41,077 nucleotides of DNA from a virus, in the IMG/VR virus record IMGVR_UViG_3300020438_000089, positions 1-41,077 of that record. One strand, given 5' to 3'. This document shows positions 1 to 41,077 of this stretch, in pieces; within the stretch, counting starts at the first letter, position 1, and each line of letters begins with the position of its first letter. The notes beneath the pieces were generated by a model. That model did not search any database and had not been told where the DNA came from. It was given only the letters and a program-made list of their open reading frames with translations. The position numbers and the translations under genes are program-made.

Positions 1-106
1 TCAATTTGCAGATACAGCAGAAGGTATAAATTTACAATCAAAAGTAGATGCAGCAGGGAAAACTACAGCTAAAGATAGAGGTGTTGCAACAGGTCTTGAA
101 ATTCTA
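1..106. repeat. Left copy of terminal overlap repeat
   Basis: These 106 bases match 40972-41077 except at four positions (26, 27, 29 and 30). Bases 31-106 are identical, a 76-base exact match. The repeat lies inside one reading frame that stays open across the joined ends, so it most likely reflects circular closure of an assembled circular or circularly permuted phage genome. The four differences change two codons (Ile-Asn here, Arg-Ala in the right copy), which looks like population variation or an assembly bubble. Confidence 0.9.
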
Positions 107-973
107 GGTCCAGATGGATTAGAGAGAATGTCAGATGACAGAGACGTTCAAGATGTATTAAGAAGAAAGAAGAAGATAGCTGATGAAGGTATTGGTTCAG
201 CAGAACGTGAGCAAATGAGATCACGTATGGCTCAACAGATGGGACAAGCCCAGCAAATGGCAGGTTTCCAGTTAGGCGGTGCGCTAGGAGGTGCTAAGGG
301 TGCTGGAGTTGCTGCTCAACAGCGAAGTTTGGCTGCACAAGGCATGGCATCCAGGGCTGGTATAGAATCTGACATATTCCTAGCACAAGAATCTGCTAAG
401 AGACAGGGCTTAGAGTCTTACTCATCTTCATTAGGAGAAGTTAAAACCTTTGACATAGGACAAGCTGCTAAAGAAAGAGACATTATGTTTCAATCTATAA
501 TGGGATATGAGCAAATGGAAAGTGCTGAGAAGGCAGCTCAAATGCAAGCTGACGCAGCAGCTAAGAGAGGGGGAGGATGTCATATTGCTGGAACTAAAGT
601 TCTTATGGCAGACCATACATATAAAAATATAGAAGATATAAAGATAGGTGATGAAGTAATGTTAGGTGGAAAGGTAATGGGGTGTGGGTCCATCCTAAGC
701 AACGAAACTTTCTACACACTTAACGAGGAAGTATTTACACAGTCTCACCTAGTATTTGATCCTACCACAGAGCTGTACAACAGAGCAGATGAATCTGTAC
801 AATGTACAAAATACAAAGAAGATATTGAAATGGTAGTTTATCCAATATTTACTGAGAACAGATGTTACGTAACTAGCTTTGTGTCAGGTGATTTTGGTAT
901 GGAAGAAGAGTATAGAGAGATACGAAATGATCTTACATATAAAATGAAAGGAATTAACTATGGCAAAAGATAA
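2..973 (+). CDS. C-terminal part of virion-associated protein with Hint (intein-like) domain; starts at 40730
   Basis: This is the 3' part of a 404-residue protein that begins at 40730 and crosses the contig junction. The frame is open from base 2; an internal ATG at 128 is not the real start. The first 270 residues are Gln/Ala/Gly-rich and helical, as in phage internal or ejection proteins. From codon 578-580 (Cys274 of the joined protein) a Hint domain begins: GGG-CHIAGTKVLM, then KNIEDIKIGDEV, which is block A of inteins and hedgehog domains, and TQSH (Thr327/His330), which fits block B TxxH. The domain ends the protein, and I see no C-terminal His-Asn, so splicing is unlikely; N-terminal cleavage or transfer at Cys274, as in bacterial intein-like domains, is an inference. 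The gene sits between tail genes and the muramidase ejection protein and overlaps the next gene by 14 bases. Confidence 0.8.
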   Translation, partial: QFADTAEGINLQSKVDAAGKTTAKDRGVATGLEILGPDGLERMSDDRDVQDVLRRKKKIADEGIGSAEREQMRSRMAQQMGQAQQMAGFQLGGALGGAKGAGVAAQQRSLAAQGMASRAGIESDIFLAQESAKRQGLESYSSSLGEVKTFDIGQAAKERDIMFQSIMGYEQMESAEKAAQMQADAAAKRGGGCHIAGTKVLMADHTYKNIEDIKIGDEVMLGGKVMGCGSILSNETFYTLNEEVFTQSHLVFDPTTELYNRADESVQCTKYKEDIEMVVYPIFTENRCYVTSFVSGDFGMEEEYREIRNDLTYKMKGINYGKR

Positions 974-1982
974 GAAAATTCATGATTTATCTGAAACTGA
1001 AATCCAAGATCAACCAATTGATAGTGAGAATAAGTTAAAGAGAGAAATAAATAAGAATACTAGTGCTGCTAATACATCTCAAGGAGCTGTAAAACAAGGC
1101 GTTCAATCTATCAATGAGGCTAAGAAGAAACAAGCTGAACAAATGCAAAAACAACAGCAACAGCAAGGATCTAATAAAGATGAGTTTCTTAATAGAACTA
1201 GGGATTCATTAGACACACAGTTTAAAGATGCGATGTCATACTTTGGACCCAGGCTTGTAGCTCAATTGTTTGGAGGTAACTCTGCAATGGCTATGACAGA
1301 CAAAGTGATGAGTGGGTTTGAAGGCTATCAAGCTCGTCAGTTAGCTAGAAAACAAAGTGCTGAAGATAGGCAGTTTGAGTTACAACAAAGAAAGAACCAG
1401 CTTGCTACAGGTAATATGGGAACTACAGCAGACAGAAAATTAGCTTTTGAGAAGAAAAAGTATCAAGAAGAAAAGCAATTAAAAATTGATAAAGATATAG
1501 AAGAAAGAGAGAGTGCTGCTGCTCAGATAAATGATATGGTATCTGAAATAGATAATGTCAAAGCAGAATTAGGTAAGTTTCCTGGTTCTGTAGGACTTAT
1601 GGGTGGTTCTGAAATGATGAGAAAAATGGATGAAGCCTCAGGAGATACAACATCGTCTGCAAAAGAGGATGTAAGAAGAAGACTACTTACTTTGACAGTT
1701 GAGCAAACTTTAGAAAATGCTGCAAAACTAAAAGGACCTATATCAGAGAAAGAACTAAACTTCTTAAAAGCAAATATACCTAAGCTAACTGCTCCTAGAA
1801 AGAGTTGGGACATGTATTTAGATAGAATGAAAAAAGCTATGGTTAAAAAAGAAGGTAGACAAACTAAAGGTATAGAACAGATTAGACAACAATCTCAACA
1901 ATTTCAACCTGGATCTACAATAGAAGATGAGGCAGGTAAACAATATATAGTTATGCCAGATGGATCTTATAGGGAAAAATAG
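960..1982 (+). CDS. Coiled-coil, Gln-rich internal virion protein candidate
   Basis: This 340-residue protein matches no family I recognise. Its first 70 residues are Lys/Gln/Asn-rich with a polyglutamine run (KQQQQQ). Residues about 125-200 are strongly charged and predicted coiled coil, and the C-terminal third is helical and ends in a short acidic and polar tail. It starts at ATG 960, 14 bases inside the previous gene, with AAGGA about eight bases upstream, and ends two bases before the muramidase gene. The position between the Hint protein and the large ejection protein suggests an internal core or ejected protein comparable in place to T7 gp14-gp15, but this rests on context only. Confidence 0.75.
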   Translation: MAKDKKIHDLSETEIQDQPIDSENKLKREINKNTSAANTSQGAVKQGVQSINEAKKKQAEQMQKQQQQQGSNKDEFLNRTRDSLDTQFKDAMSYFGPRLVAQLFGGNSAMAMTDKVMSGFEGYQARQLARKQSAEDRQFELQQRKNQLATGNMGTTADRKLAFEKKKYQEEKQLKIDKDIEERESAAAQINDMVSEIDNVKAELGKFPGSVGLMGGSEMMRKMDEASGDTTSSAKEDVRRRLLTLTVEQTLENAAKLKGPISEKELNFLKANIPKLTAPRKSWDMYLDRMKKAMVKKEGRQTKGIEQIRQQSQQFQPGSTIEDEAGKQYIVMPDGSYREK

Positions 1983-1984
1983 TA

Positions 1985-4837
1985 ATGACTAGAGAAGAAA
2001 GAATAAAAAAGTTTATTAAAGACAAAATGTTATCTCAATCTGAAACAGGTAAGGTATCTACTGTAAAAGAAGATTCAGGAAATTTTCATGGAGGTAAACT
2101 TATAGGTAGTAAGTTTGGAGTTACAGGAGCTACTCTACAGGCTTACAAAAGAAAAGAAGATCCAAAATTTACCTCCACCAAAGAAGCAATAGCTAACGTA
2201 GATATAGATACGGCAGCTAAAATTGCTTACGATGAATACTATAAAAAATACAATATAGATAAAATAGCTGATGAGGACCTAGCTACTAATGTACTAGACT
2301 TTGCATATAACTCTGGAGGGAGTAGGGCTTTAAGATGGTTAAGAAAAACTGTACAGGATAAACAAAAAGCTGCTGGAGATACTAATAAATTAAAGGTAGG
2401 TAAAGGAAAGCTAGATGAAGAGGCTTTAAATATAATTAATTCTAATTACATTACTAATAATGAATACGCAGATCAAAGACAACAATATATAGATATTATA
2501 TCTAAAAAAGATAAAAATAAAAAATTTAAAAAAGGATGGACAAATAGGGTAAATAGTATGAGAAGTCAGGATCAAGTGAACGAACAAGTTCCTGAAGAAA
2601 CTGAACAAGTCTCAACTCCTCCTGTATCCTCTACTAATCCTTTAGGAGATTTAAATCCTTTAGCATCAACAATGGGAAATGAAATGGCAGAAAACATAGA
2701 AAATCCAGACAAAAAGTTTAAATTAGTAAGTGGTCCAGAAGGTAAACAACCTGAAAAAAAGTTTAAATTAGTATCGGGTCCACAGCCTCAGCAAGAAGAA
2801 GCAGCAGAGCCTCAAGAACCTGCTAGACCTGAGCGTACTATGGGACAATCTTTTATGCAAGGTGTAGGACAAGGTTTTTCATACGGAGCTGCTGATGAAA
2901 TATCGGCTATATCTTCTACTGTAGATGATGTATTAACTACAGACTTAGGTAAACAGGTTATGAATGACACCTTAGCTGGCTTTACAAAGGCACAACTAGA
3001 TGGGGATGAGATGCCTCTCACTAGATTAGCTAGTCAGTATAGAAAACATAGAGATGATGAAAGAGCTTTAGTAGATGAGTACAGAGGGGATAACCCAATG
3101 TCTTATACAGCAGGTGAAATAGCAGGAACATTTTTAAATTATGCTGCTGTAGGACCTCTAGCCTTTGGCGCAGGTATGGTTACTAGAGGAGGCAAGGTAC
3201 TGTATGGAACTCTTAGTGGTATGGCACATAACTTAGGTTCTTCTGAAGAAGAGACTATTGGAGGTTTAGCAGAAGACACAGCTAGAGGAGGCTTAATTGG
3301 AGCCGCTGGTGAAGCAGCTTTTCCAGTATTTAAAGGTGGAGTACAGGCTGCAACAGATGTTGCTGAAAGAGTTAGAAGTGGTTCTCTAATTAAATTTTTA
3401 GGCGGACCTGGAACTGACCCTAGAAGAAGGTTAGGAGAGGTAGGTAAGCAAGTAGATGATTTTGCAGAAAGAATGATAAATTATAATGATGCTGATGGTA
3501 CACCTCTTATAAAACCTTTTATGAATAGACAAAACCTTAGTAATACTTTAAATAAAAATGCCGATCGCATAGGCGACAAGATGGCTGATATATTAACTGA
3601 TATGGATGAAGCCATAGGTAAACCTGTAATAGATGGGTATAGTTTAAGAAATGAGGTAAGAGAACAAGTTATTAAACCTTTAATGACACCTAAATCTCTA
3701 CCTGAAGACAAAGCTGTTGGAGCAGCTCTAGAAGATTACATCATTAAATTAACTCAAAGTTTAAAATCAGTTGAACAATCTGTAGATCCCAAGACAGGTT
3801 CTAATGTATTAAAAGAAGTATTTGAACCTCAAACATGGGCTCTATCTGACTTAGCTAAACAAAAAAGTAAATTGCAAGGGATGTATAGAAAGACCAGACT
3901 TAAAGATGCTGACAATATTACTGTAGGAATAGCTCAAGGTAAAGATAGAATAGCAAATGTTATGGGAGATTTTATAGATAAAGAGTTAAAAGGTAAAAAT
4001 ATAGCTCCTGAAATATCTAATCAATACAACGCATTTAAACAAGCTTATGGAGATATGGCAGAAGGATCTTACATTGTTAAGCAACAAATAGAAAGAGATG
4101 CTGGTAAAGATATCTTTCAAAGAATATTTAATGACTCAGTAGTTAGGTATACATCCATGGCATCTATAGCAGGTACAATGGTAGGACTTCCTTACTCTAA
4201 GGTAGGTATGGCTGTAGCAGGATTTAAAGCCTTGTCTGAAAGTAAAAGGGTAAATGGAATAGCAGCTAAATCTGCTGAAACAGCAATAAAACTATTACAA
4301 AAAAATCCAGAAGCAGCAGCTACTATAGCTAATAGATTAGTAACTTCTACTGCTTTGTCTGCTGATGATTTCTTTGATAACATGACAAAAAGCCTTGCAG
4401 AATTAACATTTATTGATCAGCCATTGGCTAGAGATCCTAATGAAGTTATACGTAGAAGTGATAAATTATTACATTTAGTAGAAGATTTAGATCCTGAGAT
4501 GGCAAAAAATTTAGGTGCTGCCATAGACAACAGAGACTTAGGATCTATAAATGCTTTGATGGATCAATTAGTAAAGGCAGTACCAGCTCAATATGTACAG
4601 CCTGGTATAGGTTTTGGAGGTAAAGCTTTTAGTGAACAAGATATTGCTAAAGTAAATTCTGATATACAGAATGTTAGGAATACTAGAAGAAGAAAACAAC
4701 TACATAATGCTTTTAATAATCAATCTTCTGATAAATTTAGAATGGTTCCTAGCGAGTTATATGAAGAAAAACAAAGTGATCCAGCTAACTTTTTTAAATT
4801 TAAAAAGAAACAAAACAAATTTATTAAGGATTACTAA
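1985..4837 (+). CDS. Large internal/ejection protein with N-terminal GH108-like muramidase domain
   Basis: This 950-residue protein carries a peptidoglycan-cleaving domain at its N terminus. Residues 22-55 resemble the GH108 (N-acetylmuramidase, formerly DUF847) signature: an acid residue followed by a Gly-Gly and then KFGVT, with Glu29 the likely catalytic residue. Residues 100-124 (LDFAYNSGGSRALRWLRKTV) match the second conserved helix of the family. A tandem KKFKLVSGP motif follows at about residues 242-265 in a Pro/Gln-rich linker. The remaining 680 residues are helical with hydrophobic Gly/Ala stretches near 375-420 and 715-755, as expected of proteins that form a channel through the envelope. 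By analogy with T7 gp16 it would open the cell wall during DNA entry. No free endolysin is seen elsewhere, so this domain may also serve in lysis. Confidence 0.75.
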   Translation: MTREERIKKFIKDKMLSQSETGKVSTVKEDSGNFHGGKLIGSKFGVTGATLQAYKRKEDPKFTSTKEAIANVDIDTAAKIAYDEYYKKYNIDKIADEDLATNVLDFAYNSGGSRALRWLRKTVQDKQKAAGDTNKLKVGKGKLDEEALNIINSNYITNNEYADQRQQYIDIISKKDKNKKFKKGWTNRVNSMRSQDQVNEQVPEETEQVSTPPVSSTNPLGDLNPLASTMGNEMAENIENPDKKFKLVSGPEGKQPEKKFKLVSGPQPQQEEAAEPQEPARPERTMGQSFMQGVGQGFSYGAADEISAISSTVDDVLTTDLGKQVMNDTLAGFTKAQLDGDEMPLTRLASQYRKHRDDERALVDEYRGDNPMSYTAGEIAGTFLNYAAVGPLAFGAGMVTRGGKVLYGTLSGMAHNLGSSEEETIGGLAEDTARGGLIGAAGEAAFPVFKGGVQAATDVAERVRSGSLIKFLGGPGTDPRRRLGEVGKQVDDFAERMINYNDADGTPLIKPFMNRQNLSNTLNKNADRIGDKMADILTDMDEAIGKPVIDGYSLRNEVREQVIKPLMTPKSLPEDKAVGAALEDYIIKLTQSLKSVEQSVDPKTGSNVLKEVFEPQTWALSDLAKQKSKLQGMYRKTRLKDADNITVGIAQGKDRIANVMGDFIDKELKGKNIAPEISNQYNAFKQAYGDMAEGSYIVKQQIERDAGKDIFQRIFNDSVVRYTSMASIAGTMVGLPYSKVGMAVAGFKALSESKRVNGIAAKSAETAIKLLQKNPEAAATIANRLVTSTALSADDFFDNMTKSLAELTFIDQPLARDPNEVIRRSDKLLHLVEDLDPEMAKNLGAAIDNRDLGSINALMDQLVKAVPAQYVQPGIGFGGKAFSEQDIAKVNSDIQNVRNTRRRKQLHNAFNNQSSDKFRMVPSELYEEKQSDPANFFKFKKKQNKFIKDY

Positions 4838-5148
4838 TGAAAGATATGGCAAAAAAAGCAGCAAAGAAAAAATTGTCAGCAGCTTGGCAACGTAAAGAAG
4901 GTAAGAATCCTAGTGGAGGTCTTAATGCTAAAGGTGTTGCATCATATCGTAGAGCTAATCCAGGTAGTAAGTTAAAGATGGCAGTTACTACTAAGCCAAG
5001 TAAGTTAAAGAAGGGAAGTAAGTCTGCTAATAGACGTAAATCATTTTGTGCTCGTATGAGCGGAATGAAAAAAAGATTAACCTCAGCAAAGACAGCAAGA
5101 GATCCTAATAGTAGGATTAATAAGTCATTGCGTAAATGGAATTGTTAA
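4837..5148 (+). CDS. Small lysine-rich phage protein, DUF6321-like
   Basis: This 103-residue, very basic protein contains the pattern GGLNAKGVASYRRANPGSKL, then RRKSFCARMSGM, and ends in SLRKWNC. I recognise this arrangement from a family of small phage proteins of unknown function (DUF6321, from memory). Two conserved Cys residues (one in SFCARM, one at the C terminus) could pair or bind metal. The ATG overlaps the last base of the ejection-protein gene and is preceded by AAGG. It lies in a run of basic small proteins before the holin. Its function is unknown; nucleic-acid binding is a guess from charge. Confidence 0.75.
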   Translation: MKDMAKKAAKKKLSAAWQRKEGKNPSGGLNAKGVASYRRANPGSKLKMAVTTKPSKLKKGSKSANRRKSFCARMSGMKKRLTSAKTARDPNSRINKSLRKWNC

Positions 5149-5149
5149 A

Positions 5150-5383
5150 ATGAAAGAGATAGAGCAGGACATAAAAGTTATTAGAGAATCACAGATCCGA
5201 ATGGAGCAAGATATAAAATATCATATCAAGAGGACTGACCTGCTCGAGAAACGTGTAGATAAAAATGAAGATCTGCTGCAACCTTTAGTAGTGTGGAAAT
5301 GGATGCGTGAAAATGTCCGTTTCATTTTGCTTCTAGTAGGATGCATTGCAGCAATTATAACCTGGAGTATTAAATATGCCTAA
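5150..5383 (+). CDS. Coiled-coil plus C-terminal membrane helix protein, XhlA/holin-accessory-like
   Basis: The 77-residue product has a charged coiled coil (residues 1-45) followed by one hydrophobic helix (about 54-74, FILLLVGCIAAIITWSI) and a short basic end. This is the layout of XhlA-type haemolysin/holin accessory proteins. No sequence motif fixes the assignment. The gene starts one base after the previous stop and overlaps the next by eight bases. It sits five genes before a 3TM holin, so a role in lysis is plausible. Confidence 0.65.
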   Translation: MKEIEQDIKVIRESQIRMEQDIKYHIKRTDLLEKRVDKNEDLLQPLVVWKWMRENVRFILLLVGCIAAIITWSIKYA

Positions 5384-5903
5384 AATATTAACACAATTAG
5401 TTACAAGTACAATAAGTTCTATTACAGCTTCTACAGGAGCAGCAAGTGGAGGAGGAGGAGGTATATCTTACGATGTAAGCGTACTTGCTACAGGACAGTC
5501 TTCTACTAGTAGTTATAATGGTTTATCTTACAGTAATGTAAGCACTGTACAACATGGCACATTTACTAATGGTACGGCTGTTGTTAGTAGCAGTAATAAT
5601 GAGTACTCCGCATCTTCAAATGGCACCTGTCAGTTTGTATTTGATACAGCAGGTATCTATGTAATAGAATTTAACTCATACGCCTCTTCTAGCGGAGGTG
5701 GTTTTCAATTTATTGATCTTACAAGAAATGGGTCCTCAGGGGTAGACGAGCAAGTTTCTTTTTTAGGTATATACTCAAACTACAATAGAAAATCAACATC
5801 TTCTATTAGGAAGTTTGAAGTTGGGGACAAGTTAACATTTTTTACTGCAAGTAGTATTCCATCGGCTAACCTTAGTAGAATATTAATAGCAAAGATAGGA
5901 TAA
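5376..5903 (+). CDS. Small Ser/Gly-rich beta-sandwich protein, possible tail or fibre accessory
   Basis: This 175-residue protein starts with a hydrophobic/Thr-Ser stretch and a GGGGG run near residue 28, then alternates short beta strands through to the C terminus. The segment FDTAGIYVIEFNSYASSSGG followed later by RKFEVGDKLTFFTASS resembles the strands of C1q/TNF-like jelly rolls that occur in phage fibres and surface proteins. The likeness is structural rather than a clear motif match. It lies among late genes downstream of the ejection protein. It could be a receptor-binding or decoration protein; confidence in function is low. Confidence 0.65.
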   Translation: MPKILTQLVTSTISSITASTGAASGGGGGISYDVSVLATGQSSTSSYNGLSYSNVSTVQHGTFTNGTAVVSSSNNEYSASSNGTCQFVFDTAGIYVIEFNSYASSSGGGFQFIDLTRNGSSGVDEQVSFLGIYSNYNRKSTSSIRKFEVGDKLTFFTASSIPSANLSRILIAKIG

Positions 5904-5906
5904 ATT

Positions 5907-6098
5907 ATGGCTAAACCAAGTAATAGTAAGTTATACAATAGTATTAAATCTCAGGCTAAGAGTAAATTTTCAGTATACCCTTCAGCCTATGCATCAGCCT
6001 GGATTGTTAAACAATATAAAAAACGTGGTGGTAAATATAGTGGAAAAAAGACTTCTGGTATAAAACAAGCTGCCAAAAGAATTGCGAGGAAAAAATGA
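5907..6098 (+). CDS. Small basic phage protein, DUF5872-like
   Basis: The 63-residue product contains FSVYPSAYASAWIVKQYKKR followed by GGKY, which I recognise as the core of a small phage family of unknown function (DUF5872, recalled). The C terminus is a run of Lys and Arg. An AGGA site lies about seven bases before the ATG, and the gene overlaps the next by four bases (ATGA). Like its neighbours it is rich in lysine. Its function is unknown. Confidence 0.75.
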   Translation: MAKPSNSKLYNSIKSQAKSKFSVYPSAYASAWIVKQYKKRGGKYSGKKTSGIKQAAKRIARKK

Positions 6099-6280
6099 TT
6101 AGTAAACTAGCACCACTTGTAATAATGGGCATGGGAGCACAATCTTATTACAATAAAACTAAACAAGGTAAAAAAGACAAAGAAATAGCTAAGAAAGCTG
6201 CTAAAAAGAGGATGTCAAAGAGTAAATGTAAAAGCTGCAATGGAAAAGGTTGTAGTAAGTGCTCTAAAGGTAAGTATTAG
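6095..6280 (+). CDS. Small protein with hydrophobic N terminus and CxxC zinc-ribbon-like C terminus
   Basis: The 61-residue protein has a short hydrophobic start (ISKLAPLVIMGMGA), a Lys-rich middle and a C-terminal CKSCNGKGCSKC cluster, i.e. CxxCxGxxCxxC, which resembles half of a DnaJ-type zinc-binding repeat. It is ATGA-coupled to the previous gene. The four close cysteines suggest metal binding; nothing else indicates a function. Confidence 0.65.
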   Translation: MISKLAPLVIMGMGAQSYYNKTKQGKKDKEIAKKAAKKRMSKSKCKSCNGKGCSKCSKGKY

Positions 6281-6504
6281 TGCCTCAATTTAATATGAAA
6301 AGTGCATCTGCATTATTTAAAAATAAATATAGGAAGGAGAAGAAAGTGAAATCAGTAACAGAATTTGCAAAGAAAATGTTTAGAAGAAAAAAAGCTACTA
6401 AAGATGTTAAAAAAGCTGGAGGAATAGGTTCGGGTAAATCTACTCAATCAGGAAAAAAGTTTAGTAATAAGAAGTCAGGTAAAGCTTTTCCATGGTCTAA
6501 ATAA
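6280..6504 (+). CDS. Very basic small protein of unknown function
   Basis: This 74-residue protein is mostly Lys, Ser, Gly and Phe, with no recognised domain. The long frame starts at GTG 6280, overlapping the previous stop; ATG 6295 (residue 6) is an alternative start. The stop overlaps the holin ATG. It is the fourth Lys-rich small protein in this stretch. Packing or nucleic-acid binding is possible, based on composition only. Confidence 0.6.
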   Translation: MPQFNMKSASALFKNKYRKEKKVKSVTEFAKKMFRRKKATKDVKKAGGIGSGKSTQSGKKFSNKKSGKAFPWSK

Positions 6505-6893
6505 TGGGTTTATTTGATTTTATAAGTAACATATTTAGTCCGGCTGCAAAGATAGTTGATGAGCTTCATACTTCTGATGAAGAGAAGCTTAAACTAAAGA
6601 ATGAGCTGGCAAACATACAAGGTAAGGCACAGGATAGAATCCTAGACTACGAAAGTAAGCTGGCAGAATACCGACACAAACTTCTAATTGCAGAGGCTAA
6701 TTCACCTCATCCATTTGTTGCCATGTGGCGACCCATCTGTTCGACCGCTCTGGTCACTATTATTGTGTTGGCTTCTTTTGGTCTTTGTCAACCAGGTCCC
6801 GAACTATACAAATTAGCTGAGATCTTTTTAGGTGCTTATGTTGGAGGACGTACCATAGAGAAGATTGTAAGTGCAAGTAAGCTAGGAAAGTAA
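6504..6893 (+). CDS. Holin of the 3TM (GTA_holin_3TM) type
   Basis: The 129-residue protein has an N-terminal amphipathic segment (GLFDFISNIFSP), a charged helical region, then an HPFVAMWRPICSTAL segment leading into hydrophobic helices (about 78-95 and 103-118). The WRP motif at the entry to the first membrane helix and the preceding acidic SDEEKLKLK stretch are typical of the 3TM holin family of phages and gene transfer agents. It would permeabilise the inner membrane at lysis. It is the last late gene; the first gene on the other strand ends seven bases further on. Confidence 0.75.
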   Translation: MGLFDFISNIFSPAAKIVDELHTSDEEKLKLKNELANIQGKAQDRILDYESKLAEYRHKLLIAEANSPHPFVAMWRPICSTALVTIIVLASFGLCQPGPELYKLAEIFLGAYVGGRTIEKIVSASKLGK

Positions 6894-6899
6894 GGAATA

Positions 6900-7217
6900 T
6901 CACAGGTATATTTCGTTATCCTCTATATCAGTAATTTCTACTGGTTCTAAATTATCATGACAATATAAGAACATAGCATTTGCTAAGGCATGAGCCATGT
7001 GATGTAAGCCTGTCTCTGGGTCTTCTTTCTCTCCCATACGCCAAGCTTGTATATGCCTAAGTAAGGCAGCCTCATATCTGTGAGTCTCTACTTGTTTCCA
7101 ATTATATCTATCATATTTCTGTGCGCCAATAGTTAGAACCTTAGCTAGGTCTTCTAAGGCATGGGCATCTATAAGGTCATACTGTGGTTTATCTGTATCA
7201 AACTTTTTACCTGTCAT
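6900..7217 (-). CDS. dATP/dGTP diphosphohydrolase-like protein (DUF5664 family)
   Basis: The 105-residue protein matches the DUF5664 family: KFDTDKPQYDLIDAHALEDL, then LTIGAQKYDRYNW, then AALLRHIQAWRMGEKEDPET and LHHMAHALANAMFL. The conserved acidic and His residues are arranged as in all-alpha NTP pyrophosphatases. Relatives are annotated as dATP/dGTP diphosphohydrolases and would shape the dNTP pool for replication. It is the last gene of the leftward unit and has AGGA eight bases before the ATG. I see no purine-modification (PurZ-like) gene here, so a base-Z pathway is not supported. Confidence 0.8.
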   Translation of the reverse strand: MTGKKFDTDKPQYDLIDAHALEDLAKVLTIGAQKYDRYNWKQVETHRYEAALLRHIQAWRMGEKEDPETGLHHMAHALANAMFLYCHDNLEPVEITDIEDNEIYL

Positions 7218-7227
7218 TTAAAAAATC

Positions 7228-7653
7228 CTAAATTATAAAATCTGTATTAGCTGATTGAACTAAAGAAACTGCTCCTGAAAAACCTTTGTTGTACACGAAT
7301 CCTCTAGGTTTCATATATCTTTGCATAAATTTTTCACTGTGTATATCTGTGTGATGGTAACAAATTATACATTTTTTATGTTTCATTTCTTGTATAATTT
7401 TATCTAATAATAAATTTATATACGAAGTCTTATCTAACTTATAGTCAGGATTACTTATTGTAATTCCTAAAACAGCTATAGGAGCTCCTTCTCCTTTATA
7501 AAAGTAAGAAGATGCTACTGGGATGTCTTTATCATACACTACATAACTAGTGGCTGGAAACAACTCTTTAGCCATTCCTTTCCATCCAATTGCGTTAAAC
7601 CAGTTAATTACTTCTTCTTTTTCTTTACATGTATTTAAAACTTTAACTTCCAT
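7228..7653 (-). CDS. GNAT-like acyltransferase
   Basis: This 141-residue protein has the general GNAT layout: an N-terminal helix, a central strand pair (TSYVVYDKDIPVASSYFYK and APIAVLGITISNP), a helix (LLLDKIIQEMKHKKCIICY) and a late SEKFMQRYMKPRGFVYNK segment, which is where GNATs end with a Tyr/Phe after a helix. The classical Q/RxxGxG/A CoA loop is not obvious, so the call is moderate. A good AAGGGAG site precedes the ATG. The substrate cannot be told from the sequence. Confidence 0.55.
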   Translation of the reverse strand: MEVKVLNTCKEKEEVINWFNAIGWKGMAKELFPATSYVVYDKDIPVASSYFYKGEGAPIAVLGITISNPDYKLDKTSYINLLLDKIIQEMKHKKCIICYHHTDIHSEKFMQRYMKPRGFVYNKGFSGAVSLVQSANTDFII

Positions 7654-7674
7654 AAAACTCCCTTTAATGGATCT

Positions 7675-7706
7675 GGAGGGTGTATTTAAAGCCTTAGCTA
7701 CCCTCC
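7675..7706 (-). other. Intergenic stem-loop
   Basis: GGAGGGT (7675-7681) and ACCCTCC (7700-7706) form a 7-bp perfect stem around an 18-base loop. It stands in the 82-base gap between the nuclease gene and the GNAT-like gene. On the minus strand it is not followed by a T run, so it is not a standard terminator; it could be a processing or pausing element. Confidence 0.5.
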
Positions 7707-7735
7707 GGTTGACATATAGTCCTTAACCCATACTG

Positions 7736-8350
7736 TTATTCTATCACACTTTGTTTCTTAAGTCTACCCCATCTTTCATACCAAGATAAAGTAAATAAAT
7801 CATCTAGATATATAGCTCGTTTACTATATTCTAACCACTTTACACGAGGCATCTTTATAAGGTCTTTCTTCATTATGGTTTCTATCTTTATACATCCAAA
7901 GATGATTACCTCCATGTTCTCCACATCGACAAGACAAGGGATAAGAAAATCACGATTAGTAACATTTCTGAATAGTTTATCAACATGTCCCACACCATTA
8001 CCACCATACTGTAGTATATAGGACTTACCATATTTATTAGCCGACTCAACGCATTGTGATTTACAATGAAATCTATTACCAGTATTGTCTGTAATGTCAG
8101 CATCATAACTTTTGTTCTTAGTTTCATATACGTTAAAGTCCGGTGCTGTGGCTTTTATGCCCAGCCTTTTCAAAGCTCTGTAGATGCCTATCTCTCCCAA
8201 AGCTCCAATAGTAATATCATGGGTGATCTTGTCTAGGCTACCCTGTCCTCGTTTCTTGTAGTGATCCATAGAAAGATGGACTCTGTCATTGGCGAACTGC
8301 TTCGCTTTTTCCAGATCCTTCTTCTTTAGCTCTATTGTCAGTGATTTCAT
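7736..8350 (-). CDS. PD-(D/E)XK-type nuclease candidate
   Basis: The 204-residue protein has GALGEIGIYRALKRLG (Glu53), then APDFNVYETK, then SYDADITDNTGNRFHCKSQ. Asp85, followed ten residues later by HCK97-S-Q99, fits the second and third motifs of restriction-like PD-(D/E)XK folds, with His in place of the usual Glu/Asp of the xxK motif. The helix with Glu53 fits the motif I position. It could be a host-DNA-degrading or repair nuclease. It overlaps the upstream coiled-coil gene by 65 bases. The fold assignment rests on motif reading alone. Confidence 0.6.
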   Translation of the reverse strand: MKSLTIELKKKDLEKAKQFANDRVHLSMDHYKKRGQGSLDKITHDITIGALGEIGIYRALKRLGIKATAPDFNVYETKNKSYDADITDNTGNRFHCKSQCVESANKYGKSYILQYGGNGVGHVDKLFRNVTNRDFLIPCLVDVENMEVIIFGCIKIETIMKKDLIKMPRVKWLEYSKRAIYLDDLFTLSWYERWGRLKKQSVIE

Positions 8351-8534
8351 TAGATAAGTCCTTTATCTTTTTTTCTGAATGTTGAAGTCTTTGCTTCAAA
8401 TATTTTATCTGAGATCTTAATACTTGATTCTCTCTTTCTTCTCTTTTTAATCTTGTGTAAATCCTGTTTTTGTCATCGATGAGTTGATCTATAATCTTGT
8501 CTCTACTGTCTCTCATCTTCATTATCTTGCTCAT
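8286..8534 (-). CDS. Small coiled-coil protein
   Basis: This 82-residue protein is almost entirely charged helix with heptad-like Leu/Ile spacing (residues 15-68), typical of a coiled coil. No family is recognised. It overlaps the upstream gene at its ATG (ATGA) and the downstream nuclease gene by 65 bases. The close coupling suggests it may be a partner of one of the two. Confidence 0.65.
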   Translation of the reverse strand: MSKIMKMRDSRDKIIDQLIDDKNRIYTRLKREERENQVLRSQIKYLKQRLQHSEKKIKDLSNEITDNRAKEEGSGKSEAVRQ

Positions 8535-8809
8535 GACTTACCCTTAGGACACCAATCATAATGATGTGGTATTTCCAGTTTGTCGCCTCCACACTCGCAA
8601 ATAGATGGCAAATTTTTTCTTTTGATGCTATCAGTCCATCGCTCTAGATCTTTCTCTCTGCATGTAATTTCAACATCTGGACTCTCAAGTAGAATTACTC
8701 TATAGATCATATCACCTTTATATAGCTCCCTGCCTACAACGGCACCTACGCTATCGTGACTTATCCCCTCCCTCGTAATTTTTACCCAATCTCCTTCATC
8801 AAATATCAT
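8531..8809 (-). CDS. Small SH3/KOW-like barrel with C-terminal Cys/His cluster
   Basis: The 92-residue product starts with DWVKITREGISHDSVGAVVG and continues in short strands, a pattern of KOW/SH3-like barrels found in phage regulatory proteins. The end carries CECGG...HHYDWC, which could bind zinc. It is ATGA-coupled to the polymerase gene upstream and to the coiled-coil gene downstream. The precise function is unknown. Confidence 0.65.
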   Translation of the reverse strand: MIFDEGDWVKITREGISHDSVGAVVGRELYKGDMIYRVILLESPDVEITCREKDLERWTDSIKRKNLPSICECGGDKLEIPHHYDWCPKGKS

Positions 8810-10509
8810 TTACAATACCTTGGTGAGATAGTAGATTCTACACTGATTTTTACATCAGGGACTACGAGTGACATAGAGTTTATCATAATTTCCTCCTGTA
8901 GTCTACGCATTTCTTCTACTGTATTTTCAGGTACTTCCGTGATTATTTCATCATGTACAAAGCCTACCAGCTCAAATCCTGCGTCCATGAGGTTATATAG
9001 AGCTATCTTAGCTCCATCTGCTGCTAGTCCTTGGAAGGGTGTATTCTTCTCAGCACAATACGTAGTATCGGCTCTTATACGTCCAGTAAGAGTGGTGACA
9101 GAACCTTCTTCTCCCTTCATGTACTCTTTCATCTCAGGAAAAGCTTCAAACCATGTATCCTTCATTCTCTGTGCGTCATCTGTAGTAATGGTTAGGTCAT
9201 AACCCTTAGCAAACTCAATAAAGGTTTCTATACCTAAGCCTCCTGGGAAACCGAAGTTAGCTGCCTTTGCAGCCTGTCTTTGCCACTTCTCTACCTTATC
9301 TTCTGTTGTACCAAATAGGACAGACGCATAGTACTTATGCAGATCTGCCCCATCATTTATCTTGGTACGCATAATAGAGCTGCCTTGGTTAGTGTAAACA
9401 TGTTGAGCTAACGTAGCTAATTCTATTGCGCTATAGTCTGTTATTAAAAGTGTATTACCTTCCCTGGCTTTGAACATTGATCGTATATCCCCATCTCTAG
9501 GGAGTTGTTGTATATTAGGTGATGAACATCCTGTTCTACCTGTATTTTTTAGTATATCGTATCTCGGATGTACCCTACTGCCTTCTAATTTTCTAATAAA
9601 GAATGTTGTTTTTTCAGTACGTTTGTAATCTAAGAATGATGATATAAAGGGATTATCTTTGTATTTTTCCAGATCACTCTCCTTCATAGAATAATCCCCT
9701 TGTGCGGTTTTTGGTATTGGTAGTCCACTAAATTCTACCACGTAATTATATGCGGCTTGATTACCTTTGATGCCTTTTACAAATCCATAAGCAGACATCT
9801 TTGCATGTAATACCTCCAGTTTAGAGTTAAGTTCTTTTAGTAATATAGAAGCTCTTTCTTCATCAAATCCTATACCATTTTTGTACATCCGGTTAAGAGC
9901 TAACGCTCCAAGTAATTGTATATGATGTGATAAGTTGGTACTTGTATTTAATTTAGATACTTCCAATCTGAGTCTGATAAAACAATAGAAGGTTGCGATA
10001 ACGTCTGCTGCTCCGTACTCGAGGAAAGCTTTGGGTATTTTTTGTACTGGTGTGTCCTTATACTCGGCAAAGTTACATCTGACATCTTCGTTTTTGTCAA
10101 GCTCCTGTCCAAGTAATTCTTCACTAATTTTAGACAGCCCATACTTCCTAGGTACATTGCCCCCAGTAGCAAGGTGCCATAAACGATATAGAATATTAAT
10201 ATCAAAAATGCTATCACGTTCTATCTGCTCCTTCAGAAGGTACTTATCTTCCGTGAATTTACGTAACACATCTATATCGAAAGGAGCATTAGCAAAGACA
10301 AACAAACAAAAGGAATTTTTTTTAAAAAAATCTTTTACTAAGCTCCTGTCAACATAGTACAAAGACTCCCCATCAAATACCTGAAAAGTTACAAGATCAG
10401 GAGTCTCTGTAAAAGGTTTAATAGTAGTTTCAGTATCAATGGCAAGGATGTTTCCCAGACTCTCTCCCTGCCAGAATTGAATTGTATATTCCTCACCATT
10501 GAAAATCAT
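8806..10509 (-). CDS. polA: Family A DNA polymerase with 3'-5' exonuclease
   Basis: The 567-residue replicative polymerase keeps both domains. Exonuclease: Exo I IDTET (Asp25, Glu27), Exo II Asn74/Asp78 (NAPFD), Exo III Tyr165/Asp169 (YGAAD), so proofreading looks intact. Polymerase: motif A DYSAIEL (Asp358), motif B with Arg411, Lys415 and Phe419 (RQAAKAANFG), motif C HDE (519-521). Phe419 aligns with E. coli Phe762, the residue reported to track with virulent phages. At the E. coli Tyr766 position there is Gly423 (NFGFPGG), and motif A has Ala where E. coli has Gln708 and Arg712, so the nucleotide-binding pocket is divergent. No 5'-3' exonuclease domain is present. It sits next to the DUF669 protein and downstream of the primase. 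Confidence 0.95.
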   Translation of the reverse strand: MIFNGEEYTIQFWQGESLGNILAIDTETTIKPFTETPDLVTFQVFDGESLYYVDRSLVKDFFKKNSFCLFVFANAPFDIDVLRKFTEDKYLLKEQIERDSIFDINILYRLWHLATGGNVPRKYGLSKISEELLGQELDKNEDVRCNFAEYKDTPVQKIPKAFLEYGAADVIATFYCFIRLRLEVSKLNTSTNLSHHIQLLGALALNRMYKNGIGFDEERASILLKELNSKLEVLHAKMSAYGFVKGIKGNQAAYNYVVEFSGLPIPKTAQGDYSMKESDLEKYKDNPFISSFLDYKRTEKTTFFIRKLEGSRVHPRYDILKNTGRTGCSSPNIQQLPRDGDIRSMFKAREGNTLLITDYSAIELATLAQHVYTNQGSSIMRTKINDGADLHKYYASVLFGTTEDKVEKWQRQAAKAANFGFPGGLGIETFIEFAKGYDLTITTDDAQRMKDTWFEAFPEMKEYMKGEEGSVTTLTGRIRADTTYCAEKNTPFQGLAADGAKIALYNLMDAGFELVGFVHDEIITEVPENTVEEMRRLQEEIMINSMSLVVPDVKISVESTISPRYCK

Positions 10510-10512
10510 CTA

Positions 10513-10926
10513 CTACTTCCTACTGTATTTCTTTATAACATTCCTAGGTTTATACCCTGGATTACTTTCAACCGAAGTGTTTACGATAAACTCTTTACCG
10601 ACAAACTGCTCCAGTTGTGTACTATCATTACCTAAAGCTTCAAATCCTCCATGTACACCGATAGACTTCAGCATGCTATCTAGCCTCTGCAAACCTATCC
10701 CTGCTGCTTTAGCGTTGGGGTGACTAATTAAAAACGAGTCCCAAATCAGTCGATTCTTAAACTCTCCATCTGATACCTGAAAAGATACATTTACCATTGT
10801 ACCATTACCAGCTTTAGTGGACTTCTCTGAAATCCTGTTCAAGCTAACTGTGTAGCTATCGTCTGGTAGTGGAGAATAAACTTTTTTCTCTCCAGATTCT
10901 TGTGTTTGTATTCCTTGTATTGCCAT
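10513..10926 (-). CDS. DUF669-family protein, probable single-stranded DNA-binding protein
   Basis: The 137-residue protein has the DUF669 pattern: LPDDSYTVSLNRISEKSTKA, then GTMVNVSFQVSDGEFKNRLIWDSF, then NAKAAGIGLQRLDSMLKSIG and a closing beta strand with KPRNVIKKY. Family members sit beside replication and recombination genes in many phages and are widely taken to be ssDNA-binding proteins of OB-like fold. It has an AAGGAG site seven bases before the ATG and ends three bases before the polymerase start. Confidence 0.8.
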   Translation of the reverse strand: MAIQGIQTQESGEKKVYSPLPDDSYTVSLNRISEKSTKAGNGTMVNVSFQVSDGEFKNRLIWDSFLISHPNAKAAGIGLQRLDSMLKSIGVHGGFEALGNDSTQLEQFVGKEFIVNTSVESNPGYKPRNVIKKYSRK

Positions 10927-10949
10927 GTGTTCTCCTTGTATTTGGCAGG

Positions 10950-11159
10950 TTATAAGTCTGACAACTTTTTTCTTTTATATTCGTCATGTACATCATTTAA
11001 AAATACATTTAATTCTATAGCTTTGTATCTTTTAAGTGCATCTGCTACCATATTTAGTACCATCATTTGATCTTCTATAGATAAATGATCTAGGTTTTCT
11101 GTACTTATTATTTCATTTACTACATCAAATGCTGTTGCTTCGTTAAAAGGTTCCATCAT
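10950..11159 (-). CDS. Small acidic early protein of unknown function
   Basis: The 69-residue product is acidic and helical (EATAFDVVNEIISTENLDHL) with no family recognised. Two ATG codons lie in tandem at the start (11159 and 11156); GGAGGG about 6-10 bases upstream serves either. It overlaps the upstream gene by 17 bases. Confidence 0.65.
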   Translation of the reverse strand: MMEPFNEATAFDVVNEIISTENLDHLSIEDQMMVLNMVADALKRYKAIELNVFLNDVHDEYKRKKLSDL

Positions 11160-11370
11160 ATATACCCTCCTTCATAAATTTATATTTTGCTCTTGCTGTT
11201 ACTGGATTCTTATCTTTAGTAGCTTCAATAATAGTTCCCCCAATTCTTTCAGGTTGCCCATTGTTACCAATGACGAAATTGTTAGCATTATTAAGGCAAA
11301 AGTAATACCTTTCTGCATGAGGGTCAAATTCATTAAGCTTTCTTAGTTTTCTTGCTAGTCTTCCGTTCAC
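11143..11370 (-). CDS. Small early protein of unknown function, GTG start
   Basis: The 75-residue product is basic at the start (RLARKLRKL) and then has an aromatic stretch (ERYYFCLNNANNFV). No family is recognised. Translation probably begins at GTG 11370, preceded by GAGGAG and seven bases; it overlaps the end of the upstream 56-residue gene by 38 bases. Confidence 0.6.
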   Translation of the reverse strand: MNGRLARKLRKLNEFDPHAERYYFCLNNANNFVIGNNGQPERIGGTIIEATKDKNPVTARAKYKFMKEGIYDGTF

Positions 11371-11503
11371 TTTTTTTCTCCTCTACAGGTTCAGCTTGTT
11401 GGATACTGGCTTGAGTTAATATTTGAAATATTATATCTACCTTACCTGCCATATCAAGTAACAAAGCATTTCTCTCTAGTTCTAGTTCTTTTTTATTCGC
11501 CAT
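11333..11503 (-). CDS. Short coiled-coil early protein (56 aa)
   Basis: This short frame begins MANKKELELERNALLLDMAG and ends in a Lys-rich tail (KKTKKA). An excellent AGGAGGAG site lies six bases before the ATG, the strongest reason to call it. The N-terminal 40 residues look like one helix with coiled-coil character. It overlaps its upstream neighbour by 11 bases and its downstream neighbour by 38. Confidence 0.65.
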   Translation of the reverse strand: MANKKELELERNALLLDMAGKVDIIFQILTQASIQQAEPVEEKKSERKTSKKTKKA

Positions 11504-11615
11504 CTTTCTCTCCTCCTAATGCACCAAAAGCTAGGCGCAATGTTAAATTTACAAATATTTTAAAAAGATCATACAATACTAATCCCTCTATAATTCTTAG
11601 TGTCATCTCACTCAT
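11493..11615 (-). CDS. Short hydrophobic early peptide (40 aa)
   Basis: The 40-residue product starts MSEMTLRIIEGLVLYD and includes a hydrophobic helix (LFKIFVNLTLRLAFGALGG) that could enter the membrane. TTAGGAG stands six bases before the ATG at 11615; another ATG lies one codon upstream. It overlaps both neighbouring genes by a few bases, as expected in this packed operon. Confidence 0.55.
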   Translation of the reverse strand: MSEMTLRIIEGLVLYDLFKIFVNLTLRLAFGALGGEKDGE

Positions 11616-11793
11616 CATATTCTCCTAAGTGCAAGCACTCCTCTAACTCTGTTAATCTTGTTTTTAAACGATGTAATTCATTAACCCACATCTTTACATC
11701 CGAACTTTTAGGGTTTTGTTTAATATGGTGAGTAACTAAGTTAACAGCATCTTTATAATCATTAATCATATATAGTAACTCCCTTTCTTTCAT
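11608..11793 (-). CDS. Small helical early protein (61 aa)
   Basis: The charged, helical 61-residue product (MKERELLYMINDYKDAVNLV) has no recognised domain and looks like a small coiled coil. It is ATGA-coupled to the RecE-like nuclease gene upstream. Confidence 0.65.
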   Translation of the reverse strand: MKERELLYMINDYKDAVNLVTHHIKQNPKSSDVKMWVNELHRLKTRLTELEECLHLGEYDE

Positions 11794-12581
11794 TCCTTAA
11801 ATTCAGCCCATGAAGGTAAATCTACCTCTTGTATCCCTCCCTTGAAGTATACCCCTGACTTCTCTGCTTCCGCAAGTCTTTTTATTGCTGTTTTGTATTT
11901 TTTTCTACCATTCTCTAGTAATGCTTCACTGGCTTTTAGTATACCTACATCACCATTCTGTTTGTTAAGAAACGCAAATATAAATTCATGGTCCTGTCCA
12001 GTGTATTTCTTAAATGCGTCAACATACAGAGCAGCAGATAAATCATAATCAAACCTGATAATAGTTTTAGCTGCGGAGAATTTATCAACAGGATCGCTAC
12101 TAGTTTTAACATCTATAATCATTCCTTCCTTTATATAGTCAGCTCTTACCTTTATAGGCATACCATCTAGCTCTACACATAAGGTATGTTCTGCTAATCC
12201 ATCCTCAATTAATCCTTGAGTGTCCAGGTGTTCATGATAGAGGTTATAAAGGTCGAGAGCTTGTTGCGCCTGAGACGATGTAATAATTGTTTTACCCTCG
12301 TTATTGGATTTAAATTCTTGATAGACTTTTCCCCTTCGTGTAGCTCCTTCAAATACTGCAAACTCCTCGTCTGTTTTATCAGGTTCTAGTAATAAGCTGT
12401 GCATGTAGGACCCAAAGTCATAAGCACTCTTGTAAGTGTCTTCTCTAGGTTCTCCAAGTACATATCTTTTGTGATATTCTCTTGGATCTTTAAGAAACAA
12501 CTTTAAGGTTGAACTTGATTTAAACTTCCTGTCTTGATGATAACTTTCATTATCACAATTATTAACTCCTAATTTTAGCAT
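11790..12581 (-). CDS. RecE-like PD-(D/E)XK exonuclease (DUF3799 type)
   Basis: The 263-residue protein resembles the phage exodeoxyribonuclease VIII-like PDDEXK domain. It shows SSSTLKLFLKDPREYHKRYV near the start, a conserved GSYMHSLLLEPDK helix, the core RADYIKEGMIIDVKTSSDP with the Asp of RADY, the Asp of IIDVK and the catalytic Lys, and YDLSAALYVDAF, where many homologues have a Gln at the Leu-Ser position. It would resect DNA ends for recombination or concatemer processing together with the nearby DUF669 protein. No RecT/Erf annealase is recognised. AGGAGAG precedes the ATG, which overlaps the primase stop. Confidence 0.85.
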   Translation of the reverse strand: MLKLGVNNCDNESYHQDRKFKSSSTLKLFLKDPREYHKRYVLGEPREDTYKSAYDFGSYMHSLLLEPDKTDEEFAVFEGATRRGKVYQEFKSNNEGKTIITSSQAQQALDLYNLYHEHLDTQGLIEDGLAEHTLCVELDGMPIKVRADYIKEGMIIDVKTSSDPVDKFSAAKTIIRFDYDLSAALYVDAFKKYTGQDHEFIFAFLNKQNGDVGILKASEALLENGRKKYKTAIKRLAEAEKSGVYFKGGIQEVDLPSWAEFKE

Positions 12582-14692
12582 TATACTCTCCTGTATACAT
12601 AATTAATTTTTCCATCTGTTTTTAGTTGTACATATTCAATTTGACCTGCCTCTAGTAAATCCTCAAGTATCTCATTTCTTTCTTTCTTCTTAAGGAATCT
12701 TGTTTTATTTGTTAAATCTTTTTTATTTACACCTGTACCTTTAGACCTTGTTATTACAGATAATAATTTTTGTGTATTCTGTTCATTCTTATTACTAAAT
12801 ACACATTGCTCTATGATGTCTTTCATGTGGTGATAGAAGTACTGTACTGTCTGATAACCAAACGTAACATCATTATGGTCTACCTCAGGAGTCTCTTTAA
12901 ATATTTGACGAGATATAGCGTGTATCATTGTTACCTTTAACATCTGCTGATACAACCTACTAATAATTGGTAACATAACGTCATTGCCCTCAGAATCAAT
13001 CCTAAGCTTGTCAAACTCTTCAAAGGCATGTTGTAACATACCATTGGCTTGGTCAGTTTTAGATAGGAATGTGATGTCCTGAGCGTGTCCTGCAATAACC
13101 TTGTCAGATTTCTCAGGTTGGTAACTTGCTAATTGCTGTAGGTTCAATATAGTTTTAGTATCTAGTCTAGTAGGTTGCTCTACTCGTCTAGCTTTTTTAT
13201 CTCCATCTCCAATAAAAACAAGGAAACGACCCATAAGACCTTTCTCAATAGCACTTACAGTAACTCCTTCTGAGAGTCCAGTAGGTGTAGTTGAGCAAAG
13301 GAGGTTGACGTTAGGTCTTAAAGCCCTTCCCTTGTTTCCCTCAGCAGTTTGTCTACCAAGGAATATTGATGTTGATGTTGTGTATAGTTCTGCTAATATA
13401 TCTGCCATCTTGGCATTGTATGTAGCTCCACCTCTATTTACTGATTTAAGCATACCTCCTGCCTCATCAATAATATCTAACCGTACAGGCGACTCAGGTA
13501 GTCCATCCATAAGAGATGCATCACTGACATAATCTCCACTCCCCAGTAGATAGTCACATTTTGCATCAATAAGAACTTCCTTGATTTTTTCTTGAGGTGC
13601 GTTCTTACCTGAGCCTGACGGTGCTACGTTTAGTAAATATAAGTTAGGTGCGACTCCTTCGAACTCAAACTTACGACCGGATAACGTAGCTATTAAGGAT
13701 AAAGCTGCCGAGAAGGCAAAACTTGGTTGTTCAATATAACTATTCTTTAGTATGTAATTCATGATTGCAGCGAGGACACCTTCCGGTTTCGGTAACTCTG
13801 GGTTGTTTGAGTTTTCTGATGCCTCGCTTTTTGACTTTCCCTCTTCACCTACTTTAGGTATAAGAATGTGTTCATACGATTGGTTATTATTAAATCTTTT
13901 ACTATTCCATGATGTTAAATGAGAAGAGAAAAAGGCTAATGCATTAGTAGCTGCATTGTCGTTTCCAAACTCATTAGCGTCTGAAAATAAAGGAGGTTGA
14001 TTGTTTTGAAGATCGTATTCAATCAAACTATTAATGATTAGCCCTATCTCGTTTTCGGTTTTAATTAACTCTGCTGCATACTTGGACATAAGATCATTCC
14101 TTCCTTGAACAATCTTATTATACGCTTCTTTCCTACCGCTTCTATACTTAGGTAGTTTAGATACTATCATATCATTGACAGCATTTATAATATTCATAGG
14201 AAACATTCCAAGATCCTCAGGACGCACGGTAGATAGGGACTCACCTTTCCACTCGTACGAAGTTCCCGATGGATGTTTACTTGGGGGAATTGTTGTCTTC
14301 TTTCCCTCTGACAAAACTTCAAATATTATATTCCCATTAATCTTTAAGTTATCTGTTTTAATTCCAGGATGCCATCTATAAAATCTAGTCCATCCTTTAG
14401 TTCCTACTTTTTCTACTCTACTAGCTGGTGCTAAAAGTTCCATGATTTCAGCTACTTCTGGGTCTGTGCAATCAAAATCAATGGCTACAATACCTGAAGC
14501 TTTACCTAAGCAAACCGCAACATTAGTCTGTTCAAAACTATTTCCCCAATTTTCAATCTCTTGATCGGTGGGTTTGTTTTCACAATAATTTGTCCATCCT
14601 TTAATTGCTGGTTGTTTAGATGCAAACTTATCCGGTATAACAGAGTAGCCAGCTTCGGTAAATTCCCTAGCGTACTGTTTGTACAAATTCAT
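12581..14692 (-). CDS. Bifunctional primase-polymerase with DUF3987 helicase-like ATPase
   Basis: The 703-residue protein joins an archaeo-eukaryotic Prim-Pol domain (about residues 1-160) to a P-loop ATPase of the DUF3987 type. Primase signs are VAIDFD (Asp72/Asp74), IIFEVL and TIPPSKHPSGTSYEW with His140. The ATPase has Walker A NVAPSGSGKN (Lys363) and Walker B LDIIDE (Asp409/Glu410), followed by a sensor-like LCSTTPTGL segment. The C-terminal 60 residues resemble a winged helix (TRSKGTGVNKKDLTNKTRF). It would prime and unwind DNA for the family A polymerase. The ATG is coupled to the upstream 54-residue gene by a four-base overlap. Confidence 0.9.
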   Translation of the reverse strand: MNLYKQYAREFTEAGYSVIPDKFASKQPAIKGWTNYCENKPTDQEIENWGNSFEQTNVAVCLGKASGIVAIDFDCTDPEVAEIMELLAPASRVEKVGTKGWTRFYRWHPGIKTDNLKINGNIIFEVLSEGKKTTIPPSKHPSGTSYEWKGESLSTVRPEDLGMFPMNIINAVNDMIVSKLPKYRSGRKEAYNKIVQGRNDLMSKYAAELIKTENEIGLIINSLIEYDLQNNQPPLFSDANEFGNDNAATNALAFFSSHLTSWNSKRFNNNQSYEHILIPKVGEEGKSKSEASENSNNPELPKPEGVLAAIMNYILKNSYIEQPSFAFSAALSLIATLSGRKFEFEGVAPNLYLLNVAPSGSGKNAPQEKIKEVLIDAKCDYLLGSGDYVSDASLMDGLPESPVRLDIIDEAGGMLKSVNRGGATYNAKMADILAELYTTSTSIFLGRQTAEGNKGRALRPNVNLLCSTTPTGLSEGVTVSAIEKGLMGRFLVFIGDGDKKARRVEQPTRLDTKTILNLQQLASYQPEKSDKVIAGHAQDITFLSKTDQANGMLQHAFEEFDKLRIDSEGNDVMLPIISRLYQQMLKVTMIHAISRQIFKETPEVDHNDVTFGYQTVQYFYHHMKDIIEQCVFSNKNEQNTQKLLSVITRSKGTGVNKKDLTNKTRFLKKKERNEILEDLLEAGQIEYVQLKTDGKINYVYRRV

Positions 14693-14853
14693 TCTTCATC
14701 CTCTACCTGATATCCACAGGCTATTAAAAATTTATTAAATGCATCGATAACTTCTCCCACTGTTTGTCCTGTAGTCTGTATTTCTACAGTCATACCATCT
14801 TGAGTAGTATCTAAGTTATCGAAGTGATGTTTTGTTTTTATAAATTTAATCAT
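14689..14853 (-). CDS. Small acidic early protein (54 aa)
   Basis: This short frame (MIKFIKTKHHFDNLDTTQDG at the start) fills the gap between two larger genes and overlaps both: TAATG at its start and ATGA at its end. The second half (QTVGEVIDAFNKFLIACGY) is one helix of a type often seen in small phage proteins. There is no clear ribosome binding site, so it probably depends on translational coupling. Confidence 0.65.
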   Translation of the reverse strand: MIKFIKTKHHFDNLDTTQDGMTVEIQTTGQTVGEVIDAFNKFLIACGYQVEDEE

Positions 14854-15239
14854 TAAAATTTAAATGTTAGCCCAGTGAATGTCATCAATGGGGTTATTGT
14901 TGTAGATACTGCTACATTTTCAGTAATAGGTAGGTCAACCTCAAAGCCCATGATAGGCATAAAGCTATCAAAAGGTAATACTAACCCCCTATCTCTAAAT
15001 GGTTTCTCGTCTTGTATGTATGCCCCTAATTTAAAATCTATTGAACCATTTGCATGATCAATAAGATTAAAATCATAACCGTACCCAATAATAGGTTCTC
15101 GTACACTATTTTCTCCTATTAAAATATTATGCTCATTAAATTTCATGATAACATTTGGTGCTACCATTGTATCTGGTATTTGTGGTTCTACAGACATTAT
15201 ATGAAATATCAAACCACCTACTGTAAGTTCTGTTAACAT
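14853..15239 (-). CDS. Beta-strand-rich protein with outer-membrane-like C terminus
   Basis: The 128-residue protein alternates polar and hydrophobic residues through its second half (IDFKLGAYIQ, IMGFEVDLPI, VAVSTTITPLMTFTGLTFKF) and ends in Phe with aromatic/hydrophobic residues at alternate positions, as in the C-terminal signal of outer-membrane beta-barrels. It lacks a signal peptide, which argues against export by the Sec route. A strong GAGGAGG site precedes the ATG. I do not recognise the family. It could be a fragment of an outer-membrane-protein gene or a soluble beta protein. Confidence 0.6.
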   Translation of the reverse strand: MLTELTVGGLIFHIMSVEPQIPDTMVAPNVIMKFNEHNILIGENSVREPIIGYGYDFNLIDHANGSIDFKLGAYIQDEKPFRDRGLVLPFDSFMPIMGFEVDLPITENVAVSTTITPLMTFTGLTFKF

Positions 15240-15241
15240 GT

Positions 15242-15490
15242 CTACCTCCTCTTCTCATTCATCTTACATCTAATTAAGTAAGTTAAGCAAATGATATTTA
15301 CAATATAATTAAATAAACGAGGCATGTACATGTGCTCTAATTCTACAGCAAATAAACATACCTCACCAATCATCCATAATATAAGGAGTCCCCAAGAACA
15401 CCCTGTATAACCCTTCCTTAGGCATGATACTACTTCTGGAATAGCGCATATAGCCATACAGATTCCACCTATCCACCCGATTTCAATCAC
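15242..15490 (-). CDS. Three-helix membrane protein, PQ-loop/SemiSWEET-like
   Basis: The product (82 residues from GTG 15490, or 86 from TTG 15502) has three membrane helices: IEIGWIGGICMAICAIPEVV, SWGLLILWMIGEVCLFAV and FNYIVNIICLTYLI. Helix 1 ends with a Pro followed by a Glu where PQ-loop proteins have Pro-Gln, then LRKGYTG resembles the short basic loop, and helix 3 carries an Asn, as in SemiSWEET sugar transporters, which are single three-helix repeats acting as dimers. I chose GTG 15490 because GGGGG lies five bases upstream. The assignment rests on topology and weak motifs; the substrate is unknown. Confidence 0.55.
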   Translation of the reverse strand: MIEIGWIGGICMAICAIPEVVSCLRKGYTGCSWGLLILWMIGEVCLFAVELEHMYMPRLFNYIVNIICLTYLIRCKMNEKRR

Positions 15491-15500
15491 TTGGACCCCC

Positions 15501-15560
15501 AATATACAGGTTTATACAGGTTTATACAGAAAAATACAGGTTTATACAGGTTTTCTACAG
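15501..15560. repeat. Six 10-bp iteron-like direct repeats
   Basis: A 10-base unit (TTTATACAGG and close variants AATATACAGG, TTTATACAGA, AAAATACAGG, TTTTCTACAG) is repeated six times head to tail with one unit per helical turn. It stands immediately upstream of the membrane-protein gene and next to an AT-rich stretch (15576-15660). Such arrays serve as initiator-binding iterons or as stacked operator sites; the sequence does not decide between them. Confidence 0.75.
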
Positions 15561-15631
15561 AAAAAACCGCCCCCTTATATATTAATCCAGTAAGTAAAGC
15601 TCTATAATTATTCACTTTTTACATTTTCTCC

Positions 15632-15659
15632 TTGACATTTATATAAATATATATAGAAT
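15632..15659 (+). promoter_or_regulatory. Candidate sigma70-type promoter pointing right
   Basis: TTGACA (15632-15637) and TAGAAT (15654-15659) are separated by 16 bases. It points toward the only rightward gene of the block, the RusA-like gene at 16045, and away from the leftward operon. A transcript from here would be antisense to two small minus-strand genes for about 380 bases. Confidence 0.4.
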
Positions 15660-15694
15660 AGTCTCATGATGTGTAACTATGCAAGGCATAGAGA

Positions 15695-15931
15695 TTAATC
15701 TATACGTTCAAAGAAATCTAACACATCTTCCGCCACTTCTAAATATCCATCCTCACCGAAACTAGCCAGTATCAGCATTTTTAAACTGTCATGCGCCTTT
15801 TCGTACAGTACATCATGAAACTCTTTATCGTGTTCTTTTAGTGCCTTTTCTAACTGAAAGTCCACCTGTTGTATAGCCCTTTGACACCTTGCTGAGTTCG
15901 TCTCGTAACGCTGCTTCATAATCTTCTTCAT
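15695..15931 (-). CDS. Small helical early protein (78 aa)
   Basis: The charged, helical product begins MKKIMKQRYETNSARCQRAI and ends in EDVLDFFERID. I chose ATG 15931 rather than the longer frame starting at 15946, because GGAGGAG lies six bases before it. No family is recognised. It overlaps the upstream frame (15825-16073) by 107 bases in another frame, so one of the two may be only partly real; the good ribosome site favours this one. Confidence 0.55.
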   Translation of the reverse strand: MKKIMKQRYETNSARCQRAIQQVDFQLEKALKEHDKEFHDVLYEKAHDSLKMLILASFGEDGYLEVAEDVLDFFERID

Positions 15932-16073
15932 ATAGCTCCTCCACATGATTTAAAAATTGTACGAAGTTATAGAACTCCGATTGTCTAAACACTTTAAATA
16001 ACAATTGCCTTTCCATTGTAGTTAATTTGTGGTATGATTCTTGCATGATAGTTTCCTTTTCCATAAAATCCAA
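15825..16073 (-). CDS. Small helical early protein, start overlapping the RusA-like gene
   Basis: The 82-residue frame has a central helix (TTMERQLLFKVFRQSEFYNF) followed by acidic residues. Both ATG 16073 (AAAGGG, five-base gap) and ATG 16046 (AAGGAA, six-base gap) are possible starts. The gene runs opposite to the RusA-like gene, and the two share their first bases. Its 3' end overlaps the next small gene by 107 bases. No function is recognised. Confidence 0.5.
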   Translation of the reverse strand: MDFMEKETIMQESYHKLTTMERQLLFKVFRQSEFYNFVQFLNHVEELYEEDYEAALRDELSKVSKGYTTGGLSVRKGTKRTR

Positions 16074-16515
16074 ACCCTTTAGCGTAAATAGAGCATACTA
16101 TAAGAACCGACAATTGACACAAGAAGCAAGGCACTGGAGAGAGTGCTTTCTACTCCAATTGCAGCAAACAGAGGTACTCCAACAAATACAATTATTAAAG
16201 AAAGCATGGAACTCAAAAGTACATGTGTTACACGTTTCTTACGATTTCTTCTATCCATATAATTTACTCCTTACAAAAAAAGGTGAAGTCTCAAGGAGAT
16301 CCATGGACCTCACCAATATTGAAAAATTAGTTCAAGATAATCTATTCGAATCACGCTACAATGGCAGAGAGATTGATGGAGTTATCATTGAAAACTTTGA
16401 CATCGATGACAAGTTTATTGTTTCTCTCCAGAGTCGGAAACTCGGACATAACCTGCCACATCACGAAATTTTGATAACCGTTCAACTTTGCCCTCTAAAA
16501 TCGTTACGTTTATAG
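16045..16515 (+). CDS. rusA: RusA-type Holliday junction resolvase
   Basis: The product (156 residues from ATG 16045) shows the RusA family plan: an N-terminal SFSIKSKPFSVNRAYYK segment, and then RRSMDLTNIEKLVQDNLFES with Asp, Asn, Lys and Asp spaced as in the catalytic DxxN..K...D motif, and the later acidic pair in FDIDDKFIV. RusA dimers resolve branched DNA before packaging. It is the only plus-strand gene within the leftward block. No Shine-Dalgarno site is obvious, unlike its neighbours, and a TTG at 16027 is an alternative start. Its last 100 bases lie antisense to a small minus-strand gene that has a strong ribosome site. Confidence 0.75.
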   Translation: MIVSFSIKSKPFSVNRAYYKNRQLTQEARHWRECFLLQLQQTEVLQQIQLLKKAWNSKVHVLHVSYDFFYPYNLLLTKKGEVSRRSMDLTNIEKLVQDNLFESRYNGREIDGVIIENFDIDDKFIVSLQSRKLGHNLPHHEILITVQLCPLKSLRL

Positions 16516-16585
16516 TTAAATCCGCAACCAATTCAGATAGTTCCACTACTGTCTCTGTTAAGTCGTTCAAGTTGTTTTCTTTCAT
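16415..16585 (-). CDS. Short coiled-coil early protein (56 aa) antisense to the rusA end
   Basis: This short frame starts MKENNLNDLTETVVELSELV and continues as a regular coiled-coil helix to about residue 40. AGGAGAA stands seven bases before the ATG. It overlaps the 3' end of the RusA-like gene on the opposite strand by 101 bases and the upstream minus-strand gene by 53. The heptad pattern and ribosome site support it; the function is unknown. Confidence 0.6.
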   Translation of the reverse strand: MKENNLNDLTETVVELSELVADLTINVTILEGKVERLSKFRDVAGYVRVSDSGEKQ

Positions 16586-16898
16586 TACTTATTTTCTCCT
16601 GATCTTTTTTAAGTGTTGCACTATTTAATCCTTGCCGAAGACTCCCATACCCGTGAAAAAATTGATGGTATAACTCAGGATCCTTCCAACTATTAATATT
16701 CTTATATACATATTGAGCTGTTACTTTACGCCCATGTCTGGGAAATAACTCATGCTGTATTGATGCCCTTGAAAAAGCATAATAACCACAATAATTACAT
16801 GTCCCCTCCTCATCTACATCGGTTTCGTGGTATTGAGTATGCTGGTAATCGTGAGGCACTCGCTCCCCTAATCTACATGTACAATAATATCTAGCCAT
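16533..16898 (-). CDS. Small Cys/His-containing early protein
   Basis: The 121-residue product has CTCRLG near its start, several His residues (HDYQHTQYHE) and a CNYCGYY pair near residue 35, which together could form a zinc site. The C-terminal part is basic and helical. It overlaps the PhaR-like gene upstream by eight bases. I do not recognise the family. Confidence 0.6.
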   Translation of the reverse strand: MARYYCTCRLGERVPHDYQHTQYHETDVDEEGTCNYCGYYAFSRASIQHELFPRHGRKVTAQYVYKNINSWKDPELYHQFFHGYGSLRQGLNSATLKKDQEKISNERKQLERLNRDSSGTI

Positions 16899-17166
16899 GA
16901 ACTGTTATCCCCTGCTCTTGTAGATTATTAGAAATCTGTTTTAGGTTACGATCTTGCACACCTTCATCAAAATGTCCGATGCTACCTAAGGCTTTAACTA
17001 AGTAATGAACTGTTAAATCTTCATCGGTCTTGCTGTCTCTAATAATGAAACCTGTACCCTCATTAAATAGTGTAGCAATCTCAGGTAAAGTTATATACCT
17101 GGAAAATGTTACTGAATACAATTTACGGTTAGCGTATCTTCTAATTAAATTACCTTTAAAGCTCAT
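16891..17166 (-). CDS. PhaR-like polyhydroxyalkanoate regulator N-terminal (PHB_acc_N) domain protein
   Basis: Residues 8-66 of this 91-residue protein follow the N-terminal DNA-binding domain of PHA-synthesis regulators (PhaR, PHB_acc_N): LIRRYANRKLYSVTFSRYIT, then LPEIATLFNEGTGFIIRDSK and TDEDLT. The Arg-Tyr-x-Asn-Arg-Lys-Leu-Tyr core and the Ser-Arg-Tyr-Ile/Val-Thr-Leu box are the family hallmarks. Bacterial PhaR is longer and has a further C-terminal region; here only the N-terminal domain plus about 25 residues remain. Bacterial PhaR represses phasin and PHA genes and senses PHA. A phage copy might act on host PHA genes or on phage promoters. AAGGAG precedes the ATG. Confidence 0.7.
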   Translation of the reverse strand: MSFKGNLIRRYANRKLYSVTFSRYITLPEIATLFNEGTGFIIRDSKTDEDLTVHYLVKALGSIGHFDEGVQDRNLKQISNNLQEQGITVHG

Positions 17167-17800
17167 CGTATCTTCTCCTTGTATTTTTTACTTCTTTAAT
17201 TATTTGTGTACTAAATGGATTTAATATATCATTTATATTACCTACAATAGTTCTTAAATGACCTACCTCCTCTTGATCCAACTTATCTAGTTGATGCTCA
17301 TTTACAAAATTAAATACACTATTAGCTGCCAATATATATCTTTCAAGTAATCTGTCTTCTTTAGATTTATTAACTACTTGATGATACCTTTTTATTAAAT
17401 CTTTCCTAGATGTTTTTCTATTTATCCGTCCTTTGATAGGTCTTGCTATATTCCTAATGATTAAAGCAGTCTCTTTAGTTATATTATTTACATCCATCAA
17501 ACCTTCTTCCTCTAATGGTTTAACAATATTCCTATACTCCTCACTCCACTTCTGTAAAGTTTCAGGATGTACACCTACATCTAAGGCAAACTGTTTTAAA
17601 GTATAAATCTTACGTGATTTTATATCCTCTAAATATTGTTTATTTCTACCTCCAAAATGTATATCGCAAACCTCATCCGATATCTTTACAATTTTCCATT
17701 TCATTTCTCTAGCTTGTTGTTTAGCAAACTTATATTTAGCATATAAATCCTTAGCTCTTTTAATAGCCGCCTTAATATGCGGTTTAGTTATTTTACTCAT
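17156..17800 (-). CDS. Helix-turn-helix protein, probable DNA-binding regulator
   Basis: The 214-residue basic protein contains YTLKQFALDVGVHPETLQKW at about residues 66-85, which reads as a helix-turn-helix of the MerR/Xre sort, flanked by Lys/Arg-rich helices. The N-terminal segment (AAIKRAKDLYAKYKFAKQQA) is also basic. No named family is recognised. GAGGAG stands before the ATG, which overlaps the stop of the upstream gene. It lies next to the PhaR-like gene, so the pair may be transcriptional regulators. Confidence 0.65.
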   Translation of the reverse strand: MSKITKPHIKAAIKRAKDLYAKYKFAKQQAREMKWKIVKISDEVCDIHFGGRNKQYLEDIKSRKIYTLKQFALDVGVHPETLQKWSEEYRNIVKPLEEEGLMDVNNITKETALIIRNIARPIKGRINRKTSRKDLIKRYHQVVNKSKEDRLLERYILAANSVFNFVNEHQLDKLDQEEVGHLRTIVGNINDILNPFSTQIIKEVKNTRRRYDEL

Positions 17801-18327
17801 TACCTTATCTCCTCAAGTTCGGGTTTAAACCATTCTGGTGTTACACTATTTTTCCATTTTGCCATGTACGCTTTACCTCCATTATAATAGTTACGATATG
17901 CCTGTATAGTTGACTTGTCTTTATACTCATCGGGCATGCATTGAGGTGCTTCATCAAGACTAAGCGGTTCCTTAATGTTGTCTAGAGGCATATTCATCGG
18001 ATACAAACATAATGCGAACCTAAGCTTTTGCCATGAAGCGTGACTCTTGCCATACCGTTGTTTATACTCCTGACTTAGGCTAAACAATAGGTCAAAAACA
18101 TATTGATAGTTACGTGCGTTCTCTCTAACCCACACGCTACTAGGATGATTCTTATGGGTTGACTTGTATAGTATCTTATCCTTCCAATCAGGCAAGTCAT
18201 CACCATCTAGTACACGATGCGCTGTAGATAGTAGCTGACAATACTCTAGTATCATTTTAACAACATGTTTGTCGCAGTGAAACTTCGCACATTGTTTAGT
18301 ATCAGCATCTAAAAAGAATATATTCAT
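17800..18327 (-). CDS. Conserved phage protein with HCDKHVVKM motif
   Basis: The 175-residue protein has a pattern I know from phages of several kinds, including cyanophages: KFHCDKHVVKMILEYCQLLS, then THKNHPSSVWVRENARNYQY and MPDEYKDKSTIQAYRNYY, ending near W..SVTPEWF. Conserved His, Cys and acidic residues suggest an enzyme, possibly acting on DNA or nucleotides, but I know no proven activity. GGAGG precedes the ATG. Confidence 0.7.
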   Translation of the reverse strand: MNIFFLDADTKQCAKFHCDKHVVKMILEYCQLLSTAHRVLDGDDLPDWKDKILYKSTHKNHPSSVWVRENARNYQYVFDLLFSLSQEYKQRYGKSHASWQKLRFALCLYPMNMPLDNIKEPLSLDEAPQCMPDEYKDKSTIQAYRNYYNGGKAYMAKWKNSVTPEWFKPELEEIR

Positions 18328-18328
18328 G

Positions 18329-18511
18329 TTAATCCTCCACCCAATACTCGTTTCCAGTATGTGGGTCTATCTTAATTGTTCCCTCCGCTAATGCCAATTG
18401 TAAAAACTCATTCTGTAATTCGTACAATAAATGAGGCGCCATTTCACGCAGTACTTCACTCGCTGTAAAGTTAAAATCAATATCTTGGTTAAATTCATCT
18501 AAATCGATCAT
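18329..18511 (-). CDS. Small acidic early protein (60 aa)
   Basis: The acidic 60-residue product (MIDLDEFNQDIDFNFTASEV) has no recognised domain. A perfect AGGAGG site stands five bases before the ATG. It is one base from the next gene downstream. Confidence 0.7.
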   Translation of the reverse strand: MIDLDEFNQDIDFNFTASEVLREMAPHLLYELQNEFLQLALAEGTIKIDPHTGNEYWVED

Positions 18512-18519
18512 GTTACCTC

Positions 18520-18711
18520 CTAAGGAAAAATGTTAATGCCTAATTGACTCTTGATATCGTATAATACAAAAAAGATGCCAACTAATGTGATGCCAAACAC
18601 GGCTATCATAATGATTATTGCAATGATATCATCTCGCATACGTGCAATGTTTTTACGGTTGAATAAAATCAATGCAAGTTTCTCGTTTGGGTCTAAATTA
18701 TTAAAATCCAT
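18520..18711 (-). CDS. Small single-pass membrane protein (63 aa)
   Basis: A charged N terminus (residues 1-29) is followed by one long hydrophobic helix (IIAIIIMIAVFGITLVGIFF). AGGAGG precedes the ATG. An early inner-membrane protein; superinfection exclusion is a common role for such proteins, but nothing here proves it. Confidence 0.7.
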   Translation of the reverse strand: MDFNNLDPNEKLALILFNRKNIARMRDDIIAIIIMIAVFGITLVGIFFVLYDIKSQLGINIFP

Positions 18712-18720
18712 TCTTACCTC

Positions 18721-18921
18721 CTAAAATGGTATGTCTTCGTTAGCAATTGACTCAAGCTCGTGATACAAGTCATTACATATATCATCAACTAGTTGGTTTT
18801 CTTGTTTAAATTCTGTTATATTACTGTCTAATAAACTGTCGACCATGTTTTGAGCAGCATGCCACCCATCACTACACTCAACTTCATCTAAACGTCTCTC
18901 TATAAAATCATATAATATCAT
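18721..18921 (-). CDS. Small acidic early protein (66 aa)
   Basis: The product begins MILYDFIERRLDEVECSDGW. I chose ATG 18921 rather than the longer frame opening with TTG at 18996, because GGAGG lies six bases upstream. It is acidic and helical, with no family recognised. Its ATG overlaps the stop of a 29-residue hydrophobic frame. Confidence 0.65.
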   Translation of the reverse strand: MILYDFIERRLDEVECSDGWHAAQNMVDSLLDSNITEFKQENQLVDDICNDLYHELESIANEDIPF

Positions 18922-19010
18922 TAAAAACCTCCAGTAAGATAGTACATTGAAACACATAAGTAAAACAATACTAACATAGAACGAATAAATCCCCAATTAA
19001 ACAGTCGCAT
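18921..19010 (-). CDS. Possible 29-aa membrane peptide
   Basis: This very short frame (start MRLFNWGFIRSMLVLFYLCV) encodes one hydrophobic helix. It links its neighbours exactly: the ATG lies inside the end of the upstream gene and its TAA overlaps the ATG of the downstream gene (TAATG). No strong ribosome site is present (GGGAT about six bases upstream), so it would rely on coupling. Confidence 0.4.
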   Translation of the reverse strand: MRLFNWGFIRSMLVLFYLCVSMYYLTGGF

Positions 19011-19386
19011 AATGAATCCCATTAAATACGCTGTACGCATTACTTGATTTAGCTACTTCCTCAGTTACCTGCCTAATTTTGCCTATATGATGTATTTCGT
19101 TTGGATAATGCAACCTAGTATGACCGTCAGGGTACTGAATTGCAACGCAATCTTGCTGAAATCTATCCAAGCCAATCATTTCAATGCGCTCAATATCGTC
19201 TTGTTTTGGTAACTCAACATAAAATGTAACCTCTTTATGGTTATCATAAAAGCCTTGACCCTCAACGAAGGTAAACTTGGACTGTTCTAACATAAGTTTC
19301 AATTGATTAGTACGAGTTTCATTCTCTCTTGGTGATAATTCCTTGAGTTCTGCTGAAATAAGTGCGAATTGTTTAAAAATATTCAT
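18997..19386 (-). CDS. Early protein of unknown function (129 aa)
   Basis: The product has a helical start (QFALISAELKELSPRENETR) and a beta-rich middle (VTFYVELPKQDDIERIEMIG). No domain is recognised. AGGAGG lies five bases before the ATG. Confidence 0.7.
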   Translation of the reverse strand: MNIFKQFALISAELKELSPRENETRTNQLKLMLEQSKFTFVEGQGFYDNHKEVTFYVELPKQDDIERIEMIGLDRFQQDCVAIQYPDGHTRLHYPNEIHHIGKIRQVTEEVAKSSNAYSVFNGIHYATV

Positions 19387-19401
19387 TTATAACCTCCTAA
19401 G

Positions 19402-19566
19402 TTATGCTATGTTATTAAGTTTTTTAATCTGATTCCACCATAAAGATGTGCGTTCAACAGCTCTGCGACATTCGTGAACCTCTGCGTCCCATTGAACCTC
19501 AACCTCAGTAGGTATTGGTGGTAAATTGATAATGTTAATTGATACTGTTTGAGTTTTGTCGGACAT
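19402..19566 (-). CDS. Small early protein (54 aa)
   Basis: I chose ATG 19566 (MSDKTQTVSINIINLPPIPT) because GGGAGG stands six bases upstream; the frame stays open to 19596. The product has one strand region and a C-terminal helix with two Trp residues. No family is recognised. Confidence 0.65.
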   Translation of the reverse strand: MSDKTQTVSINIINLPPIPTEVEVQWDAEVHECRRAVERTSLWWNQIKKLNNIA

Positions 19567-19609
19567 GTCAACCTCCCTAAGTTTGATGTCTTGCATTAAC
19601 TTATATTAC

Positions 19610-19825
19610 TTATCCTAATTTGTCAAGCTCACCTTTTAAAACTTTTAAAGACTCTTTAGATTTCTTTACTTCTTCTAAGTGCGCTCTTTTAACGATAATA
19701 TCATCTTTAACTTCTTGAAGGTCTCTCCCGTATAAATTAGCAATCTCTACAGCATTTACTTCATCATAGTTCTTGTCTGCTTTTGCTGCTTCGATAATAT
19801 CTAGTATAAATTGTAAATTAAACAT
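19610..19825 (-). CDS. First leftward early gene, small helical protein (71 aa)
   Basis: The product is helical (FILDIIEAAKADKNYDEVNA), with a stretch EVNAVEIANLYGRDLQEVKD that could be a helix-turn-helix, followed by a coiled coil. GAGGAGG lies five bases before the ATG. It is the promoter-proximal gene of the leftward unit, about 20 bases downstream of the predicted transcription start, so it should be among the earliest expressed. Confidence 0.7.
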   Translation of the reverse strand: MFNLQFILDIIEAAKADKNYDEVNAVEIANLYGRDLQEVKDDIIVKRAHLEEVKKSKESLKVLKGELDKLG

Positions 19826-19853
19826 GTTTCCTCCTCTTGTTTATCTCTACCTA

Positions 19854-19882
19854 ATTATTTCATAAATGATGCTTCGTGTCAA
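19854..19882 (-). promoter_or_regulatory. Candidate sigma70 early promoter for the leftward operon
   Basis: Read on the minus strand, TTGACA (19882-19877) and AATAAT (19859-19854) are separated by 17 bases. The -35 is perfect and the -10 matches five of six. It would start transcription near 19847, about 20 bases before the first early ATG. Confidence 0.65.
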
Positions 19883-19948
19883 CTATAAAAAGAAAATAAA
19901 TCGTAATATTTTATCATATCATTATAGTATGAAATCCAGTGTTTTCTT

Positions 19949-20054
19949 GCCAAGCAAGTCTATGCATATCTCGTGCCAACTTAGTCTATGCAATTCTTGT
20001 GCCAATAAAGCTGACCTCTCTCGCGCCCAAACAATCCTAGCAAGTCTCGTGCCA
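19949..20054 (-). repeat. Tandem array of about five 26-bp repeats with a GTGCCA core
   Basis: A core reading GCCA on the plus strand recurs at 19949, 19975, 20001 and 20051, with a degenerate copy (GCCC) at 20025: spacings 26, 26, 24 and 26 bases. The best pair (19955-19980 and 19981-20006) agrees at about 20 of 26 positions. The array lies 70 bases upstream of the leftward promoter. Confidence 0.75.
19964..20054 (-). promoter_or_regulatory. Three sigma54 (RpoN)-like -24/-12 elements pointing left
   Basis: On the minus strand, TGGCAC-N5-TTGC occurs exactly at 20054-20040 (CTGGCACGAGACTTGCT) and 20004-19990 (TTGGCACAAGAATTGCA); at 19978-19964 it is TGGCAC-N5-ATGC, one base off. The consensus is YTGGCACG-N4-TTGCW. 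All three point to the early operon. They coincide with the 26-bp repeats, so they may instead be protein-binding sites that happen to fit. Confidence 0.5.
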
Positions 20055-20066
20055 GCTCTGCTTGTT

Positions 20067-20209
20067 GCCTAAACTAGCCCCCTCGAAACACACCCCCCAC
20101 CAAATATATATGAGATAGAAAACATAGTTATATCCTCATTCACACATTTTTTCTATATTTTTTAGCTACCCCTAGACACGTAACCCCCCGTAATCACGCT
20201 AGCTTAGGC
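20067..20209. other. C-rich/AT-rich segment framed by a 12-bp inverted repeat; packaging or origin candidate
   Basis: GCCTAAACTAGC (20067-20078) and GCTAGCTTAGGC (20198-20209) are inverted copies with one mismatch. Between them lie several runs of four to six C and an AT-rich core (20103-20162). The segment is part of the 530-base gene-free region 19826-20355 and lies just upstream of the terminase genes, where cos or pac sites often occur. The rest of the gap, 20210-20355, contains a GC-rich GCGAGCGAAGCGAAG stretch flanked by T and A runs and no gene. Confidence 0.45.
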
Positions 20210-20355
20210 AGTATGTCATTTTACCTGGAATAGAGACACCACTCCCCCACAGACATGCGTAAGCGTAGACTTTTTTACATGCGAGCGAAGCGAAGTGTGT
20301 AAAAAGGGGCAGTCCGTCTATTGACTTATGCAATATAGTGTGCTAAGGTGAGAAA

Positions 20356-20688
20356 ATGCGCAAACCAACTAAATTTAAATCAGGATGCTATAATTGGCAA
20401 ATATACTGGAGTCAGGAGGAAGCCGAAGAAATGTATGGTAAGACGGATTCGCATAATAAAGTAGTAACAATATACAAATGTAAGAATAAAGAAATTACCA
20501 GGGAAACACTACTACATGAACTACTACACGTTGTAATGGAAGATAAGGCAGAAGCCATATTTAACTTTGAGTCGGATAGCAAATCTTATGATAAAGAAGA
20601 AAATCTTATAAGATTAATATCTCCAGTGTTAATGCAATTAATCGTAGATAATCCAGAACTATGGGAGTACCTAAGTGAGCGAAATTAA
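20356..20688 (+). CDS. Small HExxH metalloprotease-like protein
   Basis: The 110-residue protein has HELLH at residues 54-58 within a helix, preceded by an ITIYKCKNKEITRE-like strand region, and a later acidic helix (KEENLIRLISPVLMQL) that could give the third zinc ligand. This arrangement is found in small phage proteins of the SprT/ImmA-like gluzincin kind. AAGGTGA lies four bases before the ATG. It is the first rightward gene and overlaps the small terminase gene by 14 bases. The target is unknown. Confidence 0.7.
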   Translation: MRKPTKFKSGCYNWQIYWSQEEAEEMYGKTDSHNKVVTIYKCKNKEITRETLLHELLHVVMEDKAEAIFNFESDSKSYDKEENLIRLISPVLMQLIVDNPELWEYLSERN

Positions 20689-21208
20689 GTCAAAGTACGA
20701 CCTAAGTACTGCAAAATCCATGTTTATGGACTTCAAGCCGCTAAAAGAAATAGCTAAGGTACTAAATATTAAATATAGGACATTGGTATATCATAAAAAA
20801 AAGTGGGAACAAGAGCGTAACCTAGTACGTAAAGAAATATTGCGAGATTTGGCTGATAACAAGAGAGCAATCTTAGTAAATCTTACATCAAATTCGCTTG
20901 ATTGCGTAGATAGGGCTATAGAAGACCTAAAGAAAAGAGATAAACCACCAACAATACATGAAGCTCGATTGCTTACCAACATTGTGTCTGAGATTGATCG
21001 TATAATCAGACTAGATGATGGAGAGCCTACCGATATCATAAGTGAACATAAGCCTTCTACGGTAATAGAGCTGAAGGCAAAATTAAAAAACGACCCATTC
21101 TACATCGAGGATGCGTCTTTTAGGGAGATTACAGATGAAACTACTACTAGCACTAATGCTTCTGATTCCGACATTAGCTCTGAGTCAGATAACACTAACA
21201 GAGAATAA
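20675..21208 (+). CDS. terS: Terminase small subunit
   Basis: The 177-residue protein has an N-terminal helix-turn-helix (STAKSMFMDFKPLKEIAKVL then NIKYRTLVYHKKKW), a central helical oligomerisation region (residues 50-125) and an acidic disordered tail. This layout and the place two genes before the large subunit identify it as the DNA-recognition subunit of the packaging motor. It starts at GTG 20675 with GGGAG seven bases upstream. Its last 74 bases overlap the protease gene in another frame. Confidence 0.75.
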   Translation: MSEIKSKYDLSTAKSMFMDFKPLKEIAKVLNIKYRTLVYHKKKWEQERNLVRKEILRDLADNKRAILVNLTSNSLDCVDRAIEDLKKRDKPPTIHEARLLTNIVSEIDRIIRLDDGEPTDIISEHKPSTVIELKAKLKNDPFYIEDASFREITDETTTSTNASDSDISSESDNTNRE

Positions 21209-21839
21209 CCATGTTGTATTCAAGGGGGTCGTAAATGCTCAAAGCGTTGCTAAAGCTTCAAGAGATCTGCTCAAACTCAGTTTCAAAACTAAGCCAGGGG
21301 ACACGTTATATCTTGTTCTTGATAGTCCTGGTGGTTCTGTCCACTATGGGCTCAATTTTGTTCAGTTATTTGCTACGATACCTAGGAATGTGGAGTGCGT
21401 AGCCATAAAAGCTCATTCTATGGCACACCATTTTCTTCAAGCCTGTCCAGGTAAGAGATATGGTGTAGCTAATATGATGTCTATGGCGCATAGGGCAGCC
21501 GGAGGCTTTAGAGGTACATTTAATAAAGGTGATGTAGAACAACAGTTAGAATTGTGGACAAGTATTGTACAATCTATGGAAAAAGTTAATGCTAAACGTA
21601 TGGGACTTAGTTTAGAAAAATATCAATCGTATGCAAAAGATGAATACTGGTGTCATGGATATGATTGTGTAAAGAAAAATTTTGTAGACTCAATTGTGGT
21701 AGTAGGATGTAGTGAAAAATTAGTTAATGAAGAAACTAGTAGAAAAGTAAATACATTTTTTGGTAGTTATAAGGTGTATGAATCTAAATGTCCTTTTATA
21801 GGTATGACAAGATACGAAAGGATACCTAGAAGACGATGA
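21135..21839 (+). CDS. ClpP/S14-like serine protease with N-terminal signal peptide
   Basis: From ATG 21135 (AGGGAG seven bases upstream; the frame opens at 21111) the product has 234 residues. MKLLLALMLLIPTLALS is a signal peptide with an A-L-S cleavage site. The rest is a ClpP/SppA-type fold: YLVLDSPGGSV oxyanion strand, Ser95 in AHSMAHHF, His119 in MSMAHRAAGG and Asp169 in AKDEYW, a spacing close to E. coli ClpP (97/122/171). It is therefore a probable exported, periplasmic protease rather than a head-maturation protease. Five Cys residues in the second half could form disulphides. It lies between the small and large terminase genes, overlapping both. Confidence 0.8.
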   Translation: MKLLLALMLLIPTLALSQITLTENNHVVFKGVVNAQSVAKASRDLLKLSFKTKPGDTLYLVLDSPGGSVHYGLNFVQLFATIPRNVECVAIKAHSMAHHFLQACPGKRYGVANMMSMAHRAAGGFRGTFNKGDVEQQLELWTSIVQSMEKVNAKRMGLSLEKYQSYAKDEYWCHGYDCVKKNFVDSIVVVGCSEKLVNEETSRKVNTFFGSYKVYESKCPFIGMTRYERIPRRR

Positions 21840-23320
21840 GTTTAATAGATCTAAAACCTAGTGATGCCCTGTATCTGCAAATCATGGAAGATCTGCATAA
21901 ATATTGGGCTCCACACACAGGACAAGTAAAAGTAGGCATGCCTCTTATACAAGGAGATGTTAATACCGTTTTTATTCAGTGTGGACGTAAGTGGGGTAAG
22001 ACAGACTTCGCTGTTTACATGTTATGGAGACATGCTTTATTACATCCTGGTTCTACTTGCTACTATATAACTCCAGAACTAGCTCATGGTAGAGAACTTG
22101 TATGGCATAATGGTCGTTTAAGTCAATTTGGTAGAGAAAAAGATGATAAAGGACGTTTCTTACCAGGAGGAGCAGAACCTTTAAAAAAATATATAAAAAG
22201 TGTAGCTAATACTGATTCACGTTTAACATTTAAAAATAACAGTACAATAAAAATTGTTGGTTCAGAGAACTGGGCTGCTGCTAACGGACTTACACCTGAT
22301 TTTGTCGTATATGACGAATTTAAAGTATTTCATCGTATGTTTCATACTGAGATGAACCCAAACCGTATTGTTCGTAAAGCACCTTTAATAATAATTGGTA
22401 CACCGCCTAAGCCAGGCGACCGTAACCAAGAACAATATATGGAGTTTGCTGATGAATGTCTTAGTAGACAAGACTGTGCACACATTATCGCCTCATCTTA
22501 TGATAACCCCCACATGCCTAAAGAGGAGATCGACAGGGAAATTGAAAAGCTCAGGCTACGTGGTGAAAATGATGTTATCAAACGAGAGTATTTTGGAGAA
22601 ATTAGTTTGGGAGGAAGGAACGCTATTTTCCCCATGTTTGATGCCAAAAAAGTCAAACGATTTTCAGGAGTAATGAATGATATACGAAAGGATCTTAAGA
22701 AGCTTGATTGGTACTGCATTACTGATCCTGGCTCCACTACTTGTTTTGCCGTTCTTTTTGCTGCTATTAATCCTTTCACTAAACAGGTGTATCTTCTTGA
22801 TGAGATTTACGAAACTGATCAATCTAATACAACAATTCGCCAGATATATCCTAGGATCAAGGCTAAGATGAAGGAACTAAATCCTTACATAGAAGTAGAT
22901 GATTGGTGCAAAGTATATGATGAAGCCGCAGCTTGGTTTGCTACAGAGCTAATGGGTCAATTTGGAGATTACTTTATGCCTACAGCAAAGCATTTACATA
23001 AGAAAGAAAATGGGTTGTCCCTATGTAAAGATCAGATGGTATATGAAACATTAAACATATCAGATCGCATGAAGAAGCTTACATGGGAATGTCAAAACTA
23101 TGTAAGAGATGACAAAGGGAATATACCTAAGAAAAATGATCATTTAATTGACTGTTGGCGTTACTTAAATGCAGCCGCTAATTATGATATGAATGAAGTT
23201 ATAGAGAAGAAAGATATAAAAGATGACGACAAAAGAACAATGATACGTATGGAAAAAGACTTTGATGAGTATTCTAAAGATAAAGATTGGTCCTACGTAG
23301 TAATGCCTTGGGAGGAATAA
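21836..23320 (+). CDS. terL: Terminase large subunit
   Basis: The 494-residue packaging motor has an ATPase domain with Walker A CGRKWGKT (residues 49-56) and Walker B VVYDE (Asp160/Glu161), and a C-terminal RNase H-like nuclease with acid residues in TDPGSTT (Asp297), VYDEAAAW (Asp362) and HLIDCW (Asp439). It drives DNA into the prohead through the portal and cuts the concatemer. The ATG overlaps the stop of the protease gene (ATGA). Confidence 0.95.
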   Translation: MSLIDLKPSDALYLQIMEDLHKYWAPHTGQVKVGMPLIQGDVNTVFIQCGRKWGKTDFAVYMLWRHALLHPGSTCYYITPELAHGRELVWHNGRLSQFGREKDDKGRFLPGGAEPLKKYIKSVANTDSRLTFKNNSTIKIVGSENWAAANGLTPDFVVYDEFKVFHRMFHTEMNPNRIVRKAPLIIIGTPPKPGDRNQEQYMEFADECLSRQDCAHIIASSYDNPHMPKEEIDREIEKLRLRGENDVIKREYFGEISLGGRNAIFPMFDAKKVKRFSGVMNDIRKDLKKLDWYCITDPGSTTCFAVLFAAINPFTKQVYLLDEIYETDQSNTTIRQIYPRIKAKMKELNPYIEVDDWCKVYDEAAAWFATELMGQFGDYFMPTAKHLHKKENGLSLCKDQMVYETLNISDRMKKLTWECQNYVRDDKGNIPKKNDHLIDCWRYLNAAANYDMNEVIEKKDIKDDDKRTMIRMEKDFDEYSKDKDWSYVVMPWEE

Positions 23321-23323
23321 ACT

Positions 23324-23566
23324 ATGGATATTACACAAATTTCAATAATTTTTTCAATTTTATCTTGCATTTTAAGCATGATTCTGTTACCTTTTACTCT
23401 GTATGCTCTGATTTTGGTAAAAAGTTTGGAAAAACAAACCCATACCGTACAATTTATGCCAGTTGACCAAGCTGTTAAAGACAAGTTTGGTGAATCTGAT
23501 AATGTAATAGATGAAATAAATCAAGAGCAACAAGATGAGAATGAAGAAATCTACCGTATGGTATAG
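23324..23566 (+). CDS. Small membrane protein between terminase and portal genes
   Basis: The 80-residue product has one or two hydrophobic helices (ISIIFSILSCILSMILLPFT and LYALILV, residues 5-32) and an acidic, soluble tail. No family is recognised. It could be a late inner-membrane protein related to lysis. Confidence 0.6.
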   Translation: MDITQISIIFSILSCILSMILLPFTLYALILVKSLEKQTHTVQFMPVDQAVKDKFGESDNVIDEINQEQQDENEEIYRMV

Positions 23567-23574
23567 GAGCATAA

Positions 23575-25689
23575 ATGAGTTTTTTTGACGATATAGCAGC
23601 AGATAGCCCTGATAAAATCAATGTAAAACCATTCCATGCTATAGAAAAAGACGATGAAAAAGCAGTATTAACGTGGTGTAATAAGGTAGTAGGAACATTA
23701 GAGAAACAATCAATATCTAGAAACGCAAGTATAAGAAAAAATTTAGAAACATATAGAGGCATAGCAGCCTCGGTTCTTAGAAGTGATATCCGAAGATCAG
23801 AGCGACAATTTCTTCAGAGAGTAAACAAGTTTGTAGTCAATCACTTACATGACATGACTGAAACTCGTATATCCCAACTATCACGTCTAAAACCTGCTGT
23901 TAATGTATTACCTACGAATGATGAATACGAAGATAGAAGTGCTGCAAAAGCTACTAAGTATCTTATGGATCATTTATGGTATATAAATAATATAGATGAA
24001 GTACGTCAAAAGATGTTACGTAATGCATTTATATTTGGAGAATCTTATTGCTTTATTACATGGAATAAGAATAAAGGTGATTTACATCCTATGTACGTAA
24101 AGGCTAGGGATATGGGAATACCTTTAACCATGGTAAATGATCAAGGAGAACCTTTAATAGGCAGTGATGGTAATCCTATGATTATGGACCCTAAAGATCC
24201 AGTACATATAGGTGATATAGATTATGAGATAGAATGTCCCTGGAGAGTATTACTACAAAGACAAAAAACTATTGATAAAGTAGAGTATTGCTTTAGAATA
24301 AGTGTAGAATCTACAGAAACTCTTAAAAAAGAATATCCTGATAGAGCTAAAAAGTTAAAACAAACTACTAACGTAAAAGCTTTTGATGCAGACACATTAA
24401 CAGACCACTTATTAGAAGAAGATACAGTAATATATGAGTTTTATCATAAAGCTACTAAATACTGCAAAAATGGGTATTATGTAAAGTTTACTAACGATGT
24501 AATATTAGAGATGAGTGAGTTAAAATTTTCTCATGGACAGTTACCTTTTGTAAGGTTTACTGATATGGATGTACCTGAAGTTCTTAATGGTATATCTCAA
24601 TATGAAATGGTTAGACCTATTCAGAATATGCATGACAATTTATCTACCTTATTAGCTAAAAATATTTATCTTATGGGACACTCTAAATGGGTTATGCCTA
24701 GAGGCGCATGTAAGATAGAATCATTAGGTAATGATAATACTATTGTTCAATATCAAGGTCCAGTAGCTCCTCAGATGATGCAAACGATGCCTAATCCTCC
24801 TGAAGCGTATAACTTTAGAAATATGTTACGTGAAGAGATGGGTCAGATATATGGTATTCAAGGGGTATCTAGAGGAACACCTCCTAAAGGTATTACTGCG
24901 GCTGTAGCTTTACAGTTTCTTAATGAACAAGAGCAAGAACGTAATAGTACAACAGTTATTAAACATAATGACATGATTAAAGATATTGCTAAAATGACAT
25001 TAGCTGTATGTGGAGATTACTACGATGCAGATGATGGACGTATGTTACGTATTGTTGGAAAAAATAACAAATATGCCATACGACATTTTGATACTGCTAA
25101 TTTAAATAAAAATTATGATATTAGATTAGAGTTAGGTACAGGATTACCTGAATCTAAAGCAGGTAAAATACAACGTATTGTAGAAATAATGCAAATGAAA
25201 CCAGATCTATTGTCTAATGAAAGATGGATCGACTTACTAGATCTAGGCGACACTGAGAAAATGAATAATTTATTAACTGTAGCTGTAAGAGCTGCTGAGT
25301 CTGAGAATGAAGATATGATGGCAGGTAGACCTGTAGGAGACCCAGAGGATTTTGAAGATCATATATTACATTGGAAGGTTCACACAAAAGCTATACAGGA
25401 ACGTACATTCAAAGAAGAATGTCCTCCTGAGTTAAGAGAGGAAATGTTAGAGCATATATCTATACACGAATTTTTAATGGTAGAAAAAGCAAAAGTTAAT
25501 CCTGGGTTTGAAGCTAAATTAGCCGAACTACCTAACTTTCCAATTTTTCCTAACGGATTTGTACCAAGATCAGTAGAGCAACAAAGATTAATAGTACAAG
25601 GAGAAGCTAACCAAGGATTACCTATAACAGGAAATATACCAGGCGAAGATAAGTCAGAAATAACAGAACAGGGAGAAAACAATGAGTGA
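23575..25689 (+). CDS. Portal protein
   Basis: The 704-residue protein has the size, position and helical composition of podovirus portals. Recognisable segments are RMNKFVVNHLHDM-like wing helices near residue 85, WRVLLQRQKTIDKVEYCF in the middle, and NFRNMLREEMGQIYGIQGVS followed by RGTPPKGITAAVALQFLNEQ, typical of portal crown and stem regions. It forms the dodecameric vertex through which DNA is packaged. GGAGC lies upstream of the ATG, and its end overlaps the scaffold gene by eight bases. Confidence 0.85.
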   Translation: MSFFDDIAADSPDKINVKPFHAIEKDDEKAVLTWCNKVVGTLEKQSISRNASIRKNLETYRGIAASVLRSDIRRSERQFLQRVNKFVVNHLHDMTETRISQLSRLKPAVNVLPTNDEYEDRSAAKATKYLMDHLWYINNIDEVRQKMLRNAFIFGESYCFITWNKNKGDLHPMYVKARDMGIPLTMVNDQGEPLIGSDGNPMIMDPKDPVHIGDIDYEIECPWRVLLQRQKTIDKVEYCFRISVESTETLKKEYPDRAKKLKQTTNVKAFDADTLTDHLLEEDTVIYEFYHKATKYCKNGYYVKFTNDVILEMSELKFSHGQLPFVRFTDMDVPEVLNGISQYEMVRPIQNMHDNLSTLLAKNIYLMGHSKWVMPRGACKIESLGNDNTIVQYQGPVAPQMMQTMPNPPEAYNFRNMLREEMGQIYGIQGVSRGTPPKGITAAVALQFLNEQEQERNSTTVIKHNDMIKDIAKMTLAVCGDYYDADDGRMLRIVGKNNKYAIRHFDTANLNKNYDIRLELGTGLPESKAGKIQRIVEIMQMKPDLLSNERWIDLLDLGDTEKMNNLLTVAVRAAESENEDMMAGRPVGDPEDFEDHILHWKVHTKAIQERTFKEECPPELREEMLEHISIHEFLMVEKAKVNPGFEAKLAELPNFPIFPNGFVPRSVEQQRLIVQGEANQGLPITGNIPGEDKSEITEQGENNE

Positions 25690-26827
25690 AATTAACGAAA
25701 ATGCTGTGCAAGAAGTTAATCAAGAAGTTGATTTAGCACCAGAAGCAAATGAAAATGCTGCTGTACTATCTTTTGATGAACTTGATCAATTAACTGATGG
25801 CAGAGAAGGAGCAGAGTTACTAAGTGAAGGTAAAAGTAAGAAAGAGAGCGCGCCAAAAGAGAACAAATCAGACTCTAAAGAAGCAGGTGACGCAAAAGAG
25901 GTTGACGTTGCAGAAGAAGCGATTGAAGAGGAAATTAAAAAGATCCTTGCGAAACAAGGCGAAGGGGACGTTGAGTTATATGCTAACACGTCCTTTAAAC
26001 ATAAAGTAGATGGAGAAGAAGTAGACGTAGAATTACAAGAACTTCTCAATAATTATAGTGGAAAAATGTCTTATGATAAAAAGTTTCAAGAGTTTTCTAG
26101 TGAAAGAAAAGATTTTGAAACGTATAAAGAAACATACGATAAAGATATAGAGCAAATTAATGGATATATAACAAAATTTGCTGAAAAAATTAAAAGTAAT
26201 GATGCTATGGGAGCATTAGAATATTTTGCAGAGTTTTCCGGTATGAAGCCTCACGAGTTTAAGAGGGAACTTCTAAACCAAATAGCTCCAGAAGTATTTC
26301 GACTCAATGAAATGAGCCCAGAGCAGCTACAAGCGGAAGATTTACGTACTCAAAACGAATATCTACTGCGACAACAAGAGTCTGAACAGAAACGATCCCA
26401 GGAACAGCATTCCCAAAAGGAACTAGAAATGGAAATCGCCAATGCTCAGGAAGCTCACAATATCTCGGATGAGGCTTTTCAAAATGCCTACCAGGAACTT
26501 ATGGATGGAGAATTTGAAGGTAATATTACTCCTGCTGTTATAGCTGATTATTATGTACATAGTCAAGCTTTCTCCAAAGCAGAAGAAGCATTAACTCAAG
26601 TTGATCCTATACTTGCGCAACAAGACAACATTCTTGAAACCCTTCAAAAGATTGTAATGGAGAACCCTTCTTTTGATAATGAGGATCTTGTGGAAATTGT
26701 AAAAGACGTTTATGGTGACATTAAGAAAACAGCATCTAAATCTGTTTCAAAAAAGGTTGAGCCTAAGGAACAGGTAAAAAAGGAGCCCAAATCTAAAGAA
26801 GATTATTTAGAGTGGGATGATTTATAA
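25682..26827 (+). CDS. Scaffolding protein
   Basis: The 381-residue, strongly acidic protein is rich in Glu, Lys and Gln with long coiled-coil stretches (residues 130-250) and a Lys-rich C-terminal tail (KKTASKSVSKKVEPKEQVKK) that would contact the capsid protein. The segment HKVDGEEVDVELQELLNNYS is typical of phage scaffolds and capsid-assembly proteins. Its position between portal and capsid genes supports the call. I see no protease motif in it. Confidence 0.85.
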   Translation: MSEINENAVQEVNQEVDLAPEANENAAVLSFDELDQLTDGREGAELLSEGKSKKESAPKENKSDSKEAGDAKEVDVAEEAIEEEIKKILAKQGEGDVELYANTSFKHKVDGEEVDVELQELLNNYSGKMSYDKKFQEFSSERKDFETYKETYDKDIEQINGYITKFAEKIKSNDAMGALEYFAEFSGMKPHEFKRELLNQIAPEVFRLNEMSPEQLQAEDLRTQNEYLLRQQESEQKRSQEQHSQKELEMEIANAQEAHNISDEAFQNAYQELMDGEFEGNITPAVIADYYVHSQAFSKAEEALTQVDPILAQQDNILETLQKIVMENPSFDNEDLVEIVKDVYGDIKKTASKSVSKKVEPKEQVKKEPKSKEDYLEWDDL

Positions 26828-26849
26828 ACTTAATTAAAGGAGACATATT

Positions 26850-28079
26850 ATGTCAGACCAATTTCAAGGTGTCCATCACGATGGAACATTGACTTTATCC
26901 GATGCGTCTAAATTATTTAAAATTAAGTACGAGAAGCTTTCTGAAAATGTATATAATTCAGCTAACGTACTTTTAGGACGTGTTAAAAAGTCATACAATT
27001 TTACAGGTAAACAACTACAATTAACAGTACCTCAATCTTTTGCTGGTGGTGTTGGTTCAGGTGTTTTACCAAAACCAAACGTAGCTCAGTATAGTGAAGC
27101 TATCATCAAAGCTAAAAAAGTTTATGCTGTTGTAGAAATCGACAGAGAAACAATTAAAGCTGCTTTATCTGATGAAGGTGCTTTCGTACGTGCTACAAAA
27201 GAAGTAGTTAAGAAAGGTGTTGAATCTTATATGAGAAACATGTCTCGTATTCTTTTCAATGACGGAACTGGTAAACTAGGTACAGTAGGTGCTAAAGACG
27301 GTACATCACTTCCACAAGTTCTTACTATTAGTGATTTCAAAGAAGCAAACTTTGAAGAAAGAGATCTTATTTCTGTAAATTCTAATGGTGGAGGTCTTTT
27401 AGAGATTACTGCTGTAGATCCAGATTTAGGAAAAATTACTGTTGACGATCCAGGTATTTCTGGACAAACAGCAGCAGCAGCAGCCGTTGCAGACGTACTT
27501 TTCATGCAGAATTCTAAAGACAGAGATCCTCTAGGGTTAAAAGCTCTTTCTAATGAAGCAGGGGCAGCAGATCTACACAGTATTACTCGTGGACGTAGAT
27601 GGCAAGCTCAAGTTAAAAATGCAGAATCAGCAGCTATTTCTACTGATATGTTGAATGAAATGATGTTAAAAGTTAAGAAGGCTTGTGGTAAGTCTCCTAA
27701 CCTTATTGTTACTTCATTTAAGCAATACGAAAAAATTCTTAACCTACTAGAAGATCAAAAAAGATATTCAGTAAATACTAGAGCTGGGCTAAAGTCTAAA
27801 TCTGGTGCTGACATCTCTTTTAGTGGTGTTGAATTTATGTCTGTTGACGGACCTATTGGGATTTTCCCAGAGCGTTTTGTTGAAGACGACAGAATCTACC
27901 TTCTAAATGATTCTCACATCCATATCTACCACAGACCTGACTTCGGTTGGTTTGATGATGATGGAACTGTTTTCCTACGTAAAGCAGGAGAAGATTCGTA
28001 TGAAGCTAGATACGGTGGTTACTTAGAAGTTTATATGAACCCATGTTTTCATGGCGTAATTAAAGGCTTGTCAATATAA
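26850..28079 (+). CDS. Major capsid protein, HK97-fold
   Basis: The 409-residue protein follows the scaffold gene with a strong AAAGGAGA site and is followed by a double terminator, as expected for the most highly expressed gene. A helical N-arm (residues 1-50) is followed by VDRETIKAALSDEGAFVRAT-like spine-helix sequence, a beta-rich insert (residues 150-215) and a C-terminal A-domain with FSGVEFMSVDGPIG and YGGYLEVYMNPC. I place it among HK97-fold capsids of podoviruses by size, place and general pattern. Confidence 0.85.
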   Translation: MSDQFQGVHHDGTLTLSDASKLFKIKYEKLSENVYNSANVLLGRVKKSYNFTGKQLQLTVPQSFAGGVGSGVLPKPNVAQYSEAIIKAKKVYAVVEIDRETIKAALSDEGAFVRATKEVVKKGVESYMRNMSRILFNDGTGKLGTVGAKDGTSLPQVLTISDFKEANFEERDLISVNSNGGGLLEITAVDPDLGKITVDDPGISGQTAAAAAVADVLFMQNSKDRDPLGLKALSNEAGAADLHSITRGRRWQAQVKNAESAAISTDMLNEMMLKVKKACGKSPNLIVTSFKQYEKILNLLEDQKRYSVNTRAGLKSKSGADISFSGVEFMSVDGPIGIFPERFVEDDRIYLLNDSHIHIYHRPDFGWFDDDGTVFLRKAGEDSYEARYGGYLEVYMNPCFHGVIKGLSI

Positions 28080-28087
28080 CCTAAAAA

Positions 28088-28144
28088 GAGGACATTCCTC
28101 CCTGGTCCTCTCCCCCTAGTTTAAAAACGGCTAGGGGGTTTTTT
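28088..28144 (+). terminator. Double stem-loop with rho-independent terminator after the capsid gene
   Basis: GAGGAC/GTCCTC (28088-28093/28105-28110) forms a first hairpin. CCCCCTAG/CTAGGGGG (28112-28119/28131-28138) forms a second, followed by six T, a classical rho-independent terminator. It would limit transcription into the tail genes and stabilise the capsid message. Confidence 0.9.
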
Positions 28145-28181
28145 AGGGAGTTACATTTGAGATTAACCAAAGGAGACAGAA

Positions 28182-28523
28182 ATGTTAAGATCAGTAAAAA
28201 GTTCACAGAGAAAAATGAGACAACTAGAATTAATTCTAGACGAAGCATCTAGTGGTGTAAGTGGAGATTTAAGTGCTAAATTAAGTGGACCAGCTAAACA
28301 TCAAGTAAAAGCTATTACATGTGATGGATCAGGGGTTGTAGAAATAGAACTAAAGCAACCATTTGCAGCACAGCCAGTAGTTATTAGAAGTAATGCTAAT
28401 AGTATTGCTCCAGGAGCTAGAAAAGGTGGATCTGGTACAGACCAGATAAAATTTACAATAGATAATGCTGGGTTAGAAACTCACATTATAATTGTAGGAT
28501 CTGATATTACAGAACAGTATTAA
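28182..28523 (+). CDS. Small structural protein, head decoration or completion candidate
   Basis: The 113-residue product has a basic helical N terminus and a beta-rich remainder (VKAITCDGSGVVEIELKQPF, DQIKFTIDNAGLETHIIIVG). It lies alone between two terminators right after the capsid gene and has an AAAGGAGA site, implying high, separately tuned expression. A decoration protein is a reasonable guess. No family is recognised. Confidence 0.7.
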   Translation: MLRSVKSSQRKMRQLELILDEASSGVSGDLSAKLSGPAKHQVKAITCDGSGVVEIELKQPFAAQPVVIRSNANSIAPGARKGGSGTDQIKFTIDNAGLETHIIIVGSDITEQY

Positions 28524-28530
28524 GTAAGTT

Positions 28531-28551
28531 AGCCCCTTCGGGGGCTTTTTT
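28531..28551 (+). terminator. Rho-independent terminator with TTCG tetraloop
   Basis: AGCCCC-TTCG-GGGGCT followed by T residues (T run 28546-28551) is a compact, stable terminator that separates the small structural gene from the fibre gene. Confidence 0.95.
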
Positions 28552-28560
28552 GGAGATATA

Positions 28561-31500
28561 ATGGCATCTACGGACAAGAAAAAATTTAAAATTACAGAAA
28601 GTAGCAAACAAGCTAGTGTAGATATTACGTCTGATAAAATAATATTACCTGCGGATTCTGCTGATCACTTACTAGTAGCTACTATTCCAAGCGGTGCAAA
28701 CGTAAATGACACTGTAAACGTAGAAGTAGAAATGTCTCCTGATGGCGAAAATTGGTGCGATGCTCTGGTAAAACAATCTGTAACTACAGCAGGAAGCACA
28801 ACATCAGAAGTTAAAGGAAATGAACAATATGCCGACCTTACCGTTAATAGTCCAGTATTTAATGGACATGCCAAAGGATCGTTAAGTTTTGATAACTCGG
28901 GTAACACTACTACAGAAGATGCAGGTACTAGAGATTTTATGCATCAACATATAGAAGCCAATAAATGCTTTAATCAAAGTATGTGGATAAAATCAAGTAC
29001 AGCACCGACTACTACATATAAGCCTGTCCTATTTAGACATGGCGGCTACGATAACTTTGAAAATCAAAAAGTGGTTAAACTAGATTCTAGTACAACTACA
29101 ACTTTTGCTATTACAGTTAGTAACCCAGGATCAGGTAATCTATTTTACATAGACGCAGTAAGTTCAGCTACAGCAGTAGACCTAGTAGAAGGAAACACAT
29201 ATATATTTGATCAGTCAGATTCAAGTAGTGCTGGACATCCTTTAAGATTTTCTACAACTTCTAATGGTAGTCATGGAGGCGGATCAGAATATACAACAGG
29301 GGTAACAGTAGTAGGAACTCCAGGATCAGCCGGAGCATATACAAAAATAGTTGTAGCAGATAGTGCTCCTACTTTATATTATTATTGTACACAACATTCA
29401 GGAATGGGGGGACAACTTAATACATTAACAGCAACATTATTACATACTACTCAAAATCTATCTCAAAATGTTAGTTTTTCAAATAGCCAGTTATTAGCAT
29501 CAGGACATGTCTCTGCTAATGGGTATGCATCTCATATAGGAGATCCCTATAAAAATTGGTCCATTATTACGTGGTACACGCCTAAAGATGAGGATAATAC
29601 TACCGATATAGACGGTCCTAAACTAACTGTAAATGCATCCGGAGCAGGTGCTAGATTCACTATAGAGCATAGTAATTATATAGGAAGCACTCACTATTCT
29701 AGAGCACAAGTAAATGCAGGTTACTATAATTTATACGCATCTTCTGGCACTATTCCACAGTTGGGTACGGGTAGGTATATGTTTCCAGGAGGCGCTTCCG
29801 GTTATTATGATAATGTACATGGAAATAAAGCATGTGTACTCAACTCTAGTTTCCTTACAGCAATTACTTGTGAACATGATGTTACTACCGGACAAACTAT
29901 TATGACCACAAGAATGTATAACCACCTAGGGGTTCAGAGGACAAATTATGTAAACACATTTGTTCCGACTACTACCTGGACGACCGCTCCTGCTCTTATA
30001 TATGGTACTGACGAGTTTATGGCATATGATATAAAACTAACCGATGCTGAGATAGAGGCACATTTTACAAATCACCCTACTTCTTTTGCTTATTCTACAT
30101 CACAAGCAGATACTCTTACTACTACACCTTGTATAGCTCCAACAGACCCTACTAACTTAAGTACATGGTCTAATGCTATACTTTATCTTAGAGGAGGCGA
30201 TGCCTCAGGAGATTCTTCAACAGCTCTACAAAATGTAGCTGGGGCTAATACACATTTTCCTGCATCAATACCTAAAGGAAGTTCTTCTGCTAATTTAGTT
30301 TTTTCTTCTGTACCTAATAAAGGTACTTATCTAACATCTAATGATAGTCAAGATGCTTTTACTGTTAGTAGTAATCTGTCTATATCAGGTTGGTTTAAAA
30401 CTACTGATACAGGTACTCTTTTTAGTAATACAGAAGGAGCTTTAACTGATGGATTAAAAATGGAAGTTAATGCCAGTAATATGGTACTTACTCTCATAGA
30501 TAGTAGCCAAACTGTAACAGCTTCCTCAGATGTAGATGATGGAGAATGGCATCACTTAGTTGTAACAAAGCCCTCAGGAACAACACCTACTATAAAAATA
30601 TATGTAGATGGAGTAGAAAAAGTTTCTACCACCGTATCTACTATATCTAATGATGATTTAAGAGGAGGTAACGGATTTACCCTACTAGGAGATGGACAAA
30701 ATAATGTTAACGCAACAAGTCCTGCTTCTACAGATAGTTCAAAATTAAATGCTTCCCTATCTAATTGGTCTTTACATACTGAAGTTCTTAGTGCTAATGC
30801 AGTTTCACAATTATATAGTAATGGACACGTTCGTAATATAAAGAATTTACCAGGTGTATCAGTAAGCAGTATAGAGGCTTGGTGGCAATTAGCAGATGCT
30901 TCTAACCCTCAAAATGATTTAGCCAAATCTAACCCTTTAGCGTATCAAGACGGAGCTTCAGCAGCCCTGACTAGTAAGTTAGTAAATTCAGATGGAGCTA
31001 CTTACGTAAATGGGAGTATAAATGGTAATGCTATAACAATGTCACTTACTAAATCATTTAATTTTACAACAAATAAATGGGTATCTACAGCAGATCAAGA
31101 TGCTGCTATATGCCTTTCATTTAACGGCTTTGAAGAACAAGCAGAGTATTTTGCACTATGGAAATGTACTCAAACAGTACCCTCAGGGTCGGTTAACATA
31201 TTAGATGGTGGATGGCATAATCTCATACTATCTTATAGAGGTATAAACGATTTGACAGGTAATAATAATGTTGTAGCAGGAAATACAGAAGTAAGATTTG
31301 GTGTAGGAGATGGCGCAACAGATGAAGAATATCATTTTAATCTGAGTATAGATGGATACCCTATGGCACTTGTATCAGGAACGGATAAGGTAGGAGCTGA
31401 TTACATAGGGGGATTAGGATCTACATTAGCTACAGAAACTATTGATGGCGTATCTAAAAATGTAAAATTTGTAATAGAAAATAGGCATTTAAGATATGAT

Positions 31501-32292
31501 TCAAATAATAATGAAGAAGAATATAAACCGCACGGACAATTTAGTGCTGCTATACATCCTTTCTCAGCTAGTGAAACAGACCCTAATAACTTTAGAGGCT
31601 CTGTAGATGAAACATCTTTTCATTCTCAGTGTTTTTGGCTAAATCAAGGATCTACAGGAGTGCAAGCAATAATAAATCAAGAAAAGCCATACACTATATA
31701 TGGTAGAACAACAGCCTTAGATAATAGAGGTACTTCAAATACTTATCCTATAGGGGTTCCTTACCCTCTACTAAATCCTGAACTATTAAAAAACTCAGGA
31801 GATATAAATGATATGATTAGTACTAATCAATTTATAAATCCGGTGCCTAAGGGGCAAACTCAGCCTTGGAACTCTCAAGTAAGTACAGGAGGTCTAGAGG
31901 CATGGTATAGATGGGGAGATACAGATGGAGATTGTTCTGTAGATATTAAAGATGTTAGAACGCATAACGCAAACGGATATGATAGATTCCTGACTGCTGT
32001 AGAATTAGATGATACTGCAAATGTTGGAAATGTTAAATCTGCTCAAGGTGAATCTATATATTTACAATCTCAAAGTGCATCTACATCATCCGGATCTTCA
32101 TCAACTACATTTGTACAGGTAAAATTAGAAGATTTATCTACTCTAGTAGGGACAGCAGCCTGTACTATTAAAAATATGTCATCTCAAGTATTGCAATACC
32201 TTAGAATTAAATTGACAGGTAATGGAACTTGTGATATAGGTGATAATAAACTAAAAGTAGAAATACACTATAAAAAAAGGAGGATGAAGTAA
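28561..32292 (+). CDS. Giant fibre/appendage protein with cupredoxin-like and LamG-like modules inserted in a beta-sandwich
   Basis: The 1243-residue protein is modular. Residues 26-90 (with EMSPDGENWC, 57-66) and 1170-1243 (with LQYLRIKL from 1211) match the first and second half of the small protein encoded next (32292-32744), so the modules between look like an insertion. Residues about 170-297 form a cupredoxin-like module with His226, Cys276, His279 and Met282, spaced C-x2-H-x2-M as in amicyanin. Residues about 585-735 form a LamG/concanavalin-like module (SISGWFKTTDTGTLFSN, DGEWHHLVVTK, KIYVDGVEK). Residues 1119-1132 (GDTDGDCSVDIKDV) look like a dockerin/EF-hand calcium loop. It is likely a receptor- or glycan-binding virion appendage. 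Confidence 0.8.
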   Translation: MASTDKKKFKITESSKQASVDITSDKIILPADSADHLLVATIPSGANVNDTVNVEVEMSPDGENWCDALVKQSVTTAGSTTSEVKGNEQYADLTVNSPVFNGHAKGSLSFDNSGNTTTEDAGTRDFMHQHIEANKCFNQSMWIKSSTAPTTTYKPVLFRHGGYDNFENQKVVKLDSSTTTTFAITVSNPGSGNLFYIDAVSSATAVDLVEGNTYIFDQSDSSSAGHPLRFSTTSNGSHGGGSEYTTGVTVVGTPGSAGAYTKIVVADSAPTLYYYCTQHSGMGGQLNTLTATLLHTTQNLSQNVSFSNSQLLASGHVSANGYASHIGDPYKNWSIITWYTPKDEDNTTDIDGPKLTVNASGAGARFTIEHSNYIGSTHYSRAQVNAGYYNLYASSGTIPQLGTGRYMFPGGASGYYDNVHGNKACVLNSSFLTAITCEHDVTTGQTIMTTRMYNHLGVQRTNYVNTFVPTTTWTTAPALIYGTDEFMAYDIKLTDAEIEAHFTNHPTSFAYSTSQADTLTTTPCIAPTDPTNLSTWSNAILYLRGGDASGDSSTALQNVAGANTHFPASIPKGSSSANLVFSSVPNKGTYLTSNDSQDAFTVSSNLSISGWFKTTDTGTLFSNTEGALTDGLKMEVNASNMVLTLIDSSQTVTASSDVDDGEWHHLVVTKPSGTTPTIKIYVDGVEKVSTTVSTISNDDLRGGNGFTLLGDGQNNVNATSPASTDSSKLNASLSNWSLHTEVLSANAVSQLYSNGHVRNIKNLPGVSVSSIEAWWQLADASNPQNDLAKSNPLAYQDGASAALTSKLVNSDGATYVNGSINGNAITMSLTKSFNFTTNKWVSTADQDAAICLSFNGFEEQAEYFALWKCTQTVPSGSVNILDGGWHNLILSYRGINDLTGNNNVVAGNTEVRFGVGDGATDEEYHFNLSIDGYPMALVSGTDKVGADYIGGLGSTLATETIDGVSKNVKFVIENRHLRYDSNNNEEEYKPHGQFSAAIHPFSASETDPNNFRGSVDETSFHSQCFWLNQGSTGVQAIINQEKPYTIYGRTTALDNRGTSNTYPIGVPYPLLNPELLKNSGDINDMISTNQFINPVPKGQTQPWNSQVSTGGLEAWYRWGDTDGDCSVDIKDVRTHNANGYDRFLTAVELDDTANVGNVKSAQGESIYLQSQSASTSSGSSSTTFVQVKLEDLSTLVGTAACTIKNMSSQVLQYLRIKLTGNGTCDIGDNKLKVEIHYKKRRMK

Positions 32293-32744
32293 TGTCATCT
32301 GCCCATAGAATAAATTTAATAAAAGATTTAACCTTAGTAGATATAGGTGGAAATGGTTTTACAGTTGAAAATCATCCTGATCTAGTAGATGCTAGTGGTA
32401 ATCCCATAACTCAAGTACGTCTTACAGGATCAGGAGTAGATCATGTAGCCTATAGTAAAACTGTGTTACTATCGCCTAAATACAATGATTACATCTTAAC
32501 AGCTACTTGTACAGGATGTGTACTAAAAGTAGAATTTGAAATGAGTCCAGATGGAGTAAATTGGTGTGCGTGTAATCTATCTAATGGAAATCCTTGTGAG
32601 TTTACCTGTACAGCAACATCAGGAGATTGTACCGCATCGGTCATAGATGTTCCGGTGTTACAATACGTAAGAGTAAAAATAAGTAACGCTGGAGATGCAA
32701 GTTTAGACTGTAGCATTTTTTTAACCCACACAATGAATTATTAG
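32292..32744 (+). CDS. Cys-rich beta-sandwich protein related to the ends of the giant fibre
   Basis: The 150-residue protein carries EFEMSPDGVNWC (82-92) and PVLQYVRVKI (121-130), the same two motifs found at the N- and C-terminal ends of the preceding fibre. It contains eight Cys (73, 76, 92, 94, 102, 106, 113, 140), unusual for a cytoplasmically made phage protein. Its start overlaps the fibre stop (TAATG), with AAAGGAGG upstream. It probably joins the same virion substructure as the fibre. Confidence 0.7.
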   Translation: MSSAHRINLIKDLTLVDIGGNGFTVENHPDLVDASGNPITQVRLTGSGVDHVAYSKTVLLSPKYNDYILTATCTGCVLKVEFEMSPDGVNWCACNLSNGNPCEFTCTATSGDCTASVIDVPVLQYVRVKISNAGDASLDCSIFLTHTMNY

Positions 32745-32753
32745 GAGATAATT

Positions 32754-33041
32754 ATGGTATCAAGTGAAATAAAAGATTTAAAAGATGGAGCTATTATTAC
32801 TCTACCTAGTAATGCTAGAGGTATAGTTTTAGAAATAGCTTTAGATGGAGCTACAGGTATACAACTTCAAATAAGCCATGATAAAACAACCTGGCATAAT
32901 TTTGGTACTGTTGTTGATGCGGATGGATTGTTATCATATAATGATAGTGATGAACATTTTTTACAATATGTTAAAGTGGTTGTAACAGGAACTATGGGCG
33001 CAAACGGTAAACTCAATCTATATTTTGGAAGGAGTAAATAA
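32754..33041 (+). CDS. Small beta-sandwich protein, third member of the same fold
   Basis: The 95-residue product has LQISHDKTTW (38-47) and FLQYVKVVVTG (69-79), weaker versions of the motifs in the two preceding genes, suggesting a minimal copy of the same domain. GGAGATAATT precedes the ATG, and the stop overlaps the next gene's ATG (TAATG). Likely a structural protein. Confidence 0.65.
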   Translation: MVSSEIKDLKDGAIITLPSNARGIVLEIALDGATGIQLQISHDKTTWHNFGTVVDADGLLSYNDSDEHFLQYVKVVVTGTMGANGKLNLYFGRSK

Positions 33042-34882
33042 TGGCTGCTCAAGTAGACATAGGTAATGATACTATTTTAATTATAAAAATACCTGCTAGA
33101 GGAGCTACGGATTGGGCAGCAGAATTTAAAACAAATTTTGCAGATAATATAGCCGACCATGATCACACTACCGGAAGAGGAGCTAGAATAAAAAATGCTG
33201 CTCTAGTAACAAATACTATGGTAGCTGATGGGGATGGAGTTACTAAAGTAGATGGAACTGTTACTGCATATACTTCAGCAGATGTAGCGGTTAGTACAGA
33301 TACTATTCAAGATGCAGCAATAACTACTGCCAAAATAGCAGCAGATGCTGTAGATGGAACTAAGATTGCTGATAATTCAATTACAGCAGACCATATTGTA
33401 GATGGTACAATTATTGCAGCAGACGTAGCTAATAATGCTATTACAACAGCTAAAATACTAGATGCTAATGTTACTACAGCTAAGATTGCAGACGACGCTA
33501 TAACTTTTGATAAATTAGAAAAAACAGTAGTTGTAACCCAAGATACTACAATAACACAAAATACTGCTAATACTCATTTTATACTAGAAAGTACTACCAC
33601 TAATAATGTAACCTTAACATTTGATTCTGTAGAAGTAAAAGGCTGTTTGTTTACCCGAGGAGGTAATATTGGCTCACTATTTTTTCCTAAAATTAAATTA
33701 AAAGGAAATGTAGACTTTAGTTCTAACATAATAGATATGTTAAATATTGGACAGCTAGATTTAAACGAGGTAGATTTAGATAATTACAAAATGACTTACA
33801 ACAAGATATGTGTGGAAAAGTTATTGGCTGATGTTGATGGTACTGATACAGGTATTACAAATAGTGGTCCGGCTGGAGGTACTTTTACTTTCAATGATTT
33901 AAAAATATGCAGTCTAACTAATAGTATAAAATTTCCTTTTGGTACATCTCAGGTTAATAAATTTGAGTTTTTAATAGATGGTAGTGGAACACCTACCTTT
34001 CAAGATCATGTCATGGATACTGATGGAGCTATTAGAACAACCTACAACGTAGGTTCCAATATTATCATATTTAATGGAGGAGGAGTAACATATAAAACTG
34101 CTACAGGAACAGGTTCGGGAACGATTACCACTATTACAGATACTAAACCATTTAAAATTATAGATAGGACCACTAAAGTAAGTTTAGTAGATACTAGTGC
34201 GGTTACAATTACGTCAACCGATGACATGACTAAATACCACGGCAACCACAGCATATTAAATATAACTAGTAGCTGTTTAGCTCCTACAACTCTTGAAAAT
34301 AAAACTATAAATATTGCTTCAGGAGCAACTCTAACCGTTGGGGATGGAGATACAATAAAAAATTGTACTATAACAGGAGAAGGTAAAATACTTATGACCG
34401 CAACCGACACTAGAAGTGGTTTACAGACTACTCCTGCCAATACAGTAACAATGAAAGGATGTACTGTAAATATTGAAGAATTTGACATTAAACAAGATTT
34501 ATCTAACCCTAGATGTTTAGCCGCTGTTATACTAGAAGATAGTTTTATAAATACAAATAATTATAGATATTATGTAGAATTTGGTCAATCTAACCTTATC
34601 GATGACACAGGTTCAGATACTTCTACAACCTCCCCTTCTCAATTTACTAACGTAACCATATTTGCAAAGAATATAATAGCTCTACCAGCTCATGACACCG
34701 TTTCTAATATAAACCGAGTACCAGGAACGGCTGTATTCACAAATTTAATAGTTACTAATAATATAACTTTAACTCTTGAGAGAGTTCAAATAAGTGATAC
34801 TAGTGGCAATATACCAGCAGAAAATGATCTTGAAGCAGGTTCTAAAACTAATGCTAAGTCAATAACTTTAAATACTATTTAA
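33041..34882 (+). CDS. Tail fibre protein with 10-residue stem repeats and beta-helix-like body
   Basis: The 613-residue protein starts with a short beta region and a DHDHTTGRGARIKN motif (residues 39-52), the link seen near the N terminus of podovirus tail fibres. Residues 92-163 consist of seven imperfect 10-residue repeats (types AITTAKIADD and SITADHIVDG), which would form a trimeric stem. The remainder is Thr/Ile/Asn-rich with regular strand turns (NKTINIASGATLTVGDGDTI), as in a right-handed beta-helix. It is probably a receptor-binding fibre or tailspike; no catalytic motif is evident. GGAGG is upstream. Confidence 0.8.
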   Translation: MAAQVDIGNDTILIIKIPARGATDWAAEFKTNFADNIADHDHTTGRGARIKNAALVTNTMVADGDGVTKVDGTVTAYTSADVAVSTDTIQDAAITTAKIAADAVDGTKIADNSITADHIVDGTIIAADVANNAITTAKILDANVTTAKIADDAITFDKLEKTVVVTQDTTITQNTANTHFILESTTTNNVTLTFDSVEVKGCLFTRGGNIGSLFFPKIKLKGNVDFSSNIIDMLNIGQLDLNEVDLDNYKMTYNKICVEKLLADVDGTDTGITNSGPAGGTFTFNDLKICSLTNSIKFPFGTSQVNKFEFLIDGSGTPTFQDHVMDTDGAIRTTYNVGSNIIIFNGGGVTYKTATGTGSGTITTITDTKPFKIIDRTTKVSLVDTSAVTITSTDDMTKYHGNHSILNITSSCLAPTTLENKTINIASGATLTVGDGDTIKNCTITGEGKILMTATDTRSGLQTTPANTVTMKGCTVNIEEFDIKQDLSNPRCLAAVILEDSFINTNNYRYYVEFGQSNLIDDTGSDTSTTSPSQFTNVTIFAKNIIALPAHDTVSNINRVPGTAVFTNLIVTNNITLTLERVQISDTSGNIPAENDLEAGSKTNAKSITLNTI

Positions 34883-34896
34883 TAAATGGATAAAAT

Positions 34897-35019
34897 ATGA
34901 GTAAAGTAAAACAATTAATAAATAAAGGCAGTAAAAAGTTACAAGAACTTCAAAAAAAGGCTGCCGAAAAAAAGTTAAAAAAGAATAAAAGAATAGCCAG
35001 TTTAGGAGTTAGAGGATGA
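34897..35019 (+). CDS. Short lysine-rich protein (40 aa)
   Basis: This frame encodes a 40-residue helical peptide, about one third Lys (MSKVKQLINKGSKKLQELQK at the start). It fills the gap between the fibre and the next gene and overlaps that gene by four bases (ATGA), which supports it. The ribosome site is weak (GGAT). Confidence 0.5.
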   Translation: MSKVKQLINKGSKKLQELQKKAAEKKLKKNKRIASLGVRG

Positions 35020-35843
35020 GTAAGTATTTTACACCTATGAATCAAAAGCCTAGTTTATTGCAGAACTTTAACAATCTTGTAAACTCTCCTATGCAGAGTC
35101 AAGAAGTTATAAGCAAGATGCCTAGAAAAGATAAGCAGCATTTACAGAATGTAATACATGATGAAAAATTAGCTGCGTCTGAAGATGCTGAAATGAAACA
35201 ATATGCTACAGACATGGCAGCAAAAGGAAAAGCTGAAGCTGCTAGAGCTGCTCAAGAATCTTTAAGAAGTGCTCAAGGTGAATTTGAATCGTCTCTAGAT
35301 ACAATGATAAAACCTTCTATGGAAGGGGGTATTGGAGGAGCCTTAAACACAGGAGCCTTACACGTACAATCTTTCTTTGGCGATAAAATGGCTAATCATG
35401 CCTTACAAAAAATGGCTGCTAAGAAAGCGTTGGAAAAGGGTGGAGAACAAGTATTAAAGAAAGGTGTAGAAAAAAGTTTAGAAAAAGGAGCTGGAGGCAT
35501 TGGCACAGGAGCGGTTGTAAACATGGGACTACAGGCAGCAGGTGTTGATGTTGGAGGTATGGCAAAAGAAGCTCTTGGTGGAGGTGATGCTGGAGGTGCT
35601 TTAGGAGGTGCTTTAAGTGCTGGTCTTTCATCAGGCTTTAATCCAGTAGCAATGGGCGTAGGAGCTGTGATGGGAATCATGTCCTCAGCAGAAGAGCGAA
35701 GGGCGCAGAAAAGAGAAGGACAGGCTCAAGCCTTAGAAGCGAAGTCAGGTGGAGAATCCAATAAGGCAAGAATTAAAGGTAGACTAGCTGAGTCTATGTC
35801 TAAAACATTATTGTCAGGTATGAATAGAAAAGTTAATTTATAA
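35016..35843 (+). CDS. Internal virion protein candidate, Gly/Ala-rich
   Basis: The 275-residue product has a charged helical N-terminal half (residues 1-95) and a hydrophobic Gly/Ala-rich C-terminal half (for example GGALGGALSAGLSSGFNPVA), followed by a basic tail. This composition fits small membrane-active internal proteins of podoviruses. Its helical/Gly-rich style resembles the N-terminal part of the Hint-domain protein. No family is recognised. Confidence 0.65.
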   Translation: MSKYFTPMNQKPSLLQNFNNLVNSPMQSQEVISKMPRKDKQHLQNVIHDEKLAASEDAEMKQYATDMAAKGKAEAARAAQESLRSAQGEFESSLDTMIKPSMEGGIGGALNTGALHVQSFFGDKMANHALQKMAAKKALEKGGEQVLKKGVEKSLEKGAGGIGTGAVVNMGLQAAGVDVGGMAKEALGGGDAGGALGGALSAGLSSGFNPVAMGVGAVMGIMSSAEERRAQKREGQAQALEAKSGGESNKARIKGRLAESMSKTLLSGMNRKVNL

Positions 35844-35851
35844 GGATAGCA

Positions 35852-36769
35852 ATGAGAAATATAACTAAAATAATAGATCAAGTTAGGAGACAGACTGAAA
35901 ATGAAGAGGTATCTGAATTTACAGGTATTCAAGATTCTGAATTTATACAGTACCTAAACGATGCTCAGTATCATCTTCAAGCGGCTATTGTACACAATCA
36001 TCCTAATGTATTTATAGCTGAAAAAATTATAGATGCTGTATCAGATCAAGAAAAATATGACTTACCTAGCGATTGTTTTTTAGGTAATAAAGTACATAAT
36101 GTTGAATACTCTACATCAGGTAGTGAAGAAGATTTTTACGTACTACAACAAGATACTTTAAAGTCCAGGGCTAGTGGTATTACAGGGTATCCTGCTCGCT
36201 ACATTAGAAGATCTGGTCACATATTACTTGCACCAGAACCTCAGTCAGGTGGAAAAATAAGAATAAATTATGTTAAAAGATTAAAAGAATTAACCACTAG
36301 AAAAGGTAAGGTAAGTACAGAAGGTACTTCTTCTACCTCAGCTAACTTTACCATAAATTTAGATAATTCTACATTTAATACAGATTTTGATGCTATTGAT
36401 GGAGCAGAGTTTTACTCCATAGTAGATTCTAAGGGTAACATATTACTAGAAAATATAGAAAGAGTTAATTCAGATATAAATACTATAACATGTAAACCTA
36501 CTAGTACAGCAGTAACTATACCAGCAGGATCTTTCATAGTAGATGGGGAAAATACTAGCTCTCACTCAGAACTTGATATATCGGTAGAGCGTTTTTTAAT
36601 TGCTTACGCAGCATGGAAAATACTAAAAAGAGATTCCAGTGTAGATAGTTCAGAAGCAATGGCAGAATTACAACTCATGCAACAAGAAATAGTTAAGAGT
36701 TATGCTCTTATTACAGACGATGTTACCTTTATTCCACAGCTTAATAGCTGGGATGATTGGAGTTTATAA
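35852..36769 (+). CDS. Tail adaptor (tubular protein A-like)
   Basis: The 305-residue protein begins with a helical pair (NITKIIDQVRRQTENEE; DSEFIQYLNDAQYHLQAAIV) and a beta region with EKYDLPSDCFLGNKVHNVEY and GHILLAPEPQSGGKIRINYV, as in podovirus head-tail adaptors (T7 gp11 / P22 gp4 kind). It would form the ring between portal and nozzle. AGGATAGCA precedes the ATG, and the last base is shared with the next gene's start codon. Confidence 0.8.
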   Translation: MRNITKIIDQVRRQTENEEVSEFTGIQDSEFIQYLNDAQYHLQAAIVHNHPNVFIAEKIIDAVSDQEKYDLPSDCFLGNKVHNVEYSTSGSEEDFYVLQQDTLKSRASGITGYPARYIRRSGHILLAPEPQSGGKIRINYVKRLKELTTRKGKVSTEGTSSTSANFTINLDNSTFNTDFDAIDGAEFYSIVDSKGNILLENIERVNSDINTITCKPTSTAVTIPAGSFIVDGENTSSHSELDISVERFLIAYAAWKILKRDSSVDSSEAMAELQLMQQEIVKSYALITDDVTFIPQLNSWDDWSL

Positions 36770-39700
36770 TGGGCGTTGACCACAGATTACTTAAGACATC
36801 AGAAAATTTTAAAGGCTTAGATCTAAGATCTTCTGATATCATGCGTAATCAGGAGTTTTCTACAGATATGCGCAATGCAGCGTACAGAATATCTGGAGCC
36901 ATAAATAAGAGAAAAGGTTTTACACATAAGAGAAACTCAAATTTTATAAAGGGAATGACTACTTTTAAGAATATTGGAGCAAATGGATCTATTGTAGATG
37001 AATTAATTTATGTAGAAAATAACACTATTCAAAAAGAAGTAGAATTTGACATGGTAGGATACAGGTCTAGTAATGTTACTACCTCCCCTATATCTTTACA
37101 ACTTACAAGAGATGCAGGAACATCCACTATTACTGCTGTAGACGCAGCCGGAGGTTCCTTTTTTAATCAAAATTATACATCTTCTGATACAATTCAAACT
37201 TTTATAGATGACTTTAGCTTTAAGTCAGATTTTATAGATGGTACTCCCATAATAGATTTTGCTAGTATGACTACTTTAAGTGTATACAATTTAGCTTCAG
37301 CAATAACAATGGATTGGGATCCAGGAGCTACTTTTGATTTTGACGAACAAGCTGGTGACATAACAGTTATGATTCCTATCGCAAAAGTAAATACTAGTGC
37401 TGTACAATCAATACTAAATGAACCTAATGGTACTGAAAAAACAGATATGTTGAGAAGGTTGCTTACAATAGGAGGGAAAAATTCAGGATTTCCTCCTTCA
37501 GTATTGTTTAGTGACGATGAGGCACGTTCAAATCTTTCTACTACATATTCATCGGGAACACATAATTTTCTTGCGATAAATATGCCTGAGTTTGGTAACT
37601 TATATATAGGTAGTAGCTATAATAATGATACTGGTGGAGGATCTGATCCTACTGCTTGGGAATACACTCCTTCCACAGATTACACTACTTGGAGTCTTGG
37701 AGAATATTTTTTATTTTTAATTCAAAGTGGGAGCTTTACTGTAGATCCTAAAGGTGGTGGTAAGCAGAAATCTACATTTAATATAAGTAATCTTGATTCA
37801 ACTATAAAATCAGGATATAATTCTTTAGATAGTGATTTAACCGATGTAACTTTTCCAACTTTTCCATCAGCACTAGATACAAGTACCCAAGTAACAAAAA
37901 TTGCATCTAAAAATACTTCTAACATATCATTACAACTTAGAAATGATGCTAATCAATCTGTAAATCAATTCTTATCTCAATCCATAGATAGATTAAATGT
38001 ATTTAATACAGAGATATCTAATAATGCCTCTACTACTTTCCCTACAAAAGTAACAATAGGCTCTATTCAAGAACAGGTAGGATCTAATTTAAGTTGGACA
38101 TCAGCACAGTATGAAGATGTATTAACAGAAAACGTAAACTTTGCTCCTCTTAATAATTTACTATATATGTCTAATGGGATAGATGAACTATTAAAATATG
38201 ATGGAGATGATGTATATAGAGCAGGTTTACCTAATTGTGATAAAGATATAGCTACATTTAGTTTTAACACCACTAGTACAGATTACTTACATGAAGTTAA
38301 ACCAGGTCAAGTTGAATATTTTACACTAGATGATTCTGTTTTTGATAACCCTAATACTGTAGACGAAACTTTAGTAGGTGATAGAAAGTATTATTTAGAA
38401 TTTAAAAATAATGGAGGTACTGCTCAGTTTAGAAGAAAACATGGATCTATAACAGGTAATTATGGCTCTTTTAGTTCCTGGTCTGATTTAAGTGCTTATG
38501 GATCTACTTCAGTTTTAAATGGTAATGGGTTTGCAGTAGAGGTAACTACAGACGGATCAGGTTATGTTAAAAATTACTACCAAATAGAAGCAGGTACAGG
38601 CTTTTTAGGAGAAGCAGATAATGGAACTTTTCCTAATTTTATAGAAATTACTAAGGCTATGTTTTTATATAGTACATCAAATAATAATTCTACTCTAACT
38701 TATGGTAGATTAGATATAGTAGAAGTATCTTCTAAGGTTAGAGAAAAAACTTACGAGTATAGATTTGCGTATGAATATACAGACTTTAAAGGAAACATTA
38801 TAAGTAGTCAACCTTCAGATCCAGTTAAACTAGTTGTGGGATCAGGTAAAAGTGTAAACATAGCATTTCCTGCTACTATAGCTGCTCTATCTACATTCAA
38901 AACAAATGGTTTGTTTAATGATGAGTGGGAATCCTCTACTGGAACTACTTTAGGTACATCTTTAACAGATAGTAATTATCCAATAGACAAATTACATGAT
39001 GAAAATAGGATGCGTATTCTAGTATATAGATCTAAGGGATACTCTCCAATAGCTGGTGAAGTTGTAGGTCAATACTACAAAATAGCAGATTTGGAATATG
39101 AAGCAGGTGGTTCAGCTACTACAGTAACAGATAAATATAGGGATGAGCCTAGTGATCCTGAAGCAGCTACACAGTATGATCCTATCATAAACCCTTTCTT
39201 AGCGTTTGTAGAACCTATAAAGAGGAAAGACCCACCACCTAAGGGAAAATATTTATCAGTATTTAAAAACTGTTTAGTTGTTGCTGGGCAAAATGACAAT
39301 GTTAATAATGTACAATACTCGCTACCTAAAAACTTTACTACAGGTGAGATAGGTTCTGAATACTTTCCAGACGATGACAATGGTATTGTAGTAGAATCTC
39401 CCTTTGGATCTAAAATTACTGCAATAGCAGCTCTAAAAGATCTAATGTTTGTATTCCATAGAGACAGTATCTTTACTGTGTCAGGTAATATTAACCAGTT
39501 AGAATTACCTAACGTAGAATTACTTACTAAAGAAGGTGGGGTAGGTTGTACTAGTCAGGCATCTATTGAAGAATACAGAGGCGGTCTAGCGTTTGTATCT
39601 GATACAGGTATATATACAGTATCTAACCAGGGTCTATCAGAACTATCTGAATTAATACGACCTTTATTTCTAAACTCTAATTTTGTAAAAGAAAAAGCAA

Positions 39701-40404
39701 TATCATTTAACTGGACATCTAAAAACTTATTACTAGTATGTATTCCAGATTACATAATTCAAGGTGATTCTGAGTACAATGTATTAGAAGATACTATGTC
39801 TGCTTACATATCTTCAGATAGTTTAATACTAGCTTATGATTATTTTAGGCAAGCGTGGCTACGATGGGACACATTAGAATTTACAAACGGTATAACAGAG
39901 TCTTCTGATACAGTAAATTTTTCTCGTATGACAAATACTACAAATGTGTTAGCTAGTATAACAGACAATGGAGATGCTGATGATTATTCTGACAACGGTA
40001 ATGCTATAAAGTTTGTATATGAAACTAACTGGGAATCATTAGGAGATCCTACTGTACCTAAAAAGTTTTTACGTATAAAAGTACATAGTTTTGATACTGA
40101 TGCATCTTTTGAATCTCCAGGTTTTCAGCTAGAAGCAGGTGTTCAGAATGATTATATTAATGCAAATAGTGGAAAAATAGACTTTGACTTTTCTAAACAA
40201 GCTGGTGGAGGCTGGGGTAATTTTAGATGGGGTACAGACTCATGGGGATCTCTACCTTCTCAATTCTTAAAGAGTAAGTTACCTACAGGCAAATCACGTT
40301 CACTTAAAATAAGGTTTGCTAATAATACAAATAATGAAAATATATTAATAACCAATTATGAGCTTGAGATAGCAGCTCCATATAGAGCGGAGATAAAAGA
40401 GTAA
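36769..40404 (+). CDS. Tail nozzle protein (tubular protein B-like)
   Basis: From ATG 36769 (GGAG seven bases upstream; the frame opens at TTG 36757) the product has 1211 residues. The N terminus (NAAYRISGAINKRKGFTHKR) fits the start of nozzle proteins. The later segment DLMFVFHRDSIFTVSGNINQ followed by GGVGCTSQASIEEYRGGLAF and VSDTGIYTV is the beta-propeller motif typical of T7 gp12/P22 gp10-like proteins. It is longer than T7 gp12 (about 790) because of inserts between residues 100 and 450. It forms the distal tail tube. Confidence 0.8.
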   Translation: MGVDHRLLKTSENFKGLDLRSSDIMRNQEFSTDMRNAAYRISGAINKRKGFTHKRNSNFIKGMTTFKNIGANGSIVDELIYVENNTIQKEVEFDMVGYRSSNVTTSPISLQLTRDAGTSTITAVDAAGGSFFNQNYTSSDTIQTFIDDFSFKSDFIDGTPIIDFASMTTLSVYNLASAITMDWDPGATFDFDEQAGDITVMIPIAKVNTSAVQSILNEPNGTEKTDMLRRLLTIGGKNSGFPPSVLFSDDEARSNLSTTYSSGTHNFLAINMPEFGNLYIGSSYNNDTGGGSDPTAWEYTPSTDYTTWSLGEYFLFLIQSGSFTVDPKGGGKQKSTFNISNLDSTIKSGYNSLDSDLTDVTFPTFPSALDTSTQVTKIASKNTSNISLQLRNDANQSVNQFLSQSIDRLNVFNTEISNNASTTFPTKVTIGSIQEQVGSNLSWTSAQYEDVLTENVNFAPLNNLLYMSNGIDELLKYDGDDVYRAGLPNCDKDIATFSFNTTSTDYLHEVKPGQVEYFTLDDSVFDNPNTVDETLVGDRKYYLEFKNNGGTAQFRRKHGSITGNYGSFSSWSDLSAYGSTSVLNGNGFAVEVTTDGSGYVKNYYQIEAGTGFLGEADNGTFPNFIEITKAMFLYSTSNNNSTLTYGRLDIVEVSSKVREKTYEYRFAYEYTDFKGNIISSQPSDPVKLVVGSGKSVNIAFPATIAALSTFKTNGLFNDEWESSTGTTLGTSLTDSNYPIDKLHDENRMRILVYRSKGYSPIAGEVVGQYYKIADLEYEAGGSATTVTDKYRDEPSDPEAATQYDPIINPFLAFVEPIKRKDPPPKGKYLSVFKNCLVVAGQNDNVNNVQYSLPKNFTTGEIGSEYFPDDDNGIVVESPFGSKITAIAALKDLMFVFHRDSIFTVSGNINQLELPNVELLTKEGGVGCTSQASIEEYRGGLAFVSDTGIYTVSNQGLSELSELIRPLFLNSNFVKEKAISFNWTSKNLLLVCIPDYIIQGDSEYNVLEDTMSAYISSDSLILAYDYFRQAWLRWDTLEFTNGITESSDTVNFSRMTNTTNVLASITDNGDADDYSDNGNAIKFVYETNWESLGDPTVPKKFLRIKVHSFDTDASFESPGFQLEAGVQNDYINANSGKIDFDFSKQAGGGWGNFRWGTDSWGSLPSQFLKSKLPTGKSRSLKIRFANNTNNENILITNYELEIAAPYRAEIKE

Positions 40405-40727
40405 TGAAGTTTAGTCTAGGTTCAATAAAAGATATAGAGGAGTTAGTTAAGAAGTTGACGCACGGCTTAACAAAGCTCACACTAGCTGATAACATGGAAA
40501 CCTTTGAAACTACGTTCTCAGTAGCAGGTGGAAAGACTATAACTATACGAAATAAGTTGACATCTACTCCAACAAGGTATATAATTGTTGCGCAAGAAGG
40601 CAACGGACTATTAACTAAAACAACTTTACAAGACGGTAAAGAAACTATTCAATGGAATAATGAAAACGTCTATATAAAGAATAATGGAAAAGAAACGGTT
40701 AAAGCTACCGTTGTATTTATGAGGTAA
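40404..40727 (+). CDS. Small tail-associated protein of unknown function
   Basis: The 107-residue product has a helical N terminus (SIKDIEELVKKLTHGLTKL) and a beta-rich rest (TITIRNKLTSTPTRYIIVAQ). Its start overlaps the nozzle stop (TAATG). Position suggests a tail component or a chaperone for it. Confidence 0.65.
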   Translation: MKFSLGSIKDIEELVKKLTHGLTKLTLADNMETFETTFSVAGGKTITIRNKLTSTPTRYIIVAQEGNGLLTKTTLQDGKETIQWNNENVYIKNNGKETVKATVVFMR

Positions 40728-40729
40728 AT

Positions 40730-41077
40730 ATGGCAAGTAATTATGTAAAAAAGTATCAACAACAGCAGCAAGGTAGAGAGGCTAGTAAGAAATCTTCTGC
40801 TGCTGCTTATGACAAGGCTAAATTAGCTCATGACAAAAACATGAGTGAAAAGGCTCAACAATTTCAGGCAGATCAAATAGCTTCTGGTAATACTTATAAC
40901 CCAGCAGATAATCCATACACTCAAAGAGGGGCTCATAGAAACTTTGGAGGTAATAAGGTAGCTGGCAAAAATCAATTTGCAGATACAGCAGAAGGTCGAG
41001 CTTTACAATCAAAAGTAGATGCAGCAGGGAAAACTACAGCTAAAGATAGAGGTGTTGCAACAGGTCTTGAAATTCTA
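40730..41077 (+). CDS. N-terminal part of the Hint-domain virion protein; continues at the left end
   Basis: ATG 40730, with GAGG five bases upstream, opens a frame that runs to the window end and continues from base 107 (equivalently base 2) to 973. These 116 codons encode a Gln/Ala/Lys-rich helical region (MASNYVKKYQQQQQGREASK at the start). The right copy reads GRALQSK where the left copy reads GINLQSK. No secretion signal is present. Confidence 0.85.
   Translation, partial: MASNYVKKYQQQQQGREASKKSSAAAYDKAKLAHDKNMSEKAQQFQADQIASGNTYNPADNPYTQRGAHRNFGGNKVAGKNQFADTAEGRALQSKVDAAGKTTAKDRGVATGLEIL
40972..41077. repeat. Right copy of terminal overlap repeat
   Basis: This is the counterpart of bases 1-106, with four substitutions within a six-base window (40997-41002). 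See the left copy for what the match implies about circularity. Confidence 0.9.

Follow-up and report, generated by a model that had tools for sequence, protein, structure and literature searches.

Phased arrays of sigma54-type sites in the control regions of a podovirus-like genome and other viruses

The analysis establishes sigma54-type sites, their conservation, sigma54 specificity and position, and the existence of phased, virus-specific arrays, starting from one array in the window, by which we mean the whole analysed stretch, the record of an uncultivated virus of 41,077 bases with 35% GC and near-identical ends. The elements in the window probably are sites for the sigma54 (RpoN) of the host, which would form a phased docking array in the control region behind a sigma70 early promoter. 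From the sequence evidence we infer binding by host sigma54, an effect on transcription and a role for host nitrogen or stress status.

The divergent control region of the window

The gene set of the window is podovirus-like (TerL, portal, tail fibres, endolysin, PolA, primase-helicase and exonuclease), and no phage RNA polymerase was found among the window proteins scanned. Minus-strand genes running leftward from 19825 to 6900 carry replication functions and an S-adenosylmethionine lyase, and the rightward genes from 20356 on carry packaging and structure. The lyase is an early, anti-restriction type of gene lying directly in the leftward operon, which we take as early because this gene is within it. 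The array sits in the 530-bp divergent region that separates the two sets of genes, and the features of this region and its flanks are as follows.

20356 to 20688, plus strand: first rightward gene (late module), M78/IrrE-like, 110 aa
20269 to 20307, no strand: conserved hairpin, loop GAGCGAAGCGA fixed and stem covarying, located between array and late genes
20040 to 20054, minus strand: sigma54-type element 1, TGGCACGAGACTTGC, exact, full YTGGCACG-N4-TTGCW, matrix score 20.4, the best of the window
20015 to 20029, minus strand: decayed unit TGGGCGCGAGAGAGG, from direct reading of the sequence, 25 bp to each neighbour
19990 to 20004, minus strand: sigma54-type element 2, TGGCACAAGAATTGC, exact, matrix score 18.2
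19964 to 19978, minus strand: sigma54-type element 3, TGGCACGAGATATGC, one mismatch, in the -12 element, matrix score 18.6
19938 to 19952, minus strand: decayed half element TGGCAAGAAAACACT with just the -24 part, spaced 26 bp from element 3
19854 to 19882, minus strand: sigma70-type promoter TTGACA-17-AATAAT of the early operon, consensus-level match
19610 to 19825, minus strand: first leftward (early) gene, 71 aa, function not assigned
18997 to 19386, minus strand: S-adenosylmethionine lyase (PF23780), early gene, E 4.8e-19

The first-pass annotation had described three TGGCAC-N5-TTGC elements, two exact and one with a single mismatch, all pointing at the early genes. Sequence, shuffles and matrix rank all bear this out, and the three lie on the minus strand and read leftward. 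Exact matches number 2 in the window against 0.03 expected, with two or more in 0 of 100 shuffles; matches with one mismatch number 6 against 1.25 expected. The three elements also hold the top three sigma54 matrix scores of the 41-kb window (about 18.2–20.4; next 15.0), where the maxima of 20 simulated windows ranged from 11 to 20 and the matrix describes Salmonella sigma54 sites. The -24 GG and -12 GC elements of a sigma54 promoter are thereby present, in the form TGGCAY-N5-TTGC. Of the 26-bp tandem repeat that had been proposed, the tandem arrangement stands but the exact period does not: there are five units in a 25/25/26/26-bp series, with the T of TGG at 20054, 20029, 20004, 19978 and 19952, and since two of the five are decayed, the distances between intact sites are 50 and 26 bp. 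Shuffled sequence folds as well as the array strand does. The sigma70 promoter reported just downstream of the array is also there, at 19882–19854; the first leftward gene starts beyond it, at 19825. It matches the consensus at 11/12 positions with a TG ahead of the -10, and has equivalents in relatives L004, L013, L014, L015 and L019.

Other features of the window were recorded alongside. The hairpin has an 11-bp stem and a nearly invariant loop that contains a GCGAAGC mini-hairpin; 96.4% of stem cells are paired, 10 of 13 pairs are changed on both sides, and covariation is 0.616 against 0.136 in shuffled alignments. It has no Rfam match; a role as bidirectional terminator, single-strand origin or hairpin promoter is possible. 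A second repeat array at 15503–15565, in which a 30-bp double repeat contains about five copies of the 10-bp unit TATACAGGTT, lies upstream of the ORF at 15242–15502 and possibly represents iterons or operators. Inside the leftward operon a plus-strand ORF of 162 aa (16027–16515) has homologous ORFs in the three relatives G005, G011 and G015, and the fourth-best sigma54 matrix match, TGGTATGATTCTTGC at 16030, falls at its start.

Conservation and sigma54 specificity

TerL relatives of the window phage were collected at 53 loci. Where these extend into the divergent region, most have TGGCAY-N5-TTGC there, in both orientations and with variable spacers, and the -24/-12 bases are kept with a varied spacer down to ~50% TerL identity. 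The first-pass annotation had named conservation of these bases in relatives as its check, and conservation of the repeats at other positions as what would speak against sigma54; it is the spacer, not the core, that varies, and the second outcome was not seen in the relatives. Across 24 family records the pattern gives 42 matches, nearly all in the divergent region, against 0 for a reversed control. The elements are absent from L036, L041, L042 and L047 (47–67% TerL identity, divergent region present). The -24-only half element is itself kept at 26-bp spacing, as TGGCAC in L007, L014, L015 and L019 and as TGGCGC in L004. Within the family, leftward sites score above rightward ones (mean 17.7 vs 13.9, P 0.001).

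Because the sites were picked by their core pattern, only the remaining columns were counted as evidence of specificity. The reference was a matrix built from 29 intergenic Salmonella sigma54 sites identified by ChIP, which themselves score 16.0–23.2 (PMC3844500); the window sites, at 18.2–18.8 in this scoring, fall inside this training range. In 45 non-redundant family sites the free columns show Y-27 (37/45), G-20 (24/45), Y-16 (39/45) and W-11 (37/45), together with the R-20 of the extended sigma54 consensus. C occurs at -11 in just 2 of these sites, and this speaks against a simple TGGCA..TGCCA dyad. Scored on the Salmonella matrix, these columns lie 7.1 standard deviations above the null (z=7.1), with P 0.03 by column permutation and P 0.005 by letter permutation. 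A further 732 non-redundant sites from 225 other viral loci correlate with the same matrix at r=0.77 (P 0.0005 and <0.00005). Their frequencies at -20 are G.65 and A.29, compared with.63 and.34 in Salmonella, and W at -11 is.83 compared with.91. The agreement covers G/A at -20, C/T at -21 and W at -11, and the extended consensus Y-27, Y-21, R-20, W-11 appears in columns outside the search pattern. Taken with the -24/-12 bases kept in relatives, these data argue for a sigma54-type recognition signature. The bacterial RpoN consensus, YTGGCACG-N4-TTGCW, has the same core, spacing and degenerate positions (PMC3844500). At the sequence level the array matches sigma54 promoters, of which it is a candidate member.

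Similar arrays in other viruses

Tandem pairs of sites occur in at least 119 viral stretches, against 4 for the reversed control over its full scan, and face-to-face dyads in at least 120 viral contigs against 1, so that enrichment over reversed controls is 30- to 100-fold or more. None of 398 bacterial genomes has a face-to-face dyad. The viral loci span 0.30 to 0.68 GC and hold up to 21 sites each. Their spacing is phased: tandem sites lie mostly 26–28 bp apart, then 35–38 and 41, face-to-face gaps are 3–7 bp with a peak at 4, and back-to-back gaps are 9–11 and 21. In L086 nine sites make up a regular lattice. Highly ordered lattices that combine face-to-face and back-to-back sites were seen at L086 2642–2852, L089 2436–2585, L160 3562–3779 and L108 328–523, with repeat periods of ~47, 41, 43 and 45 bp, respectively. 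Some arrays are located beside terminase genes, and among 54 loci with a large terminase of the commonest family, 53 have this gene directed away from the array. The dyads were also considered as hairpins and rejected, their N5 spacers not being complementary.

Among isolated phages, related elements are carried by the Vibrio T5-like phages D419 and pVp-1 and by Pseudomonas phage vB_PpS_SYP, where a perfect dyad lies 11 bp upstream of TTGACA; the BLAST E-values are weak and the assignment rests on the inspected sequence. In the Vibrio T5-like loci L295 (3880–4460) and L297 (2484–2538) the elements lie in a large non-coding region near A1/A2-type genes, and DnaA-box-like TTATCCACA sequences are found nearby. 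An exact 23-mer of the window repeat has no match in viral contigs, nor did BLAST with the real array from L086 return one. Plasmids gave three single-site matches only, all in Pseudomonas plasmids, and matches of a synthetic array to Gordonia and Streptomyces (18 and 26 bases, E ~7) were discarded. We found no report of phage arrays or dyads of sigma54 sites in the searchable literature, outside of which most subscription journals lie.

The viral sites differ from bacterial sigma54 promoters in being clustered at 25–28 bp or set as face-to-face or back-to-back pairs, in ignoring gene orientation outside the window family, and in having no phage activator. Late promoters of Pseudomonas phage YuA are reportedly RpoN-dependent, as its 2008 genome paper is said to have found. 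The YuA record (AM749441) annotates sigma54-type -24/-12 promoters, a precedent for such promoters in a phage, but these are single, of weak consensus and in the late region, and its genome has no TGGYA-N6-YTGC match.

Candidate binders and modes of action

The only genes common to the 19 array genomes are DNA polymerase (13) and TerL (12), and neither phmmer nor jackhmmer found a common phage DNA-binding protein in them. No phage-encoded sigma54 and no phage sigma54 activator were found. Candidates for a common binder were rejected one after another: T5-type A2 (phrog_1725) and phrog_624 belong to different families, and a PhaR-like regulator tracked the motif in the window's family and yet is missing from 30 other contigs that carry arrays. 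The gene for the latter (16891–17166, minus strand) encodes 91 aa with a PF07879 DNA-binding domain (E 2.9e-15), the granule-binding part apparently missing; many window-family members have homologues, and none were found in GenBank phages. Known PhaR operators are TGCRNYGCA palindromes (PMC6201568, PMC12849132) and differ from the array motif in half-site layout, the TGC-3-GCA palindrome not being found in it. PhaR is a regulator of polyhydroxybutyrate, and the phage protein may possibly interfere with host carbon storage.

With no shared phage binder, sigma54 or activator, host sigma54 is the best candidate. The binder would be a host protein whose specificity does not change between diverse hosts, a description that fits sigma54 and, to our knowledge, no other protein. 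Vibrio and Pseudomonas, the host genera of the named carriers, have RpoN. For the window phage no close relative was found among GenBank phages; a sizeable TerL relative (36%, a weak match) turned up on a single bacterial contig, from an Alphaproteobacteria bin that has RpoN. This is a weak hint at the host, and the contig has no comparable array.

Sigma54 requires an ATP-driven activator, and its sites keep polymerase parked until a signal comes; the holoenzyme forms silent closed complexes until an enhancer-binding protein fires it. On the reading we favor, host sigma54 would dock on the array, most likely within the sigma54-RNA polymerase holoenzyme and with such silent complexes as the default state, and by its occupancy would modulate the neighbouring sigma70 promoter and with it early transcription. 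In the window family the stronger leftward sites would perhaps also start leftward transcription once a host activator is on. This is consistent with the kept core, the agreement with the Salmonella matrix, the lack of a common phage gene beyond DNA polymerase and TerL, and the RpoN-bearing hosts of the named carriers. Position fits as well: of 212 cases, 44 have the array behind a sigma70 promoter that points outward, where 8 would be expected and where inward promoters number 9. The nearest site is opposite to such a promoter in 31 cases and in the same direction in 14. In L101, L162 and L174 an element pair recurs upstream of sigma70 promoters, in one to several places each, resembling a general upstream element, some sites being opposite to the promoter. 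Against docking stand the random orientation relative to genes in the wider class, dyads 3–7 bp apart that should not hold two holoenzymes at once, a footprint of ~24 bp implied by the spacings that is small for RNA polymerase, the lack of a phage activator, and the four relatives that have the region without the elements.

The original proposal, sigma54 promoters for the early genes, is less probable as a full account, though not negligible. Here the sigma70 promoter would operate together with starts ~12 bp past each TTGC, made by sigma54-RNA polymerase and a host activator. In favor of this, the three window sites all point at the early genes, leftward family sites are the stronger, scores are in the range of real promoters, and YuA has annotated "-24/-12" promoters. 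However, although the elements point toward the driven gene in the window and show a bias that way in the family, they do not in the wider class: in codirectional intergenic regions site strand matches gene direction in 136 of 309, that is, the two are unrelated, on crude ORF calls made with no gene finder. This counts against a general promoter role because real promoters should show strong bias. Neighbours at 26-bp spacing would probably be mutually exclusive, half sites with the -24 part alone are kept, the early genes already have a sigma70 promoter, and no phage activator was found. Since orientation is random and dyads are common in the wider class, promoter activity would not be the general role of the arrays; in the window family it is plausible, the leftward sites being stronger.

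The first-pass annotation had offered repeated protein-binding sites or origin iterons as its alternative. The elements do look like binding sites, apparently with the specificity of sigma54; the iteron part is unlikely, no initiator gene common to the 19 array genomes having been found. Operators or iterons of a phage repressor, replication initiator or packaging protein that coincide with the sigma54 consensus are unlikely. Plasmid initiator arrays likewise combine direct repeats and inverted pairs by an AT-rich tract, and the phased lattice, the dyads and a position either in the main control region or next to terminase genes would suit such a protein. Unlike those arrays, the phage ones share no initiator gene and have sigma54's specificity, no phage gene is common to array genomes, the PhaR-like candidate is excluded, and the chance is very small that an unrelated protein would prefer the same ten core bases and degenerate positions. 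Still more doubtful is a sponge, in which replicated arrays would titrate scarce host sigma54 and shut down host sigma54-dependent responses. Orientation independence and the many sites per locus would agree with it, but the window has three intact sites only, and a sponge needs neither phased geometry nor a place behind a sigma70 promoter. Chance or plain repeat expansion without function is very improbable: the sites are repeats and hence not independent, but they are kept across divergent relatives with varied spacers and far exceed the reversed controls.

More than 100 phased, virus-specific clusters in unrelated phages suggest that many phages use or hijack host RpoN in an undescribed way. 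Tentatively, host sigma54 sites in many unrelated phages may form a nucleoprotein lattice that is specific to viruses and does not serve as a set of promoters. Next to early sigma70 promoters it would capture sigma54 or the silent holoenzyme and act as a regulatory switch, an insulator or a sponge, linking phage development to the sigma54 state of the host. The dyad form, absent from the sampled bacterial genomes, may serve as a viral marker, and with related elements in named Vibrio and Pseudomonas phages the idea is open to laboratory testing. If phages across metagenomes build such arrays, host nitrogen, stress and envelope damage may feed into the early infection decision; alternatively, if the arrays are general, phages may disarm sigma54.
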